Below are positions 1-64,000 of a stretch of 64,000 nucleotides of DNA, one piece after another (position 1 is the first letter of the stretch; each line of letters opens with the position of its first letter). The translations under genes were made by a program, and so were the position numbers. The stretch is from Haladaptatus sp. DJG-WS-42 (GTDB lineage Archaea > Halobacteriota > Halobacteria > Halobacteriales > Halococcaceae). The notes beneath the pieces were generated by a model that made no database searches, was not told the DNA's origin, and saw only the letters and a list, made by a program, of their open reading frames with translations. The stretch lies in contig NZ_CP147243.1 of assembly GCF_037198285.1 (NCBI RefSeq), positions 496,001-560,000 of the forward strand. The letters are read 5' to 3'.

Positions 1-171
1 GAAGCAGCACTTCGCCTCTTGGATACCGTGAGTCAGGTGTACGACCTCACCGTCGATACCGAACCGCTCGAATCGTTCGCAAAGGCCGTCCAGCAACACT
101 ACGCAGACCTCGCAAACCGCTTAGAACAGGTCGAACAGCAGGCCAAGCCCGAAGACCGGATGTACATGTAG
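1..171 (+). CDS. PAC2-family (proteasome assembly chaperone-like) protein, C-terminal end only
   Basis: The open frame enters from the left edge and stops at TAG 169-171; only the last 56 residues are visible. They form an amphipathic helical tail rich in Gln, Glu and Leu that ends in DRMYM. This tail resembles that of haloarchaeal PAC2-family proteins, which are related to eukaryotic proteasome assembly chaperones. The diagnostic N-terminal PAC2 fold is outside the window, so the call rests on the tail alone and is tentative. The gene converges tightly on the membrane-protein gene at 173-655, leaving one base between the stop codons. Confidence 0.45.
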   Translation, partial: EAALRLLDTVSQVYDLTVDTEPLESFAKAVQQHYADLANRLEQVEQQAKPEDRMYM

Positions 172-172
172 C

Positions 173-655
173 CTAGAAGAAAATCGGGTACCAGAGGTTG
201 GTGGCAAGCCCCATCCAGAGGCCGTAGACGAGCCCGAACAGGACGTGGACGAGGAAGTATCGAAGCGCCTGCCCTTCGGTGAGTTCGACGTGTATCAGGC
301 CAACGGCAACGGCGATCACTGAGATGCCGTAGAACACCATTCCAAAGACGATGCCCGTAAGCATTGCTTCGGGGAAGGTGTTGTAGTACGCCGGGTTGTG
401 AAAGCGGATGACATTCCAGAGCACCCACGGAAAGCCAGCGGCGAGTGTGGTGCCAATCAGAAACAAGAGGATGATTGGCCCGGCGTACTGCGACCCGAAC
501 AGCAAGCGACCGCCGGTGAGGCGATTCCAGAGTTCTGTCGTTGGAAACGGCAACTCACCGCGATAGTTTAAAAAAGAAACCGTCATGACGAGTGTTGCGG
601 CGAACCCGCCTGCCACGGCGACCAGCGTAATTGGCTGTGGCGAAAACATCGGCAT
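173..655 (-). CDS. Four-helix membrane protein of unknown function
   Basis: 160 residues starting at ATG 653-655 (MPMFSP); a longer in-frame extension to 871 was rejected because it is low-complexity and runs into the HAD gene. Four hydrophobic segments are visible, near residues 8-25, 50-75, 85-110 and 125-150, with aromatic and Pro-rich loops between (FPWVLWN, NPAYYNTFPEA) and a C-terminus ending in FF. The pattern suggests a small integral membrane protein of the haloarchaeal conserved-hypothetical type; no catalytic motif is seen. It is divergent from the HAD hydrolase gene, with a 119-base shared upstream region. Confidence 0.7.
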   Translation of the reverse strand: MPMFSPQPITLVAVAGGFAATLVMTVSFLNYRGELPFPTTELWNRLTGGRLLFGSQYAGPIILLFLIGTTLAAGFPWVLWNVIRFHNPAYYNTFPEAMLTGIVFGMVFYGISVIAVAVGLIHVELTEGQALRYFLVHVLFGLVYGLWMGLATNLWYPIFF

Positions 656-774
656 ACTAGACAGTCTGTGTGAACGCCCATAGTAAGCAACTGCCTTCGT
701 CGCGGTAAGCGGTGAGTAACCGCCACACATCCCCGCCCAGTAGCTATTTCTGCCTGAGTCGTGAGGCGTGACCT

Positions 775-1419
775 GTGCACCCATTTCGTGCTGTGCTGTT
801 CGATATGGACGGCGTAATTGTCGATTCACAGAAGTATTGGTCAGGCTACGAACACGACCGCATCTTCCCACAGGCGGTCTCTGGTGACATTGAGCCGGAA
901 GACATCACGGGGATGAACGTCGAAGACCTCTACGACCATCTCGACGCAAACTACGAGACGAAGCTTTCGAAGGCAGCTTTTCTCGACTGCTACGACGAGA
1001 CGGCGACGCGCGTCTACCGCGAAGACGCCGCGCTCATGGACGGGTTTCACGACCTCGTCGCCGCGCTCCGCGAACAGGGCATCAAAATCGCGCTCGTCTC
1101 CTCCTCACAGCGCAACTGGATTGAGCTGGTACTCGACGAGTTCGATTTAGGTGACGCCTTCGACCGCGTCGTGAGCGCCCAAGATATCGACGCGGCGAGC
1201 AAGCCCGCCCCAGACATTTTCCACCACGCAGCAGCGTTGCTCGACGTATCACCAGAAGACTGCGTCGTGGTCGAAGATTCGACCCACGGTGTCGAAGCCG
1301 CCGTGACCGCTGGGATGTACTGTATTGGCTATCAAAACGAAGGTAGCGGACAAGACCTCACGAAAGCCGACGAGATAGTACCGTCGCCAGCCGACCTCAG
1401 ACGGGCGTTACTCGATTAG
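775..1419 (+). CDS. HAD-superfamily hydrolase (phosphoglycolate phosphatase / beta-phosphoglucomutase type)
   Basis: 214 residues from a GTG start at 775. Motif I is FDMDGVIVDS near residue 9, with the nucleophile and acid/base Asp pair; motif II is the Ser in LVSSSQ near residue 108; motif III is the Lys in ASKPAPDIF near residue 144; motif IV is VVVEDSTHG near residue 166. A helical cap is inserted after motif I, the class C1 arrangement found in sugar-phosphate and phosphoglycolate phosphatases. The substrate cannot be predicted. The 3' end overlaps the convergent eIF-2B-like gene by four bases. Confidence 0.88.
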   Translation: MHPFRAVLFDMDGVIVDSQKYWSGYEHDRIFPQAVSGDIEPEDITGMNVEDLYDHLDANYETKLSKAAFLDCYDETATRVYREDAALMDGFHDLVAALREQGIKIALVSSSQRNWIELVLDEFDLGDAFDRVVSAQDIDAASKPAPDIFHHAAALLDVSPEDCVVVEDSTHGVEAAVTAGMYCIGYQNEGSGQDLTKADEIVPSPADLRRALLD

Positions 1420-2267
1420 AACTGTTGGGTGCCGTGGTCGGTGATGACTGACTCGATGAGGCGGATTGGCGTCGCGTCGTAGGCCGGATTTTCGAGTTTG
1501 AACCCTTCTGCGGGTTCGAGCATGACCTCACTGCCGGAGCGAATTTCGTTTTCGAACACGAAGCCGTCTTCGATGATTTTCGCTCGTGACCCGACGACGA
1601 CCACTGGAACGCCGACGTCTGCTGCGGTTGCGGAGATGGGGAACGTCCCGACGCGGTTGTAAAACAGGTCGCCGACAATGCAGTCCATCCCGAAGAACAC
1701 GGCGTCACACTCAGGGAGGAAGTGGCCACAGGCGCTGTCAACGATAAGGTGTGTTTCGACCCGGTCGATACCCGACAGGACGCGCGCCGTCTTACGACCG
1801 AGATAGCGTGGGCGGGCCTCGGTGACGTAAACAGTGAGGTGTTTGCCCTCTTTTGCCGCCTGTTCTACGGCTTCGAGGACGGTCGACGAGTAGTCGTGGG
1901 TGAGAATCGTCATCCCATCTTCGAGGTGCGAAGAAGCGTTGGCTGCGGCCCGGTCTTTTGCCTTCTCGACTTGGCTTACGACCTCGTCGATAGCGGCGAG
2001 CGTGAGCTTTTTCGCTTCCTCTACTGACTCCGCGTCGCCCGCAGTCACGAGGTCGACAATCTGGCGCTGGGTGTTGTACAGCGAGGCGTGTGAGGGGTTT
2101 GCCCGGCGCAATGCGCTACTGTTTCGCTCTAAGTCGCGAATGTACTCCTCTACGGTCACGAACTCTCGCTCTGTGAGGTCAGCGAGGGCTGCTGCGGCCT
2201 TCACGGCGACTACCGAGGAGCTGTGCGTCTGCATATCGAGAATCTCCTCGACCGTCTCGTCTATCAT
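1416..2267 (-). CDS. eIF-2B alpha/beta/delta family protein (ribose-1,5-bisphosphate isomerase-like), catalytic Cys absent
   Basis: 283 residues from ATG 2265-2267; the frame extends upstream but the family N-terminus starts at MIDETVEE. The C-terminal Rossmann-like half carries TEARPRYLGR, the FFGMDCIVGD loop with the family Asp (about residue 195) and the conserved GSRAKI segment. In ribose-1,5-bisphosphate isomerases and MtnA the corresponding N-terminal loop is THC(H/N)(S/A), whose Cys is catalytic; here it reads THDYSS at residues 123-128, with Asp in its place. Annotation as an isomerase of the archaeal AMP/pentose-bisphosphate pathway is therefore uncertain, and an eIF-2B-like ligand-binding role is equally possible. 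It lies 49 bases downstream of rtcB on the same strand and is probably cotranscribed. Confidence 0.75.
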   Translation of the reverse strand: MIDETVEEILDMQTHSSSVVAVKAAAALADLTEREFVTVEEYIRDLERNSSALRRANPSHASLYNTQRQIVDLVTAGDAESVEEAKKLTLAAIDEVVSQVEKAKDRAAANASSHLEDGMTILTHDYSSTVLEAVEQAAKEGKHLTVYVTEARPRYLGRKTARVLSGIDRVETHLIVDSACGHFLPECDAVFFGMDCIVGDLFYNRVGTFPISATAADVGVPVVVVGSRAKIIEDGFVFENEIRSGSEVMLEPAEGFKLENPAYDATPIRLIESVITDHGTQQF

Positions 2268-2316
2268 ACCTCTCGCTTCTCGTTCGGAGCAAAAGAACTT
2301 CTGGGTCGTGCGTCTC

Positions 2317-3777
2317 TCAGCCTTTGATGTTGCAGACCGGAAGCGCCCGCGCAACCTTGTCGCCGATGCCGAGCGCGTCCGAGACGCGGATGACCTCGTC
2401 TATGTCCTTGTAGACGCCGGGCGCTTCCTCTGCGACCGTCGCCCCGGACTGGGCTTTGACGTAGATGTGCTGTTGCTCGCGCAGTTCTTCTCTGACCGTC
2501 TCGCCCCAGAACTCCTGTTTTGCCTGTGTGCGACTCATGACGCGCCCTGCGCCGTGGGCGGTCGAGCCAAAGGTGAGGCCAAGCGAGTTCTCCCCGCCGC
2601 GCAGGATGTAGCTGTGCGTGCCCATCGAGCCGGGGATGATGATTGGCTGACCCACGTCGCGGTAGGCGGGTGGAAGTTCGGGCCGCCCTGCCGGGAACGC
2701 CCGCGTCGCCCCTTTCCGGTGGACAAACAGTTCGCGCTGTTCGCCATCGACCTCGTGAACCTCCTTTTTGGCGATGTTGTGGGCCACGTCGTAGAGCAGG
2801 TTCATCTCCATCTCCTCCCACGGGCGGTCGAACACGTCTTCGAACACCGTGCGAGTACGGTGCATGATGAGTTGGCGGTTCACCCACGCGAAGTTGATGG
2901 CCGCGCACATCGCGCCGTAGTAGTCCTCAGCGAGTTGGCTGCCCGCGGGCGCAGCGGCGAGTTCGCGGTCTGGAAGTTCTGCGAGCAGGCCGCTGTGTTG
3001 TTTCTCGATTTTCCGCAAGTAGTCCGTACAGACTTGGTGGCCAAGCCCTCGGGAACCGCAGTGGATGAGGACCACAATCTGGTCTTCAGAGAGGCCGAAC
3101 GCCTCGCCCACATCCTCGCGGAACACGTCGGTCACGCGCTGGACTTCGAGGAAGTGGTTCCCCGAACCGAGCGAGCCAAGCTGGTTTCGCCCGCGATTTT
3201 TCGCTTTCTCAGACACCTTGTCGGGGCGCGCGTCGGGTCGGAAGCCCTCGTCCTCGCAGTGGGCGAGGTCGGCTTCGGTGGCGTAGCCCTGTTCGAGCGC
3301 CCACCGCATCCCCTTATCAAGGACTTCGTTAACCGTGGCGACGCTATCTTGGACGACGCCGCCGCCGCCGAGGCCAGAGGGGATGGCGTCGAACAACGCC
3401 TCGACGAGTTCCTCCTCGTGACCTTTGAGGTCGTCGTAGGTGAGGTTCGTCGTCATCATTCTGACGCCGCAGTTGATGTCGTAGCCGACCGCGCCGGGCG
3501 AGATACAGCCGTCTTCGGTGTCGATTCCGGCGACGCCACCGACCGGGAAGCCGTAGCCCTGATGGCCATCCGGCATACAGATGGCGTGGTTCTGGATACC
3601 CGGCAGGTGAGTGGCGTTTTTGAGTTGGGTGAGCGTCAGATCGTCGCTAATCTGGTCAAGGAGGGTCTCGCTTGCGAGCACGCGGGCGGGGACGCGCATG
3701 TCGCCGTCTTTGGGAATCTCCCAGACGAACTCGCGGAGCTTGTGAAGCGTGATGTCACCAGCTTCGTAGGTAGTCAT
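2317..3777 (-). CDS. rtcB: tRNA-splicing ligase RtcB
   Basis: 486 residues, full family length and without an intein. RtcB joins 2',3'-cyclic phosphate and 5'-hydroxyl RNA ends, using GTP and a metal ion, in tRNA splicing and RNA repair. The metal-binding DINCGVR motif holds Cys103. Downstream are GSGNHFLEVQ, IHCGSRGLGHQV and SMGTHSYILRG, the conserved His/Asn guanylylation and metal ligands, and HGAGRVMSR near the C-terminus. The gene follows the archease gene by 57 bases on the same strand, the classical partner arrangement. ATG 3775-3777 directly follows the AT-poor spacer and gives the standard N-terminus. Confidence 0.97.
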   Translation of the reverse strand: MTTYEAGDITLHKLREFVWEIPKDGDMRVPARVLASETLLDQISDDLTLTQLKNATHLPGIQNHAICMPDGHQGYGFPVGGVAGIDTEDGCISPGAVGYDINCGVRMMTTNLTYDDLKGHEEELVEALFDAIPSGLGGGGVVQDSVATVNEVLDKGMRWALEQGYATEADLAHCEDEGFRPDARPDKVSEKAKNRGRNQLGSLGSGNHFLEVQRVTDVFREDVGEAFGLSEDQIVVLIHCGSRGLGHQVCTDYLRKIEKQHSGLLAELPDRELAAAPAGSQLAEDYYGAMCAAINFAWVNRQLIMHRTRTVFEDVFDRPWEEMEMNLLYDVAHNIAKKEVHEVDGEQRELFVHRKGATRAFPAGRPELPPAYRDVGQPIIIPGSMGTHSYILRGGENSLGLTFGSTAHGAGRVMSRTQAKQEFWGETVREELREQQHIYVKAQSGATVAEEAPGVYKDIDEVIRVSDALGIGDKVARALPVCNIKG

Positions 3778-3834
3778 AGCTGAACCTACGGCCGCCGGGC
3801 GGAATAGGTTTTCATCTGTGGATTCGCGCGACCG

Positions 3835-4245
3835 TCAGGCGTCGAAGACGACGTAGCCGTCCCAGCCCGCTGACGTTTCCTCGATGCGCATTTCAGAATA
3901 CGTCACGGCCTTGATGTCGCGGGCGGTCACGTCCGCGAGCGGGACACCGCGCGCACTCGCTTCCACGACCCACTCGCCGTTTTCTTCGCTGACGGTGGTC
4001 TCGTTCTCCACGGGGAGCACGAGGCGCACGTCGCGCTCGTAGATGAGGTCATCGAGATAGTCAAAGAGCGCCGCTTCACGACTCTCCGCGCGGACGGTGA
4101 AGGAAAATCGCTCGCCTGTCTCCGGAAACTCGTCACACATACAGGCGGTGAGGCCGTCACCGAAGGCGGCAAACAGGGCAGAGAGCGTCTCGCCGGTCGC
4201 GGCGACACCCACGTCTGCGGTGTGCTCTTTCAGCTCGAAACTCAC
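3835..4245 (-). CDS. Archease, RtcB activator
   Basis: 136 residues from a GTG start at 4243-4245. The N-terminus has the archease signature EHTADVGV, and the C-terminal part has the conserved ARDIKAVTYSEM segment followed by YVVFD, where family metal-binding acidic residues sit. Archease accelerates RtcB guanylylation and widens its nucleotide specificity; adjacency to rtcB fits this. It is 32 bases downstream of the DUF502 membrane gene, so the order is DUF502, archease, rtcB, eIF-2B-like. Length and motifs are normal for the family. Confidence 0.95.
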   Translation of the reverse strand: MSFELKEHTADVGVAATGETLSALFAAFGDGLTACMCDEFPETGERFSFTVRAESREAALFDYLDDLIYERDVRLVLPVENETTVSEENGEWVVEASARGVPLADVTARDIKAVTYSEMRIEETSAGWDGYVVFDA

Positions 4246-4277
4246 GACAGCGCCTCCGCGATGGTCATACCAATTCT

Positions 4278-5096
4278 TTAGACCGCATCGTCTTTTTCCT
4301 CGCGGTTTCCGGGTGCGGCGTCAGGTGCTTCAACGTCAGAGTCGACTTCGTCTTGTTGGACCTTCTCCTGTTGATTGATTCCTGTGAGTCGCGTCAGCTG
4401 CTCTGAGGTGAGGGCGGTCCCCTCGCCGCTCGACTCGCCAACGGCAACCCCGCTCGTCACGATGGCACGAACCCCCTCTTCGACGGTCATGTCCACGTCG
4501 TGAACCTTCTCAACGGGCAGGTGGACGAGAAAGCCGCCCATCACCGGGTTTGGCGCGAGCGGGAGAAACAGCGTCTGCATATCGTCGTGGCCCGCCGCGG
4601 TCTCGATTTCCTCCGGTGTATCGGCGGTGAGAAAGCCAATCGTGTACGCGCCCTCGTGGGGGAACTCGACGATTTTGACCTCCTGGAAGCTCTGTGTGTC
4701 GCTCTCGATGAGCACGTCGCTCATCCGACGAAAGCTGTGATAGACGCCACCCACGCCCGGAATCGCCTCTACGAGCGTGTGAAACCGGTCGGCCATGTGC
4801 TCGCCGCTCGTCCCCTCAGAGACGATGCCGACAACGAAGATGATGACGACGGTGGCGACGATGGCGGTGGCCTGCACCAGAAAACCCGGCATGTTGATGG
4901 TCCAGAAGTAGTTCGCAACCTGGACGAACGGAGCCAAAATGTCAGAGACGAACCGCACGATGAACCCGAGGACGATGAACGTGATGATGAGCGGAATCGT
5001 GAGTGCGGCCCCGCTCAGGAAGATTTGCCGAACGCGGAGCTTGAAACTTTGTGCGTGTTCTCGTGGCAAGTCCCCCTCGCCATCACCCGAATTCAT
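4278..5096 (-). CDS. DUF502-family integral membrane protein
   Basis: 272 residues. A short acidic N-terminus leads to two strong hydrophobic segments near residues 28-55 and 68-95, followed by a soluble domain with the family pattern IPGVGGVYHSFRRMSDVL, then FPHEGAYTIGFLT and PLAPNPVMGGFLVHLP. The C-terminal 45 residues are an acidic, low-complexity tail. DUF502 proteins are membrane proteins of unknown function found in bacteria and archaea. It is the first gene of the archease-rtcB direction, and its promoter element is shared with the divergent GNAT gene. Confidence 0.88.
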   Translation of the reverse strand: MNSGDGEGDLPREHAQSFKLRVRQIFLSGAALTIPLIITFIVLGFIVRFVSDILAPFVQVANYFWTINMPGFLVQATAIVATVVIIFVVGIVSEGTSGEHMADRFHTLVEAIPGVGGVYHSFRRMSDVLIESDTQSFQEVKIVEFPHEGAYTIGFLTADTPEEIETAAGHDDMQTLFLPLAPNPVMGGFLVHLPVEKVHDVDMTVEEGVRAIVTSGVAVGESSGEGTALTSEQLTRLTGINQQEKVQQDEVDSDVEAPDAAPGNREEKDDAV

Positions 5097-5142
5097 TACC
5101 GGCTCGTATCACCCCACTGCCGAAAGTGTTGTGGCAAGGGCG

Positions 5143-5156
5143 GTGGTATTATATCG
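5143..5156. promoter_or_regulatory. Shared TATA element between divergent DUF502 and GNAT genes
   Basis: The AT-rich core TATTATAT in an otherwise GC-rich 78-base divergent spacer lies about 25 bases before the GTG starts of the GNAT gene and about 50 bases before the DUF502 ATG. It can be read as a TATA-like box on either strand. Assignment is by spacing and composition only. Confidence 0.45.
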
Positions 5157-5174
5157 ACTCCGTCGCTATAATCC

Positions 5175-5663
5175 GTGATAGTGAGCGTCAACATCGAACT
5201 GCGCGTCGCCGGGCCTGGCAATGACGCTTTTGCGAAGGAGGCCTGGGAACTAAAAGAACATATCCGGAAAAACGAGGGGTTCCTCCGCCAGCGACGTGGC
5301 TTTTTCATGGACGCCTACCGCCGGTCTACGGCGTACCTGCTCGTCGAAGACGGCCCCGTAGAGAAGCTCGTCGCGTTCTGTTCGGTCCGTCGTGACGGCT
5401 ACATTCTGTTTCTCGCGGTCAATGCCGACTACCGCGGCGAGGGCTTTGCAGAACGGCTCGTCAAAGCCATCGCAGAGGAGTACGGCTCCGTGAGCTGTCA
5501 CGCGCGAACCACGAACGAACAGGCACTCGGCTTTTACAAACACATTGGCTTCAAAATCGTCCGCGAAGTCACCAACTACTACGAAGACGGCGGTGCGGCC
5601 TACTATCTGCGACTTGGCAACAGTTCGATTACGAGCAAGTTCTCTGAGTTCATGCGGCGCTGA
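5175..5663 (+). CDS. GNAT-family N-acetyltransferase (RimI-like)
   Basis: 162 residues from GTG 5175; an alternative GTG at 5181 (MSVNIEL) is equally plausible because the message looks leaderless. The acetyl-CoA-binding signature is ADYRGEGFAERLVKAI (motif A, Q/RxxGxG/A type) near residues 78-93, followed by the typical ARTTNEQALGFYKHIGF motif B region. Substrate may be a protein N-terminus or a small amine; the sequence does not say which. It lies 39 bases upstream of priS in the same direction and may be cotranscribed with the replication genes. Confidence 0.88.
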   Translation: MIVSVNIELRVAGPGNDAFAKEAWELKEHIRKNEGFLRQRRGFFMDAYRRSTAYLLVEDGPVEKLVAFCSVRRDGYILFLAVNADYRGEGFAERLVKAIAEEYGSVSCHARTTNEQALGFYKHIGFKIVREVTNYYEDGGAAYYLRLGNSSITSKFSEFMRR

Positions 5664-5702
5664 AGGGCAAGTCCTTTCTAACCGTACGACGAATCCCGGT
5701 CG

Positions 5703-6878
5703 ATGGAAGAGCGCACGCGTGCGTATCTCCGTGGCCGCTTTCGAGACTACTACAGACGCCACGAGATAACGCCACCACCGAACGCCCACGAGCGAGAGTG
5801 GGGCTTCATCCCGTGGACCGAGTCGCCGGGCACGACGATGGTTCGCCACCGGTCGCTCCTCGACTTGGGCGACCTCGGTGAATTTCTCCAGCACAAGCGC
5901 CCCCGCCACGTCTACTTCTCCGCCGGGCAGTACGCAGACCCGAGTGCGAACTCGATGACGAAAAAGCGCTGGCAAGGTTCAGACCTCGTCTTCGATTTGG
6001 ACGCAGACCACCTGCCCGCTGTAACCCTAGGCGAGGACTCCTACGCAGAGATGCTCGAAAAGTGTAAGAGTGCACTCATGCGCCTACTCTCGTTTCTCGA
6101 CGACGACTTCGGCTTTACCGATACACAGGTGGTGTTCTCTGGCGGGCGAGGCTACCACGTCCACGTCAGAGACCCGGGCGTCTTCGACTTAGAGCGCGAG
6201 GAACGCCGCGAAATCGTTGACTACGTCCGCGGCATTGGCCTCGACTTTGACGAACTCATCGCCACAGAATCCGTCCAAGGACTCGGCCGTAAAACGCCCG
6301 CCGACAAGCGCACGCTGCGCATTCGCGGCGGCTGGGGGAAACGCGCCCACCGCCACCTTATGAGCTACGTCGATGCCGTCCTCGAACAAGACGAAGAGAC
6401 GGCCTTAGAGCAACTCCAGTCGAGAGACGGTGTGGGCGAGGGTCGCGCGAAGGCGGCACTCACCGCAATGCAGTCGAATCGTGACGCAATCGCGGCTGGA
6501 AACATCGACGTCCACCCCGCGTTCTACCGGATTGCGCGTGACGTGATGCGCGAGGTCGTTCCGCTCGACAACGCACCGATTGACGAACCCGTGACCACCG
6601 ACACGAATCGCCTCATTCGCCTGCCGGGAAGCCTCCACGGCGGGAGTGGCCTGCAGGTGCTTCGCCTCGAACGCGACGAACTCGCCGCGTTCAACCCACT
6701 CGAAGCGGCTGTGCCCGAAACGTTCGTGGGTCACGACATCACGGTGGAAGTCACGAACGGCGGGACGGTCGAACTCGGTGGCGATAGTTTTACACTGTCT
6801 GAAGGAGATGTTACAGTTCCAGAGTATCTGGGCATCTTCCTGATGGCCAGAGGACGCGCAGAGAAGGGCAAAGAATGA
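5703..6878 (+). CDS. priS: DNA primase small (catalytic) subunit PriS
   Basis: 391 residues. PriS synthesises RNA/DNA primers with PriL. The catalytic acidic triad region is FDLDADH (Asp98, Asp100, Asp102), and the nucleotide-binding motif FSGGRGYHVHV lies near residue 142. Further conserved elements are RIRGGWGKRAHRHL and the C-terminal RLIRLPGSLHGGSGL. The stop overlaps the GINS start by four bases (ATGA at 6875-6878), indicating translational coupling, an arrangement widely conserved in archaea. Confidence 0.97.
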   Translation: MEERTRAYLRGRFRDYYRRHEITPPPNAHEREWGFIPWTESPGTTMVRHRSLLDLGDLGEFLQHKRPRHVYFSAGQYADPSANSMTKKRWQGSDLVFDLDADHLPAVTLGEDSYAEMLEKCKSALMRLLSFLDDDFGFTDTQVVFSGGRGYHVHVRDPGVFDLEREERREIVDYVRGIGLDFDELIATESVQGLGRKTPADKRTLRIRGGWGKRAHRHLMSYVDAVLEQDEETALEQLQSRDGVGEGRAKAALTAMQSNRDAIAAGNIDVHPAFYRIARDVMREVVPLDNAPIDEPVTTDTNRLIRLPGSLHGGSGLQVLRLERDELAAFNPLEAAVPETFVGHDITVEVTNGGTVELGGDSFTLSEGDVTVPEYLGIFLMARGRAEKGKE

Positions 6879-7702
6879 ATCTAGACGACCTCCAATCTGT
6901 CCGAAGCAAAGAGCGACAAAAGGACAGCCTGCAGCATCTTCGTGCGACCTTTTATGCCGACGCTGCGGAGTTCATTCAGTCGCTGCGCGACGAGCGCGAG
7001 GCCGCTGCCGCGCGCGCAGATGACCCCTTCGACTCACCCGACGTTCGACGGCTTTCTGACGACATCAAAACCGCAGAGAGCACCGTCGAAGCCGTCTACG
7101 AACGCCGCATTGGTAAACTCGTCAAGATGGCAAGCCTCGACGCTGCGGGCATGCCAGTCGACGACGACGGCCTCACCGCAGAGGAAGAAGGCGTCTACGA
7201 GCAACTCGTGACGGCAATCGAGGAAAATCGAGCACACGTCCTGTCGGTGCTTTCGGGCGAAGGCGTCCCGACCAGCACGGACGACGAGCCTGCGGAGGCA
7301 GACCCAGCGCCTGAGCCAGCAGACACGCCCGCATCTGGTATCAGCGCCGCCGATATGATGGGCAGCGACGGAACAGCGGACGAGCAGGCGGACACCCAGC
7401 CGGTGCCACCTGACGAACCGGCTCCAGACGAGCCAGCGCCCGAGATTCCGCCCGACGAACCTGAACGCCCAGCTCCTGACCAGCCCGAAGCCACGGCTGA
7501 AACGGACGTGGCGGACGCAACCGAGGACACAGACGCCGAGCCGGACGACGAGCGCACGACCGTCCGCATCACCAAAGACGTTGGCGAGATTTTCGGTATC
7601 GACCAGCGCACCTACGTCCTCTCTGCAGAAGACGTGGTGACGCTGCCATCGGCCAACGCGAAGCCACTCGTTGACCAAGACGCCGCGGAGCCGCTGAACT
7701 AA
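6875..7702 (+). CDS. GINS complex subunit (Gins51/Sld5-Psf1 type)
   Basis: 275 residues. The helical A domain occupies residues 1-130 (starting NLDDLQSVRSKER), a long Pro/Glu/Asp-rich linker runs from about 135 to 225, and a small C-terminal B domain (VRITKDVGEIFGIDQR to the end) closes the protein. This A-linker-B order marks the archaeal Gins51 class. GINS joins Mcm and the Cdc45/GAN-type nuclease in the replicative CMG helicase. Coupling to priS supports the call. The extended acidic linker is longer than in non-halophilic homologues, a common haloarchaeal feature. Confidence 0.92.
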   Translation: MNLDDLQSVRSKERQKDSLQHLRATFYADAAEFIQSLRDEREAAAARADDPFDSPDVRRLSDDIKTAESTVEAVYERRIGKLVKMASLDAAGMPVDDDGLTAEEEGVYEQLVTAIEENRAHVLSVLSGEGVPTSTDDEPAEADPAPEPADTPASGISAADMMGSDGTADEQADTQPVPPDEPAPDEPAPEIPPDEPERPAPDQPEATAETDVADATEDTDAEPDDERTTVRITKDVGEIFGIDQRTYVLSAEDVVTLPSANAKPLVDQDAAEPLN

Positions 7703-8859
7703 GCCGTTTCTTCTGCCGCACAGTTGTTCGGTCCGAGTTCCAACTCCGTCGCTTCTTGGTCGTCGGAAATTGCTCGCATACCCGTGTTGATGGCGATAAC
7801 CGTCTCGTAGTTCGGCGGTTTTTCTGGCAAGGTTGCGGTGATTCGGTCGACAAACTCGGCTTCAGGGAGTGTGAGCAGGGACAGGTCGGTGCGCACGGTG
7901 TGGATGTCCGTGTAGATGGGGTTGCCCGGGGTGGCATTTGGCGACGAGCCGTCTGCGCTGATGGTGAAGTGACCGGGGAGGACGAGCACGTCGTCCGGTT
8001 CTGCGAGCAGCGTCCCGTGGAGCGACTGATACAGGAGTCGCGCACCGTCTGCGGCGTCTGCGTCGCCGAACTGGAGTTCGGTGCGGCCCACAGAGTTCGT
8101 AAACAGCGTATCGCCCGTACACACGGCCACGTCGTCTACGAGGTAGTTCACCATCTCTGAGGTGTGGCCAGGGACGGCGACGGCCTTTATCGCCACGTCG
8201 CCGACGGTGACGACGTCGTTGCGTCCGAGCGCGTCGTAGTCGTATGTCACGCCGCGGTCGGTCGCACGTTCGCCGAGATGGTAGGTCGCGCCCACGGCGT
8301 CTGCGAGTGCGCGGCCGCCGCTCAGGTGGTCTGCGTGGACGTGTGTGTCGAACACGTCCGTTATCTCGACGCCATGGCGCTCTGCGAGCGAGACGAACTC
8401 CGCGGTGTGACGGGTCGCATCTATGACCGCCGCCGTCCCCGTGTGTCGGGCGATGATGAGATAGGAAAGACAGCCCTTTGCCCGGCGTTGTACTTGAATG
8501 ACGGTCACTTTGTCAGAATCGGTCGGAATGGTGACGGTGTCGTACACCGCGCTCCACGCTTTCATGCCGCCTTCGACGAGCGACACGTTCGCGTAGCCGA
8601 GGGCGGAGAGTGCGTCTGCGAAGCGGTCAGAGGAGATTCCTTTCGCACAGATGGTGACGATGCGGTCGTCGGTGGTCACGCCGAGTTCGTCGAAAATCTC
8701 GTCTTTGGTCACCGGGTCACCTGGTTTGTACGGAAAGTTCTGGGCACCTTCAACGTGCCACGCCGCGAAATTATCCGGTGGGCGAGTGTCGATGAGGGCA
8801 AACGAAACGTCGTCGTCTACGAGCCGACGGAGGTCGTCTGCCGTGATGCGGGATACCAT
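7699..8859 (-). CDS. Rhodanese - metallo-beta-lactamase fusion (persulfide dioxygenase-like)
   Basis: 386 residues. The N-terminal rhodanese domain (1-115) has the active loop TICAKGISSDR with its Cys near residue 72. The MBL-fold domain (about 120-375) has the zinc/iron motif THVHADHLSGG, then AVPGHTSEM, the bridging Asp in CTGDTLF and the final His in LPGHF. ETHE1-type persulfide dioxygenases and rhodanese fusions oxidise glutathione or related persulfides; haloarchaea use gamma-glutamylcysteine instead of glutathione, so the thiol partner is open. The 3' end overlaps GINS by four bases; a cysteine-containing regulator is encoded divergently. Confidence 0.88.
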   Translation of the reverse strand: MVSRITADDLRRLVDDDVSFALIDTRPPDNFAAWHVEGAQNFPYKPGDPVTKDEIFDELGVTTDDRIVTICAKGISSDRFADALSALGYANVSLVEGGMKAWSAVYDTVTIPTDSDKVTVIQVQRRAKGCLSYLIIARHTGTAAVIDATRHTAEFVSLAERHGVEITDVFDTHVHADHLSGGRALADAVGATYHLGERATDRGVTYDYDALGRNDVVTVGDVAIKAVAVPGHTSEMVNYLVDDVAVCTGDTLFTNSVGRTELQFGDADAADGARLLYQSLHGTLLAEPDDVLVLPGHFTISADGSSPNATPGNPIYTDIHTVRTDLSLLTLPEAEFVDRITATLPEKPPNYETVIAINTGMRAISDDQEATELELGPNNCAAEETA

Positions 8860-9047
8860 ACTAGTCCAGACGGACAGGAAGTGGATTAACTATTGCCCGA
8901 CCAGCCGTGCGGCTTCGGCACACAATCGAAACGGTGGTTTCTGATTCGGACGCTGGGCGAGTGAGCGACGAGAGCGGCGCGAGACCGGAGGGAACCACCA
9001 GCATACGAACCATTATTGCTGTTCGACCGAGTAGGTACAGGTAACCG
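8860..9047. promoter_or_regulatory. Divergent regulatory region with a 7-base inverted repeat
   Basis: This 188-base spacer separates the persulfide-metabolism gene from its divergent HTH regulator. GGTGGTT at 8933-8939 is mirrored by AACCACC at 8993-8999, about half a hundred bases apart, flanking a purine-rich GAGCG-type stretch. The repeat could be an operator for the regulator or an RNA stem; no experiment or comparison supports either. Confidence 0.3.
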
Positions 9048-9443
9048 ATGGCCGACTCGATGGCAGAACTACTGCGCAAAGACATGGAGTGTGAGGGACT
9101 CCTCGAATGTTTCCACGGACTCCGTGAACTCGACCGGGACTGCTTCAGCGTGCTCGCACAGTCAGACGAAGCGTTGACGATCGACGAAATCGCGGACCAA
9201 GTCGGGCGAGAGCGCTCTACCGCCTACCGCGCCGTCCAGCGCCTCCTGCAAGCAGGCTTCATCCAGAAAGAACAGGTGAACTACGAACAGGGCGGCTACC
9301 ACCACGTCTACACCACCGCGGCCGCAGACGAGGTCGCAGACGAACTCCAGCGCCTCCTCAACGACTGGTACGCGAAGATGGGCACGCTCATCCAAGAGTT
9401 CCGGACGAAATACGACCGCGAACCGCTCGAAGTGACCGAATAG
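9048..9443 (+). CDS. TrmB-like winged-helix transcriptional regulator with three N-terminal cysteines
   Basis: 131 residues. A winged helix-turn-helix spans residues 42-95 (LTIDEIADQVGRERST, then YRAVQRLLQAGFI and the wing GGYHHVYTT), followed by a helical C-terminal arm that could dimerise. Cys15, Cys21 and Cys32 lie just before the DNA-binding domain, an arrangement able to sense thiols, persulfides or metals. It is divergent from the rhodanese-MBL gene, so it probably controls that gene. The family is predicted from fold pattern only; a PadR- or ArsR-like assignment cannot be excluded. Confidence 0.8.
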   Translation: MADSMAELLRKDMECEGLLECFHGLRELDRDCFSVLAQSDEALTIDEIADQVGRERSTAYRAVQRLLQAGFIQKEQVNYEQGGYHHVYTTAAADEVADELQRLLNDWYAKMGTLIQEFRTKYDREPLEVTE

Positions 9444-9548
9444 CGGCTTTTGCTGCGGGTTTTAGTGCGTCGTGAGCGACGGCTGGAGCTGTTGAAACGT
9501 CAAAAAAACCAGCTTTCGAAAGCCTTCGGGCGCGCACCCAAGCCGGTG

Positions 9549-11816
9549 TTATTGGAAGGTGCGGCCGAACTCGCGCTCTTCGGTCTCCGGTTCGCGCTGC
9601 TGGAAGCGCTGTTCGATTTCGTCGTAGCGACGCTTCGTTTCCTCGGTGACCGATGCCTGAACTTCCTTCATCGCCTTCTTGAAGTGCGCGCGGGTCACGC
9701 GAACGTTGTCAACGCCCGTAGCGATGTCTTCGGGCGAGACACTGCGGATGAACTCGCGGCTCGCGGCCATCGACGCTTCACGCACGAGCGCTTCTAAGTC
9801 GGCGCCGACGAAGCCCTCAGTATCTTTCGCGAGTTTATCGAGGTCAACGTCGTCTGCGATTGGCTTGTCCGTGGTGTGGACGTCCAAGATGGCGCGACGC
9901 GCGTCCTCGTCCGGGACGGGAACGTGGATGTGGCGGTCTAAACGACCCGGGCGCAACAGCGCAGCGTCGATGAGGTCTGGCCGGTTGGTCGTCGCAATGA
10001 CGACCACGTCTTCGAGTTCTTCTAACCCGTCGAGTTCGGTCAGGAGCTGTGAGACCATGCGTTCAGAGACGCCGGAGTCACCCATGCGCTGGCCGCGTTC
10101 TGAGGCGATGGAGTCGATTTCGTCGAAGAACACCACCGTCGGGGCGTTCTCGCGGGCTTTCGCGAACACTTCGCGGACACCTTTCTCCGACTCACCGACG
10201 AACTTGTTGAGCAGTTCGGGGCCTTTGATGGAGATGAAGTTCGACTCGGCCTCGTTTGCGACGGCCTTTGCGAGCAGCGTCTTCCCCGTGCCCGGTGGGC
10301 CGTAGAGCAGGACGCCCTTTGCGGCTTCCATGCCCATCGTCTCGAACACCTCGGGGTATTCGAGTGGCCACTGGATGGTCTCGCGGAGGCGCTCTTTCGT
10401 GTCTTCTAAGCCACCGACGTTCTCCCACGACACGTCCGGCGCTTCGACGAACACCTCACGGAGCGCGGAGGGCGAGATGCCCTTCAGCGCCTCTTTGAAG
10501 TCGGTTTCCGTGACCTGAATCGACTCAAGGACGTCCGCGTCGATCTCGTCGGCTTCGAGGTCGAGGTCGGGACGGATGCGCCGCAGTGCGTTCATCGCGG
10601 ACTCGCGGGCGAGCGACTCTAAGTCGGCGCCGACGAAGCCGTGGGTGTTCGCGGCGTACATCTCAAGGTCGATTCCCTCAGCCAATGGCATCCCGCGGGT
10701 GTGCACCTGCAGAATCTCTTTGCGACCCTGTTTGTCCGGGACCCCGATTTCGATTTCGCGGTCGAACCGTCCGCCGCGGCGCAGTGCCGGGTCGATGGCG
10801 TTGATACGGTTGGTCGCGCCGATGACCGTCACCTGCCCGCGCTCGTTCAGCCCGTCCATGAGCGAGAGGAGTTGGGCGACGACGCGGCGTTCTACGTCAC
10901 CGGAGGTCTCCCCGCGCTTTGGCGCGATGGAGTCGAGTTCGTCGATAAAGACGATGGCCGGTGCGCCCTCTTCTGCGCGTTCGAACACCTCACGGAGTTG
11001 TTCTTCGGACTCTCCGTAGTACTTCGACATGATTTCGGGACCCGAGATGGTCTCGAAGGTGGCGTCGATTTCGTTCGCCACGGCCTTTGCGATGAGCGTC
11101 TTCCCCGTGCCCGGTGGGCCGTGGAGGAGCACGCCTTTTGGCGGTTCGATGCCGAGTTGCTGGAACAGCTCGGGGTGGCGCATCGGCAGTTCAATCATCT
11201 CGCGGACCTGCTCTAACTCCTTGTCGAGGCCGCCGATGTCCTCGTAGGTGATAGAGGGGCCGCCAAGCGGACTGGTTCGTTCCGTGCCGCGAATCTGCTC
11301 TGCTGGCTTCTCGCTAATCTCGATTTCCGTCGAGTCGGTGACGACGACCGTACCAGACGGCGTGACGCCCGCGATACGAAGCGGAATCTTCTGATTCGAC
11401 ATGCTCGTCATCGGGCCAAAGCCGAGCGAGAACGGCACCGTCTGGCCTTTGGTGATGGCTTGTCCGGCGAGCTTATCGCGGATGTACGGGCCGATGTTTC
11501 CGCGGATACGGAGATTCTGTGGCAGGGCCACCGTCACCTTCGTTGCGGGTTTCACGTCGGCTTTCTCGACGGTCACGCGGTCGTCGATGCCGACGTCTGC
11601 TTCCTGGCGGAGGCGGCCGTCGATGCGAATGATGCTTCGCCCTTCGTCCTCGGGGTAGCCGGGCCAGACCCGGGCGACGGCGCGCCCACTGTCTTTCCCT
11701 TCGATAACGATGTAATCGCCGTTTTCGAGGTCGAGTTCGGCCATTGCTGCGCGGTCTACGGCGGCCAATCCACGACCGGCGTCTTTCTGTTTTAGGGGTT
11801 TGACGGTGAGCTTCAT
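9549..11816 (-). CDS. cdc48: Cdc48/VCP-type AAA+ ATPase
   Basis: 755 residues, with an N-terminal double-psi barrel substrate/cofactor domain (1-180) and two AAA modules. Walker A motifs are [14 protein letters not shown] (about residue 234) and [14 protein letters not shown] (about 508); Walker B motifs are VFIDELDS and VFFDEIDS, with second-region-of-homology arginines in [11 protein letters not shown] and [11 protein letters not shown]. It unfolds proteins for degradation, working with the proteasome in archaea. The start overlaps the stop of the upstream Hsp20-like gene (11813-11816), implying coupling. Length is typical. Confidence 0.97.
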
Positions 11817-12058
11817 CGGTCTACCTCGATAGTAAGGATGCCATTTTTGATAAACGCTCTTGCCCCGCCCTCCGTGGGTATCTCGATTTCGAGCTGCTCG
11901 TCGTCATCCCAGACAACGATTGCGGTGTGGTCGAGGACATCGACCGAGGCACCACCACGCATGCCGAGGTCGGCCGCAAAGACCGTCGTGTCGGCGTAGT
12001 CGTAGCGGGTAAACTGCCCCTCATCGCCGCCCGGACTGTCTTGTAGCGTGATTTTCAT
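11813..12058 (-). CDS. Small Hsp20/alpha-crystallin-like protein coupled to cdc48
   Basis: 81 residues from ATG 12056-12058. The C-terminal half has the beta-sandwich pattern of small heat-shock proteins: alternating strands [16 protein letters not shown] and a final [14 protein letters not shown] that corresponds to the KNGVLTV motif of Hsp20 proteins. The N-terminal extension and the C-terminal I-x-I tail usual for oligomerisation are missing, so it may be a minimal domain acting as a client or cofactor adaptor. It is the first gene of the cdc48 operon, with a four-base overlap. Family assignment is moderate. Confidence 0.7.
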
Positions 12059-12081
12059 ACTAACCTATAGTTAGTTATCTC

Positions 12082-12090
12082 TATATTTAA
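12082..12090 (-). promoter_or_regulatory. TATA box of the Hsp20-like/cdc48 operon
   Basis: Read on the minus strand the element is TTAAATATA, ending 24 bases before the ATG, the distance expected for a leaderless haloarchaeal message. Between box and start lies an imperfect palindrome (CTAAC-CTATA-GTTAG, about 12059-12074) that could be an operator overlapping the transcription start. Confidence 0.6.
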
Positions 12091-12192
12091 CTGTTTCGCT
12101 GAGAACCGTTGTACAGCGCAGGGAATCGATTGTGCGGTAGTATTGCGGTTCAGTGTTCTAAACTTATCCGTCGCGCCTGTGTCGTCTCACAT

Positions 12193-12963
12193 ATGCACAC
12201 CGTAACGCACCACGGACGGGAGACAGCGTATCGGCGCACTGACTTCGGCGACGACGGCCCCCCAATCTGCTACGTCCACGGCAGTGGCGGCACCCACCGG
12301 GTCTGGGCGGGCATCTACGGACGCCGCTCGAACGCCCGTCCGGCAGTCGCCCTCGACCTGAGCGGCCACGGTGACTCCGACGATTTCGACGCCGAACCCG
12401 GCTTTGCAACACTTTCTGCGTACGCAGACGACGTGCTCGCCGTCTGTGAAGAGACCGGCGCAACCGTCCTCGTCGGCAACTCACTCGGCGGCGCAGTCAT
12501 CATCCACCTGCTGGTCGAACGCGGCTTCGAACCGGAGGCCGTCGTCCTCGCGGGCTCGGGCGCGAAACTCGCCGTGCTCGATGACCTCCTCAATCTCTTC
12601 GAGACGGACTTCGAGCGCGCCGTCTCGTTTCTCCACGGCGAGGACATGCTGTTTCACGACACCACGACGAGCGTCACCGACCACTCGAAGGCCACGATGA
12701 ACGCGGTGGGAAAAGCCGTCACGACGAGGGATTTCCGCACCTGCCACACGTTCGACGAACGAGACGCGCTTGGAACTATCGAGACGAGAACCCTCGCGCT
12801 CGTCGGTGAGTACGACCGACTCACACCAGTTTCGTATCACGAATATTTGGTCGAGAACATGCAGAATGCGACACTCGCCATGATAGAAAACGCCGCCCAC
12901 CTCGCAATGATAGAACAACCAGACGCCTTCGCCACCGCAATCGAGCGCTTTCTCGCTCAGTAG
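12193..12963 (+). CDS. Alpha/beta-fold hydrolase
   Basis: 256 residues from ATG 12193; the longer frame from 12109 was rejected because it lacks family similarity. The oxyanion segment is CYVHGSGGTHRVW, the nucleophile elbow is GNSLGGAV (Ser near residue 97), the acid is the Asp in VGEYDRLTP and the base is the His in ENAAHLAMIEQP. The cap region is about 70 residues. This is a complete triad of the esterase/haloperoxidase-like group; the substrate is not predictable. The gene ends with a seven-base overlap into the convergent panB. Confidence 0.9.
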   Translation: MHTVTHHGRETAYRRTDFGDDGPPICYVHGSGGTHRVWAGIYGRRSNARPAVALDLSGHGDSDDFDAEPGFATLSAYADDVLAVCEETGATVLVGNSLGGAVIIHLLVERGFEPEAVVLAGSGAKLAVLDDLLNLFETDFERAVSFLHGEDMLFHDTTTSVTDHSKATMNAVGKAVTTRDFRTCHTFDERDALGTIETRTLALVGEYDRLTPVSYHEYLVENMQNATLAMIENAAHLAMIEQPDAFATAIERFLAQ

Positions 12964-13772
12964 AGGTTGTCGAGGTCTTTCTCGACGTGGCTGTGTTCGG
13001 GGCCGGGGAAGCTCCCGTCGCGCACCTCGTCTGCGTACGCAGTAATCGCCTTTTCCATCTCCGCGCGCACGTTACCGAACTGTTTTGCGAACGGTGGTTG
13101 CCAGTCGCTCGTGCCGACGACATCATCAACGACGAGCACCTGTCCGTCCGTGTCCGGGCCAGCACCGATGCCGATGGTCGGAATCGCTAACGTTTCAGTC
13201 ACCTGCGCGGCGAGGTTCGCAGGGACGTGTTCGAGCACAAGCGAGAACGCACCCGCATCCTCGTGCTGTTTGGCGAGTTCGAGAATTTCCGTGGCCGAGT
13301 CCCGCGTCGTGCCTTGGCGGGTGTAGCCGCCGAGTTGGTTCACCTGCTGGGGCGTCAACCCGAGGTGTGCCATGACCGGAATCCCGAGTTGCGTGAGTTT
13401 GCGCGTCAGTTCGACAGTGTGTGGCCCGCTCTCGATTTTGACGGCTTTCGCCCCCGCTTCCTTGAGCATGCGCCCGGCGTTTTTGATGCTCTCTGCGTCA
13501 TCTACGCCAAAGCTGAGAAACGGCATGTCCGCCACAACGAGAGCGTTTTCGGTCGCACGGGCGACGGCGGCCGTGTGGCGCACCGTATCGTCAACCGTCA
13601 CGGGGAGCGTCGAGTCGTAGCCGAGCGAGGTGTTCCCGAGGCTGTCACCGACGAGCAGAATATCGAGGCCCTGTGCATCGGCAATCGCGGCGGTCGGCGC
13701 ATCGTAGGCCGTCATCATCACAATCCGCGTCTCGCCCGCCATATTGCGGATGTCCTTGACTGTCGTGGGCAT
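12957..13772 (-). CDS. panB: 3-methyl-2-oxobutanoate hydroxymethyltransferase PanB
   Basis: 271 residues. PanB makes ketopantoate from 2-oxoisovalerate and methylenetetrahydrofolate (tetrahydromethanopterin-type donor possible in archaea), leading to pantothenate and CoA. Visible motifs are MMTAYDAPTAA, VGDSLGNTSLG with the Mg-binding Asp, ADMPFLSFG, KIESG with the substrate Lys, MAHLGLTPQ and IGIGAGPDTDGQVLV. The fold is a (beta/alpha)8 barrel of usual length. Neighbouring genes do not form an obvious CoA operon. Confidence 0.96.
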   Translation of the reverse strand: MPTTVKDIRNMAGETRIVMMTAYDAPTAAIADAQGLDILLVGDSLGNTSLGYDSTLPVTVDDTVRHTAAVARATENALVVADMPFLSFGVDDAESIKNAGRMLKEAGAKAVKIESGPHTVELTRKLTQLGIPVMAHLGLTPQQVNQLGGYTRQGTTRDSATEILELAKQHEDAGAFSLVLEHVPANLAAQVTETLAIPTIGIGAGPDTDGQVLVVDDVVGTSDWQPPFAKQFGNVRAEMEKAITAYADEVRDGSFPGPEHSHVEKDLDNLY

Positions 13773-13872
13773 ATGACAGCAGTGGTCGGGGTGGGATTAA
13801 ACGTATTCGGTCACCCGCACGCAGTGGCGCAAAACGGCAACCATTAACCACCCGCCACCGCAACGAGAACCT

Positions 13873-14109
13873 GTGCCAGCACGCGTCGAGACGACCGAGG
13901 TCGAGGGAATTGACTACACGTGGGTGATGCAGGTCACGTTCGTCCTCACCATCGCCATCGGCGCGCCCGTCGTCACGCTGCTTTCGATTCCCTACACCCT
14001 TCCAACGTGGGGGGCGCGCGCGTCGTTTGCGATTCGCGTCGGCGCAATCATCTGGTTGCTGACGGCGCTTTCAGTCTACACCTACGCGCGGCGCAACGTT
14101 TCGACGTAG
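13873..14109 (+). CDS. Small two-helix membrane protein (DUF5822-like)
   Basis: 78 residues from GTG 13873. Two hydrophobic segments (about 17-40 and 52-70) frame a short loop, with the pattern DYTWVMQVTF at the start of the first helix and YARR at the end. The pattern resembles haloarchaeal DUF5822 proteins; function is unknown. Its 3' end overlaps the convergent HAD gene by 28 bases, more than elsewhere in the window. Confidence 0.65.
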   Translation: MPARVETTEVEGIDYTWVMQVTFVLTIAIGAPVVTLLSIPYTLPTWGARASFAIRVGAIIWLLTALSVYTYARRNVST

Positions 14110-14630
14110 ACGAACCTCGTCCCCGCTCGTGTCGCGGTCTCTGCGTCACTTTTCGAGTCCCCGATGAACACCGTCTCAGCCGGGTCCGCGTCGAGGTCCT
14201 CGATGACGGCCAGCAACGGTTCTGGGTGGGGCTTCTGTTCGGGGAGCGAATCGCGCCCGACCATCGCAGAAATACGCTCTGAGAGCCCGTGGGTTTCGAG
14301 GGCGATGTGTACCGCAGACGCGCAGTTGAGCGAGCACACCCCAACCGGGATGTTCGCTGGAATTGCGTCGGCCAGAAACAGCCGCGTCGAGTTGCGTGCG
14401 CCGGTCCGTTCGTGGTCTGCGATAATCGACTCGACGAGCGCGCCGTTGTCGGTTTCTTTGCCAAGCGAGAGCAGCCCCCAGAGGTCTTCACCGTCCGTTT
14501 CAACCCCGCGACTTTCGAGGGCTGCGGTGACGTTTTCTCTGACCGCGTTCCAATCGACGTCGAGCCGGACGAGCGTGCCGTCTAAATCATAAACAATCGC
14601 GTTTGCCGACGCGAGCGTGGAGGGGGACAT
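14082..14630 (-). CDS. HAD-family hydrolase (phosphoglycolate phosphatase-like)
   Basis: 182 residues from ATG 14628-14630 (MSPSTLAS). Motif I is IVYDLDGTLVRLDVDW, motif II a Ser in GVCSLNCAS, motif III the Lys in LPEQKPHPEP and motif IV FIGDSKSDAETA. The cap is short, about 60 residues, with a Glu-rich helix. It is a soluble phosphatase of unknown substrate. The upstream 136-residue gene ends 37 bases away on the same strand and may be cotranscribed. Confidence 0.9.
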   Translation of the reverse strand: MSPSTLASANAIVYDLDGTLVRLDVDWNAVRENVTAALESRGVETDGEDLWGLLSLGKETDNGALVESIIADHERTGARNSTRLFLADAIPANIPVGVCSLNCASAVHIALETHGLSERISAMVGRDSLPEQKPHPEPLLAVIEDLDADPAETVFIGDSKSDAETATRAGTRFVYVETLRRA

Positions 14631-14667
14631 AGAGAGTGTCTGACTGCCGAATAAAAATGGCTTCTGG

Positions 14668-15078
14668 CTACTGGTTTTTGACTGCCGCCTCGACGCTGGT
14701 GACGACACCAGTCACCGCACTCCCCGGGGCCAACCCAATGAACAACCCGTCATCACCGGACAGGAGTCGAATCGCAATCATGTTCCCCATGTAGGTGACG
14801 AAGGCTCGAACACCGGCTGGGTCTACGAACAGGTCTTTGAACAGCTCGCGCTCGGTGAAATCTAAGTGAACGTACGAATGGATGGTGTCAAAATGAGCCG
14901 TCATCTGCTCGCGGTCCTGATAGAGGGTATCGACAACGTCTGAGACGTACAGAATATTGAACGCCTCTGTGTTGTACTCGACGCCGATGAGTACCTCTGC
15001 ATCGGAAATCGAAGCCGCCGCTTCGAGTGCGGCCTCGGCGTCGAAATCAACGACGGTAGTTGTGCCCGTGAAGTTCAT
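14668..15078 (-). CDS. Conserved haloarchaeal protein of unknown function
   Basis: 136 residues, acidic and without membrane segments or signal peptide. The C-terminal half has a hydrophobic core (YMGNMIAIRLLSGDDGLFIGL) and the N-terminal half a mixed alpha/beta pattern, suggesting a small globular domain possibly of roadblock or sensor type. A short sequence AEVLIGVEYN precedes a helix rich in Asp. No catalytic motif is recognised. ATG 15076-15078 is the only sensible start. Confidence 0.7.
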   Translation of the reverse strand: MNFTGTTTVVDFDAEAALEAAASISDAEVLIGVEYNTEAFNILYVSDVVDTLYQDREQMTAHFDTIHSYVHLDFTERELFKDLFVDPAGVRAFVTYMGNMIAIRLLSGDDGLFIGLAPGSAVTGVVTSVEAAVKNQ

Positions 15079-15150
15079 TCAAACCCCTTCACAGCTATCC
15101 GATAAAAGGGTACTGTCAGTGCACGCAGTCAGGAAACGGACGCCGCTCCG

Positions 15151-16284
15151 CTACCCGAGTAAGTTGCGCGCGATGACCATCTTCTGGATCTCGGAGGTGC
15201 CCTCGTAGATGGTTGTAATCTTCGCATCGCGGTACATCCGTTCGACCGGGAAGTCCGTGGTGTAGCCGTAGCCGCCGTGAATCTGGACGGCCTGATTTGC
15301 GACCTGTACAGCGTTTTCGCTCGCGAAGTACTTGGCGATACTCGCGGCCATCTGGACGTCTTCACCGGCGTCGTCGCGGCGGGCGGCGTCGCGGGCGAGC
15401 AGGCGTGCAGCCTGCACTTTTGTCTGCATATCGGCGAGTTTGTGTTGGATGGTCTGAATCTCGGCGATTGGCTCGCCAAACTGCTCGCGCTCTTGGGCGT
15501 AAGAAAGCGCTTCATCAAGGGCTGACTGGCCCACACCGACTGCCTGTGAGGCGATGGCGATGCGCCCGCCGTTTAAAATAGAGAATGCCGCAGAGAGCCC
15601 TTTCCCAACCTCAGTCAAGCGGTTCTCTGCAGGGATGTGCACGTCATCGAAGATGAGCCCCGTCGTGTCGCTCGCTCTGAGACCGAGTTTGTCCTCTTTC
15701 TTGCCGACTTCGACGCCCGGCGTGTCCTTCGGGACGAGGAACTGGGTGACCGTCCGCGGGTCTTCGCGGTCGGTCTTTGCGAACACGACGGCCACGTCAG
15801 AGCGCTGGCCGTTCGTGATCCACTGCTTTTTCCCGTTGAGTACGTACTCGTCGCCAACACGCTTCGCTTCGGTTTCCATCTGCGCGGGGTTCGAGCCTGC
15901 GCCCGGCTCTGAGAGACAGAACGCGCCAATCGACTCGCCGCTTGCGAGGCGGGGGAGCCAGTGCTCGCGGTGTGCGTCGCTTCCGAACTCGTCGATACAG
16001 GCGTTTACGAGGTACTGGACGGACATCGCCGTCGCCGCCGCGAGCATGCCGTAGGCGACTTCCTCGTTTACGATGCTGTAGGTCATCCGGTCGCCACCAA
16101 AGCCGCCATACTCCTCAGGAATGTTGAGGCCGAGTAAATCGAGGTCAGCAAGGCCCTGCCAGACCTCCTCTGGGAACACCTGTTCTCGGTCTGCTTGCTC
16201 GGCCGTCGGTCGAATCTCGTTTATCGAAAATTCGCGCACCGCCTCTTTGATGGCCTGTTGTTCGGGCGTGAGTTCCATACCCAC
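15151..16284 (-). CDS. Acyl-CoA dehydrogenase
   Basis: 377 residues, the usual length of the FAD-dependent family. Signature 1 appears as AFCLSEPGAGSNP and signature 2 as QIHGGYGYTTDFPVERMYRDAKI, and the catalytic Glu is in the C-terminal IYEGTSEIQ segment. The protein oxidises an acyl-CoA to the enoyl form, passing electrons to ETF. Together with the thiolase and propionyl-CoA carboxylase genes elsewhere in the window it suggests fatty-acid or branched-chain degradation; chain-length preference cannot be read. Confidence 0.95.
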   Translation of the reverse strand: MGMELTPEQQAIKEAVREFSINEIRPTAEQADREQVFPEEVWQGLADLDLLGLNIPEEYGGFGGDRMTYSIVNEEVAYGMLAAATAMSVQYLVNACIDEFGSDAHREHWLPRLASGESIGAFCLSEPGAGSNPAQMETEAKRVGDEYVLNGKKQWITNGQRSDVAVVFAKTDREDPRTVTQFLVPKDTPGVEVGKKEDKLGLRASDTTGLIFDDVHIPAENRLTEVGKGLSAAFSILNGGRIAIASQAVGVGQSALDEALSYAQEREQFGEPIAEIQTIQHKLADMQTKVQAARLLARDAARRDDAGEDVQMAASIAKYFASENAVQVANQAVQIHGGYGYTTDFPVERMYRDAKITTIYEGTSEIQKMVIARNLLG

Positions 16285-16319
16285 AATCTAGAGGGCGGGT
16301 CGAAAAACTTGCCCCTTTT

Positions 16320-16829
16320 TCACTCGGCGAGGGTGAGGTCGAAATGCGCTTCTAAGGCTTCGATGACCGAGCCACCGACGCCTGCGCTCGTCGCCCGTCC
16401 CTGTTCGACGGCGAGCAGGTCGTCTTCTGCGAGGTCTAAGTCAGCGGCGAGGTCTTCGACCGTCAAGCCAGCGTCTTGGCGCGCTTCGGTGACGAGGTCT
16501 GCGTAGCCTTTCACGAGATACGGAAGCGGGTCGTCGTCGTAGTGAGTGCCCTCTTTCTCCCAGCGGGTGGGGTCGCCTTTGCGCGCGTCCGCCATCCGCG
16601 CAACGTTTCTCGCCGCCCGCTTTTTCCGGCTCTCGCGGCGTTCTTCTGGTTCGTTCATCCGCTCTTTGCGTTCGCGTTTCGAATCGCCGTGGGGCGCACA
16701 GTCACGGCAGACGAGCAACTCGGCTCCGGCTATCGATTCCGTCCGGAGGTCGCCGGTGGTTTTGCCACAGAGCTCACACGAGTCGCCACCGCCGCCACCG
16801 AGGCTACCGCCGGTCGAGTACTTGGCCAT
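16320..16829 (-). CDS. Archaeal multiprotein-bridging-factor-like protein (aMBF1)
   Basis: 169 residues from ATG 16827-16829 (MAKYSTGG); the in-frame extension to 17006 was rejected. The N-terminal zinc ribbon has CELCGKTTGD and LVCRDC, a basic linker (RKKRAARNVARMAD) follows, and the C-terminal XRE-type helix-turn-helix includes ARQDAGLTVEDLAADLDLAEDDLLAVEQG. This architecture is that of archaeal MBF1, which associates with ribosomes and transcription machinery. A TTTAAA-like element lies about 25 bases upstream (16850-16857). The gene is divergent from the lipoprotein cluster. Confidence 0.93.
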   Translation of the reverse strand: MAKYSTGGSLGGGGGDSCELCGKTTGDLRTESIAGAELLVCRDCAPHGDSKRERKERMNEPEERRESRKKRAARNVARMADARKGDPTRWEKEGTHYDDDPLPYLVKGYADLVTEARQDAGLTVEDLAADLDLAEDDLLAVEQGRATSAGVGGSVIEALEAHFDLTLAE

Positions 16830-16941
16830 GGTCGATTTTAGGGGAATTGACCGTTTAAAACGTGCGCTTCCCTCAGTTTTCTGCGAAGCGTTCGACAATC
16901 CAACCAGAACACCTATACAGGGTTGTGACACGTACAATCGC

Positions 16942-18021
16942 ATGCACCGCCGCCATTTCCTCCACCTCGGAGCTATTTCAACGCTCGGTCTCGCTGGGTG
17001 TCTCAATCAAGGGACACAAGGTGACGCCGACACCACGACCACTTCGCAAACGACGACTGCGACAACGGCGGCGGCAACAGACGAGGAGAGTCGTGGCGTC
17101 TACATTCAGTCGTTCGTCGAGGGGATGTACATGGCCGGGATGGCCGATGCTGGCCCGTACAAAGTCGGCCTGATGTACACCGTCCCCCACGAGTTTTGGA
17201 ACGTGAATGGAGCCAGCCTCCAAAAAACCGCCATCGAATCGTCCGATTCGGTGCACCTGATGACGACCGTCTGGGACCCAGAAACCGGGATTGTCCTGCC
17301 CGAATCAGGCGTCTCAGTCGAACTCGCTGGCCAAGAAGAAGTCATCTATCCGATGCTCTCCCAGCGCATGGGCTTTCACTACGGCGACAACATGCCGCTC
17401 GGCGACGACGGCACCTACACCGCAACCGTCTCAGTCGGCGGCATGAACATCCGACGCACCGGCGCGTTCGCAGAGAAATTCGGCGACCCAGCCTCCACCG
17501 ACATCGAATTCGAGTTCACGAAAGATACTCGCGAGCAGATTTCCGTCACCGAAATCGAAGAGGCGGGCAATCCCGGTTCAGTCAAACCAATGGACATGAT
17601 GATGCCACTCGGCTTCGCGCCCGAGCGCGACGCGCTCCCCGGCACGCTCCTCGGTGAAGCAAAAAGTGGGGATGCGTTGTTCTACGCGACGCTCCTCTCC
17701 GGTGGCGACGTGCCAGCCGGTATCGACGCCGAGAGCTACCTCGCCGTGTCGGCGAGAACACCGTACAACCGGTTTGTCCTTCCGGCGATGGCGCTCAGTG
17801 GAACACTTTCACGCGGTGGCGAAGAGGTTTATAGTGGGATGTTCGAGCGAACGCTCGACCCCGACCTCAATTACCACTACGGCGCGGACGTCTCTGGTGT
17901 CGAATCCGGCGATACGCTCACGCTCACCGTTGAGACGCCACCACAGGTCGCGCGTCACGAGGGTTACGAGACCGCCTTCCTCGACACGACCCCGTTCGAG
18001 GTGACGCTGTCCGGGCAGTGA
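16942..18021 (+). CDS. Tat lipoprotein with two P19/Tp34-like metal-binding domains, paralogue 1
   Basis: 359 residues from ATG 16942. The signal MHRRHFLHLGA is Tat-like, and LAGC is the lipobox, with a Thr-rich linker anchoring the protein outside the cell. Domain 1 (about 55-195) has GMYMAGM, HLMTTVWDPETG, YPMLSQRMGFHYGDNM and a strand GTYTATVSV; this follows the Fe/Cu-binding P19-Tp34 (PF10634) layout. Domain 2 (about 225-358) repeats the pattern with NYHYGADV, LTLTVETPP and ARHEGYETAF. It is 82 percent of a tandem pair with the gene at 19068 by gene order and shares a near-identical tract. The transported or bound metal is unknown. Confidence 0.82.
   Translation: MHRRHFLHLGAISTLGLAGCLNQGTQGDADTTTTSQTTTATTAAATDEESRGVYIQSFVEGMYMAGMADAGPYKVGLMYTVPHEFWNVNGASLQKTAIESSDSVHLMTTVWDPETGIVLPESGVSVELAGQEEVIYPMLSQRMGFHYGDNMPLGDDGTYTATVSVGGMNIRRTGAFAEKFGDPASTDIEFEFTKDTREQISVTEIEEAGNPGSVKPMDMMMPLGFAPERDALPGTLLGEAKSGDALFYATLLSGGDVPAGIDAESYLAVSARTPYNRFVLPAMALSGTLSRGGEEVYSGMFERTLDPDLNYHYGADVSGVESGDTLTLTVETPPQVARHEGYETAFLDTTPFEVTLSGQ
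17335..17518. repeat. Near-identical tract shared with paralogue 2 (copy 1)
   Basis: This 184-base stretch aligns without gaps to 19431-19614 and shows only about five differences by eye, two of them in a single codon, while flanking parts of the paralogues are clearly diverged, for example right after the tract. A second, shorter match starts at about 17671 and 19773. The pattern suggests recent gene conversion between the two lipoprotein genes. Confidence 0.8.
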
Positions 18022-18057
18022 GGCTTTATTGACGGCGGGTGAACGGAGCGATAATCG

Positions 18058-19002
18058 ATGAAACGGACGAGTCGAGCGGTTGTTGCACTGGCCCTCACGC
18101 TTTCACTCCTCGCAGGTGCGACAACGGCGAGCGCCCACGGAAACCACCTGAGTGCAGACAGCCAAGTGTCCGGCGACGGCTCGGTCATGGTCGAACGGCT
18201 GTTCGTCGACCAAGCCGCGTACCTCGTGTTGCACGCAGACAACGACGGGAATCCGGGCAAAGTGATTGGGCACAAAGCCGTCTCTCGCGGCTTTCACGCA
18301 CCGATTTCGGTGGAGATGAGCGACGAGTTCTGGAACGACATGGCGGGCAACGAAACCGTCTGGGCAGTGCTCCACGAGGACAACGGCGACGGCGAGTTCA
18401 ACCCGAAAAGTGACGGGGAACTCCAAGCCTTCGGTGGGGCCGCAGCCACGCCAATCACGGTGCGAAAAGGCGCAGGTTCCGTCTCCGTCGCCGCCGCCGG
18501 GTTCAGCGTGAAAGAGACGCAGGTGAACAACGTGACAATTCCGCAGGTCACGACCAGCCAATCGAGTTTCCTCGTCCTCAGAACCAACACGAACGGTGCG
18601 CCCGGTGAAATCGTCGGCCACGCACCGCTCGCGGCAGGAACAGAGACCAACGTCCCCGTCATCATCAATGAAACCTACTTCGACGCCCAGCAAGCCCAGT
18701 TCCTCCTCTGGGCAACCGTGTACGAAGACAACGGCGACGGCGAGTTCGACCCCGCGACCGACAAACTCGTCACAGCCGGTGGCGTGCCGGTCGCATCGCT
18801 GTTCACCGTCGCAAAACCGCTCGGAGACAACTCGGGCGACGGCGGATTGGTGAACACACCGTCACAGACGGCCACCCAAACCACGACGGACGCCGAACCA
18901 ACGCAGACACCCACAACGACAGAGGGCCCCGGATTTGGCGTGCTGGCGGCGCTCGTCGCGCTCTCCGGGTTCGTCTGCATCCGACTCGGCCGCCGCGTGT
19001 GA
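18058..19002 (+). CDS. DUF7282-type surface protein with PGF-CTERM anchor
   Basis: 314 residues. A Sec signal peptide ends near ATTASA; two repeats of about 110 residues follow. The repeats have parallel elements such as VWAVLHEDNGDGEFNP and LLWATVYEDNGDGEFDP; the DNGDGEF loop resembles a calcium-binding DxDxDG motif. A Thr/Gln/Pro-rich linker, probably glycosylated, leads to GPGFGVLAALVAL and a basic tail, the PGF-CTERM archaeosortase signal. The protein is therefore predicted to be secreted, processed and lipid-anchored beside the two P19-like lipoproteins. The upstream gap is 36 bases, so cotranscription with paralogue 1 is likely. Confidence 0.85.
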   Translation: MKRTSRAVVALALTLSLLAGATTASAHGNHLSADSQVSGDGSVMVERLFVDQAAYLVLHADNDGNPGKVIGHKAVSRGFHAPISVEMSDEFWNDMAGNETVWAVLHEDNGDGEFNPKSDGELQAFGGAAATPITVRKGAGSVSVAAAGFSVKETQVNNVTIPQVTTSQSSFLVLRTNTNGAPGEIVGHAPLAAGTETNVPVIINETYFDAQQAQFLLWATVYEDNGDGEFDPATDKLVTAGGVPVASLFTVAKPLGDNSGDGGLVNTPSQTATQTTTDAEPTQTPTTTEGPGFGVLAALVALSGFVCIRLGRRV

Positions 19003-19038
19003 CACTGTCCCAGTTTCGATGACTGAACCAGAAACGTC

Positions 19039-19046
19039 TTTTTTAA
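19039..19046 (+). promoter_or_regulatory. TATA box of lipoprotein paralogue 2
   Basis: TTTTTTAA ends 22 bases before ATG 19068, consistent with a leaderless message. A second AT element (TTATATAC, 19052-19059) lies too close to the start to be the TATA box. Its presence suggests that paralogue 2 can be transcribed independently of the upstream genes. Confidence 0.5.
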
Positions 19047-19067
19047 CCCTCTTATATACTCACAGCA

Positions 19068-20120
19068 ATGAATCGGCGCACGTTTCTTCGAGCCAGTGCC
19101 CTCACCGGCGCAGCCTCGCTCGCTGGCTGTACCGGGTTGTTCGAGAGTCAATCAGTTCGCGAACCACCGCTCGCAGACTTCCGACCAAACGCCGTCTACC
19201 TCCCGACTCACGCAGAGGGGATGGAGATGGCAGGCATGGGAAAGGGCGGAGACTACCAGTTCGGGCTGATGTACAGCTACCCACACCGATTCTGGAACAT
19301 GAACGAGCGTGCAACCCAGAAGACGAGCGTCACCGCAGAAGACACCGTCCACCTGATGGCAGTCGTCTGGGACCCAGAAACGGGCACCGTCCTCCCCGAA
19401 ACCGGCCTGTCGGTCGAACTCGACGGCGAGGAAGAAGTCATCTATCCGATGCTCTCTCAGCAGATGGGCTTTCACTACGGCGACAACATGCCGCTCGGCG
19501 AAGACGGCACCTACACCGCAACCGTCTCAGTCGGCGGCATGAACATCCGACGCACCGGCGCGTTCGCAGAGAAATTCGGCGACCCAGCCTCCACTGACAT
19601 CGAATTCGAGTTCAGTCAAGAAACCCTCGAAGCCCTCCCGTATCGCCTGCTCGAAGACGAAGCCGGGAACAAAGGTGCGCTTGAACCCATGCAGATGGGA
19701 ATGATGCCAAGCGCCACCGCGCCAGCGAAAGACGCCTTACCCGGTGCGTTCATCGGCGAGGCCACGAGCGGCGATGCGCTGTTCTACGCGACGCTCCTCT
19801 CCGGTGGCGACGTGCCAGCCGGTATTGACGCCGAGAGCTATCTCGCGCTCTCTGCACGTACGCCGTACAACCAGATGGTGCTCCCGTCGATGGGGCTCTC
19901 CGGGTCGCTCGCAAGTGGTGGTGAAATCGTCTCCGAACTCACCTTCGTCCGTACCTTAGACCCCGACCTGAACTACCACTACGGCGCGGCACTCGACGGA
20001 GCTGCGTCGTGGGACGAACTCAGTATCACAGTGGACATCGTCCCACAGGTCGCTCGCCACGAGGGCTACGAAACCGCCTTCCTCGACATGGAACCGATGA
20101 CGATTCAGCGCTCGTCGTAA
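19068..20120 (+). CDS. Tat lipoprotein with two P19/Tp34-like metal-binding domains, paralogue 2
   Basis: 350 residues. The signal MNRRTFLRASALTG is Tat-like and SLAGC the lipobox; the Thr-rich linker of paralogue 1 is missing. Domain 1 starts AVYLPTHAEGMEMAGMG, with Met-rich potential ligands, and continues HLMAVVWDPETG and MGFHYGDNM. Domain 2 ends with NYHYGAAL and ARHEGYETAFLDM. Residues 125-185 are nearly identical to paralogue 1, whereas the rest is diverged, including a Met-rich segment (PMQMGMMPS) that could carry metal ligands. The 3' end overlaps the convergent beta-propeller gene by 16 bases. Confidence 0.82.
   Translation: MNRRTFLRASALTGAASLAGCTGLFESQSVREPPLADFRPNAVYLPTHAEGMEMAGMGKGGDYQFGLMYSYPHRFWNMNERATQKTSVTAEDTVHLMAVVWDPETGTVLPETGLSVELDGEEEVIYPMLSQQMGFHYGDNMPLGEDGTYTATVSVGGMNIRRTGAFAEKFGDPASTDIEFEFSQETLEALPYRLLEDEAGNKGALEPMQMGMMPSATAPAKDALPGAFIGEATSGDALFYATLLSGGDVPAGIDAESYLALSARTPYNQMVLPSMGLSGSLASGGEIVSELTFVRTLDPDLNYHYGAALDGAASWDELSITVDIVPQVARHEGYETAFLDMEPMTIQRSS
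19431..19614. repeat. Near-identical tract shared with paralogue 1 (copy 2)
   Basis: Partner of 17335-17518, offset by 2096 bases in direct orientation. Synonymous third positions are also identical over most of the tract, which selection on the protein alone does not easily explain. Direct repeats of this size could also recombine and delete the intervening DUF7282 gene. Confidence 0.8.
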
Positions 20121-21349
20121 GTGTAGGCAAATACCCGGCCGTCGCCGTACATCACGTAGATTTCTGCCGCCCCGTCACCGTCCGTGTCCGCGAGCGCCGG
20201 GTGCGTGAAAATTTGGACGTCGCGCTGGCTGGTCGCAAGCACGGCGCCGGTTTTCGGGTCGACGACCGAAACGATGCCGTCGTTCGACACTGCGACGAGT
20301 TCGTCCTCGCCGTCGCCGTCCACGTCGCCGAGTTTCGGCGGCGGCATCATCTGTACCGACTCGGTGGTGAGCGTTGTCTCCCACTCGATGTCGCCGGTAG
20401 CGGCGTCGATGCTCCGCAGGTTGCCGTCTTTGGCCGTCGCGTACACCTCTGTGTCGCCGTCGCCATCACCGTCACCGAAGGCGTGTACCGCCGCGAGTTG
20501 ACCGAAGTTGTGTTCCCACTGCACCGCGCCGGCTGCGCCATCGACCATGCCCACATCACCCCCGACCGTCGCCACGACGATTTCGTGTTGGGCGTCGTCG
20601 TCTGCCTGCCCGGCGGTCATCCACGTGATGGAGCCGTCGAATGGCGAAATCGTCCACTGTTCGGTGCCGTCTGCTTCGTATAGCCGAATTTCGCCGCTCG
20701 ACAAGCTGAGCGCGACTTCGGCTTGCCCGTCGCCGTCGAAGTCAGAGACGGCAGGCTGGCCCCACACGTACGTCGAGAGGTTGTCTGTCCACAGGGCGGT
20801 GCCGTCGGGGCGAATCACGGCGACCGTCCCTTTGATGTCAACGACGACGATTTCTGCCGTTCCGTCGCCGGTCACGTCTGCGACGACTGGTTGCGTGTAG
20901 CCATACGAACTGAGTTCGTAGCGCAGTTCCTCTTCGCCCGTGAGCGGGTCGAACGCGATAACGGCCTGCTCGGTGGTCGCTGCGATGACCTCGCGAGTGC
21001 CATCGCCGTCGTAATCAGCGAGCGCGGGGTCTGCAACCGAGTGAATCTCACAGCCGTCTTCGGGAATCTGATGTGTCCACCGCGTCTCTCCCGTGCTCCC
21101 AGAGAGGGCGACAAGCGCACACCCCTCCGGGTCGGTGGGGCCGCTCACCGGCGCGTACACCCACGGTTGGCCGTGGATTCGTCCCGCGGCGGGCGCGTGG
21201 TGGTTCGATTGGACGGAGCGCCCGGTGTCAGAGACCCACTGCTCGGTGAGCGTGCCACTCGGATTCAAGACGTTCGTCGCGCCGAGGGCGGCGAGGCTCC
21301 CGAGGGTCACCACGAGGAGGGCGAGGGCGAGGGCCGTCCGGGGTCGCAT
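20105..21349 (-). CDS. Secreted VCBS/FG-GAP beta-propeller protein
   Basis: 414 residues from ATG 21347-21349 (MRPRTALAL), which begins a single hydrophobic N-terminal signal or anchor. The rest contains seven or more repeats with the pattern ADYDGDGTREVIA, ADVTGDGTAEIVV, SDFDGDGQAEVAL, GDVDGDGEDELVA, typical FG-GAP/VCBS calcium-binding blades. PQQ-enzyme-like strands (GTALWTDNL, DIEWETTL) separate them. It is likely extracellular, with a role in surface binding or scaffolding. It converges on the P19-like gene; whether they cooperate is unknown. Confidence 0.88.
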   Translation of the reverse strand: MRPRTALALALLVVTLGSLAALGATNVLNPSGTLTEQWVSDTGRSVQSNHHAPAAGRIHGQPWVYAPVSGPTDPEGCALVALSGSTGETRWTHQIPEDGCEIHSVADPALADYDGDGTREVIAATTEQAVIAFDPLTGEEELRYELSSYGYTQPVVADVTGDGTAEIVVVDIKGTVAVIRPDGTALWTDNLSTYVWGQPAVSDFDGDGQAEVALSLSSGEIRLYEADGTEQWTISPFDGSITWMTAGQADDDAQHEIVVATVGGDVGMVDGAAGAVQWEHNFGQLAAVHAFGDGDGDGDTEVYATAKDGNLRSIDAATGDIEWETTLTTESVQMMPPPKLGDVDGDGEDELVAVSNDGIVSVVDPKTGAVLATSQRDVQIFTHPALADTDGDGAAEIYVMYGDGRVFAYTYDER

Positions 21350-21474
21350 ACGTGAAGGTGGCAACTCAGGAGAGAAAAGCCCTTCTCGTTCGTGAGCGAG
21401 CCGAATTTGAGCGGGCAATCACGCCGCCGTCTGCCATGTGAGCGCCTCCCGACCACGGCGGGAAATGAACACCC

Positions 21475-21483
21475 TTTTATTTA
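21475..21483 (+). promoter_or_regulatory. TATA element of the tRNA-Leu gene
   Basis: TTTTATTTA stands out in a GC-rich area, 39 bases before the mature tRNA 5' end. Transcription would start near 21505 and leave a short leader for RNase P. Confidence 0.5.
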
Positions 21484-21521
21484 CCCCCGAGAAAGCAAAG
21501 ATTGCTTACAAAGAACGGCTT

Positions 21522-21606
21522 GCGTGGGTAGCCAAGCCAGGCCAACGGCGCAGCGTTGAGGGCGCTGTCCTGTAGAGGTCCGCCGGTTCAAATCCGGTCC
21601 CACGCA
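21522..21606 (+). tRNA. tRNA-Leu (GAG anticodon)
   Basis: Acceptor strands GCGTGGG (21522-21528) and CCCACGC (21599-21605) pair over seven bases, followed by discriminator A at 21606; CCA is not encoded. The anticodon stem CAGCG/CGCTG encloses loop TTGAGGG with anticodon GAG. The T arm CCGG-TTCAAAT-CCGG is canonical and a long variable arm makes this class II, as expected for Leu. No intron is present. It decodes CTC and CTT leucine codons. Confidence 0.95.
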
Positions 21607-21635
21607 CTGCTACGGCACGTTCATCCGTGCCTTCA

Positions 21636-21671
21636 GTGCGGGTGCTCGTCTCAGAGACAGCACCCACGCAC
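21636..21671 (+). other. Extended hairpin downstream of tRNA-Leu
   Basis: GGGTGCT (21640-21646) pairs with AGCACCC (21659-21665), and GTCT with AGAC inside, closing a tiny CAG loop; a bulged outer stem GTGC/GCAC extends it. A smaller hairpin, GGCACG-CGTGCC, lies at 21614-21631. They could terminate or stabilise a tRNA precursor transcript. The segment CCCACGCAC at 21663-21671 repeats the tRNA 3' end. The remaining bases to 21825 hold no gene, only a TATA-like TTTACATATA for the next gene. Confidence 0.4.
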
Positions 21672-21825
21672 AAACTTACTGACGACGTAATAACCGAGAG
21701 CCGATGGTCTCGACTGATAGTCCAGTCGAGGTTCGTGGGAGAGCCAACGGCTCGCAAAGCAAACATCGTCCCGAAAGTCCGTAGTGACAGGTAAATTTAC
21801 ATATACTGTGTAGACACATGTTGTC

Positions 21826-22965
21826 ATGGCGCGGACGGGTGACACGGGCAATGGACTCTGGATAAGATGGTTTGCGCGAAAAACGAAGTGTGACAGAGTA
21901 GCAACAAGGTTGTTCGGTGAAACAACGTACGGGCCGTTTCTGTTCATCCTCTTGATCGTGCTTCTCGATGGGCCGCTGCTCTCTCTCGTGGGGGCGATAC
22001 AGACCAGCGAGGTTTTACTCGCCGAAAATCCGGGTGAGTGGGTGTTGTTGCTGGCGTGGCCGTTCGTCGTGTGGCTCATCCTTCGACTCGAAACGCGGTA
22101 TGCGGACACGGTCGCCGAACTTCCCGAGACCGAACGTGACCTGCTCACCGGGCCTGCTCCAACGCGAAATCGCGTGCTCGCTTTTCTCGGCGTTCCGGTC
22201 AGCGCCTCATCAAAAGCAGAGGCGAATCTCGATACCATCGCTCCCTCGAAAGTGAAAATCGGTGCACTCACCTGCGGGTTGTTGTTTCACGGATCGTGGT
22301 TGTTATTCGACCCCGGAGCGGGCCAATTCGTCACCGAGACGGCTGGGCCACTGGTTGCGACGGTCAAATTCTACGGCATTTACCCGCTTATCTACTATCC
22401 TCTCGGCGCGGAATTTCTCGCGCTCTATCTCGGCATTCACGTGATTCTCCCGTTCAAGATTCGACAGGCGCGACTGTTCGATTTCTCAGACCCGCAGGGC
22501 TTTGCGGGCCTCGAACCCGCGGGCGAGCTCGTGAAAAGTACCTCGAACTACTTCTTGCTGCTCGTAACGATCTTCGCCGTCTTCCAGACAGTTGCGCGCG
22601 GAACGGGGCTTTCGAACGCATTTCCGACCACCCTCATCGTCGCCGGAATGGGCGTCGGACTCGTACTCTTTTTCGCCCCCGTGTTCTGGCTCAACGCCTA
22701 CATGCAGGAGGCAAAACGCCAGAAAATCGAGGCCATCGCAACGCAGATTCGCGCTTCCGGCCCGGACGACGAGATGTTCCCGTACAAGAAACTCGGAACC
22801 CCCGAGAATGCAGGCGAGTACACTCACCGCTTCATTCAACTCCAGCGGGTTGAGCATACGAACGAGTATCCGGTCGACTTCTCGATTCTACAAGAGTTCC
22901 TGCTCGCGTTGGTGTTGCCCTACGCGCTTTCAAAACTGTTCGACATCGCGCTGACCTCGGTGTGA
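21826..22965 (+). CDS. Multi-pass membrane protein of unknown function
   Basis: 379 residues. Six or so hydrophobic segments are seen, near residues 35-58, 68-88, 145-165, 175-205, 242-262 and 268-295, with charged loops and a C-terminal segment near 355-372. Basic N-terminal residues suggest an inside N-terminus. No signature of a known transporter or enzyme is recognised. A TATA-like element about 25 bases upstream (21793-21802) fits a leaderless start. It lies directly downstream of the tRNA, and its codon use looks like that of its neighbours. Confidence 0.7.
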   Translation: MARTGDTGNGLWIRWFARKTKCDRVATRLFGETTYGPFLFILLIVLLDGPLLSLVGAIQTSEVLLAENPGEWVLLLAWPFVVWLILRLETRYADTVAELPETERDLLTGPAPTRNRVLAFLGVPVSASSKAEANLDTIAPSKVKIGALTCGLLFHGSWLLFDPGAGQFVTETAGPLVATVKFYGIYPLIYYPLGAEFLALYLGIHVILPFKIRQARLFDFSDPQGFAGLEPAGELVKSTSNYFLLLVTIFAVFQTVARGTGLSNAFPTTLIVAGMGVGLVLFFAPVFWLNAYMQEAKRQKIEAIATQIRASGPDDEMFPYKKLGTPENAGEYTHRFIQLQRVEHTNEYPVDFSILQEFLLALVLPYALSKLFDIALTSV

Positions 22966-22971
22966 GGCCGG

Positions 22972-23724
22972 TTACTGTCCGTTACAACCGGCTTCGAACA
23001 CGTCTTTGTGCAGTTGGCTCGTCACCGTCTGCATCAGCGTTTCAAGGTTCACTGTGTCCGCGCGATTGTACTTGATGAGCGTGTCGAGCGACCCGTCTTT
23101 CCCGCGTTCGTGTTCGCGCCAGAGGCGGACGGCGTCCCGGCCCGTGATGTCCGGTTCGTCGCGGTCGATGCCGATGTCTTTCTCGATCTGTTTCAGGCCC
23201 CCAGAGAGACCGAGCTTTTTGCAGGTGTACATCAGGTCGATGTGCGGGTGGTCGATGTCGATGTCGAACGACCCTTCGAGGAAAGGAACGTCGAAGCGTT
23301 TGCCGTTGAACGAGGCGACAATTTTCGCCTCGGAGAAGATGTTGTCGAGCGCGTCGACGGTGAGGTTGTCATCGCGGATGAGCGTCGTCGTCTCGCCGTC
23401 TTGGTGGAAGCTCACGGTCGTCACCACGGAGTTTGTGTGGCTCAGACCGGTCGTCTCGATGTCGAAAAAGCACACGTCAGACGCGAAGTTCTCGTAGATA
23501 CGCCACTGCTCGCCAGACGGAAAGATGGCGTCGAAGTGGCGGGCGTCACCAGCGGCCAGGCGGTCGTACCCTTCGTCGATGAACTGCTCGATTTTGTCTG
23601 CTTTCCGCTCACTGACCGCCGCGCGGTCGAATTCGTCCCAGTGGGTGATGCCCGACTGCCAGAGCTTGCGCTCGGTGCCAGCGCCAACCCCGGTGACGGG
23701 AATAAAACTATTCTCGATACGCAT
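22972..23724 (-). CDS. Ribonuclease H-like 3'-5' exonuclease (YprB-type)
   Basis: 250 residues from ATG 23722-23724 (MRIENSFIP). A small N-terminal segment resembling a helix-hairpin-helix (GVGAGTERKLWQSGITHW) precedes the DnaQ-like RNase H fold: motif I FFDIETTGLS, motif II ASFNGKRFDVPFLE with Asp, and motif III YNRADTVNLETL with the final acidic residue. Metal-binding Asp and Glu residues are all present, so the protein is probably an active exonuclease on DNA or RNA. Family members are often called ribonuclease H-like proteins; the natural substrate is unknown. Confidence 0.85.
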   Translation of the reverse strand: MRIENSFIPVTGVGAGTERKLWQSGITHWDEFDRAAVSERKADKIEQFIDEGYDRLAAGDARHFDAIFPSGEQWRIYENFASDVCFFDIETTGLSHTNSVVTTVSFHQDGETTTLIRDDNLTVDALDNIFSEAKIVASFNGKRFDVPFLEGSFDIDIDHPHIDLMYTCKKLGLSGGLKQIEKDIGIDRDEPDITGRDAVRLWREHERGKDGSLDTLIKYNRADTVNLETLMQTVTSQLHKDVFEAGCNGQ

Positions 23725-23770
23725 GTCGAAAGAAGGGCTGTCGGCCGACGTAAAGCCGTTGTCTTCGTGG

Positions 23771-24904
23771 TCAGAACTCACCGTCGAAGATGGCTTCTGA
23801 AATCGCCATCTCTGACACAACGTCGTTGGTGAGCAGTCGCTCTCTCGCGTCCGCGAGCGCCTCGTCGCGGGCAGCCTCATCGCGTTCGTCACCTGCGAGC
23901 GCGCTGTCGCGCAAGTTGATGGCGACCTCGCTGAGCACGGCCGCCACTCGCTCTAGCTCGTTGAGCAATGAATCGAACGACAGCGGGCGGTCGAGTTGCG
24001 TAAACGCTGTGGCCAACAGATCAAGGTCGAGACTCACCGCCTCGAAATCCTCCTCCGCGTCGTCGTAGTTGCGCGCGAACAGCCGCGAGACGCCCGTATC
24101 AAAGGCGTCGAGAATTGCCCTGAACTCGCGGAGCAACGCAGCGAGGTCGCCGCTCACCAGAATCTCTGCCTCGAACTGCGCAACCTTACCATCGTACTCG
24201 GTCTGTGTGAGGGTATCCGTCGCTGTCGTGCTTGCTGCATCCGTCTCGTCGCGGAGGGTGGCAAGGAGCGAAGTAGCCGCCTCGCGCGCATCACGTGATT
24301 GGTTGAGCCCCGCGGTGAACTCGAATGAATCGTCGGCATACAGTCCTCCTGTAGCACGCACAGACTGTTGGTACGTCGTGATAACGCGGTCTTGACACCG
24401 GGCGGCGTAGCGGACGAACTCGCCCACATCGCGGAGTTGTGCGCTTCGCTCCAGTTGGGCGTCAGTCCCGAACTCGTCTGCGGTGTCGAGTCTGTCCCAC
24501 GACTCTCTGACCTTGTTGCCGATGGGCGTCCACTCGAAGTCGTCGGTGGCAGCGGTTACGCGAAGAATCGACGCGCCCGTCCCGTAGTCGCTGTAGAGCG
24601 TGACTGCCTCTGCGAGATGGAACTCGGCTCGGATGAGCGCTTCACGCGCCGTCTCGTTCTCTGCTGGTGGTTCTGGCGTCTCCGTCTCGGTTGGTGTCTC
24701 CGTTTCCGTGGGCGTCTCAGTCGGCGCTTCTGTGGTCGGTTGTGCGGTCGTTGTCGTCGCCGTGGTCTGGGTCGGAGTGGTCGGCGTGGTCGTAATATCG
24801 TCTCCTGTCTCCGTGGTCGTGGTTGGCTCCGGTTGGGTAGTCGAACACCCGGCTGCGAGGAGGAGGCCGGACGTGATGAGGAAGTGACGGCGAGGAAGCG
24901 TCAT
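23771..24904 (-). CDS. Tat lipoprotein with helical extracytoplasmic domain
   Basis: 377 residues. PRRHFLITSG is a Tat motif and LAAGC the lipobox at about residues 17-20. A Thr/Glu/Pro-rich linker (about 25-85) is followed by a mainly helical domain with many Leu, Ala, Glu and Asp and no metal motif. It is predicted to be anchored to the outside of the membrane. No function is recognised. The downstream exonuclease-like gene starts 46 bases away on the same strand, but a shared role is not apparent. Confidence 0.75.
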   Translation of the reverse strand: MTLPRRHFLITSGLLLAAGCSTTQPEPTTTTETGDDITTTPTTPTQTTATTTTAQPTTEAPTETPTETETPTETETPEPPAENETAREALIRAEFHLAEAVTLYSDYGTGASILRVTAATDDFEWTPIGNKVRESWDRLDTADEFGTDAQLERSAQLRDVGEFVRYAARCQDRVITTYQQSVRATGGLYADDSFEFTAGLNQSRDAREAATSLLATLRDETDAASTTATDTLTQTEYDGKVAQFEAEILVSGDLAALLREFRAILDAFDTGVSRLFARNYDDAEEDFEAVSLDLDLLATAFTQLDRPLSFDSLLNELERVAAVLSEVAINLRDSALAGDERDEAARDEALADARERLLTNDVVSEMAISEAIFDGEF

Positions 24905-25011
24905 CCTACTCTAGGTGGGGCGACAGGAAGATGGTTATAACTGGGTTAACGCGCTCTCATTGCAGAAAGCATCGAGTAACGGCTATCCGTCCGCGGTGAC
25001 AAGACGGGCGC

Positions 25012-25572
25012 ATGGAGGTTCTCACCAGAGACCGCGTCCCGGCGCTCACAGGGCTGCTTACGGTCGTCTCACTGGCGCTCGTCTTCGGAGCCGTGCTTGG
25101 AGCCATCCCGACGGCCATCCTTCCACGCGCGCCTGAATGGGTGTATGAGGCGATTCCACACCTCAACGCCACCATCAGCTTCGTTGCTATCCTGACCATC
25201 GCTCAGGGCTGGCGCTGGATTCGACAGGGACAGGTGCTGAAACACCGCGCCGCGATGCTCACCGCGCTTGGCCTGTTTGCGGTGTTCCTCACGCTCTATC
25301 TGTACCGCATCTCGTTCGTGGGGACGACGAGCTTCATGGGGCCAGAAACGATCAAGCTCTACCTCTACTACCCGTTTCTCGCCATCCACATGCTGTTCGC
25401 TATCGTTTGTATTCCGTTGCTCTACTTCGTCGTGCTCACCGCCCTCACCCGGCCGATTCGAGAGATTCCCCAGTCGAGTCACAAACGCGTTGGGAAGATT
25501 GCGGCGGCGCTGTGGCTCGTCTCCTTCTCGATGGGGATTGGTGTCTACCTGCTGCTCTACATCATCTACTGA
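25012..25572 (+). CDS. DUF420-family membrane protein
   Basis: 186 residues with five hydrophobic segments near 12-32, 48-65, 82-102, 120-145 and 160-183. His residues in PHLNATISF and AIHMLFA and the pattern KHRAAMLTAL match DUF420 proteins, which occur near cytochrome oxidase genes and may help its assembly or haem delivery. No oxidase gene is seen within the window, so this instance stands alone. The start ATG 25012 is preceded by an AT-poor region. Confidence 0.85.
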   Translation: MEVLTRDRVPALTGLLTVVSLALVFGAVLGAIPTAILPRAPEWVYEAIPHLNATISFVAILTIAQGWRWIRQGQVLKHRAAMLTALGLFAVFLTLYLYRISFVGTTSFMGPETIKLYLYYPFLAIHMLFAIVCIPLLYFVVLTALTRPIREIPQSSHKRVGKIAAALWLVSFSMGIGVYLLLYIIY

Positions 25573-25593
25573 CCGAAGAACTGTTTTCAGAAG

Positions 25594-27048
25594 TTAGTCG
25601 TCGCCGAACACCGGCCGCGACACGTCTCTGTCCGTCTCCTCGCCGTTGATGTCGTAGGGGTATTCGCCCGTGACACAGCCGAGACAGAGGTCGAGGCGTT
25701 CGGCTTCTAATACGTCTGCAATCGCGTCGATGGAGAGATACGAGAGGCTGTCTGCGTTGATGACATCACGGATGTCCGCGACCGATTTATCAGAAGCAAT
25801 CAGCTCCTCGCGGGTAGCCATGTTGATGCCCATGTAACACGGCGCGATGATGGCGGGTGCGCCGATGCGCATGTGGACTTCCTCTGCGCCTGCGTCTTTG
25901 AGCAGTTGGACGAGCTGGTTCGACGTGGTTCCGCGAACGATGGAGTCGTCGATGATGGTGACGGTTTTCCCCTCGATAGTGGATTTGATGGGGTTCAGTT
26001 TGAGGCGCACCGCACGCTCTCGCTCGTCCTGTGTCGGCATGATGAACGTCCGCCCGACGTAACGGTTTTTCATGAGTCCTTCTGCGAACTCAACGCCGTC
26101 GCCTGCGGCGTCCGCGTAGCCAGAGGCAAATGCGCGACCGGAGTCGGGTACGGGCATCACCACGTCCGTGTCGATGCCGCTTTCCTCCCAGAGTTTGCGT
26201 CCGAGTTCGCGGCGCACCTCGTAGACGAGTTTGCCGTCGATAATCGAGTCCGGGCGGGCGAAATAGACGTATTCGAAGAAACAATGTGCCGTATTGTCGA
26301 GTTCGACGAGTTGGTAGGAGTCGAAGTCAGAGCCGTCTTCTGCGAGCACGATGAGTTCGCCCGGTTTCACGTCGCGGACGAGGTCGCCGTCTAAGGTGTC
26401 GATGGCCGCACTCTCTGAGGCGAGAACGTAGCCGTCTTCGAGTTTGCCAAGGACGAGCGGGCGATTCCCCTGTGGATCGCGGACGCCCATCACCGTGTCG
26501 TCGTGCATAATGGTGAGGGCATAGGAGCCGTGAATCCGGTTCATCGTCTTCTTGACGGCGCGCACGAGGTCGCCGTCTAAGAGGTTGCGGGCAAGGTCGT
26601 GGGCGATGACTTCCGTGTCGCCGTCCGAGGTGAACGCGTGGCCGTGGGCTTCGAGTTCGGCGCGAATCTCGTCTGCGTTCACGAGGTTGCCGTTGTGTGC
26701 GAGCCCGAGCGAGCCACTCTTAAAAGAAACCGAGAATGGCTGGGCGCAACTCGAATCGACGCTCCCGGCTGTGGGGTAGCGGACGTGGCCGATACCGACC
26801 TGCCCGTGGAGGCTGTCTAAATCTTTGAGCGTGAAAGCGTCGCCAACCAGCCCCATTTCGACGTGGCTGTACTGTTGGAAGCCGTCGTGGGTCACGATGC
26901 CCGCTGACTCCTGCCCACGGTGTTGCAGGGCGTACAGCGAGTAGTAAAGCGGTCGCGCGGCGGGTCGGTCAGCCAGCGAGATGCCGACGACACCGCACTT
27001 TTCGGTCAAGCCGTATTGGAATTGTGGGGAATCCCGCCCGTCTGCCAT
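25594..27048 (-). CDS. purF: Amidophosphoribosyltransferase PurF
   Basis: 484 residues from ATG 27046-27048; ATG 27067-27069 is an alternative giving 491. PurF transfers the glutamine amide to PRPP, the first step of purine synthesis. A short propeptide precedes the nucleophile Cys18 in EKCGVVG; the glutaminase domain has HVRYPTAG and HNGNL; the PRTase loop is VTIIDDSIVRGTTS. APCYMGI and DLCLGCVTGEYP supply cysteines of the [4Fe-4S]-type enzyme. The gene follows L37e and LSm on the same strand, a typical haloarchaeal order, but a 224-base gap with a palindrome suggests separate control. Confidence 0.97.
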   Translation of the reverse strand: MADGRDSPQFQYGLTEKCGVVGISLADRPAARPLYYSLYALQHRGQESAGIVTHDGFQQYSHVEMGLVGDAFTLKDLDSLHGQVGIGHVRYPTAGSVDSSCAQPFSVSFKSGSLGLAHNGNLVNADEIRAELEAHGHAFTSDGDTEVIAHDLARNLLDGDLVRAVKKTMNRIHGSYALTIMHDDTVMGVRDPQGNRPLVLGKLEDGYVLASESAAIDTLDGDLVRDVKPGELIVLAEDGSDFDSYQLVELDNTAHCFFEYVYFARPDSIIDGKLVYEVRRELGRKLWEESGIDTDVVMPVPDSGRAFASGYADAAGDGVEFAEGLMKNRYVGRTFIMPTQDERERAVRLKLNPIKSTIEGKTVTIIDDSIVRGTTSNQLVQLLKDAGAEEVHMRIGAPAIIAPCYMGINMATREELIASDKSVADIRDVINADSLSYLSIDAIADVLEAERLDLCLGCVTGEYPYDINGEETDRDVSRPVFGDD

Positions 27049-27120
27049 GGTCGTTCGTGTGGCGGCCAACCGTAAAAACCCCCGCCATTGTGTCGTAATC
27101 GCCTGAACTTCTCGCCAAAA

Positions 27121-27138
27121 TATACACGTTCGTGTATA
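27121..27138. promoter_or_regulatory. 18-base palindrome upstream of purF
   Basis: TATACACG at 27121-27128 and CGTGTATA at 27131-27138 are perfect inverted repeats separated by TT, 73 bases before the purF start. The AT-rich ends could overlap the TATA box, so binding of a dimeric repressor would block initiation. This is the strongest palindrome of operator type noticed in the window. Confidence 0.55.
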
Positions 27139-27189
27139 GAGGCGGCGACGTCACACGCGGCGCTCTCGTTCAGCGTGTAATGAGAACAC

Positions 27190-27215
27190 CACGCATGCGT
27201 GAGCAGATGCTCACG
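27190..27215 (-). other. Overlapping alternative hairpins downstream of L37e
   Basis: CGTGAGCA (27198-27205) pairs with TGCTCACG (27208-27215) over eight bases, while the overlapping CACGCATGCGTG (27190-27201) is a perfect palindrome that competes for the same bases. On the minus strand a pyrimidine run (TTTTCTCTCTCCTC) lies between the L37e stop and the hairpin, compatible with transcript termination or a processed 3' end. Confidence 0.4.
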
Positions 27216-27272
27216 AAGCGAGGAGAGAGAAAATTTCACGCGACCGCAACCGCGGCCGCAGATTCGTCGCGT

Positions 27273-27446
27273 CTATTCGCCGGCTTTCGACTGCCAGGCG
27301 TACTCACGGCGTTTGGCCGTTTTCCCGAAGCCACAGGACGCACAGACCTTCTTTCTGCTGTGATAGGACTTGTTCCCGCAGCGACGACACTTCACGTGGG
27401 TCGTCTTGTTCTTCTTACCCTGGCTTGGAGTACCTGCACCAGTCAT
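27273..27446 (-). CDS. rpl37e: Large ribosomal subunit protein L37e
   Basis: 57 residues from ATG 27444-27446, stop 27273-27275; too short for ordinary ORF thresholds but unmistakable. It begins [12 protein letters not shown] and contains [11 protein letters not shown] and [14 protein letters not shown], the CxxC pairs of the L37e zinc ribbon, and ends [10 protein letters not shown]. The start overlaps the LSm stop (ATGA). The protein binds 23S rRNA in the archaeal/eukaryotic large subunit. Confidence 0.97.
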
Positions 27447-27628
27447 GGAGTAATCGTGACGACGTTATCGCCGCGTATAATGGTTGTGTCTTCATCCGAC
27501 TCAACCACGAGATTCATATGCTGGTCGTAGCCGGCGAGCTCGCCGGTGAACACCTCACCATCTTTCAGGCGAACGGTGACTTCCTCCCCTAACGACGCCT
27601 CAAGGACGTCGAGCGGTCGTCCACTCAT
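27443..27628 (-). CDS. lsm: LSm/Sm-like archaeal RNA-binding protein
   Basis: 61 residues from ATG 27626-27628 ([10 protein letters not shown]); an in-frame ATG at 27634 would add two residues. Sm1 is visible as [27 protein letters not shown] and Sm2 as [10 protein letters not shown], the latter matching the IRG motif that contacts RNA bases. The protein forms rings that bind U-rich RNA. It is short, ending right after Sm2, as in haloarchaeal LSm. Translation is coupled to L37e by a four-base overlap. Confidence 0.96.
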
Positions 27629-27650
27629 ACCCATACGGCCCTTCGTCGCG

Positions 27651-27660
27651 GTATTAAACG
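27651..27660 (-). promoter_or_regulatory. TATA box of the LSm-L37e operon
   Basis: On the minus strand the element reads CGTTTAATAC, ending about 22 bases before ATG 27628, the usual spacing for leaderless initiation. The M42 peptidase gene ends only 16 bases beyond it. Confidence 0.55.
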
Positions 27661-27676
27661 TACCGGCCTTGTCCCG

Positions 27677-28735
27677 TCAGAGCGACACCGAGAACGTACC
27701 AAACTCGGCGGCCTGCGCTGCAATCTCTCCCAACAGGTCGGAAACGGCCATGAGATCGTTGGTATCGATGACCTCGACTGGCGTGTGCATATAGCGATTC
27801 GGCAGCCCGATGTTGAGCGACGGAATGCCGCCACGCGTCGTGAAGAAAGCGTCTGCGTCGGTTCCGGTGAACGACCCAGCCGCCTGCAACTGTACGTCGA
27901 TTGATGCAGCGCCTGCGGCCTGTCGAGCGAGCGCAACGACGCGCGGATGATTCGCAGAGCCACGAGCGATGACCGGCCCCTCACCGAGCGAAATGTCCCC
28001 GCCCTTGTTCGCGGGCGCATCAGGGCTGTCGGTCGCGTGGGTCACGTCCACCGCAATGGCCACGTCCGGGTTCAAGTCGTGGGCAATCATCTTCGCACCC
28101 TGTAAGCCGATCTCTTCCATCACCGTACTCACGGCGTAGACGGTCGCGTCAACCTCGGCTTCTGTCGCTTGCCGGAGGCCTTCTGCGGCCGCCCAGATAC
28201 CGATTCGGTTGTCCATCCCGCGCGCCGAGAGCCGCGTTCCGTGGAGGTCGTTGACGGTCGAGGAGAACGTCACAGCGTCCCCAATTTCGACGAGTTCCTC
28301 GGCTTCGTCCTTGTCGCCTGCACCGATATCGACGTGTTGTTCGGTAATCTCTGAGACCTTCTCGTCGTCCCCGTCGCGCAGGTGAATCGCCGCCTGCCCG
28401 ACGACGCCAGAGACCGGGCCGTCTGCGGTGTGTACCGTGACGTGTTGGCCCCGTGAGACGGTTTTGTCCGCCCCGCCGATTTTATCGAGTCGGAGAAAGC
28501 CGTTGTCGTCGATGGTGCGGACGATGAAGCCAATCTCGTCTGCGTGGCCGGTGAAGGCCAGTTCTGGGTCGCCGCCGTCGTAGACGGCGATTGCGTTGCC
28601 GTAGGCGTCGGTGTGAACGTCGTCTGCGAACTGCGAGACGTAATCCACCCAGACGCGCTGAGCAGGAAGTTCAAACCCGGACGGACTTGGCGCTTCGAGG
28701 AGCGAATCGAGAAACGCTCGCTGGGACTCGTTCAT
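27677..28735 (-). CDS. M42-family metallo-aminopeptidase
   Basis: 352 residues from ATG 28733-28735; the long upstream extension to 29080 is a shadow. Zinc ligands and catalytic residues are visible: His64 and Asp66 in FTGHADEIG, the bridging Asp in SARGMDNRIG, the Glu pair in VMEEIGLQGA, the Asp in AVDVTHATD and the His in NRYMHTPVEV. A PDZ-like insertion domain lies between. M42 enzymes (TET/glutamyl aminopeptidase-like) form large peptidase complexes that finish peptide degradation; endoglucanase annotations of this family are usually misleading. Confidence 0.93.
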   Translation of the reverse strand: MNESQRAFLDSLLEAPSPSGFELPAQRVWVDYVSQFADDVHTDAYGNAIAVYDGGDPELAFTGHADEIGFIVRTIDDNGFLRLDKIGGADKTVSRGQHVTVHTADGPVSGVVGQAAIHLRDGDDEKVSEITEQHVDIGAGDKDEAEELVEIGDAVTFSSTVNDLHGTRLSARGMDNRIGIWAAAEGLRQATEAEVDATVYAVSTVMEEIGLQGAKMIAHDLNPDVAIAVDVTHATDSPDAPANKGGDISLGEGPVIARGSANHPRVVALARQAAGAASIDVQLQAAGSFTGTDADAFFTTRGGIPSLNIGLPNRYMHTPVEVIDTNDLMAVSDLLGEIAAQAAEFGTFSVSL

Positions 28736-28817
28736 GGGCAAAACTCGGGGTGAGAAACCTATCAATCCCCCGAAGCAGGCCACAACCGATAAACAGTTGG
28801 TCATCCAATAGAACAGT

Positions 28818-29168
28818 ATGGGAAACTTCACTCTCTTCGAGGTGCACCTGCACGGCGAGAACGGCGGCGGCTTCCAATTTGGCCCGACGTTCTCGAAGTC
28901 AGGCAGTACGGACGAGTCTGAGAAGACAGAATCGTCAGAGAAATCGCGTCGCTTTGGCCGGTTCCGCCGGTCGAAAAGCGGCGACGAAGACGCGACCGAC
29001 GAAACGGAAATCGAAGTCGAAGACGGCGAAATGGACGAGACAGCGGGCGGAAAGAGCGCGAGTGGCAAAGGTGCGCTCATCGCAATTCTGTTCCTCCTCG
29101 GCGCGGTGATGCTCGTAAAGAAACTCCGCGGGGGCGACAGCGACGAAACCGAAGTCGACCTCGACTAG
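28818..29168 (+). CDS. Acidic protein with single C-terminal membrane helix
   Basis: 116 residues. The N-terminus MGNFTLFEVHLHG is a short hydrophobic strand, the middle (30-80) is a low-complexity Ser/Lys/Glu/Asp stretch, and ALIAILFLLGAVMLV near residues 86-101 is one transmembrane helix followed by basic then acidic residues. Haloarchaeal genomes carry many such small tail-anchored proteins of unknown role. The coding call rests on the clear ATG, clean frame and spacing to the DUF2342 gene, 37 bases downstream. Confidence 0.7.
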   Translation: MGNFTLFEVHLHGENGGGFQFGPTFSKSGSTDESEKTESSEKSRRFGRFRRSKSGDEDATDETEIEVEDGEMDETAGGKSASGKGALIAILFLLGAVMLVKKLRGGDSDETEVDLD

Positions 29169-29205
29169 GCACAACCCATTTTACCAGCGCTCTCCAAACA
29201 GAGTC

Positions 29206-30168
29206 GTGAACTTCTTTCGTAGCGTCAAAGCGGTCACCAGTGCGACCGGCGACGGCCCCATCGACTGGCAAGCCGTCGCGGAAGCCACGAAAGCCGCGAC
29301 TGACCCCGGCGATCTGGCGTTAGCCGACCGAGAGCAGGAAGGCTACGCAAACGACGTCCGCGACGCCCGTAATCGGGTACGAGAAGTGTCCGGCATCGAC
29401 TTCGACGTGCCGCGCACCGTCGAAATCCAGCACCGCCACCACTGGGTGGACGCCAATATCACCACCTTTGAGCGCGTGATGGCCCCACTCGAAAACCAAC
29501 AACTTTCGGTGATTCCCGGCGTCGCCCGTGTCGTGAACACGGGGACGATGGCGTTCGCCCTCTCCTTCCTCGCAAACAACGTCCTCGGCCAGTACGACCC
29601 ACTCCTGCTCGCAGAGGAGTCGAAAGAGCAACTCGAGCACGGCCTCTACTTCGTTCACCCGAACATCGTCCGCGTGGCCGACATGCTCGACGCGCCCTTC
29701 CCGCGCTTCCGTCGCTGGATTGCCTTCCACGAGGTGGCCCACGCCGCCGAGTTCGGGGCCGCACCGTGGCTCTCTGACCACTTAGAAGCCCAGATGCGCG
29801 CGGGTATCGACGACCTCTCGTCTGGTACCATCAACCGCGAAGCGTTCACCGAACTGAACACCGCGATGACCGCCGTCGAGGGCTACGCCGAACTCATCAT
29901 GGACCACGCCTTCGACGACGAGTACGAAGACCTCCGACGCAAACTCGACGAGCGCCGGAAAGGCGGCGGCCCCGTCGCTCAACTCGTCCGCCGGATGCTC
30001 GGCATGGGCATGAAACGCCGCCAGTACGAACTCGGCAAGGAGTTCTTCGAGATGGTGGCCGCGGTGCGCGACATCGAAACCGCCGCCCTCGTCTGGGAAC
30101 AGCCAGCGAACCTCCCGACGAAAGACGAGTTGGAGAATCCGGCCCGCTGGATTGCGCGGGTTGCCTGA
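29206..30168 (+). CDS. DUF2342-type zinc metallopeptidase (zincin)
   Basis: 320 residues from GTG 29206. The zinc motif HEVAHAAEF is at about residues 176-184, with the third ligand probably the Glu in TAVEGYAELIMDH, as in DUF2342 (zincin_2) proteins. The N-terminal domain is helical and the region around residues 105-135 is hydrophobic enough for membrane contact. These proteins are common in actinobacteria, often near F420 genes, and in haloarchaea; a substrate has not been defined. No F420 gene is nearby here. Confidence 0.88.
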   Translation: MNFFRSVKAVTSATGDGPIDWQAVAEATKAATDPGDLALADREQEGYANDVRDARNRVREVSGIDFDVPRTVEIQHRHHWVDANITTFERVMAPLENQQLSVIPGVARVVNTGTMAFALSFLANNVLGQYDPLLLAEESKEQLEHGLYFVHPNIVRVADMLDAPFPRFRRWIAFHEVAHAAEFGAAPWLSDHLEAQMRAGIDDLSSGTINREAFTELNTAMTAVEGYAELIMDHAFDDEYEDLRRKLDERRKGGGPVAQLVRRMLGMGMKRRQYELGKEFFEMVAAVRDIETAALVWEQPANLPTKDELENPARWIARVA

Positions 30169-30187
30169 AGAGAGCAATTTTTGAGAA

Positions 30188-30598
30188 TTATGAGGGGAAA
30201 ATCGACCGGATAGAGTTACCAATTGCTTTTGTGAAATCGACAAAAGTATTGTAGATTTTTAGTCGATGGTCTCTATCCTTATCTCTCCGCTTTCCCTCAG
30301 CTCTATAGATTTCTCCGAGTGCCGACCGCTTCATATGTCGCAATCGCATCCGCTCATCCGCCGATAATGAATACAACTCTTCATGTTGGTTGTCATGAGT
30401 CCATGCTCTATCTGTACCCTCTAATCCACCTTTTGGAGGGAAAATTTCTTTGAACCTCAAGAATTCATCCTCTAGAAGCCACCGTTCTTCGTTTACCCTC
30501 TCAAGAGTCCAATCCTCCATTTTCCGGTGGTCAAACCGTTCATCTAACCGGTTTTCGAGAATATCGATTCTCGATTTATTCGGGCTGTGTTCATTCAC
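30188..30598 (-). CDS. Orphan charged protein in an AT-rich patch
   Basis: 136 residues, rich in Arg, Lys, Glu and Asp with helical periodicity (DILENRLDERFDHRKMEDW, then ERMRLRHMKRSALGE). It is more balanced in charge than the acidic proteins around it. The surrounding sequence (30170-30675) is visibly AT-richer than neighbouring genes, and codons ending in A/T are common. No domain is recognised; it may be a recently acquired or fast-evolving gene. It lies between the zincin and the thiolase operon. Confidence 0.55.
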   Translation of the reverse strand: MNEHSPNKSRIDILENRLDERFDHRKMEDWTLERVNEERWLLEDEFLRFKEIFPPKGGLEGTDRAWTHDNQHEELYSLSADERMRLRHMKRSALGEIYRAEGKRRDKDRDHRLKIYNTFVDFTKAIGNSIRSIFPS

Positions 30599-30675
30599 TA
30601 GGCATGAATAGAACAGCCAATTCAGTAAAATCTCCGGTTAGTTTATATAAATAAGAAGAATGAGGTTGAGTTCGT

Positions 30676-31056
30676 TTACTCTTCGACGGACTCGAACACC
30701 GGCGACGGCTGGCCTTCGTGCTCGAACACGTCAGAGAGCGTCACGGTGTCGCCGATTTCGACATCGTCTGAGACGCGGCCAACGGTTTTTGCCTCGCCGA
30801 GTTGCACAATCGCAATCTGGAAGCCGGCATCAAAGCCAATCGGCGAGACGGCAATCGTGGATTCTGAGTAGACTTCGCCCGTGGTTTCGAGTTCGACGGT
30901 CGAGATGTCGCGGCTGCCACAGCGCACGCACGCGGCTTTCGGCGCGGCGGTCTGGTGGCCGCAGTCGGCACACTCCTGTCCGAGTAGCGTGCCGTCTTTG
31001 AGTGCTTCACTCCAGCTTGCGTAGTCGAGGAATTCCGGGATTTCTAGTTGGCTCAT
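30676..31056 (-). CDS. Zinc-ribbon/OB-fold protein partner of thiolase (DUF35)
   Basis: 126 residues. An N-terminal helix (ASWSEALKDGTLLGQE) leads to a rubredoxin-like zinc ribbon CADCGHQTAAPKAACVRCGS and an OB-fold (about 50-125) with the GEVYSESTIAVSP start typical of DUF35. These proteins bind acyl-CoA and form complexes with thiolases or HMG-CoA synthase, channelling acetoacetyl-CoA in archaea. The start overlaps the thiolase stop by four bases, so both are coupled. Confidence 0.93.
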   Translation of the reverse strand: MSQLEIPEFLDYASWSEALKDGTLLGQECADCGHQTAAPKAACVRCGSRDISTVELETTGEVYSESTIAVSPIGFDAGFQIAIVQLGEAKTVGRVSDDVEIGDTVTLSDVFEHEGQPSPVFESVEE

Positions 31057-32219
31057 GCGCGCACCTCCAAGACCGAGACGAGCGTGGTGCCGGCGTCGCC
31101 ACCGAGGTTGTGGGCGATGCCCGTTTCCACATCTGCAATCTGTCGGTCGCCCGCGTCGCCGCGGAGTTGTTCGACGAGTTCGACGAGTTGTGCTGTGCCG
31201 GTCGCGCCAATCGGGTGGCCCTTCGCTTTGAGGCCGCCGCTCGGGTTGATTGGCATCTCGCCGTCGATGTAGGTTCGGCCGTCGGCGGCCGCGGGGCCGC
31301 CCTCGCCGTCTTCGAACAGGCCGAGTGCTTCCGAGGCCATGACTTCCGCGCCGGTAAAGCAGTCGTGGACTTCCGCGAAGTCAACGTCGTCTGCCGTGAT
31401 GCCAGCCTGCTCGTAGGCCTGCTCTGCGGCGCGACGGGCCGACATCGTGGACGGGAAGTCCGGTTTGTCAGCGAGCGGGACGATGTCCGTGCCGTGGCCA
31501 ACGCCGGTCACGTCCACGGGGGCGTCGAACTCGTCTGCGATGTCGTCTGAGACGACGATGACCGCGCTCGCGCCGTCCGAGAAGGGACAGCAGTCCATGA
31601 GATGGAACGGGTCTGCAATGATTGGCGAGTCGAGGACGTCCGAAACGTCGATGTCGCGGCCGAAGTGCGCTCGCGGGTTGTGCGCGCCGTGGGCGTGATT
31701 TTTCACTGCGACGGAAGCGAGTTGCTCCGGCGTCGTGCCGTACTCGAACATGTGTCGCTTCGTGAGGAGGGCGAACACGCCGGGGAAGGTGAGGCCGGTT
31801 GGCTGTTCGTACTGGCGGTGACTGGCGGAGGCGAAAATGCGCGTCATCTCGCCGGTTCCAAGCCCGGTTTCCGGCGTACAGCGCTCGACCCCGCCGACGA
31901 TGACCACGTCGTGGAGGCCCGACTCCACGTCTTGGACGGCGTGTTTGAACGCGTTCGAAGAGGTCGCACACGCGTCCTCGAAGCGCTGACACGGCACGCC
32001 CGCGATGCCGATGTGCGAGGCGAGTGTCGGCGCGAGGTGGGTGTCGTTTTCGGTCTGACCGCCCATCGCATTGCCGAGGTAGAATGCGTCGATGTCACCG
32101 GCTTCGACACCGGCATCATCCAGTGCTGGAAGGGCTGCTTCAGCGAAGAGTTCTGGTAAGGTTGCTTCGTGGACGCCGAACTTCGTCATGCCGGCTCCCA
32201 CGATACTTGCTCGTGCCAT
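31053..32219 (-). CDS. Thiolase-family acetyl-CoA acetyltransferase
   Basis: 388 residues. The acylation Cys is in FEDACATSSNAF near residue 86, the catalytic His in GGLKAKGHPIGATG near residue 330, and the second motif is DCFTGAE. The C-terminal Cys/GGG motif of classical degradative thiolases is replaced by NLGGDAGTT, as in archaeal SCPx-like thiolases that need a DUF35 partner, which is encoded next. The probable reaction is condensation of two acetyl-CoA for mevalonate, or thiolysis. Upstream, an AT-rich segment (32220-32260) may hold the promoter. Confidence 0.94.
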   Translation of the reverse strand: MARASIVGAGMTKFGVHEATLPELFAEAALPALDDAGVEAGDIDAFYLGNAMGGQTENDTHLAPTLASHIGIAGVPCQRFEDACATSSNAFKHAVQDVESGLHDVVIVGGVERCTPETGLGTGEMTRIFASASHRQYEQPTGLTFPGVFALLTKRHMFEYGTTPEQLASVAVKNHAHGAHNPRAHFGRDIDVSDVLDSPIIADPFHLMDCCPFSDGASAVIVVSDDIADEFDAPVDVTGVGHGTDIVPLADKPDFPSTMSARRAAEQAYEQAGITADDVDFAEVHDCFTGAEVMASEALGLFEDGEGGPAAADGRTYIDGEMPINPSGGLKAKGHPIGATGTAQLVELVEQLRGDAGDRQIADVETGIAHNLGGDAGTTLVSVLEVRA

Positions 32220-32284
32220 CTGTTCTCATCCAGATTTTCAGTTTCACGGTAATCAATCGTGTGATTCCGTCATGCCTGTCCGAT

Positions 32285-32515
32285 TTATCGTCGCCGTCGG
32301 GCGTCGCCCGCGATATCGCCCGTCCCCGGAAATACCAGCCAGACGAGCAAGACACCGAGCGCTGACCCGGCGAGGAACGCCACGCCAAATTCGACAAGCG
32401 TCGGCGAGGAGGGAATCGTGATGAGTCCGGCAGAGGCACCAACGAGCACCACGAAGCCAATTTTCAGCCGCAGCGTCGCCGCGGTTCGTTCCTCGCTCGA
32501 TATGGGGCCGACCAT
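32285..32515 (-). CDS. Small two-helix membrane protein
   Basis: 76 residues from ATG 32513-32515 (MVGPISSEER). Hydrophobic segments near residues 17-37 and 42-63 are separated by a short Ser/Pro loop, ending in a GTGDIAGDARRRR tail. It may be cotranscribed with the downstream thiolase gene, 65 bases away, though that is uncertain. No function is recognised. Confidence 0.65.
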   Translation of the reverse strand: MVGPISSEERTAATLRLKIGFVVLVGASAGLITIPSSPTLVEFGVAFLAGSALGVLLVWLVFPGTGDIAGDARRRR

Positions 32516-32596
32516 CACCGGCCTCCCGTACACAGCATCATAGTCTGGCTCACGACTGCGCGAACCTTAATGTACGTGAAAACGCTACGAAGGCGG

Positions 32597-33145
32597 TCAC
32601 ATAAAGCCGCGACCGACCTCATCCTCTTCGATAAGGTCGTCGAGTTCGGCGTCGAGGAGTTTCTCCGCCTCCTCGAACGTGGACGAAAGCTCACCGAGGT
32701 TCGCAGACCGCTCGGTGTGGTCGAACTCAAGCGGGCCGAACGCCGGACTCTCCAGTGCGCCCATCACGTCCTCAAACAGCGCGTTCGGCGTCGTTGGCGC
32801 ATCTGCGTGGGCTTTCAGAATCTCGGTGAGTTCCTTGCCCGTGCGCTCGGCTTTCGACTCCTCGATGGGAGACTGGATGCCAAAGCGCCCGCCGACCTTC
32901 TCGTTTGGGAAGAAAGATTCAATATCGTCGTCGATTCGTCGGGCGACGCGCGTTCCGACGCCCTTCACCTCGAAGGGATTTTTCGCGTAGGTCTTGAGTT
33001 GGAAGACGCCCGCCTTCGGGTGGCCGAGGTAGAGGTCTTCGCCGAGGCCTCGATTGCGATTGCCAGCGACTGCTCGCCAGTCGCCTGCGTCCGCACCGCT
33101 TTCGACAACGTCTTCGAGGATGTCTTGCCAGTTCCGGACGCGCAT
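32597..33145 (-). CDS. Conserved haloarchaeal protein of unknown function
   Basis: 182 residues from ATG 33143-33145 (MRVRNWQDILEDVVES). The N-terminal 75 residues form an alpha/beta-like domain with the phrase GLGEDLYLGHPKAGVFQLKTYAKNP, the middle contains GTRVARRIDDDIESFFP, and the C-terminus is acidic and helical, ending in LIEEDEVGRGFM. No membrane segment, signal or catalytic motif is seen. The compact, conserved-looking N-terminus suggests a widespread haloarchaeal family. Confidence 0.75.
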   Translation of the reverse strand: MRVRNWQDILEDVVESGADAGDWRAVAGNRNRGLGEDLYLGHPKAGVFQLKTYAKNPFEVKGVGTRVARRIDDDIESFFPNEKVGGRFGIQSPIEESKAERTGKELTEILKAHADAPTTPNALFEDVMGALESPAFGPLEFDHTERSANLGELSSTFEEAEKLLDAELDDLIEEDEVGRGFM

Positions 33146-33210
33146 ACCGAGTCCTAGCGACGGGGTGAGAATGAATGTATCGCCTGTCGGCACTTTCTGG
33201 GCCTATCCGG

Positions 33211-34458
33211 CTACCAACTGCTCAGTGCCTGTGAGCCGTGGGTGGCGTAGAGAATCCCCGCGAACGTGAGCACGCCCGAGATGGCCGCCACGCCGCCGAG
33301 GTAGAACACCCATTCGATGCCGAAACTGGCCCAGAGCAGGCCTGCCGCAATCGGAGCCAGCACGCTCCCCGGTCGCCAGACGAGTTCGCGGATACCGAAA
33401 CTGGACGCCACCCCACCGCCCTCGCTCCCCTCGTCTGCGAACAGCGCCATGCTCGCCGGTTCGCGGAGGCTGTCCGCAACCCCGAGGAGACCACTCAGCG
33501 CAATCAGCGGGAGGAAGGCGGGCGACAGTGGGCCGAGAAACGGGAACGCAGCGGGAGCGCCGAGCCACGCGCCCAGTGCGGGTGAGAACGGGACGGCGAG
33601 TGAGATGAGGCCGTAGAGGCCGCCGCCGATAAAGATGAACCACGCGCGGCCCACGCGGTCTGAGAGCCGTCCCGTGTGTGGCTGGGCGAGCATGTTGGTG
33701 AACTTCTCTGCAACGATGGTCAGGCTCACGGCGAGGGCGCTGTAGGCGAGGCCGCCGCGAAGCGCTGCGACGCCCGCGTAAATCGGAATTCACGTCCGGA
33801 CGAGCGTCACTGCGACGGCATACTGGGCGCGAAAGCTCGTGAGCGTGAGAATCCGCCGATTGAGCGCGAGGTCGGTGAGCGCAAATCCGTCGCCACCCGT
33901 GGTTTCGTCCGGTTCGAGAAACAGCCAGACGCCGAGCGTGGCGGGGACGAGCAGTGCGACGATGACGGCAAAGACAACCTCGAAGCCGTACTGTTCGTAG
34001 AGCACGCCCGCAGAGAGCGTTCCGAGGATACCCGCCGCAAATCGCCACGCGTTTGCCTTGCCGATGTAGTTCGCCCGCTCTGTATCGGGGGCGAGTTCGC
34101 CCACGAGCGAGAGCGCCATCAGGCTGGTTCCGGTGATGGCGAGCCCTTGGAGGCCGCGTGCGAGGAGGAAGCCGCCGGTCGAAGACACCAGCGCGAAGCC
34201 GACGTAGGCCGCGATGCTGATGAGCAGGCTAGCGAGGAGAATGCGGCGTTTGTCGTAGCGGTCGCCGCCGTAGGCGAGTGGGAGCACGGCAACGGCTTGG
34301 GCAAGCGTGAGCGAGGTGACGAACATCCCAAGGACGAATCCAGAGGGATTGAGCAGGTCGATGTACTCAGAGAGCAGCGTCAGCAGCGTCACGAGGCCGA
34401 ATCCGGCGGCAAAGCGGGTGAGATAGAGGGCGGAGAACTGGAGGGAGTCGCGGGTCAC
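33211..34458 (-). pseudogene. MFS transporter gene interrupted by an in-frame TGA
   Basis: Reading from GTG 34456-34458 gives a 12-helix major facilitator with motif A YGGDRYDKRR after helix 2 and a second copy HTGRLSDRVGR after helix 8. The frame is broken at about codon 222 by TGA (33790-33792) between TLVRT and IPIYAGVAALRGGLA; the same frame then continues to 33211 with no shift. Related transporters have Trp in this place, so one TGG to TGA change explains it. The gene is a recent pseudogene, a sequencing error or two expressed halves; the next Met is 20 codons later. The substrate is unknown. Confidence 0.88.
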
Positions 34459-34544
34459 ACTCGAATGGACTGAACAGCGTCGAATAGCCCTTGCGAACGC
34501 GGATGAGCGGCAGGATTTTTCACCGCTCGTCACGGAGGACAGAC

Positions 34545-37211
34545 GTGCATCTACGGGGTCCCGTCGTCGAGGTCGGCGAGAAGCGGTCAGTCAACACGAA
34601 ATACGGAGAGAGTGACTTAGCAGAGGTCACGCTTCGGCCCGAAGACGGGCAGGCAGACCCCGTGAAACTCACGCTCTGGGGGAAGTGGGCAGAAACGGCC
34701 GAGTATCTCGAACCCGGCATGGAGCTCGTCGTGAAGGACGCAGACGAACGCGAGTATCAGGGCGAAACCCAGTTTTCGACCACCGGCGACACCATGGTCG
34801 TGGTCGAACCCACCTTCCTCGTGAACGTGACCGACATCCGCTCGTGGGTACAGTGCCCGCGGATGTACTACCTCAACAAAATCACGGGCATCCCGCTCAA
34901 CTACCCCGTCATCAAAGGGACAATCGTCCACGAGGTGTTCGGGGACCTCCTCCGCGGCGGCAACCTTGACGACGCCGTCGCAGACCGCGTCGAAGAAGCG
35001 GGCTTAGACCTCGGCCTGCTCGAAAAAGACACAGAAGAAGTCCACGAGGACGTGAAAGCCAACGCCCGCGCCATCGAAGGGTGGCTTGCCCAAGGAACGC
35101 TCGGCACCGAAGACGACTGGCGCAGCGAGCAGACGCTCATCAGCCAGACCTACGGCATCAAGGGCCGGGCCGACGCCCTCCGTCGCGGCATGCCCGTCGA
35201 ACTCAAGACGGGGAAGAACACGAATCGAGAACCACGATTTCAGGACAAGGTGCAGGTCGCCTGTTACTCCCTTCTGCTCTCAGACCGCGGCGAGATGCCC
35301 GATACGGGAACCTTGCTCTACACGAAAAACGCCGCCTTAGACCGCGCCGAAGCCTCAGGCGACCTCTCGCCCGCAAAGGAGTTCTCGATGGGCAAGGGCT
35401 TCCTCGCGTTTGTCCTCAGGAAACGCAACGAAATCGCCGCGATGGAGTTCGACATGTCCGTGCCCACGGGCGAGGAGGCGAACGCGAAGTGCGAGTACTG
35501 CTTCGAGCGCGACAGTTGCATGGTCATCGCGGGTCGCCTTGGCCAGCACTCGAAAGCCGGGACGATTGGCGATTCGGTACCTGACGAGGAACGCGACTAC
35601 TTCGAGCAGTTTTACAAACTCGTCGAACACGAACGCCGGGCAGTGCACAGAGAATACGCGAAACTCTGGGAACAGACCGCAGCGGAACGCGCTGACGCCG
35701 ACCTCGCACTCATTGATTTAGAGCCAACCGGCCAACAACAACTCGAAGACGGCCGCTGGGAGAATCATGCGACCTGCGACGACCCAGTCTCAAAGCTGCG
35801 AAACGGGGACTTTGTCCTCGCAAGCGACGGCGACCCAGTGCAAGGCCACGCCGAACTTGGGCGTATCACGAAACTCGGCTCCGAAATCACAGTCGTCACC
35901 GACGAACCCCTCTCACTCCGCCGCCTCGACGTGTACCCCTCCGAACTCTCCGCAGACCGCATGCTCGTCGCGCTCCACGACGCCATCTTGACGGGCGAAG
36001 AACGGCGCAAAGACATCCTCTTTGGCCGTCGAGAACCCGCATTCCGCGACGAAGAAGTCACGTACATCGACAACAACGACTCGCAGAACGCGGCGGTGAA
36101 CCTTGCGGTGACCGCAGAAGACTGCGCGCTCGTCCACGGGCCGCCGGGAACCGGAAAGACGTACACTATCGCGCGCATCATCCGCGCCCTAGTGGAGCGA
36201 GGCGATCGCGTCCTGCTCTCTGCGTTCACGAATCGAGCGGTGGACAACGCGCTCGAAGCCCTTCGTGACCAAGGCTTCGAAGACTTCGTCCGCGTCGGCT
36301 CCGAAAACGGCGTGCGCCACGACATGCAGGACAAGCGCTTGGAGACGCGCGGTGAGCCAACCGTGCAAGCCGCGAAAATCACCGACGCGCCGGTCGTCGC
36401 CGCCACAACCGCGGCCTGTGGCTCCCGCGTCATGCGCGAACAGGAGTTCGACGTGGCCCTCGTAGACGAGGCCGCCCAACTCACCGAACCGGGAACGCTC
36501 GCGGCCATCAATTTGGCTGAAAAATTCGTCCTCGTTGGCGACCACGAACAGCTCCCACCGGTCGTTCAGTCAGAGCCGGAAGACGAGGACGGCGACCTCT
36601 CGCTGTCGCTGTTCGAGCGCCTCCACGACCAGTTCCCCGAGGCGTCGGTGATGCTCGACCGCCAATATCGCATGGCACAGAAGATTCAGGCGTTTTCCTC
36701 CAGAGAGTTCTACGGCGGCAAACTCCGCCCGGCCACGCCCGAGGTGGCTGCCCAGCGCATCGAGCAACTGGCTGGCGTCGATACCGCCAAACTCCCCGAC
36801 CACCTCACCGATACCGTTTCGTTTGTCGACCCCGACGGAACCGCACGCGGGAACACGAACCCGGACGAGGCGAAGGCGGTCGCGGACGTGGTCGCGGCCT
36901 ACGCGGATGCAGGCGTCCCACACGCAGACATCGGCGTCATCGCGCCGTACCGGGCGCAGGTGGCGGAGATTTCGAGAACCGTGCCCGAAACCGTCGCTGT
37001 GGACACCGTAGACCGCTTCCAGGGGTCGAGCAAGGAAGTTATCATCGTCTCCTTTGTCACCACAGAAACGCTCGACAGCCCCATCTTCAAAGACCACCGT
37101 CGCGTGAACGTGGCGCTGACGCGGGCGAAGAAGGCGCTCGTGCTCGTCGGGGACGCAAACGCGCTCTCGACGATGGACTTGTACGCGCGGATGGTTGCGT
37201 GGGCGCGGTAG
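34545..37211 (+). CDS. dna2: Dna2-like nuclease-helicase with Fe-S cluster
   Basis: 888 residues from GTG 34545, chosen because GGAGG ends seven bases before it and HLRGPVVEVG is the usual N-terminus; longer starts at TTG 34491 and ATG 34503 are weaker. An OB-fold region (1-85) precedes a RecB/Cas4-like nuclease with Cys104 (VQCPRMYY), the KGRADALRRGMPVELKTGK active site and the CEYCFERDSC cluster ligands. The SF1 helicase follows: Walker [12 protein letters not shown] (about 531), DEAAQ (about 641) and VDRFQGSSKEVIIVSFV. It is probably involved in processing flaps or resected DNA ends. Confidence 0.93.
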   Translation: MHLRGPVVEVGEKRSVNTKYGESDLAEVTLRPEDGQADPVKLTLWGKWAETAEYLEPGMELVVKDADEREYQGETQFSTTGDTMVVVEPTFLVNVTDIRSWVQCPRMYYLNKITGIPLNYPVIKGTIVHEVFGDLLRGGNLDDAVADRVEEAGLDLGLLEKDTEEVHEDVKANARAIEGWLAQGTLGTEDDWRSEQTLISQTYGIKGRADALRRGMPVELKTGKNTNREPRFQDKVQVACYSLLLSDRGEMPDTGTLLYTKNAALDRAEASGDLSPAKEFSMGKGFLAFVLRKRNEIAAMEFDMSVPTGEEANAKCEYCFERDSCMVIAGRLGQHSKAGTIGDSVPDEERDYFEQFYKLVEHERRAVHREYAKLWEQTAAERADADLALIDLEPTGQQQLEDGRWENHATCDDPVSKLRNGDFVLASDGDPVQGHAELGRITKLGSEITVVTDEPLSLRRLDVYPSELSADRMLVALHDAILTGEERRKDILFGRREPAFRDEEVTYIDNNDSQNAAVNLAVTAEDCALVHGPPGTGKTYTIARIIRALVERGDRVLLSAFTNRAVDNALEALRDQGFEDFVRVGSENGVRHDMQDKRLETRGEPTVQAAKITDAPVVAATTAACGSRVMREQEFDVALVDEAAQLTEPGTLAAINLAEKFVLVGDHEQLPPVVQSEPEDEDGDLSLSLFERLHDQFPEASVMLDRQYRMAQKIQAFSSREFYGGKLRPATPEVAAQRIEQLAGVDTAKLPDHLTDTVSFVDPDGTARGNTNPDEAKAVADVVAAYADAGVPHADIGVIAPYRAQVAEISRTVPETVAVDTVDRFQGSSKEVIIVSFVTTETLDSPIFKDHRRVNVALTRAKKALVLVGDANALSTMDLYARMVAWAR

Positions 37212-37252
37212 CGAGGAAAACTCCTTTTCCGCAGGCGAGCGTCTGATTCAGT

Positions 37253-38011
37253 ATGCGACTCACGTTTCTCGGAACCGGGAGCGCGATGCCCACCGGCGAA
37301 CGCGCCCAGACCGGCATCCTGCTCGAATCGGACGGCGAACGACTACTCGTCGATTGTGGCAGCGGCGTCCTCCACGCGCTCGCCCGCACCGAAGTAGGGT
37401 ACGAAGGCGTGGATACCGTCCTCCTGACCCACCACCACTTAGACCACGTCGCAGACCTCCTGCCCCTGCTCAAAGCCCGCTGGCTCGCGGGCGAAGAAAC
37501 GCTGACAGTCGTCGGGCCGCGCGGCACCGCAGACCTCGTGACTGGACTGCTCGACGTCCACGACTACCTCAAAGAAAAGGTTGACGTAGACTTCGAAGAA
37601 GTCGGCCCCGACGCTCCATTTTCGCTCAACGGGTTCGACATCACCGCGATGGAGACCATCCACTCGATGTACTGCCTCGCCTATCGGTTTACGCCAGAAA
37701 ATGGCGGCCCCGTGTTCACGTTCTCGGGCGATTCGGAAGCGTTCCGCGAGCTAGCCGAGTTCGCCGAGGGGTCTGCAGTCCTCGCCCACGACTGCTCGTT
37801 CCCCGACGAGATCGACGTGTCGAACCACCCGACGCCGAGCCAACTGGGCGAATCGCTCTCCGGACTCGACATCGGGCGCGTGTATCTCACCCATCTCTAT
37901 CCGCACACGAACAACAAGCACCGCGAGATGCTCGACTCGATTGGTAAACACTACGAGGGTGACGTTCGGTTCGCAAAAGACGGCCTGTCGCTCGGTATCG
38001 GCGAAGAGTAA
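37253..38011 (+). CDS. MBL-fold hydrolase, RNase Z-like
   Basis: 252 residues. The fold begins MRLTFLGTGSAMPTG, with metal motif THHHLDHVADL (about 63-73), later His in METIHSMYC, Asp in FTFSGDSEAF and the terminal His in YLTHLYPHT. This is the elaC/arylsulfatase branch of the metallo-beta-lactamase fold, but the tRNA-binding exosite arm of true RNase Z is not obvious. It is likely a phosphodiesterase or related hydrolase. It lies 41 bases downstream of the Dna2 gene and may share its transcript. Confidence 0.87.
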   Translation: MRLTFLGTGSAMPTGERAQTGILLESDGERLLVDCGSGVLHALARTEVGYEGVDTVLLTHHHLDHVADLLPLLKARWLAGEETLTVVGPRGTADLVTGLLDVHDYLKEKVDVDFEEVGPDAPFSLNGFDITAMETIHSMYCLAYRFTPENGGPVFTFSGDSEAFRELAEFAEGSAVLAHDCSFPDEIDVSNHPTPSQLGESLSGLDIGRVYLTHLYPHTNNKHREMLDSIGKHYEGDVRFAKDGLSLGIGEE

Positions 38012-38074
38012 CGAGCGATTGTTTCTGTCAGAGACAGCCGAAAACTTATGCCAATTGGTTGATTTTTCTGGTTC

Positions 38075-38503
38075 GTGCTCTCTGCTCGCCGGATTCTACG
38101 TACCGTCTTCTTTGCGGGGTTGTTCCTCTCAATCGGCGCGTTTGCGAGTCCCGCATTCGTCTCGACTGACGGAACCTACACGATGACGTACACTGGGAGT
38201 GATTTTCAGGCAGATGCGATTCACGACTCGGCCTATTTTTGGAGCGACTTGGGAGACATGTCGCAGGATGCAGTGAAAGCGGCGAAAGAAGACGGCCAAA
38301 CGACCGTTTCAGAGAGGTACCAATACGTCGCTGTACCTGAAGACAAACAGTTCTCGGTCATCAGAGACGAGGCTGTCTATCAGTACAGAATTGACCACAC
38401 GTACGACAACGAATGGCTCGACTTTCGAGACGAGGCAATGGCCGCAGGCGGCGTGCTGATGGTGCTCGTCGTCATCGTCGGAAATCTCCGCCACTACCGC
38501 TGA
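38075..38503 (+). CDS. Two-helix membrane-anchored protein
   Basis: 142 residues from GTG 38075. A first helix lies near residues 8-28, ending SPAFVSTDG, which may also be cleaved as a signal; a soluble region of about 80 residues follows, mostly polar with several Tyr (SERYQYVAVPEDK), and a C-terminal helix near 120-136 ends with NLRHYR. A membrane topology with an extracytoplasmic domain is predicted. Function unknown. It converges on pelA three bases later. Confidence 0.65.
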   Translation: MLSARRILRTVFFAGLFLSIGAFASPAFVSTDGTYTMTYTGSDFQADAIHDSAYFWSDLGDMSQDAVKAAKEDGQTTVSERYQYVAVPEDKQFSVIRDEAVYQYRIDHTYDNEWLDFRDEAMAAGGVLMVLVVIVGNLRHYR

Positions 38504-38506
38504 ATC

Positions 38507-39574
38507 TTACTGCAACCGATATCGGAGAATTGCTGCGATACCCCCGAGATTCGAGAGCTGTTCGCCCGGTGGGAACTCACTCGAAAAGACAGTTACGCCG
38601 CCGCCTTTTTGTTCGACTTCTTGAATCAGGTCGTTCACGTCGAAGGCCCACTCGCCCTGCCCGCCGCGTTCCATGCGGAGGCGTTCGTCGAGGATGAGCA
38701 GGTTTTCGACTGCGCCGTAGTCTGAAGCTTTCTGGACTTGTTCGACGCCGTAGGCGGCTTTCGCGTCCTGTGCGATGTTCTCCATCAGCGTGTCGATGAG
38801 TCCTGCTTCCTCTGCGATTCTGGTTTCGGCTTGCACCTCGTCCACCGCGCCGCGTTTCAGTACTTCGTGGACGCCGCGGTCGCCAACGGCGCTCGTATCG
38901 ACCATCGTGATTTTGTCGGCGATGTCTTTCGCGTTCTCTTGGAGGAACTTGAGTGCGTCCTGTTTGGTGAATCCCGGTCCCGCGAGGATGATTGCATCCA
39001 CTTCAAGATGCGAGAGAACGCTCGCAATTTCCTCGAACAGCTCGCTCCTCGCACGGGCGAACTCGCCTTTCCCGGTCGGCCCGGAGATGGAGGCGTACTC
39101 GTCGGTGCCGTACTGGGCAACCGTATGGACGTAGGCTTGGGCTTCTTCGACGGTGACGATGGCCACGTCGGGATTCTCGGTGGCTTCGACGGCGTCTTCG
39201 AGGCGGTCGAGTTGGTCTGCTTTCCACACCTTTTCGACGGTGAGTTCTTCGCGCTCTTCGACGTTCAGCGTGTGGTGGAAGCCGAGTTGGTCTTCTCTCG
39301 AACAGCCCACAATCGTCCCGCTCACCCGCAGGCGGTTTGCGAACTTGTGGAACTCCGTTTCGTCTACGTCGAGGGTGACGTTCATCGGTTCGCGCTCGCC
39401 GCCCGTGTCGCGCATCATGTCGTCGTCGCGCTGGATGCGGCGTGTCGTGTCCCCCGAGACGTGGTCTCCCGGCTCTAAAATATAGGTGAGATGCCAGAGG
39501 TCATCGAGGCTTTCCGGCACGAGCACGATGCGCTCGCGGCCGCCCTCTGTCCGTGTCCGACTGGCGATTCGCAT
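38507..39574 (-). CDS. pelA: Pelota (archaeal Dom34), ribosome rescue factor
   Basis: 355 residues. Pelota enters the empty A site of stalled ribosomes and, with an ABCE1-type ATPase, splits them. The N-terminal Sm-like domain (1-130) begins [21 protein letters not shown], the middle domain contains [18 protein letters not shown] and [18 protein letters not shown], and the C-terminal domain has [17 protein letters not shown]. The GGQ motif of release factors is absent, as expected. RqcH, acting later in the same pathway, is encoded 1.3 kb away. Confidence 0.97.
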
Positions 39575-39640
39575 TAATCAATACTTGTATTCAAGGATTA
39601 AATGCTCTCTCAATCGAATTTTAAGAATTAACTGACGAGA

Positions 39641-40129
39641 TTATTCTGCAGATCCAGATTTTGTTTTCGGCGTTTCTCGAACAACAACCGTCCCTGCTAA
39701 CCGATCCCCAATGCGTTGCCGTTTATCCGACATTGCCATTACAATGAAGCCAACAAGGTAGTAGAATAATCCATCAATTATTTCTAAGAGATTTCTAACT
39801 AATGCTGACCCCATATTGCAGGCCTCACCGTTCTCTTTAACCACTTTTATCCCAAAAAGACGCTTACCAATAGTTTGTCCATCCCAAACACCTTCGAGAA
39901 GGAACCCATAAAAGAAACTAGCCAAAAATCCACCAAACAGACCAATGAGTCCGAATCCCGCAACGGCACCTTCATCGCCACCTCCAATTAATCCTCCAAA
40001 TCCGCTAAATAGGTAGAATACTAGGAAAAACAGCATAACGATTATTATTGTGTCTACTATTTGAGCACCAATTCGAGCACCAATTACGTCACTATCATCT
40101 CGAGTTGGTGGTTGTTGATAACCTGACAT
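39641..40129 (-). CDS. RDD-family membrane protein, AT-rich
   Basis: 162 residues from ATG 40127-40129. After a short Gln/Pro-rich N-terminus the RDD signature occurs as IGARIGAQIVDTIII, followed by three hydrophobic segments (about 25-48, 55-82 and 110-132) and the typical DGQTIGKRLFGIKVV and RQRIGDRLAGTVVV. RDD proteins are small membrane proteins, some involved in sodium/proton exchange. The gene and its flanks (39580-40400) are clearly AT-richer than the genes around them, suggesting foreign origin or relaxed composition. Confidence 0.88.
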   Translation of the reverse strand: MSGYQQPPTRDDSDVIGARIGAQIVDTIIIVMLFFLVFYLFSGFGGLIGGGDEGAVAGFGLIGLFGGFLASFFYGFLLEGVWDGQTIGKRLFGIKVVKENGEACNMGSALVRNLLEIIDGLFYYLVGFIVMAMSDKRQRIGDRLAGTVVVRETPKTKSGSAE

Positions 40130-40406
40130 CAAAAATGATGACTGTCTCAAAGGTAATAAAAATGTTGGCGAGCTTATTTTTCCACACAATCATATAATAG
40201 GTACTCATCTTTTTAAATAGTGCGGCGCAAATCTATTCGAGACTTTGATACTCTTAAAATTGTTTTCCTCAGTCAGGTTCGTCAATCCAACCAATTACAT
40301 TCAGCATTAATGGAATATGAACCGATATCCAGCGCCAAAATAATCAATTCAAAGAAATGTAAGTAGTTCATACCAATAGCCATACCACCCCCTCGTTCTA
40401 GGGTCT
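40130..40406. other. AT-rich intergenic stretch, no gene seen
   Basis: This 277-base spacer between divergent RDD and DUF4870 genes has many A/T runs, including TTTTTAAATA at about 40211-40220, and no open frame with coding character. It may contain promoters for both flanking genes; no strong hairpin or repeat was noticed. Confidence 0.6.
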
Positions 40407-40838
40407 ATGGCTACTGAAACCTCACAACCAGTTGACGAACCACAAATGTCCCAACAGTCGGGAACCGGCCTCGACGAGAACGTCGGCGGTGCGCTTTCTT
40501 ACGTACTCGGCTTCATCACGGGTATCATCATGTACTTCGTGGAACCCGAAAACGAGTTCGTGCGCTTCCACGCCGCACAGAGCATCGCGCTCTCTGCCGT
40601 CCTCATCGTCGTGAGCATCGTCTTGAGCGTTATCTCGACGCTCATCACATCGTTGTTCTTCGTCAATAGCGCCGGGACGTTCGCGCTGTTCAGCATCCTG
40701 TCACTCATCGTTGGCCTCATCTACCTCGTGTTCGCCGTGGGCTCGTTCGCCCTCTGGATTTACATGATGGTTCGGGCCTACCAGGGACAGACCCCACGTA
40801 TCCCGATTGCAGCGAGCATCGCAGACCGGATGGTCTAA
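40407..40838 (+). CDS. DUF4870-family membrane protein
   Basis: 143 residues. The N-terminal 25 residues are polar; hydrophobic segments near 30-48, 58-90 and 100-128 follow. The family pattern is visible as GGALSYVLGFITGIIMYFVEPENEFVRFHAAQS, with GLIYLVFAVGSFALWIYMMVRAYQGQ before the end. DUF4870 (Tic20-like) proteins are of unknown function. The base composition is that of the host, unlike the divergent RDD gene. The end overlaps the convergent rqcH by four bases. Confidence 0.92.
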   Translation: MATETSQPVDEPQMSQQSGTGLDENVGGALSYVLGFITGIIMYFVEPENEFVRFHAAQSIALSAVLIVVSIVLSVISTLITSLFFVNSAGTFALFSILSLIVGLIYLVFAVGSFALWIYMMVRAYQGQTPRIPIAASIADRMV

Positions 40839-42943
40839 TCGCGCATCCGACTCCCGCCGGGCGGGAGGAACTCCTGGATTTTATCCGGTGACGCCACCTT
40901 CCGCACGAACGACGTGTCCGCAAAGCGCTCGCGGAACTCGCGATAACACATCTTCGCCATGTCGTTTTGGGCGTACTGTCCGGGTTCGAGTTCGATGTAC
41001 GTCTCAGCCTGCTCTTTGATGGCAGACGGCGGGCCGCCGATGACCTCCGTACGCGGTTCACAGCGAATCCCCACAGCAACGCCGACCTCGGTGTTCTTGA
41101 AGTAGGTTCGGTCGCCGCGGATGGTGAACGCACCCTTCTCTAAGTATTCGCCGCTCTCTGGCGTTTTCGACACCTGGTCTTTGTTCACCATGTATGCCTC
41201 GTCGGCAAAGCGACCGTCTTTCCAGACCGACGAGTAGGAGACAGCGAACTGGGCGGCCTCCTTCTTACTCTGTTCGGGGATGTCCACGTCGCGGGCTGGT
41301 TCGCTTGGGCCGGTTGCCTTCAGAATCGTGATGGGGCCGCCGTGGGCCTGCGTGTGGAAGAACAGGTCGCCTTTGTCGAGATACTTCTTTACGAGTTCCT
41401 CGTTGTCGTCTGCGTTGCGCCCGCCGATGACGAGAAAGCCGTCGCTCGTGTGGAACCAGCGAAAGCGCTCGTACCACTGTTCGTTCTTTCGAATCGGAAT
41501 CGACTGGAGTGAGAGCCAATCGGCCTCTTCTTTGTCTTCGGCTGGGTCGTCCGGCTCCGCATCCCCGGCTTCCCACTCGTCGCGCTGGCGTTTGATCGAC
41601 GCCAACTCTTCGCGAGTGTCCTCGACGGCGGCGAGCGCGCCCTCTTTCTTTTCTGCGATTCGCTTCGCCTCGGTGTAGAGGCGGTCTGCGTTGTGTTCGA
41701 CGCCTTGGGTCGTGTCGAGGTCGATTGTGTAGTCGTCGATGGTAATTGTCACCGTCGCCGTCGAGCCATCGACGTTCTCAACCGCCTCTGCGGCGGGAAT
41801 TTCTCGCTCCGTCCCTTCCTCGAACTTCGCTTCGATTTCGCGCCACGGAACACCCTCGTCACGCGCGCCACGGACGGTCGAGAGAATGTCGTTTACGAGG
41901 TCGTACTCGCGGTAGAGCAACTCCGCGCGCTCGCGCTCTGCGTCCGCCTGCTCGTCGAACCCGGAGATGGCCTGCTCTTGTTGCTCGATGATGCGCTGTT
42001 GGCGCTCGATGCGCTCTTCGAAGTCGGGGCGATTGCTCCCGGCGCTTTGTTTCGGTTTGCCGCGCTGTTCTGCGTCGTCGGCTTCGAGGCGCATGAAGTA
42101 CTCATCAAGCGCGTCGTTGAACGTCGGGAACGACTCCTCATCGAACTCGCCGTGTTCTTCGAGGGGAATCGGCGTCACGTCAACCGGGCGGTCGTCTTCG
42201 GTGTAGAGTCGCGGCTCGATGTTGCCCGGATTGAGCGAGTCTTTGAGCCGACCGAGTGCGTCATAGAGCGCCTCGAAGTCCTCTTCGGTCGCGTCGTCGA
42301 TGTCCACCACTTTCTCGACACCAGCGCGGGTACAGAGTTCCTCAGCATAGAGGCCACCGAAGTTGAGTTGCGTCGCAAGCGTCCGCACGAGGTCAGTGTC
42401 GGATTGCTCCATCTTCGCCACGAACTGCTCGTAACTCGCCTTGAACGGGTGAAAGCGCGAAGACGGGAACTCGTAAATCGAACCCGGTGCGACCGTCCGC
42501 GACTTCAGGCGGACGGTTTCGAGGCTGCTGATGACCTCTCGGTCTTCGTTGAGCACGGCGATGTTCCCCTGCCCGAATAGCTCTGCGACGATGGTCGTGT
42601 TCTGGTCTTCGCGAGTGAAGTGAAAGGAGAGGATGCGGTCGAACTCGAACTGTTCGACGCCGGCGAAATCCGCACCCGACAGTCGGTTTCTCAGCATCAT
42701 CGCGAAGTTCGGCGGGCGACCCGGCGCGTCCGGAACGTGTTCGGGCGCGAGGAGGTGGGCGCGCTTTTGCTCGCCAACTTCGATCATCAACTCGATGCGC
42801 CCCCGCTCGAAATCACGCATCTTCAGCCGGAGCAGGTCGTCGTCGTAGAGGTAGGCCTTGTCGACTTTGGCCCCCTCGTACGACCCGAACTCCGTGACGA
42901 GCGCGGCGAGGTCAACGCTCGTCAGTTCCCGTTTCTGGTCCAT
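40835..42943 (-). CDS. rqcH: RqcH/NEMF-family ribosome quality control protein
   Basis: 702 residues from ATG 42941-42943 (MDQKRELTSVD); ATG 42950-42952 is an alternative. NFACT-N is followed by helix-hairpin-helix and long coiled coils (about 300-480), the DEWEAGD linker and NFACT-R (about 480-620), with FRWFHTSDGFLVIGGRNADDNE and HGGPITILKATGP. RqcH proteins bind the split 50S subunit carrying stalled nascent chains and add C-terminal Ala tails. The neighbouring pelota gene acts in the same rescue pathway. The end overlaps DUF4870 by four bases. Confidence 0.95.
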   Translation of the reverse strand: MDQKRELTSVDLAALVTEFGSYEGAKVDKAYLYDDDLLRLKMRDFERGRIELMIEVGEQKRAHLLAPEHVPDAPGRPPNFAMMLRNRLSGADFAGVEQFEFDRILSFHFTREDQNTTIVAELFGQGNIAVLNEDREVISSLETVRLKSRTVAPGSIYEFPSSRFHPFKASYEQFVAKMEQSDTDLVRTLATQLNFGGLYAEELCTRAGVEKVVDIDDATEEDFEALYDALGRLKDSLNPGNIEPRLYTEDDRPVDVTPIPLEEHGEFDEESFPTFNDALDEYFMRLEADDAEQRGKPKQSAGSNRPDFEERIERQQRIIEQQEQAISGFDEQADAERERAELLYREYDLVNDILSTVRGARDEGVPWREIEAKFEEGTEREIPAAEAVENVDGSTATVTITIDDYTIDLDTTQGVEHNADRLYTEAKRIAEKKEGALAAVEDTREELASIKRQRDEWEAGDAEPDDPAEDKEEADWLSLQSIPIRKNEQWYERFRWFHTSDGFLVIGGRNADDNEELVKKYLDKGDLFFHTQAHGGPITILKATGPSEPARDVDIPEQSKKEAAQFAVSYSSVWKDGRFADEAYMVNKDQVSKTPESGEYLEKGAFTIRGDRTYFKNTEVGVAVGIRCEPRTEVIGGPPSAIKEQAETYIELEPGQYAQNDMAKMCYREFRERFADTSFVRKVASPDKIQEFLPPGGSRMRD

Positions 42944-43000
42944 ATCCGACAAAGCGGGTGAATTGGGAAAGGTATGTCGCTATGGCGAGTCCAAAAAAGG

Positions 43001-43936
43001 CTACGCAGACGGCGGCGCGACCATGCCGTGGCGCGAGAGAATCACGCGAACTGCCACCGCTGTCCAGCGAATGCGCATGTCGAGCGTGGTGTCGCGTTTT
43101 GCCGTCTCGATGAGGAACGCAGACGCGCCGAGTTCACCAACAGCGCGGCGAGTAAGCGAGTGACCAGTTCCCATCAGGATGTTTCCGCGCTTGAACTTGT
43201 GTTCAGCCATCGAGTCGGGAACCTCGTGGTCGTTGAGGTAGGCAATGGCCGCGGCCGTATCGTCTCGTGCAGCGCCTTCGACGCCGGGAAAGATGGCCTG
43301 ACCCACGCCCCCTTCGTCAACTTTGAAAATCCCCCGCGAGCTGTGGAGGTCGATGACGATGTCCGGGTCGTGGTACTCGATGGCCGTCCAGATGGCGTTT
43401 GCGAGCGACGAGTTGCTCGGCTGTCCGACAGGGAACTGATTGTTCAAATCGGTGCCGAACGCCTTGCGCGTCCGATTCTGCACCGCGCGCTTGTTCGACT
43501 CGGGGATGATGACGAGCGTGCCGCTAGTGACCGTCCAGTTGGTCATGTTCCGTGCCGCAGTGAAGCCCGCGACCTCGTTGCCGTGCATCCCGCCAATGAC
43601 CACCGCGGTTGGGCCGGGCTGGGTGGCTTCGATGACGTACACGTCAGTCTCGTTTGCCGTGCCCGGCAACAGCGTGTAGCGCGAGACGGTCTGCGTCTCA
43701 GATTCGCGTAGCACCTCTTGGTCGGGGTTCGGAAACGGCTCGGGCGTGGGCCACGGCGTTCGCGGCGTCTGCGTCTCCACCTCGTTTCCGGGCACATCTG
43801 GCACGCCGGGCACCGATGCGTTGATAGCCGGCGCTACCGGTGGGCTTCCGCCGAAGAAAACCACCCCCACCCCAGCGAACACCACGATTCCGACGGCGAC
43901 GATCGCGACCACTTGCGCGGCCTGATTCGTTCCCAT
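43001..43936 (-). CDS. Membrane-anchored M14-type deacylase (succinylglutamate desuccinylase/aspartoacylase family)
   Basis: 311 residues. A single N-terminal hydrophobic segment (about 8-30) and Pro/Thr-rich linker put the catalytic domain outside the cell. Zinc ligands are in GGMHGNEVAG (His, Glu) and DLHSS (His); substrate motif DLNNQFP corresponds to the DLNR motif of the family with Arg replaced by Asn. A C-terminal Glu in LIETAKRD is the catalytic base candidate. The change DLNR to DLNN suggests altered substrate recognition. Confidence 0.85.
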   Translation of the reverse strand: MGTNQAAQVVAIVAVGIVVFAGVGVVFFGGSPPVAPAINASVPGVPDVPGNEVETQTPRTPWPTPEPFPNPDQEVLRESETQTVSRYTLLPGTANETDVYVIEATQPGPTAVVIGGMHGNEVAGFTAARNMTNWTVTSGTLVIIPESNKRAVQNRTRKAFGTDLNNQFPVGQPSNSSLANAIWTAIEYHDPDIVIDLHSSRGIFKVDEGGVGQAIFPGVEGAARDDTAAAIAYLNDHEVPDSMAEHKFKRGNILMGTGHSLTRRAVGELGASAFLIETAKRDTTLDMRIRWTAVAVRVILSRHGMVAPPSA

Positions 43937-44044
43937 CTAGTAGGAAAACCGACGCTCTGTGGGGTGATAATTAAACGCCGCGTAGCAATTCGCTTATCCG
44001 ACGCATAATGCATGAAACAGTCTGCAAAAGTGGCAATAGGCGGT

Positions 44045-45703
44045 CTACAGGTGCTTGCTCACGTACGGGCCGTCTTGGTGATAGCCGAGCTTCTTCCGGT
44101 AGTATTCGCGCACGCCGATACCGGAGATGACGCTCATCTTGTCGAATCCGGCCTCGCGGGCGATTTCCTCTGCGTGGGCGAGGAGTTTCTTCCCGTAGCC
44201 ACGGTGTTGCCAGTCGCCTTCGCCCTTCCCGACGCCGATTTCGTTGCCGTAGACGTGGAGTTCGCGGATGAGCGCAGCGTTGTCGAGTTCGCGGCGCACG
44301 GGATTGCCGGGGAAGCGCAGGCGACAGAACCCAATCAGGAGGTCTTTGACCGGGTCTTCGAAGCTGATGAAGTGTTCCTGTCCGCCCGCAGCCTCGTACT
44401 CTAACACCTGCAACTCGATGTTCTCCGGGTCGGGGTCTTCGTCGTTCATCCCGACCTCGCGGGCACGGATGTCGCGGCACTTCCCGCCGTTCTCCTCGAG
44501 GCGTTGTTCGGCGAGTTGCCGAAGGTTCGACTTCCACACACCCGCGTCGATGAAGTCTGCAGGGATGTCGCGCTGGACGCGCTGGAGGCGGGTGTAGGGC
44601 GGAATCATGTCCATCGCTTCTGCGACGATGTCCGCGGCCTCTTCGTTGTCGAGCGGTTCGTACTCGTCGCGTCGCCACATGTCGTAGGTGATGGTGTCGC
44701 GGACGACGAGCGTCGGGTAGATTTTGAGGAAGTCGGGCCGCCAGTCGGGGCTCTCGAACAGTTGGCGGAAGTCTTCTACGCACATCTCGTGAGACATTCC
44801 CGGTTGGCCGGGCATCATGTGAAAGCCGACTTTGAACGCTGCATCGCGCAGGCGGCGGTTCGCGTCGAGTGATGCCTGAATCCCGTGGCCGCGGTGCATG
44901 TCGCGGTTGATGCGCTCGTAGGTCGTCTGGACGCCGACCTCGACTTTCGTCCCGCCGAGGTCGAGCATGCGGTCGATTTGCTCTGGGTCACACCAGTCGG
45001 GCTTCGTCTCGAACGTCGTCCCGATGTTGCGGATGTCGCCAGTCTCGTTTTCGGCGATGACGTCCTCTAAATATTTGAACTCGTAGTCGTCGAAATCCTG
45101 TGCGAAACTCACGCCCTCTGCGGGTTCCGGCTGCTTGTCTACGTCGTAATCGTTCAGCGCTTCGAGTGCGCGTTTGACGAACCATTCTTGGTAATCGTGG
45201 CTCCGCGCAGTCATCGTCCCGCCCATCAAAATGAGTTCGACCTTGTCAACGGGGTGGCCAATCTCGCGGAGCTGTTCGAGCCGGAGGGTGACCTGTCCGT
45301 ACGGGTCGTAGTCGTTTTGGACGCCGCGGGCGGCGGCGGGTTCGTGGCCGGTGTAGCTCTGCGAACTGGAGAACTCGGAGGCAGGGCCGCCGGGACAGTA
45401 GAGACATTTCCCGTGGGGGCACATGTGCGGGCTGGTCATGATGGCGACGGGAGAGACGCCGGAGGCCGTCCGCACGGGTTTGCGCTGGAGCACCTCGATG
45501 AGTTCGTCGCGGCGCTCGAACGGGCCGTAATCGAGCAGTTCCGTGTTCTTTGGAACTTTCGGCGAAGAGAACTCAGAACAGACGTTCAGCTTCTCCTTCT
45601 CGAGATTGTCGCTGTCGATATCGCCTGCGAGAATCCGCTCGACAAGCTCTGCGCAGGCCTGCTCGAACGCATCCGTTTCCGTGGGTTCGGTGTCAGTTCG
45701 CAT
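44045..45703 (-). CDS. elp3: Elp3, radical-SAM/acetyltransferase for tRNA wobble uridine modification
   Basis: 552 residues. The radical SAM cluster motif is CPHGKCLYCPGG, with C-x4-C-x2-C spacing, near residue 94-104. GTTFETKPDWC and VGVQTTYERI follow, and the C-terminal GNAT domain (about 400-552) has the acetyl-CoA loop QHRGYGKKLLAHAEEIAR. Elp3 makes cm5U at tRNA position 34, and archaeal Elp3 acts without other Elongator subunits. Full length and intact motifs suggest activity. It is divergent from a small GNAT gene. Confidence 0.96.
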   Translation of the reverse strand: MRTDTEPTETDAFEQACAELVERILAGDIDSDNLEKEKLNVCSEFSSPKVPKNTELLDYGPFERRDELIEVLQRKPVRTASGVSPVAIMTSPHMCPHGKCLYCPGGPASEFSSSQSYTGHEPAAARGVQNDYDPYGQVTLRLEQLREIGHPVDKVELILMGGTMTARSHDYQEWFVKRALEALNDYDVDKQPEPAEGVSFAQDFDDYEFKYLEDVIAENETGDIRNIGTTFETKPDWCDPEQIDRMLDLGGTKVEVGVQTTYERINRDMHRGHGIQASLDANRRLRDAAFKVGFHMMPGQPGMSHEMCVEDFRQLFESPDWRPDFLKIYPTLVVRDTITYDMWRRDEYEPLDNEEAADIVAEAMDMIPPYTRLQRVQRDIPADFIDAGVWKSNLRQLAEQRLEENGGKCRDIRAREVGMNDEDPDPENIELQVLEYEAAGGQEHFISFEDPVKDLLIGFCRLRFPGNPVRRELDNAALIRELHVYGNEIGVGKGEGDWQHRGYGKKLLAHAEEIAREAGFDKMSVISGIGVREYYRKKLGYHQDGPYVSKHL

Positions 45704-45823
45704 CAGCAGTTGCTATGGGTAGGTCATGGCGTGTGGCGAATAAGATTGTCGCTCGGAAACCGGACGTCGTCGTGTGTAGACAGGGCACACACGTATTTCT
45801 CCGCAATTCGCGTAGAATCCCAC

Positions 45824-46396
45824 ATGGCTTCGTTCGACTTTCACGTCGTCACCGCAGACCGATGGAGCGACTTCGAAACCCTGTTCGGTGACAACGGCGC
45901 CTGTGACGGCTGTTGGTGCATGTGGAACCGACAGACGCAGGCCGAGTACAACGCCAATCGAGGCGCGTCGAATCGCCAGCAAATGCACGATCTCATCCAC
46001 GCTGATGAGAAACCCGGCATCCTCGCCTACGCCGACGGCGAGCCAGTGGGCTGGTGTTCGGTCGCGCCCCGCGAGGAGTTCGGCCGCCTCGCGCGCTCGC
46101 CGATAACGAAACCCGTCGATGACACGGCTGTCTGGTCGGTTGTGTGTTTCTACGTGGACAGAACTGCACGTGGACAGGGCCTCACGGCCGCCCTCCTCGA
46201 CGCCGCAAAGGAGTATGTCCGCGAACAGGGTGGGACGGTGCTCGAAGGCTACCCGGTTGACCCACAGGGAGAGCGCGTCTCAGCAACTTCGGCGTGGCAC
46301 GGACTGGTGGACGTCTTCGAAGAAGCAGGATTCGTTGCGGTGGCACGCCGGAAAGAGACGCGGCCAGTGATGCGCTTTGAGATAGAGACGGCGTAG
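45824..46396 (+). CDS. GNAT-family acetyltransferase with Cys-rich N-terminus
   Basis: 190 residues from ATG 45824; the long in-frame upstream extension is antisense to elp3 and was rejected. The acetyl-CoA motif is DRTARGQGLTAALLDAAKEY (about 107-126). The N-terminal NGACDGCWCMWNRQTQAEY places three Cys and one Trp in a row, a pattern seen in a group of acetyltransferases of unknown substrate. The C-terminal segment VDVFEEAGFVAVARR is the typical motif B. A TATA-like CGTATTTC lies about 25 bases upstream. Confidence 0.88.
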   Translation: MASFDFHVVTADRWSDFETLFGDNGACDGCWCMWNRQTQAEYNANRGASNRQQMHDLIHADEKPGILAYADGEPVGWCSVAPREEFGRLARSPITKPVDDTAVWSVVCFYVDRTARGQGLTAALLDAAKEYVREQGGTVLEGYPVDPQGERVSATSAWHGLVDVFEEAGFVAVARRKETRPVMRFEIETA

Positions 46397-46433
46397 TCAC
46401 TCGAGAGTGTGAGAACGAGGAGAGAAGTTCGAA

Positions 46434-48539
46434 TTACGCGAGCTGTTCTGCGACCGTTGCGATGACGGCTTCGAGAACGGCGTCGCGCTCGCCGACGAGG
46501 AATTCGAGTTTCCCATCGTGGGCGCTGCGCGGGGTGACGCCCGCGTTTGGCACGCGGAGGCGTGCGGCTTCTGCGACTTCGCGGACGTCCACGTTGGTCG
46601 TCGCGCGGATGTGGATTTCGTCGTCTGCGAGGCCGATGGTCACGAACGGTTCGCCCTCGCGGTTGCGGCGGTGGACCTCGTCGAGGAGGAGTTCCGTCGG
46701 CGGGAAGTCGAAGCGGTTCGTGAACGCGTCGGTGTCGAGGACGGCGAAGTTGACGCCGCCTTCGTCCACGTAGTCTAAGTTGGCTTCCGCGGTCTCGAGT
46801 TCGTCGTCGAGCTTGGTGCGGAACTGCTGGGCGATGTGGCTTGCAAGCCCGCCGACTTCGCCAAAGAGGAGGTCAGTGATGACCTCGCGCTTGTCCTCGT
46901 AGGACTGGTAGTAGGCTTCGAGCGCGATGGCTTCGCGGAGTTCGCGGGTTGCGTTCTCGTCGTAGCCAGCGTTCGCGGCGAGTTCGACATACTGTGCGGG
47001 TGCGTCCTCCCAGAAGCTGACTGCAGGAAGGTGGGCGAGGTCGTCGCGGACGCCGTTGTTGACGTTCACGGCGACGTTCGCGCCGAGGACGGCGCTCGTG
47101 AGGTTTGCCTCAACGTTCTCGTCTGCGAGGTTCGGGTTGAGCATCGTGTCAACGGCGGCTGCGACTTCCTCATCTGCAACGGCGGCGTCAACGACGACCT
47201 TCGGCGCGCCGTAGATGTCGAGGAGTTCGAGGCCGTCGAGCGACTCCTTCGTGGAGCCTGCGGCGGCGAGGACGAACAGTGGGAACTGCTCGTCGTGACG
47301 GTCGCGGTTCGAGAGCATGTTGGTGACGTCGCCAGTTGCGTCGTCCATGCCGTACACGCCGTCCTGCAGTGGACGACGGTCGAAGTAGTGGTAGATGGCG
47401 TCTTCGCGGGAGTGTTCCTCGCGGATGAGTGGGAGGGTGGCGCGCTCGATTGCTGCGCCGGTGAGGTAGCCGTCTGCCGTTGCGCTGTGGCGGACGATGA
47501 CCGGACGACCCTCGATGACGGCGCGGCGGATGGCGGTCGCGACGTCGCGGATCTCTTCGGAGAGCGCGGAGACTGCAGCATCCTCTGCGAGTGGCTCGGT
47601 TGCCTCGGGGCGCGCGCGGGCGTCGAGGGCGTTTTTGAGACGGCCTTCGACGGCATCGCGTTCGCCGCCTTCTAAGATGTCGAGTTCTTCGGTCTCGACT
47701 TGGAGTTCGTCGCGGCGCATCTCGACTTCGCCGTTGAGACCGATGATGTCACCAACTTCGACTTCTGGGTACGCGCGAACGCCTGCTTCGACGAATGCGG
47801 CGGCGTCTACGGTGCCGGTTTCGTCGCGGACGGTGAACACGGTCGGGCCGCTTGTCTGACGGACACCGGTCACGGTGCCTTCGAGACGGGCCTGCTCGCC
47901 GACGTGGTCAGAGAGCGTGCCGATTTCGGTTCGCTCGTAGGTGGCGTCGGACTCAGCGTCCTCGGCTGATTCTGCGTCCTGTTCTTGGGCGTGTTCTTCG
48001 TGCGTGTCTTCCGGCTCGGCCTGCGTCTCCGTCTGCTCCTCAACTTCTTCGCTCTCTGCCTGCTTTTGCTTGCGGCGTGCGTCGTCTTTCTGTTGCTTTG
48101 CTTTCTGCTTGTCAGAAAGCGTCTGGCGGACGACCGCGCGCTTTTCTTTCTTTGGCGTTTCCGCTGGCATCTCGTCGCCCTGTGGCGTCTGGATGAGTTT
48201 GCCGCGGAACTCATTGTCCGCTTGGCGAATCGACCACGCGAGGTCGATGTTGCCGTTGTTGTGGACTTTCGTGACCTGGACGTAGACCGGGTCGCCTTCG
48301 TTCCAGTTGAGGGAGTCGAGACGGCGGTCTAATTCGCTCTTGTGGAGGAGACCGGTGACGCGCTCGCCGATGTCGATGAACACACCGAACTCAGCGAAGC
48401 CGTCAACGGTGCCTTTGTAGAAGCGGCCGGGGGTCAGCTGACCGGGTCGGTTACCAGTGAACTCGAAGACGACGTCCTCTTGATGGACGTCACAGATGGG
48501 GCCGTTTGCCTCAGCCCCGCAGATGATACACTTATCCAT
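46434..48539 (-). CDS. Large S1/OB-fold protein with degenerate DHH domain
   Basis: 701 residues. A zinc-binding N-terminus (Cys4, Cys7, Cys16, His19) leads to an S1 domain (about 35-110), an acidic/basic low-complexity linker (about 120-185), an OB-fold (about 190-290) and a C-terminal RecJ-like DHH fold. The DHH catalytic motifs are decayed: the first acidic motif reads RHSATADGYLTG and the signature DHH reads VVVDAAVAD near residue 448, while flanking LTSAVLGA is kept. The protein is likely a nucleic-acid-binding, non-nucleolytic relative of GAN/Cdc45-type proteins. The exact partner is unknown. Confidence 0.85.
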   Translation of the reverse strand: MDKCIICGAEANGPICDVHQEDVVFEFTGNRPGQLTPGRFYKGTVDGFAEFGVFIDIGERVTGLLHKSELDRRLDSLNWNEGDPVYVQVTKVHNNGNIDLAWSIRQADNEFRGKLIQTPQGDEMPAETPKKEKRAVVRQTLSDKQKAKQQKDDARRKQKQAESEEVEEQTETQAEPEDTHEEHAQEQDAESAEDAESDATYERTEIGTLSDHVGEQARLEGTVTGVRQTSGPTVFTVRDETGTVDAAAFVEAGVRAYPEVEVGDIIGLNGEVEMRRDELQVETEELDILEGGERDAVEGRLKNALDARARPEATEPLAEDAAVSALSEEIRDVATAIRRAVIEGRPVIVRHSATADGYLTGAAIERATLPLIREEHSREDAIYHYFDRRPLQDGVYGMDDATGDVTNMLSNRDRHDEQFPLFVLAAAGSTKESLDGLELLDIYGAPKVVVDAAVADEEVAAAVDTMLNPNLADENVEANLTSAVLGANVAVNVNNGVRDDLAHLPAVSFWEDAPAQYVELAANAGYDENATRELREAIALEAYYQSYEDKREVITDLLFGEVGGLASHIAQQFRTKLDDELETAEANLDYVDEGGVNFAVLDTDAFTNRFDFPPTELLLDEVHRRNREGEPFVTIGLADDEIHIRATTNVDVREVAEAARLRVPNAGVTPRSAHDGKLEFLVGERDAVLEAVIATVAEQLA

Positions 48540-48596
48540 TAGCCGGTAAAAACGGTCCTGGCCTAAAACGGTTATCGGATTCCTGCTGTCAGCGAC

Positions 48597-48860
48597 CTAC
48601 TCGAATATCGCAGTTTCTGCTTCGAGTGAGTCTATCTCGTCTCGGACTTTCTGGGCGTCGTCGGGGAACAGCGCAACCTGCACCTCGTTGCCCTCATCGT
48701 CGTGAAACACGAGTTTAACGCGCTTGTCGCCGAAGGCTCTGGCCTCCGCCTCGCTCACGTCGAACAGCTTCGCCGTGGCGGATTTGTTCGCCGGACCGAC
48801 GTTTTTGAGCGCGCCATCTTTCAGTTCGACCATGAACTCGGAGAGTTGGAGTGTCAGCAT
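48597..48860 (-). CDS. Small conserved haloarchaeal protein
   Basis: 87 residues, acidic, without signal or membrane helix. Alternating strands (LTLQLSEFMVELKDGAL, then KRVKLVFHDDEGNEVQVALFP) followed by a C-terminal helix (DDAQKVRDEIDSLE) suggest a small beta-rich domain. No function is known. It lies downstream of the Yip1 gene on the same strand, with 24 bases between. Confidence 0.7.
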   Translation of the reverse strand: MLTLQLSEFMVELKDGALKNVGPANKSATAKLFDVSEAEARAFGDKRVKLVFHDDEGNEVQVALFPDDAQKVRDEIDSLEAETAIFE

Positions 48861-48884
48861 GCCTCTCGGTTTGCAGCGGAGGGC

Positions 48885-49478
48885 TTAAACGATACCGAGA
48901 AGCGTCTCGAACGCCGGGAAGCCACGGAATCCAAACCCGAAGATGATGGCTGCGGGAATCGCCCCGAGCACCACCGCGCGCAGAAGCGACACCCGGTGGA
49001 TTTTGTGGACGCCGATGACGAGGAGCACGGCTCCGTACAGCGCACACACCGCCCGCAACGCGGGTATTGGAATCCCTGCAAACACACACGGGGCCGCGGC
49101 GTATGCCAACAACTGCACCGTCTCGCTCACGCCGCCGCGCTCGGGCGCAAATGGAATCAACAGGAGCGTCTGGACGGCGGCGGTCAGGTGGAGCGCAGCG
49201 GGCGCGACGAACAGCGCCGCGAGCGCGAGCGCGAAGATGAACGAGAGTTCCGTTTGCCCCCCGAAGACAGGATAGGCGTTCTCCACGAGCAGAAAGCGTG
49301 TCGCCTCCTCGATGGTGACGACAAGGCCCGCGAACACGAGGCCGGGCGCTTGGTCGCCCGGCGCGACGGCTGCGCGAAAGAAGCGGTGCGGGCGAAACAG
49401 TACTTCGACCCACGCCTGCGCGAGTGCGACCGGGCCGCGGTCGCGGCCACCGGTCGGGTTTTCGACCCACTGAGTCAC
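48885..49478 (-). CDS. Yip1-domain membrane protein
   Basis: 197 residues from GTG 49476-49478 (VTQWVENP); a longer frame to 49670 overlaps the thymidine kinase gene and was rejected. The N-terminal cytosolic segment (LAQAWVEVLFRPHRFFRA) is the Yip1 entry, and five hydrophobic segments follow, at about 45-65, 78-105, 118-140, 145-160 and 168-185. Archaeal Yip1 proteins are of unknown function. It is seven bases downstream of tdk and probably cotranscribed. Confidence 0.87.
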   Translation of the reverse strand: MTQWVENPTGGRDRGPVALAQAWVEVLFRPHRFFRAAVAPGDQAPGLVFAGLVVTIEEATRFLLVENAYPVFGGQTELSFIFALALAALFVAPAALHLTAAVQTLLLIPFAPERGGVSETVQLLAYAAAPCVFAGIPIPALRAVCALYGAVLLVIGVHKIHRVSLLRAVVLGAIPAAIIFGFGFRGFPAFETLLGIV

Positions 49479-49485
49479 AGGCGTT

Positions 49486-50070
49486 CTAGTCGGTGCGAAG
49501 GGTATGACAGTTGCGACAGCGCGCTTCGTAGCTCTCCTCTGCGCCGACGAGAATCGTCGGGTCGTCGACGTGCGCAGGCACGCCGTCGATAAGTCGCTGT
49601 GTGCGGGTTGCGGGTTCGCCACACTCGATACAGATTGCCTGTACCTTATCGACGTACTCTGCAACCGCAATCAGATTCGGAACCGGCTCGAACGGCTCGC
49701 CACGGAAGGTCATGTCGAGACCGCTTGCGATGACGCGGCGGCCGTCTGCTGCGAGCTGCTCGCAGACGGAGACGAGATTCTCTGAGAAGAAGTTCGCTTC
49801 GTCGATGCCGATGACCTGCTGGCCGTTCAGCGCCTCGAAGATTTCCGGGCCGGGATTCTCAGGGTCAACGACGAGTGCCTCCCACTTTGCGCCGTCGTGG
49901 GAGCCAATCGTTTCGGTACCGTAGCGGTCGTCGATGGAGGGCTTGAATGCCGCGACCTCCTGCCCGGCGATTTCGGCGCGTCGAAGGCGACGGAGCAACT
50001 CCTCCGTCTTTCCGGAGAACATACAGCCGGAAATCACCTCAACCCAGCCGCTGTTCGTGATAGCGTGCAT
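49486..50070 (-). CDS. tdk: Thymidine kinase, type II
   Basis: 194 residues from ATG 50068-50070 (MHAITNSGWVEV). The P-loop is SGCMFSGKTEELLRRL, the Asp/Glu segment GIDEANFF holds the Walker B and catalytic Glu region, and a lasso with zinc ligands is present: CIECGEPATRTQR and the C-terminal CRNCHTLRT. The enzyme phosphorylates thymidine for salvage. Length and motifs match bacterial/archaeal TK1-like enzymes. Confidence 0.96.
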   Translation of the reverse strand: MHAITNSGWVEVISGCMFSGKTEELLRRLRRAEIAGQEVAAFKPSIDDRYGTETIGSHDGAKWEALVVDPENPGPEIFEALNGQQVIGIDEANFFSENLVSVCEQLAADGRRVIASGLDMTFRGEPFEPVPNLIAVAEYVDKVQAICIECGEPATRTQRLIDGVPAHVDDPTILVGAEESYEARCRNCHTLRTD

Positions 50071-50137
50071 ACCCTCTACACGAACGAGCAAGCAGCAAAA
50101 TAGTTGTCAATCACGGCAGCGCGACACTCCGGAAATC

Positions 50138-50719
50138 TTAGTCGTCCGCGCCGACGTTCTCCGCGCTCTCTGCGGTGCGCGGGTCGGCTTCGATGTTCCA
50201 AAACTGTACCACGCGCCGCCCGAGAGTGCGGACGCGCTTTTCCATCTCTTCGTCTACGAACTCGCCGTCGTAGAACTGGTCGCGGACGCCCGGAATCGCT
50301 GCCTGATGCGGGAGAACCCACGCCCCAAGAGAACGGCCGACGCTCCGGAGGTGTTCGAGTGCCGTCGTTGGGAACCGACCGCCGGAGACCGCGAGCAGGC
50401 CCACAGTTTTGTCGTCGAACTCGTCGAAGCCAGCGTAGTCGAGGATGGTTTTGAGCGGCGAGGAGTACGAGCCGTGGTACATCGGCGTTCCCAGGATGAT
50501 GGCGTCTGCTGCCTGCAGTTTCTGCATCAGTGCGGGAACATCGCCGGGTTCGCGGTCGTCCGCATCGAAGATGGGGATGTCCATCCCGATCGGGTCGACG
50601 AGTTCGGTCGTCGCGCCCGCGAGTTCGGCTTCAGCAAGCGCGTGATTCAGCGCGATACGAGTGTAGCTCTCGTTACGGAGACTGCCGCAAACGGCAACGA
50701 CGTGGGGAGTATTGGCCAT
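50138..50719 (-). CDS. NADPH-dependent FMN reductase
   Basis: 193 residues from ATG 50717-50719 (MANTPHVVAV). The flavodoxin-like fold has the FMN phosphate loop CGSLRNESYTRIAL near residue 10, the segment LGTPMYHGSYSSPLKTILDYAG near residue 80 and SGGRFPTTALEHL near residue 115. Such proteins reduce flavins or quinones/azo compounds and may protect from oxidative stress. Genomic neighbours do not indicate its substrate. Confidence 0.92.
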   Translation of the reverse strand: MANTPHVVAVCGSLRNESYTRIALNHALAEAELAGATTELVDPIGMDIPIFDADDREPGDVPALMQKLQAADAIILGTPMYHGSYSSPLKTILDYAGFDEFDDKTVGLLAVSGGRFPTTALEHLRSVGRSLGAWVLPHQAAIPGVRDQFYDGEFVDEEMEKRVRTLGRRVVQFWNIEADPRTAESAENVGADD

Positions 50720-50763
50720 AACACAAATTCGCCGTCGGAGGCGCAAAAGCCATCGGGTCTCTG

Positions 50764-51672
50764 TCAGCGTCGCAAGGAGGCGTCGCCCGTCTCCGCGTCG
50801 AAGGCCACGAGTTCGTCGCGGTCGAGGTCAGAGAGCAGTCCGGAAAGCCATTCGCGGCCGTGTTCGCCCTCTGGCGTGTAATCCACCCGCACGCGCGGCC
50901 CGAGTTCGTCCAACGTGAGCGAGTCGTACTCTTTGAGGACGTTCACGACGCGCCCGCGGAACTGGCGACGACTGCCCTCAAACTTCGGTTGCGTGGGTAC
51001 GTCGGGTGCGGTGAAGTCGCCCGTCTCGTAGGCGTGACACCACGTGCGCCACGGACACTCCGCCACGTCGCACTCGGGAACCTTCCCGCAGGCGACGCCG
51101 CCGAGTTCCATGATGGCGTTGTTCCACACCCGCGACTGGCCCGCGGGCATGAGTTGGTTGGCAGCTTCCTCAAACACCGCATCGTCGTCCGAGAGGTCGA
51201 ACGCACGATACGTGACGCGTTTGACGTTCGTATCGACCACCGCGTCGCCGGTGTTGAACGCGAAACTCGCCACCGCGTTCGCGGTGTACGGGCCAACGCC
51301 CATGAGTTCCTGTAAGCCGTCGGGCGTTTTCGGGAACTCGCCATCGAACTCCTCGACCACCTGCCGGGCGGCTTCGTGGAGGTACTTCGCCCGGTTGTTG
51401 TAGCCGAGGCTCATCTCGCTCCAGAAGCCGACCACGTCGGCGCGGTCTGCGGCGGCGAGCGCGTCGGGCGTTGGCCAGCGGTCGAGAAACGCTTCCCACG
51501 CTTCGACGACGCGCCCGAGTTGGGTCTGTTGGCTCATCACTTCAGAGACGAGGATGGCGTAGGGGTCGTCGGTTCGTCGCCACGGGAAGTCGCGGTGGTC
51601 CGCCTCGTACCACTCGACCAGCGCCTGCTGGACGGCATCGAGGTCTGCAGGGAGCGACCACGCTTCAGTCAT
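50764..51672 (-). CDS. mutY: A/G-specific adenine glycosylase MutY
   Basis: 302 residues from ATG 51670-51672 (MTEAWSLP). MutY removes adenine opposite 8-oxoguanine. The catalytic Glu is in SEVMSQQTQLGRV, the helix-hairpin-helix LMGVGPYTANAV and the catalytic Asp in VVDTNVKRV. The Fe-S cysteines follow as ACGKVPECDVAECPWRTWC, with spacing x5-x4-x5 instead of the common x6-x2-x5. The C-terminal domain is about 70 residues, shorter than the MutT-like domain of bacterial MutY and probably not a full 8-oxoG reader. Confidence 0.95.
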   Translation of the reverse strand: MTEAWSLPADLDAVQQALVEWYEADHRDFPWRRTDDPYAILVSEVMSQQTQLGRVVEAWEAFLDRWPTPDALAAADRADVVGFWSEMSLGYNNRAKYLHEAARQVVEEFDGEFPKTPDGLQELMGVGPYTANAVASFAFNTGDAVVDTNVKRVTYRAFDLSDDDAVFEEAANQLMPAGQSRVWNNAIMELGGVACGKVPECDVAECPWRTWCHAYETGDFTAPDVPTQPKFEGSRRQFRGRVVNVLKEYDSLTLDELGPRVRVDYTPEGEHGREWLSGLLSDLDRDELVAFDAETGDASLRR

Positions 51673-51739
51673 TGGGCGACGGTAGGCACAGAGCGCGTTT
51701 AGGGGTAGTGGTTTTCTCCCCGCACAGAGTGGGTCAGTC

Positions 51740-52132
51740 ATGGCACGACAGAACGTTTCGAGCGGGACGAAATGGGAATCGGTCGTTGGCTACTCGCGGG
51801 CGGTGCGAATCGGCAATCGAGTTTCGGTATCCGGAACCACCGCAACCGACGAGTCGGGAGCAGTCGTTGGCGCGGGCGACCCGTACGCCCAGACGAAGCA
51901 AGCGCTCACAAACGTGGCGGTGGCACTCGAAAACGCCGGAGCGAGCTTCGAAGACGTGATTCGCACTCGCATGTTCGTCACGGACATCGACGCGTGGGAG
52001 GAAGTGGGCCGCGCCCACGGAGACGTGTTCGCAGCCATCCGCCCGGCGACGAGCATGGTCGAGGTGAGTCGCCTGATTGACCCGGAAATGCTGGTGGAGA
52101 TTGAAGTGGAAGCAGTCGTCGAACCCGAATGA
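51740..52132 (+). CDS. RidA/YjgF-family protein
   Basis: 130 residues. Conserved elements are GYSRAVRIGNRVSVSGTTA near the N-terminus, the middle QTKQALTNVAVALENAGASFEDV with helix packing, and the Arg of RTRMFVTDI. The C-terminal AIRPATSMVEVSRL and EMLVEIEVEAVV strand complete the trimer fold. RidA enzymes hydrolyse reactive enamines and imines from PLP enzymes; the Arg required for this is kept. It is divergent from mutY, with 67 bases between. Confidence 0.93.
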   Translation: MARQNVSSGTKWESVVGYSRAVRIGNRVSVSGTTATDESGAVVGAGDPYAQTKQALTNVAVALENAGASFEDVIRTRMFVTDIDAWEEVGRAHGDVFAAIRPATSMVEVSRLIDPEMLVEIEVEAVVEPE

Positions 52133-52172
52133 GCGGGAAACAATCAACTCGATGGCTCGTGAACGGTGGGCT

Positions 52173-52334
52173 ATGCGTCTGACTCCCGCCACGCTCCTCT
52201 GGTTCGGTATCGTGCTCGTCGTCGTGGGACTCACGCCGAAGGTGTGGTGGCCGAGAATCGGCCTCGCTTGTATTGCCGTCGCCATTCCGTGGTACGCGCT
52301 CTCGGCAGTCGAACGCAGCGAAGCCACGAGCTGA
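52173..52334 (+). CDS. Very small two-helix membrane protein
   Basis: 53 residues from ATG 52173 (MRLTPATLLW). Two hydrophobic segments (about 5-22 and 30-45) and a C-terminal polar AVERSEATS are present. The frame is open further upstream, but the segment there overlaps ridA. Coding potential is supported by hydrophobic pattern and spacing only. Confidence 0.55.
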   Translation: MRLTPATLLWFGIVLVVVGLTPKVWWPRIGLACIAVAIPWYALSAVERSEATS

Positions 52335-52376
52335 GCAGGCGAAACCGGTTTCAGTCGTCCCAACCACCTACCGGCT

Positions 52377-52700
52377 ATGAGTCTCGACGACCTCTCTGAG
52401 GATATCGAAAATCAGTATACGGCGCTCGATGAGTCGTTGCCCGTGTCGTTAGACCGGGAGACGAAAAACGAGCTCGCGGTGCTCACGACCGCGCTCGAAC
52501 CGGACAACCCGGACGAACTCGTCCGCCGAGCCGTACACCTCCTGTTTCAGTCGATTGTCGAACGTGGGACGCTTGATTTCCACCTTCGACGGCGCTACGA
52601 CGTGACCTACGACGAGTACCTCTCGGGGATGACCTACGAGGACATGACCGGCGGCTACGACTACCCCCAGCGCGACGACGAGCGGCGCTACCAGTTCTGA
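52377..52700 (+). CDS. Conserved haloarchaeal protein of unknown function
   Basis: 107 residues, acidic. A helical region (TKNELAVLTTALEPDNPDELVRRAVHLLF) resembling a ribbon-helix-helix-like or regulator-type dimerisation stretch lies at about 37-66, followed by an acidic, Tyr-rich tail (YDEYLSGMTYEDMTGGYDYP). No signal, metal motif or catalytic site is seen. The C-terminus abuts the convergent flavin reductase gene with no intervening base. Confidence 0.7.
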   Translation: MSLDDLSEDIENQYTALDESLPVSLDRETKNELAVLTTALEPDNPDELVRRAVHLLFQSIVERGTLDFHLRRRYDVTYDEYLSGMTYEDMTGGYDYPQRDDERRYQF

Positions 52701-53288
52701 TTACTTCGGCCGTTCGAGCGCGTAGCGGTCTGACGTTTTTGCATACCAGTTGCCCGAAAGCCGACCCACGGCATCGAGTTTTTCAACGTCGAGTTTGCCT
52801 GCTGTCGTCGCCTCGTCTGCGACGTGGACGTTCACGACTTCGCCGAGCACCATCGAGGAGGCTCCGACGTCAACGAAATCGGCGAGGCGACACTCGTAGG
52901 CCACCTTCACGCCCGCGACGCGCGGCGGGGCAACCTTGGTCGATGGCGCGCGCTCGAGGCCCGCGTGGTCGAACTCGCTTTCGCCGTGGGGGAGCGTGGC
53001 CGAACTCTGATTCATCTGTTCGACGAACTCTTCGGTGACGACGTTCACGACGAACTCCTCTGTGTCGAGGATGTTCTTTGGGGTGTCCTTCAGGTCGTCG
53101 CCGCGGTCTACGGGCGCGAACATGATGGTGGGTGGTTCGACGCTCACGACGTTGAAAAACGAGTACGGCGCGAGGTTGTCAACACCGGCTTCGCTGTGGG
53201 TGCTCACCCACGCGATCGGGCGCGGGATGACGCCGGCTGCGAGCGTGCGATACAGGGTTCCGTCGAGGGTGGTGGGGTCGATTTCCAT
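52701..53288 (-). CDS. Flavin reductase-like FMN-binding protein
   Basis: 195 residues. The split-barrel FMN-binding domain begins YRTLAAGVIPRPIAWVSTHS and has NLAPYSFFNVVSVEPPTIMF, KDTPKNILDT and ATLPHGESEFDHAGL, all typical of the DIM6/NTAB family. Members are flavin reductases or nitroreductase-like enzymes. Upstream spacer (53289-53515) is 227 bases, shared with the DUF7511 gene on the plus strand. Confidence 0.92.
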   Translation of the reverse strand: MEIDPTTLDGTLYRTLAAGVIPRPIAWVSTHSEAGVDNLAPYSFFNVVSVEPPTIMFAPVDRGDDLKDTPKNILDTEEFVVNVVTEEFVEQMNQSSATLPHGESEFDHAGLERAPSTKVAPPRVAGVKVAYECRLADFVDVGASSMVLGEVVNVHVADEATTAGKLDVEKLDAVGRLSGNWYAKTSDRYALERPK

Positions 53289-53438
53289 TGGTGATTATAT
53301 GCGCGGATGAAATCGCGCTGCAAAGGTGGTTGCGTGTCAGGACTCCTCGTAGATGAGCGTGGTGGTGTCGGTGGTCGTCGAAGCGCCATTTTCTTTAGGC
53401 AGAAATAGGCATGATTTTATACCATTGTGAACATCTCC

Positions 53439-53464
53439 CAGTCACACGCCGACGTGTGGGACTG
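53439..53464 (+). other. Hairpin in the leader of the DUF7511 gene
   Basis: CACACG (53443-53448) pairs with CGTGTG (53453-53458), closing loop CCGA, and CAGT (53439-53442) with ACTG (53461-53464) after a two-base bulge. TTTTATACC at 53414-53422 is a candidate TATA box, so the hairpin would start the transcript. A purine-rich GAGGGGGGA (53477-53485) follows, 30 bases before the ATG. Confidence 0.4.
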
Positions 53465-53515
53465 TCGGCATCCGGCGAGGGGGGATAGGTTGTGACCGAA
53501 TTTCAATAGAGCAAA

Positions 53516-53737
53516 ATGTACAACGACGCAGTCAGTGACAATGGGAGCGCCGGGGAGCAAACAGCGGTTTCAGCAGGCGAAGAGCCAATTGCTCAGTGTG
53601 TCGCGATCGTAGAGGGGTACGACGACGCACCCGACGAGTGTACGATTTTCCCGCTCTACGTGGACGAAACGGTACAGACGACGACGTGGATTTCAGCCGC
53701 GGAAGGGTCGTTCGTCCGCCTTCGCGAGATGTGCTAA
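53516..53737 (+). CDS. DUF7511-type small protein
   Basis: 73 residues. After a variable acidic N-terminus the conserved part is AQCVAIVEGYDDAPDECTIFPL, then TTTWISAAEGSFVRLREMC, which matches small haloarchaeal proteins of the DUF7511 type. Three Cys are present, one at the C-terminus. No function is known. The apparently long structured leader is unusual for such a gene. Confidence 0.8.
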   Translation: MYNDAVSDNGSAGEQTAVSAGEEPIAQCVAIVEGYDDAPDECTIFPLYVDETVQTTTWISAAEGSFVRLREMC

Positions 53738-53741
53738 GTCG

Positions 53742-54161
53742 TTAGAAGAGGCCCATGTCGAGCGCGTAGGGCCACGTCGTGCCGCCGAGGGCGAGCACGA
53801 TGAGGACGCCACCGAGCAGTCCAACGTTTTTCAAGAAAGCGGTCATCTCCGATTGCTGTTGGTCTTCCGGTGCGTTCCAGAAGTCGTGCATCTTCGGGGT
53901 AGCGACAATGAGGAACGTGGCGAGGGCACCAGCGCCAATCACGGGGTAAAAGCCGAGAATCAGCGAAAGGCCACCGAAGACGAGCATGACACCTGAGGCC
54001 ACCACCGAGAGCGTCGGCGCTGGGACGCCTTTCAGCTCCGCGTAGCCGCTCATCTGGTCGGTCTGCATGAAGTGGTTGATGCCAGTAAAGGCGAGCATGC
54101 CGCCGAGGAGGACGCGAGCGAGCAGGAACGCAATCGCGCCACCGGTCGTTTCGAACACCAT
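53742..54161 (-). CDS. DoxX-family membrane protein
   Basis: 139 residues. The N-terminal FLLARVLLGGMLAFTGINHFMQ segment and later helices near 40-60, 65-85 and 112-132 match DoxX proteins, four-helix membrane proteins linked with thiosulfate:quinone oxidoreductase, redox stress or rhodanese-type chemistry. No DoxD or oxidoreductase partner is adjacent. The His/Gln at the end of helix 1 (NHFMQTDQMSGYAELKG) is the usual pattern. Confidence 0.9.
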   Translation of the reverse strand: MVFETTGGAIAFLLARVLLGGMLAFTGINHFMQTDQMSGYAELKGVPAPTLSVVASGVMLVFGGLSLILGFYPVIGAGALATFLIVATPKMHDFWNAPEDQQQSEMTAFLKNVGLLGGVLIVLALGGTTWPYALDMGLF

Positions 54162-54223
54162 CAGGCAGTCACCTCCACCGGGCGAGTGCGTGTCAGTTGG
54201 GTACGGGGTTTCGTGTAGAGAGT

Positions 54224-54290
54224 TGGTAGCATCACGTTACCAGCCACGAGCCAGACAAACATACAATTTATCTGACATAAATGTTACCAG
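54224..54290. promoter_or_regulatory. Repeated GTTACCAG motifs around the doxX promoter
   Basis: GTTACCAG occurs at 54236-54243 and 54283-54290, flanking an AT-rich TATA-like stretch (54264-54282) upstream of doxX; TGGTA/TACCA (54224-54228 and 54238-54242) forms an inverted pair over the first. The arrangement is compatible with a regulator binding on both sides of the promoter. Bases 54162-54361 contain no gene. Confidence 0.35.
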
Positions 54291-54361
54291 GTGACTTTGA
54301 CAGCCACCCCGTTACACCGATGTCACTGACAGAGCGTCACAATCGGAAGAAAAACCGCGAG

Positions 54362-55399
54362 TTAGTCGTACTTCTCGGGGTACGCTGCCGCGAGGAGGTC
54401 GCGTTGTTCTGCAAAGCGCGTCCGGATTGGGTCGATGATGTCGGAGATGTACGCGCCCGTTGCCTTCTTCAAGTCGAGGGGGTGGAGGTCTTCTGCAACG
54501 AAGTCGGCTTCGAGGTCGTCGTAGTCGTCGTAGACGATGTCGCCGCCGTACTTCTCGGGGCGGTCGATGACGAACGGCTCGCCGCGCTCTTCTAAGATTG
54601 GGAAGACAAGGAAGCGGAGGTATTCGAGCACGCCGTTTTCCTCGACTTCGCCCTGCGGGCAGTACGCGTCGGTGATTTTCTCGACCACAACGTCCGCCTC
54701 GTCGGTGAGATTCACTTTCGACGATTCGTCAGAGGCGCTCATCTTGCCGCCCGAGAGCCCGGACAGAAGCGGTGCAAAGACACAAATTGGCGTCTCGAAG
54801 CCGTGTTCGGGGAGGACTTCGCGGCTCAGCATGTAGATGCCGCGCTGGTCGATGCCGCCGTAGGCGATGTCGGCGTCAAGCGCGGGGATGTCGAGGGTCT
54901 GCATCAGTGGGTAGATGAGGCCGCCAAGTTTCGGATTGTCGCTCTGGCGGACAACTTCGCTCCCGGCTCGCTGGACGCGGCTGATAGTCGTATCCGCGGC
55001 CATTCGGAGCAAGTCGAGCGAGTAGTCGCGTTCCAACTCGAAGTCGCGTCCGCGGATGAACTCGATTTGTGAGCCATCTGCACCGGCGGCGTCAATCATG
55101 CCCTCGATGGCTTCTTGGTAGTAGTCGGTGCGGGCGTCTAAGAGGTCGAACGGGCTCTTTTCGTCGTCTAAGTGTGCGTGGAGGTCTGCGACGAGGACCT
55201 TCACAGTGAGACCGGCGTTGAGGAAATCGGCGAGTTTGCGCATCGTCGTGAAGTGGCCAATGTGCATTTCGCCGGTCGGAGCTAAGCCGATGTAGACGGT
55301 GGGCGTCTCCGTTGTGGCGAAAATTTCCGAAAGCTCCTCTTCGGTGACGACCTCCTCTGTGTTGCGCGAAACGAGGTGTACGCGCTCCTCTCGGTCCAT
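54362..55399 (-). CDS. tyrS: Tyrosyl-tRNA synthetase
   Basis: 345 residues. The class I HIGH motif is PTGEMHIGHF near residue 41-50, with YIGLAPTG before it, and the KMSKS equivalent is SGGKMSASD near residue 227. The tyrosine-binding pocket includes ARTDYYQEAIEG and PLMQTLDIPALDADIAYGGIDQRG. This is the archaeal/eukaryotic TyrRS type without the bacterial S4 domain. A TATA-like CTTTAACC is seen about 25 bases upstream. The gene stands alone. Confidence 0.96.
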   Translation of the reverse strand: MDREERVHLVSRNTEEVVTEEELSEIFATTETPTVYIGLAPTGEMHIGHFTTMRKLADFLNAGLTVKVLVADLHAHLDDEKSPFDLLDARTDYYQEAIEGMIDAAGADGSQIEFIRGRDFELERDYSLDLLRMAADTTISRVQRAGSEVVRQSDNPKLGGLIYPLMQTLDIPALDADIAYGGIDQRGIYMLSREVLPEHGFETPICVFAPLLSGLSGGKMSASDESSKVNLTDEADVVVEKITDAYCPQGEVEENGVLEYLRFLVFPILEERGEPFVIDRPEKYGGDIVYDDYDDLEADFVAEDLHPLDLKKATGAYISDIIDPIRTRFAEQRDLLAAAYPEKYD

Positions 55400-55808
55400 A
55401 CGGGTGTTTGCCGTGGGCGGTGGTTAAAGGGTTTGATTCACGGGACGCTACCTCTCATGAACAGCAACATTATTACGTTCAGAAACATCCACTTTGTATG
55501 GTACTCTTCAGGCAGCAAAGCACAGACGAATCTTCGTCTGTCAACCGCCGAGACTGGCCTGAAGAAACACGGAGCAGGACAGCACCGCAGTCTCCGCCCT
55601 TTGGGCGTGAAAAATCGCACCCGCCACAGCCGTGGAGACAGCGGCACAGAATCCAACGGCAGTCGAATCCAGGGCAGTCGTGTGGCATCGCGCCTGCGAT
55701 ACCCGATGAAAGATACGAACTGCGGTCCTGTGAATCGAACAACGAACGGACTCCTTCAATTTGCCTTACATACACCGCGACCGCCACCGCGTTGTCACTA
55801 CGCACGAT
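55400..55808 (+). other. 409-base non-coding region with nested hairpins, candidate structured RNA
   Basis: No convincing protein is encoded here. TCTTCAGGC (55505-55513) pairs with GCCTGAAGA (55557-55565); inside it ACAGACGAA (55522-55530) pairs with TTCGTCTGT (55533-55541). Two more hairpins follow: CGCCC-TTT-GGGCG (55595-55607) and ATCGC-GCCT-GCGAT (55687-55700). Between them is a tandem near-repeat of 15-16 bases (55649-55679). TATTACG near 55471 is a possible TATA box, placing a transcript start close to the first stem. It could be a small RNA or a long leader of the downstream Bat-like regulator. Confidence 0.45.
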
Positions 55809-57479
55809 ATGACCGAGCCCACGTCTGATAACACGCCGCTTGGCCGCCTTACGGAGACGGTACAGCGACTCACGGAAAGCGATTCACCGACAGCCCTGTA
55901 TGACCGGCTCGTCGCGGGTGGTGAGCGTCTTGCTGGCTGTGAGCAACTCATCGTCTACGAGTTTAGCGAAGAGCAAGGCGTGTTAATTCCCGTCGCTGGA
56001 GCCAAAGGCGAAACAACGGCTCCGGTCGAACACGGCGACGGCATCGTCTGGGAGGCGTTCATGGAGGGGCACGTGGTTCGGTCTGACCTCGCCAATGAAA
56101 CGGTCATCGCCGTCCCCATCTCCACGCACGGCGTGGTTGTCGCAACCCTCGACCAAAACGTCCCGGCCGAGACGAACGAGGCGCTCACGGTACTCGCTCA
56201 CACCGTCGCCGCGTTCCGCGACCGACAAAAAAGCGACGAGCGCGCGCAGGCGCACGAACACCGGGTTGACGAACAGGCACGCGACCTCGAACGTGCGGCG
56301 ACGCTGAACGCCATCTTCGGTGCGGTTGGCGAAGCAATCGTGACTGCTTCGACGCTCAGCGAACTCAGTGAGGCGGTGTGTGAGAGTTTCGAAGCAGCAA
56401 AGCCGTACGTGTTCGCGTGGCTGTGCCGATACGACGATGCCACATCGACACTCGACGTGGTCTCCCAAGCGGGAATTGCGAGCGACTACGGTGAGCAGTT
56501 TACGAGCGCAGACCGCACGCCGAATTTGATGGAGACACTCGCGGCGACCGTGACGGCGGAAAACGAAGCCACCGTCGAAAACGTGCTCGATTCGGCCGAG
56601 TGGCGCACAGAGCGCAAAGACGCACTCACCCACGGCTTCAACTCGGTGGTCGCGATTCCGATCGGAACTGGCGAGCAGACGACGCACGTGTTGTTCGTCC
56701 ACGTTGCGACGGCCCACTCGGTCACGGACACCGAACTCACGGCGTTCTCGAATCTCGGCCAACTCATCGGCCACGGCTTCCAAACCGTCGTCCGCGCGGG
56801 TCGTCAACTGACCGACGAGCGTGTCGAAATCGAAGTCCACACTGCAGACGAGCGCCTCCTTTGCAATCGTCTCTCGGCGAAGCTCAACTGTCGGATGAAC
56901 ATCGAAGGCATCTTATCGCAAGCAGAAGGGCAGACCGTAGCGTTCGTCTCGTTCGTTGACATCGACCCGGACAGTATCCTCGAAACCGCCACTGAGATGG
57001 AGAACGTGGTGGAGTTGGGCTTGATTTCCGCATCAGACAGTGTCTGCCTGTTCGAGATGCGCTTTTCAGAACCCGCGCTGATAGAGATTCTCGACGCACA
57101 CGGCGCGGTGTTAAAGGAGATGGGAACCCAGCACGGACAGAGCCACATTCTCATTGACGTCCATCCTGACGTGTCAGTGCGCGAGATAGTGGACGCAATC
57201 AAACGCGCCTATCCCGACACCACGCTTGCGGCCCGCCGCGACCACACCACGCCGCGACAGACGCGCCACACGTTCTACGCACTCCTCGAAGCAGAGCTGA
57301 CGGAAAAGCAGCTCACCGCGCTCAAAACAGCGTACCTCGGCGGATTTTACGAGTGGCCACGGGTGACCAACGGCGAGGAACTCGCCGCGACGCTCGACAT
57401 CTCCGCGCCCACGTTGCAGTACCATCTGCGCGCGGCAGAACGCAAGCTCGTCACGCTCGCACTCGATGGGAAACTCTAG
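55809..57479 (+). CDS. Bat-like regulator: GAF, GAF, BAT and HTH_10 domains
   Basis: 556 residues from ATG 55809. GAF-like domains are near 20-145 and 190-335, separated by a coiled helix (about 140-185). A bacterio-opsin activator-type (BAT) region spans about 340-480 (VFSVDIDPDSILETA-type pattern), and the C-terminal HTH_10 is LTEKQLTALKTAYLGGF and LDISAPTLQYHLRAAERKL. Relatives sense light, oxygen or redox state through GAF/PAS domains and activate genes. No opsin or carotenoid gene is near, so the target is unknown. It sits upstream of a HalX response regulator, separated by 230 bases. Confidence 0.92.
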   Translation: MTEPTSDNTPLGRLTETVQRLTESDSPTALYDRLVAGGERLAGCEQLIVYEFSEEQGVLIPVAGAKGETTAPVEHGDGIVWEAFMEGHVVRSDLANETVIAVPISTHGVVVATLDQNVPAETNEALTVLAHTVAAFRDRQKSDERAQAHEHRVDEQARDLERAATLNAIFGAVGEAIVTASTLSELSEAVCESFEAAKPYVFAWLCRYDDATSTLDVVSQAGIASDYGEQFTSADRTPNLMETLAATVTAENEATVENVLDSAEWRTERKDALTHGFNSVVAIPIGTGEQTTHVLFVHVATAHSVTDTELTAFSNLGQLIGHGFQTVVRAGRQLTDERVEIEVHTADERLLCNRLSAKLNCRMNIEGILSQAEGQTVAFVSFVDIDPDSILETATEMENVVELGLISASDSVCLFEMRFSEPALIEILDAHGAVLKEMGTQHGQSHILIDVHPDVSVREIVDAIKRAYPDTTLAARRDHTTPRQTRHTFYALLEAELTEKQLTALKTAYLGGFYEWPRVTNGEELAATLDISAPTLQYHLRAAERKLVTLALDGKL

Positions 57480-57709
57480 GTATGTAGAGTCGACTTTCTG
57501 AACCCTCTAGTCAAATAGAAGATTTACTTAACCACGTATCCTCCATATGATAGGTTGACCACAGTGAGTGTGGTCGTGAACTCAGACACCCCCCACGGTG
57601 GTGATTGTCGTTACCCCCACTCAACGACGCCGGACAACCCCCCAACGATTTGTCCGGCCACCATCACACTTGCGTTCATACTACGATTCAAACACTACCA
57701 AACAAGAGC
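57480..57709 (+). promoter_or_regulatory. Long structured, C-tract-rich leader of the HalX response-regulator gene
   Basis: A TATA-like GATTTACTTAA at 57521-57531 suggests transcription from about 57555, leaving a leader of roughly 155 bases. GACCACA/TGTGGTC (57557-57563, 57569-57575) and GCCGGACAA/TTGTCCGGC (57629-57637, 57650-57658) form perfect stems of seven and nine bases. Runs of five or six C occur near 57589-57594, 57614-57618 and 57638-57643. Such leaders are rare in haloarchaea and could be post-transcriptional control elements. Confidence 0.5.
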
Positions 57710-58210
57710 ATGACCGAATCCAAATACACGATTCTGATTGTCGATGACGAGAGCGACATCGTCGAGCTGTTCTCGATGTGGTTGTCCCCGGACTATACGC
57801 TCCGGGTGGCCACGGACGGGAACGACGCGCTCGAAATCCTCGATGAATCCATCGACCTGGTCTTGCTCGACCGACACATGCCGCGGCTTACGGGTGATGC
57901 GGTACTCGAAACAATCCGTGAACGCGGCCTTAGCTGTCGGGTGGCAATGGTGACGGCAGTCGAACCCGACCTCGATATTACCGAGATGTCGTTCGACGCC
58001 TACCTCTGTAAACCCATCACCAAATCGGCGCTGCGTAGCTTGGTCGAAACCCTGCTCGCACGCGACCGCTACGACACCGAAATCCAAGAACTCGCGATCC
58101 TAATGACCAAACGTAGTCTGCTCGAACAACAGCTTACACACAAAGAAATCGAGCAGAGCGAACAGTACGCCGCGTTAGTCAGCCGAATCGATTCGATGAC
58201 CCGACCGTAA
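57710..58210 (+). CDS. HalX-type response regulator
   Basis: 166 residues from ATG 57710 (MTESKYTI). The receiver domain has the acidic pair in IVDDES (Asp12, Asp13), phospho-acceptor Asp54 in VLLDRHMPRL, a Thr in VTAVEPD and the Lys in LCKPITKSAL. The C-terminal 50 residues are the helical HalX domain (TKRSLLEQQLTHKEIEQSEQYAAL). HalX regulators act with histidine kinases in haloarchaea; no kinase gene is adjacent, so the partner is elsewhere. An output DNA-binding domain is absent. Confidence 0.95.
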   Translation: MTESKYTILIVDDESDIVELFSMWLSPDYTLRVATDGNDALEILDESIDLVLLDRHMPRLTGDAVLETIRERGLSCRVAMVTAVEPDLDITEMSFDAYLCKPITKSALRSLVETLLARDRYDTEIQELAILMTKRSLLEQQLTHKEIEQSEQYAALVSRIDSMTRP

Positions 58211-58314
58211 TCCGGTCGACGCTTTCTGTACACCACTTCTTTTTGAGCCGTGGCTGTCCCCACAGCGACCATCCAAGCCGAATCCGTTAACCGCCCGAGT
58301 GAAAAAGCAGGCGT

Positions 58315-59112
58315 ATGCGCGAGCTTCCGACCGTTGGTCTTGGCACGTACCTGAACGACGACCACGACCAGTGTGCAAAAAGCGTCGAAACCGCTCTGGA
58401 ACTGGGCTATCGACACGTAGACACCGCCCAAGAGTACGGCAACGAAGCCGCCGTCGGCGAAGGACTTGCAGCGGCCTCCGTCCCCCGCGAGGACGTGTTT
58501 CTCGCCTCCAAAGTCGAGACGACGAACCTCGCCTATGAGGACGTGCGTTCGACCACCGAACAGAGCCTCGACCGCCTCGGTGTGGACACCCTTGACCTGC
58601 TCTACGTCCACTGGCCACTCGGTGCGTACGACCCAGCAGAGACCCTCCGTGCGTTCGATGAACTCTACGACGAGGGGACGATTCGCCACGTCGGACTGTC
58701 GAATTTCACACCGGAGTTACTCGAAGAGGCACTCGACCATCTCGATGCGCCGCTCTATGCCCACCAAGTCGAGATGAATCCCCTGTGGCAGCAACCTGAA
58801 CTCCGCGAGATTGCACAGCGGGAGGGCCACCACTTCGTCGCCTACTCGCCGCTCGCCCAAGGCGCGGTGTTCGAGATTCCAGAACTGCAAGAAATCGCCG
58901 CCGCACACGACGTGAGCGAAGCACAGGTCTCCCTCGCGTGGCTCCGCGAAAAAGGGGCAAAGGTAATTCCGAAAGCGACCAGTCGCGCACACATCGCAGA
59001 CAATTTCGCCGCGACAGACCTGACGCTCACTCCCGAGGAAATTACGAAAATAGACGCCGTAGACCGCGCAGCGCGCACCGTCGAGTTCGACGCCGCGCCG
59101 TGGAATCAGTAG
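58315..59112 (+). CDS. Aldo/keto reductase
   Basis: 265 residues. The tetrad is visible: Asp and Tyr in VDTAQEYGNEA, Lys in FLASKVETT and His in LYVHWPLG. The C-terminal NADP-binding loop is IPKATSRAHIADN. The protein begins MRELPTVGLGTYL, the usual beta-hairpin-free start of the family. It reduces aldehydes or ketones with NADPH; the specific substrate is unknown. It converges on msrB with one base between. Confidence 0.95.
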   Translation: MRELPTVGLGTYLNDDHDQCAKSVETALELGYRHVDTAQEYGNEAAVGEGLAAASVPREDVFLASKVETTNLAYEDVRSTTEQSLDRLGVDTLDLLYVHWPLGAYDPAETLRAFDELYDEGTIRHVGLSNFTPELLEEALDHLDAPLYAHQVEMNPLWQQPELREIAQREGHHFVAYSPLAQGAVFEIPELQEIAAAHDVSEAQVSLAWLREKGAKVIPKATSRAHIADNFAATDLTLTPEEITKIDAVDRAARTVEFDAAPWNQ

Positions 59113-59113
59113 G

Positions 59114-59521
59114 TCAGGCTTCGTCTTCGAAGGTGAGGCAAATCGAGTTTATGCAGAAGCGTTTCCCCGTCGGATTCGGGCCGTCGTCGAACACGTGTCC
59201 GAGGTGACTGCCGCAGTTCGCACAGTGGACTTCGGTGCGAACCATGCCGTGACTCGTGTCGCGTTCGAACTCGACTGCGCCCTCGATGGCGTCGTAGAAA
59301 CTCGGCCACCCCGACGAGGTGAACTTCGTGTCGGAGGTGAACAGTTTCTGGCCACAGCCCTTGCAGGTGTAGGTTCCCGGGTCGTCCTTGTCGATGAACT
59401 CGCCAGTGTACTTCGGTTCGGTTCCCTGCTCGCGGAGCACTTTGTACTCCTCGTCGCTGAGTCGTTCGCGCCACTCGTCATCTGTTTTCGGCATTTCACT
59501 GGTGGCTGACTTTTCGCTCAT
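59114..59521 (-). CDS. msrB: Peptide-methionine (R)-S-oxide reductase MsrB
   Basis: 135 residues. Zinc ligands are YTCKGCGQ and HCANCGSHLGHV; the catalytic Cys is in RFCINSICLTF near the C-terminus, and GWPSF is the substrate loop. MsrB reduces the R-isomer of methionine sulfoxide in oxidised proteins. A second Cys, in NSICLTF, is in position for resolving. MsrA is not present in the window. Confidence 0.97.
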   Translation of the reverse strand: MSEKSATSEMPKTDDEWRERLSDEEYKVLREQGTEPKYTGEFIDKDDPGTYTCKGCGQKLFTSDTKFTSSGWPSFYDAIEGAVEFERDTSHGMVRTEVHCANCGSHLGHVFDDGPNPTGKRFCINSICLTFEDEA

Positions 59522-59584
59522 ACCGGCCTAGACGGCCGCGAGGCTCTTTTGGTTTTGCCCGCTTCGAAAAACGAAAGAAGTCGG

Positions 59585-61369
<1,785 letters not shown>

Positions 61370-61398
61370 TTGTGAATAAGGGTGTATAATCAGTCGCG

Positions 61399-61662
61399 TT
61401 ATCTCATTCTATCGGTTCTACCTGCGGCCGCCCACGCGTCCGTGGGCGCACGCTCTGGAACCCGAACGATGCGTTGCTGGAGGCTGTCCATCCGTCCAGC
61501 GAACGTCCAGCGTTTGCCGTCCCACGTTTCTTGCCCGCCTTCTGCGGCGGCGGCGACGGCGAGGTCTTGGAGGTGTGCGCCGATGGCAGCGGCGATGGCG
61601 GCGGCTTCGTCTGCATCCGCGTCGTCAATGTCGAGCGCCGCAAGTAGCTCTTCTACGTCCAT
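61399..61662 (-). CDS. pccX: PccX-like third subunit of acyl-CoA carboxylase
   Basis: 87 residues from ATG 61660-61662 ([13 protein letters not shown]). The protein has an acidic helix ([20 protein letters not shown]), then a short beta motif with [13 protein letters not shown] near residue 50, reminiscent of acyl-CoA carboxylase epsilon subunits, and a Pro/Ala/Arg tail. Its position between pccB and pccA matches the halophile-specific PccX described as essential for propionyl-CoA carboxylase. Start is one base after the pccB stop, so the two are coupled. Confidence 0.85.
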
Positions 61663-61663
61663 C

Positions 61664-63214
61664 TCAGAGCGGGATGTTGCCGTGTTTGCGGTCTGGCTGA
61701 CTCTTGCGCTTCGTCCGGAGCATCTTGAGGTCGTTGATGAGCCGTGGGCGCGTTTCCTGTGGCTCAATCACGTCGTCAACGTAGCCCTTCTCTGCGGCCT
61801 CGTATGGGTTGGCGAAGGCGTCGCGGTACTCATCGATGAGTTCTTGGCGCTTTTCTTCGACGTTCTCTGCGTTTGCGAGTTCCTTGCGGTAGAGGATGTT
61901 CACCGCGCCCTGTGGCCCCATCACGGCGAGTTCGGCGGTTGGCCAGGCGTAGTTCACGTCCGCGCCGAGGTGCTTCGAGGCCATCACGTCGTACGCGCCG
62001 CCGTAGGCTTTGCGCGTGATGACGGTCAAGAGCGGGACGGTGGCTTCCGAATAGGCGTAGAGGAGTTTCGCACCGTGTTTGATGATGCCGCCGTGTTCTT
62101 GGTCGGTTCCCGGCATGAATCCGGGCACGTCCACGAAGGTGACGAGTGGGATGTTGAAGGCGTCACAAAAGCGCACGAATCGGGAGCCTTTGAGGCTGGA
62201 TTCGATGTCCAACGTCCCGGCGTTGATTTTCGGCTGGTTGGCGACGACGCCGACGGCGTGGCCGTCGAGTCGGGCGAAGCCGATGACGATGTTGCGGGCG
62301 TACTTCTCTGCGACCTCGAAAAAGGAGCCCTCGTCCATCACCCGGTCGATGACGTTCACGATGTCGTAGGGCTTCTGTGGCTGGTCGGGAACGACCTCTT
62401 TGAGCTCGTCGTCGCGGCGCTCTGGGTCGTCCCACGGCTCGACGCGCGGTGGGTCTTCGACGTTGTTCGACGGCATGTACGAAAGCAGGCGACAGATGTC
62501 GTCGAGGGCTTCTTCCTCATCGGCCGTCGAGAACTGGGCGACGCCACTTTTCGTGTTGTGGGTTTTCGCGCCACCGAGTTCCTCCATGGTGATGTCCTCG
62601 CCCGTGACGGTCTTGATGACCTCGGGGCCGGTAATCATCATGTGGCTCGTGTCTTCGACCATCAGGATGAAGTCCGTGATAGCAGGGGAGTACACCGCAC
62701 CGCCCGCACACGGCCCCATGATTGCCGAAATCTGCGGGATGACACCGGAGGCTTGCTGGTTGCGGTGGAAGATGTCCGCGTAGCCCGCGAGCGAGACGAC
62801 GCCTTCCTGAATCCGGGCGCCTGCGGAGTCGTTCAAGCCGATGATGGGCGCGCCGACTTCCATGGCTTTGTCCATCACTTTCACGACTTTCTCTGCGAAC
62901 ACTTCACCGAGCGAGCCGCCGAAGACGGTGAAGTCGTGGGCGAACACGAAGACGGTGCGTCCGTCGACCTCGCCGTAGCCCGTCACGACGCCGTCGCCGG
63001 GAATCTGCTCTTCTTCCATCCCGAAGTTGTGCGACCGGTGGGTGCGAAGCTGGTCAAACTCGGTGAAGGTGTCCTCATCGAGGAAGTAGTCGATGCGCTC
63101 GCGCGCCGTCATCTTCCCCTTCTCGTGTTGGGCTTCGATTCGGTCTTCGCCGCCGCCGAGGAGCGCTTCCTCGTGTTTCTCGCGTAACTCAGAGATCTTC
63201 TCGTCCATCGTCAT
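61664..63214 (-). CDS. pccB: Propionyl-CoA carboxylase beta subunit (carboxyltransferase)
   Basis: 516 residues from ATG 63212-63214; ATG 63206-63208 is an alternative. Conserved motifs are [78 protein letters not shown] and [14 protein letters not shown], matching the carboxyltransferase with its oxyanion-binding Gly-Ala pairs. It is the first gene of the operon and is 22 bases after a purine-rich GGAG that could be a ribosome-binding site. Confidence 0.96.
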
Positions 63215-63313
63215 GGGGACTCACTCCATACCGCATTCATGCTACATCGATACAGAAGCGCCCCAAAAAGGATTCCGTAAAGAGGCAATTGTCTGTTCGA
63301 CAGCTGTCGAATC

Positions 63314-64000
63314 TTACAGCACCGAGGTCGGTCTGCGCAGGCCAACGAAGGCCACGAGACCGATGACGACGCTGAGAAGGAGGGTCATCCACGTCTCGAC
63401 GGAGCCGGTGAGACTGAGTGCCCCGAAGATGCCGGTCAGGAGCGTGAACACCAAGAACAGCGGCAACACGACGCCTGCGGCGAACAGCCACGGCGTGGCG
63501 AGCGATTTGCCGAAGTCGGACGCACCCTTTGCGAACTCGGTTGCGGCGTCGCGCCCGAGCACCCAGCCAACGAACAGCAAGAACGCGAGAATCCCGGCGG
63601 TGAGCATCAGGTCAACGAGCGTTCCGGCGATGAAGCCGAACACAGCGGGTCGAAGTGCGTTGACGGCCATGATGGCCGACACGAATACGAGCAGGCCGCC
63701 GGTTGCGGTAGAGCGTTCGACACCGAACTCGTCAACGAGGAACGAGACGGGGATTTCGAGCATGCTGATGGAACTCGACAGCGCCGCGAGCGCGACGACG
63801 CCGAAAAAGAGCGTCGCAACGAGCGCGCCAATCTCGAAGCCAGCGACTGGCGGGAGGTTGGCGAACGCACCGGCGATGCCGATGAACAGCGCGCCGGGGC
63901 CGCTTTGTGCTGCCATTTCAGGGGCGAAGCTGAACAGGAGCGGGAAGACGACGAGGCCAGCGAGAACGCCGACAAAGGTGTTGAGCACCGCAATCGCGGA
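63314..64000 (-). CDS. Sodium-dependent transporter (SNF family), C-terminal part
   Basis: The 5' part lies beyond the right edge; 228 codons are visible to stop TAA 63314-63316. At least six hydrophobic segments are seen. The segments include FAPEMAAQSGPGALFIGIAGAFANLP, FFGVVALAALSSSISMLEIPVSFLVDEFG, and a SNF-type pattern with the SSSIS unwound region of helix 8, which binds the second sodium ion in relatives. The substrate, probably an amino acid, cannot be determined. It is divergent in order from the pcc operon only by position; both are on the minus strand. Confidence 0.85.
   Translation of the reverse strand, partial: SAIAVLNTFVGVLAGLVVFPLLFSFAPEMAAQSGPGALFIGIAGAFANLPPVAGFEIGALVATLFFGVVALAALSSSISMLEIPVSFLVDEFGVERSTATGGLLVFVSAIMAVNALRPAVFGFIAGTLVDLMLTAGILAFLLFVGWVLGRDAATEFAKGASDFGKSLATPWLFAAGVVLPLFLVFTLLTGIFGALSLTGSVETWMTLLLSVVIGLVAFVGLRRPTSVL

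Follow-up and report, generated by a model that had tools for sequence, protein, structure and literature searches.

Two related lipoprotein genes flank a DUF7282 gene

The window, a stretch of 64,000 nucleotides from Haladaptatus sp. DJG-WS-42, carries a cluster in which two tandem P19/Tp34-like lipoproteins (LP1 and LP2) surround a DUF7282 protein. This arrangement was proposed in the original prediction, and the open reading frames, Pfam matches, profile comparisons and the structural model of LP2 all agree with it. The genes are as follows.

16942-18021, + strand: LP1, 359 aa; Tat/lipobox lipoprotein, P19-like in both halves, of which the first is PF10634-like and the second DUF7350
18058-19002, + strand: DUF7282 protein, 314 aa; predicted to start at H27-G-N-H30 once mature, with two Ig-like domains and a PGF-CTERM anchor
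19068-20120, + strand: LP2, 350 aa; second double-P19 lipoprotein
20105-21349, - strand: beta-propeller protein, FG-GAP/PQQ-type, with invariant NHH and C..C..H motifs

The propeller gene does converge on the cluster, as had been noticed, and shares 16 bp with LP2 at its 3′ end. LP1 and LP2 are 66% identical. Both start with an RR pair and a lipobox Cys (Cys20 in LP1, Cys21 in LP2), and both are membrane-anchored Tat-type lipoproteins. Conservation of the gene order had been suggested as a check, and we found the order LP1-DUF7282-LP2-propeller in all three genus genomes examined (this one and two others found).

Each lipoprotein carries a duplicated P19 domain

The C half of each lipoprotein was matched by the Pfam model DUF7350 (PF24041, gathering score 27 bits), with LP1 at 2.8e-52 and 176.5 bits and LP2 at 1.4e-47 and 161.3 bits. 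In the N half, the Iron_transport model (PF10634, gathering score 21 bits) scored 21.6 bits in LP1, barely over the cut-off, and 14.6 bits in LP2, under it. A family profile was required because a single-sequence phmmer search of LP1 against the PDB sequences yielded nothing useful. The resulting 56-sequence profile matched only FtrA, FetP, FtrA-P19, Tp34 and HftA in the PDB, with FtrA at 4e-6. Profile-profile comparison further showed that the N half is homologous to the C half (E 1.6e-7), and that both match canonical P19 (4.6e-9 and 1.9e-5), for which we used a set from Azospirillum, Arsenophonus and E. coli plasmids whose P19 genes adjoin FTR1. The N halves of relatives were matched by the DUF7350 model itself, with E values down to 5.8e-9.

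The AlphaFold2 model of LP2 (mean pLDDT 91.2, pTM 0.86) placed P19, FetP, FtrA, Tp34 and HftA on top in a Foldseek search of the PDB, with a best E value of 1.9e-5 and a probability of 1.00. The top 29 matches all belonged to these proteins except for one designed-cage chain, and the probability then dropped clearly. The same model had no match at E<=0.001 in a viral structure library, and a search for P19 in viral contigs found none. Judged by profiles and predicted structure, LP1 and LP2 each hold the P19 Ig-like domain as a tandem duplicate within one chain, and DUF7350, judged by the profiles, is a diverged second P19 domain. An apparent fusion of a lipoprotein to a DUF7282 protein in one relative (L105) was rejected; a frameshift is likelier, because the shared frame holds filler and then a new signal peptide.

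The two halves were therefore correctly described as similar, and the HYG turn is present in each half of both lipoproteins. The likeness had also been extended to the His/Met segment, and here it stops: ARHEGYETAF is confined to the C half, and the ligands differ. An unrelated fold, or the lack of a conserved His/Met site, was looked for; the P19 fold and an invariant His/Met set were found instead.

The predicted metal ligands are divided unequally between the halves

In the alignment, P19 DVHLEAD corresponds to SVHLMAV of the lipoproteins, and P19 MPMVAN-DGPHYG to YPMLSQQMGFHYG. The ligand mapping uses P19 residue numbers, taken in part from PMC9174327. The mapped positions are listed below.

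17254-17379, + strand: predicted LP1 N-half metal ligands H105, M107, M138, M143 and H146, at P19 H42, E44, M88, D92 and H95 (profile alignment, 56/56 conservation)
17875-17970, + strand: candidate LP1 C-half ligands H312, H339 and E343, at P19 H95, H132 and the Glu of DKET
19350-19475, + strand: predicted LP2 N-half metal ligands H95, M97, M128, M133 and H136 (profile alignment, conservation)
19977-20072, + strand: candidate LP2 C-half ligands H304, H331 and E335 (profile alignment, conservation)

In the LP2 N half, the profile alignment equates H95, M97, V99, M128, M133 and H136 with P19 H42, E44, D46, M88, D92 and H95, respectively. This half keeps three of the four P19 copper ligands (H42, M88 and H95), and H132 has no His counterpart. 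The C half keeps just two, namely the HYG His (H304, P19 H95) and the His of RHEGYE (H331, P19 H132), and the copper set H42, M88, H95 and H132 is complete in neither half. Conservation of these positions is very strong: H95, M97, M128, M133 and H136 of LP2 are identical in 56/56 sequences, as are Y305, R330, H331, Y334 and E335, with H304 in 55/56. The original expectation of two metal sites per chain is thus not supported in the form of two P19-type sites, since the ancestral ligands are split into two His and three Met in the N half and two His and a Glu in the C half.

The P19 iron ligands E44 and D92 are replaced by Met in all 56 sequences, and the D46 position (LP2 residue 99) is non-acidic, mostly Ser, Thr or Val. 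In P19, the site that binds Mn as an iron mimic consists of Glu3, Glu44, Asp46 and Asp92 and lies about 7 Å from the copper site (PMC9174327); set against the alignment, this composition indicates that at least E44, D46 and D92 have been lost in the lipoproteins. Replacement of these three residues takes the iron site of the N half apart, whereas the copper side is kept and Met-enriched. Further near-invariant Met residues are M52, M208 and M210, and some relatives have inserts with 8-16 Met adjoining the site. These substitutions suggest that the N half forms a predicted 2His/3Met site, soft enough to suit Cu(I). As for the C half, it may hold another site, either weaker or for Cu(II), or it may serve as a structural or docking domain. 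The ligand swap points to copper without proving it, because iron import by P19 proteins depends on the copper site as well.

We also found signs of gene conversion at this segment. A tract of LP1 (17251-17534, + strand) is 89% identical to LP2 at 19347-19630, and the LP1/LP2 gene conversion shows in the core of this tract. Alignment codons 136-195, which cover the MxxxxMGFHYG turn and the RRTG strand, reach 96-99% DNA identity between LP1 and LP2 of this genome, versus just 76-91% when LP1 is compared with its orthologues over these windows. In another genome (G356), the paralogues are 87-93% identical, versus 76-80% among LP1 orthologues. These identities point to at least two independent homogenisations of the predicted metal-site segment.

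Locus-linked DUF7282 proteins carry a predicted N-terminal HxxH

The middle protein is a Pfam match to DUF7282, and its PGF-CTERM score lies exactly at the cut-off. Its model (pLDDT 81) shows two Ig-like domains and a C-terminal helix; compared with the PDB, it gave generic Ig-like matches, with no cupredoxin and no CopC/YcnI fold match. HxxH stands at the start of the predicted mature protein in 13/13 locus-linked DUF7282 proteins versus 0/5 unlinked ones, the latter being the five members with a visible signal peptide. In the linked proteins the HxxH directly follows a signal peptide ending in an A-x-A-like motif (AxA|H pattern), from which we infer cleavage before His27. Copper brace proteins, YcnI among them, use a His at the mature N terminus (PMC8424229), and the DUF7282 protein, if cleaved before His27, would have a histidine-brace-like terminus. 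It resembles YcnI (DUF1775) and CopC in being secreted, with a predicted N-terminal His, an invariant Glu and Trp and a C-terminal membrane anchor; unlike them, it has double Ig-like domains, with no sequence or fold match to them and no cupredoxin detected. The most telling feature of this protein is the subfamily-specific HxxH at its predicted N terminus, rather than the DNGDGEF loops that had been pointed out before.

DUF7350 co-occurs with DUF7405 and a polytopic membrane protein

DUF7350 was found in 337/392 haloarchaeal genomes. In an even sample of 69 genomes, DUF7350 and main-clade DUF7405 were both present in 57 and both absent from 12, counts that ignore phylogeny. Within at least three genera (g8, g12 and g22) the two are jointly present or jointly absent, and the pattern is therefore not a single deep event. 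DUF7405 lies within 5 kb of 50/91 DUF7350 genes; a divergent DUF7405 clade is linked to DUF7350 in 0/15. At 30 loci chosen solely by similarity to LP2, the neighbours were DUF7405 (18 loci), a polytopic membrane protein of ~460 aa (15), the propeller (9), DUF7471 (9) and HTH_HVO_0163 (8), with a P-type ATPase at only one. The polytopic protein occurs in 45/57 genomes with DUF7350 versus 0/12 without it. In Halorarius litoreus and H. halobius, the propeller, lipoprotein, DUF7282, DUF7471, HTH, lipoprotein and DUF7405 genes are consecutive, a row that ties the window genes to the wider DUF7405 system.

The system also reaches outside the window. This genome has DUF7405 next to the polytopic protein at C1:309601-312264, a site ~200 kb away from LP1 and LP2, and in Halorarius DUF7405 clusters with window-type genes. 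FTR1 was sought in this genome and is absent, and a search for canonical P19 in 247 Halobacteriota genomes found none.

DyP peroxidases are characterised by a haem His, an Arg and the Asp of GxxDG. DUF7405 is Tat-exported and DyP-like: it matches the DyP C-terminal domain PF20628 (9e-5), its candidate haem His329 and Arg346/347 are invariant, and its GFVGxG lacks the Asp of GxxDG. BurrH matches of the DUF7405 profile were rejected as signal-peptide artefacts, and the DyP matches in the same search were weak. The polytopic protein has an invariant His, and no relative was found in the PDB or Pfam. In Haloarcula, Haloferax and Halobaculum, plasmid copies of the lipoprotein genes lie near CDF transporters and heavy-metal P-type ATPases; one relative has a ferritin-like gene close by, and HiPIP neighbours are occasional. 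The P-type ATPase was considered as proof of copper and rejected: near eight relatives it has no YN/MxxSS signatures of the kind typical of Cu(I)-ATPases, and it may therefore be of the Zn/Cd type.

A copper capture and delivery system is proposed

The analysis establishes the fold, the homology, the ligand substitutions, the gene linkage and the co-occurrence, which together support an extracytoplasmic metal-handling system. The original prediction had offered surface metal handling or electron shuttling; the former gains ground by association, and the latter found no direct support. In our preferred reading, LP1 and LP2 with their partners would form an extracytoplasmic system for copper capture and delivery (or import), which we hold with even confidence for and against, having inferred copper as the metal, the direction of transfer and the protein-protein contacts. 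The members would be LP1 and LP2, the PGF-anchored DUF7282 protein, the propeller, DUF7405 and the polytopic protein. The lipoproteins would capture copper at the N-half site on the outer face of the membrane and then hand it to the partners; the DyP-like DUF7405 may handle the redox state, and the polytopic protein may be the importer or acceptor. Only tentatively, and with some doubt, do we extend this to a near-universal haloarchaeal copper acquisition system, in which a duplicated P19 with an iron site converted to Cu(I) works with DUF7282, DUF7405 and a new membrane protein family, and the class-wide "iron transporter" labels would be wrong.

DyP peroxidases such as EfeB mark iron systems. 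The DyP-type partner, the ferritin-like gene near a relative, the ATPase motifs and the generic DUF7282 fold count against copper.

The strongest alternative is an iron system, a haloarchaeal counterpart of EfeUOB or FtrABCD. Here Fe(II) would bind to the double P19 and be oxidised by DUF7405 or by copper on the P19 domain, with the polytopic protein as the permease in place of FTR1. The proposed system resembles EfeUOB and FtrABCD/FetMP in combining a P19-type binder, a Tat-exported DyP-like protein that always co-occurs and a membrane protein; it differs in that its conserved set is without a cupredoxin/M75 EfeO. Homology to P19, FtrA and FetP and the automatic "iron transporter" annotation also favour iron, and the kept copper site is compatible with it, because iron transport by P19 and FetP needs a copper site (Chan 2020, as cited in PMC10783030). 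However, the sequences have lost the acidic ligands E44, D46 and D92, without exception or nearly so, the FTR1 (EfeU-type) permease is missing from this genome, neither the PDB nor Pfam gave a relative of the polytopic protein, and the distal DyP motif is altered in DUF7405 through loss of the GxxDG Asp. We consider this alternative unlikely, though a serious one.

Heavy-metal or copper tolerance, with the lipoproteins buffering toxic metal at the surface and efflux pumps joining in plasmid-borne versions, would fit the ATPases and CDF transporters beside the plasmid copies as well as the Met-rich inserts; with the ATPase at 1/30 loci versus DUF7405 at 18/30, and with DUF7350 nearly universal in the class and thus a better match for housekeeping, we find it quite improbable. 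Very improbable is a doubled P19 fold acting as a scaffold or extracellular redox partner (electron shuttle) without metal transfer, which the propeller, the DyP-like protein and the occasional HiPIP neighbours might suggest, but the 2His/3Met set in 56/56 sequences resembles a binding set and the lipoproteins have no redox cofactor motif.

Relation to known families and significance

LP1 and LP2 are full-scoring members of DUF7350 (PF24041), which is catalogued solely as a domain of unknown function and auto-named "iron transporter"; this much was already known. They share with P19, FetP, FtrA, Tp34 and HftA (PF10634) the fold, the HYGxN turn, H42, M88 and H95 in the N half, and H95 and H132 in the C half. 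They differ in the tandem duplication within one chain, the archaeal Tat lipoprotein form, the change of E44 and D92 to Met and the lack of an FTR1 partner in this genome, whereas canonical P19 loci have FTR1. No paper on DUF7350 or DUF7282 was found in the open-access literature, and text terms found no mention of such a protein in a Haloferax mediterranei copper survey. Within the open-access literature searched, no description was found of DUF7350 as a diverged second domain of the P19 type, of the loss of the iron site or of the pairing with DUF7405.

Copper uptake and its distribution to haloarchaeal halocyanins, terminal oxidases and denitrification enzymes are poorly known. A family in most haloarchaeal genomes, with perfectly co-occurring partners and a ligand swap, offers concrete genes and point mutations. 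Taken together, these lipoproteins suggest that the P19 iron/copper module can be re-tuned through duplication.

Sequence motifs of the linked DUF7282 subfamily and its partner families

Sequence comparison showed that HxxH forms the predicted mature N terminus of the DUF7282 subfamily that is encoded near DUF7350 or DUF7405 genes, and that the unlinked DUF7282 proteins compared were without HxxH at this position. The linked proteins carrying HxxH are:

18058-19002 (+), DUF7282 protein of the window
Relatives at loci L196, L197, L198, L033, L034, L105 and L116-L118

DyPs carry a GxxDG motif. In the DyP-like DUF7405 family (L132:9066-10343 and relatives), GFVGxG is found at the GxxDG position, while a candidate DyP-like haem His and Arg pair is retained. 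A second, divergent DUF7405 clade is unlinked. In the propeller family (20105-21349, -), an NHH close to the N terminus is invariant and a C..C..H pattern is also present, which is unusual for plain FG-GAP propellers. The neighbours at L105, L039-L041, L108 and L114 also include a ~10-TM protein family in which a CCCC(G/A)P-type motif is conserved and an AxA|H terminus is predicted.

Gene conversion and gene arrangement

The metal-site segment, at 17251-17534 in LP1 and 19347-19630 in LP2, shows gene conversion between the two lipoproteins, observed independently in two species. A second LP1/LP2 tract was observed in this genome at about codons 241-270, where conversion looks to have run from LP2 to LP1.

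In the L105 MAG, no stop separates the lipoprotein and DUF7282 ORFs (8237-10807, single frame); this probably reflects a frameshift rather than a lipoprotein-DUF7282 fusion. By-eye inspection identified TATA-like stretches at 19041-19058 (LP2) and 18024-18030 (DUF7282 gene), 10-30 bases 5′ of the respective ATG; they suggest separate leaderless promoters for the two genes rather than a single operon.
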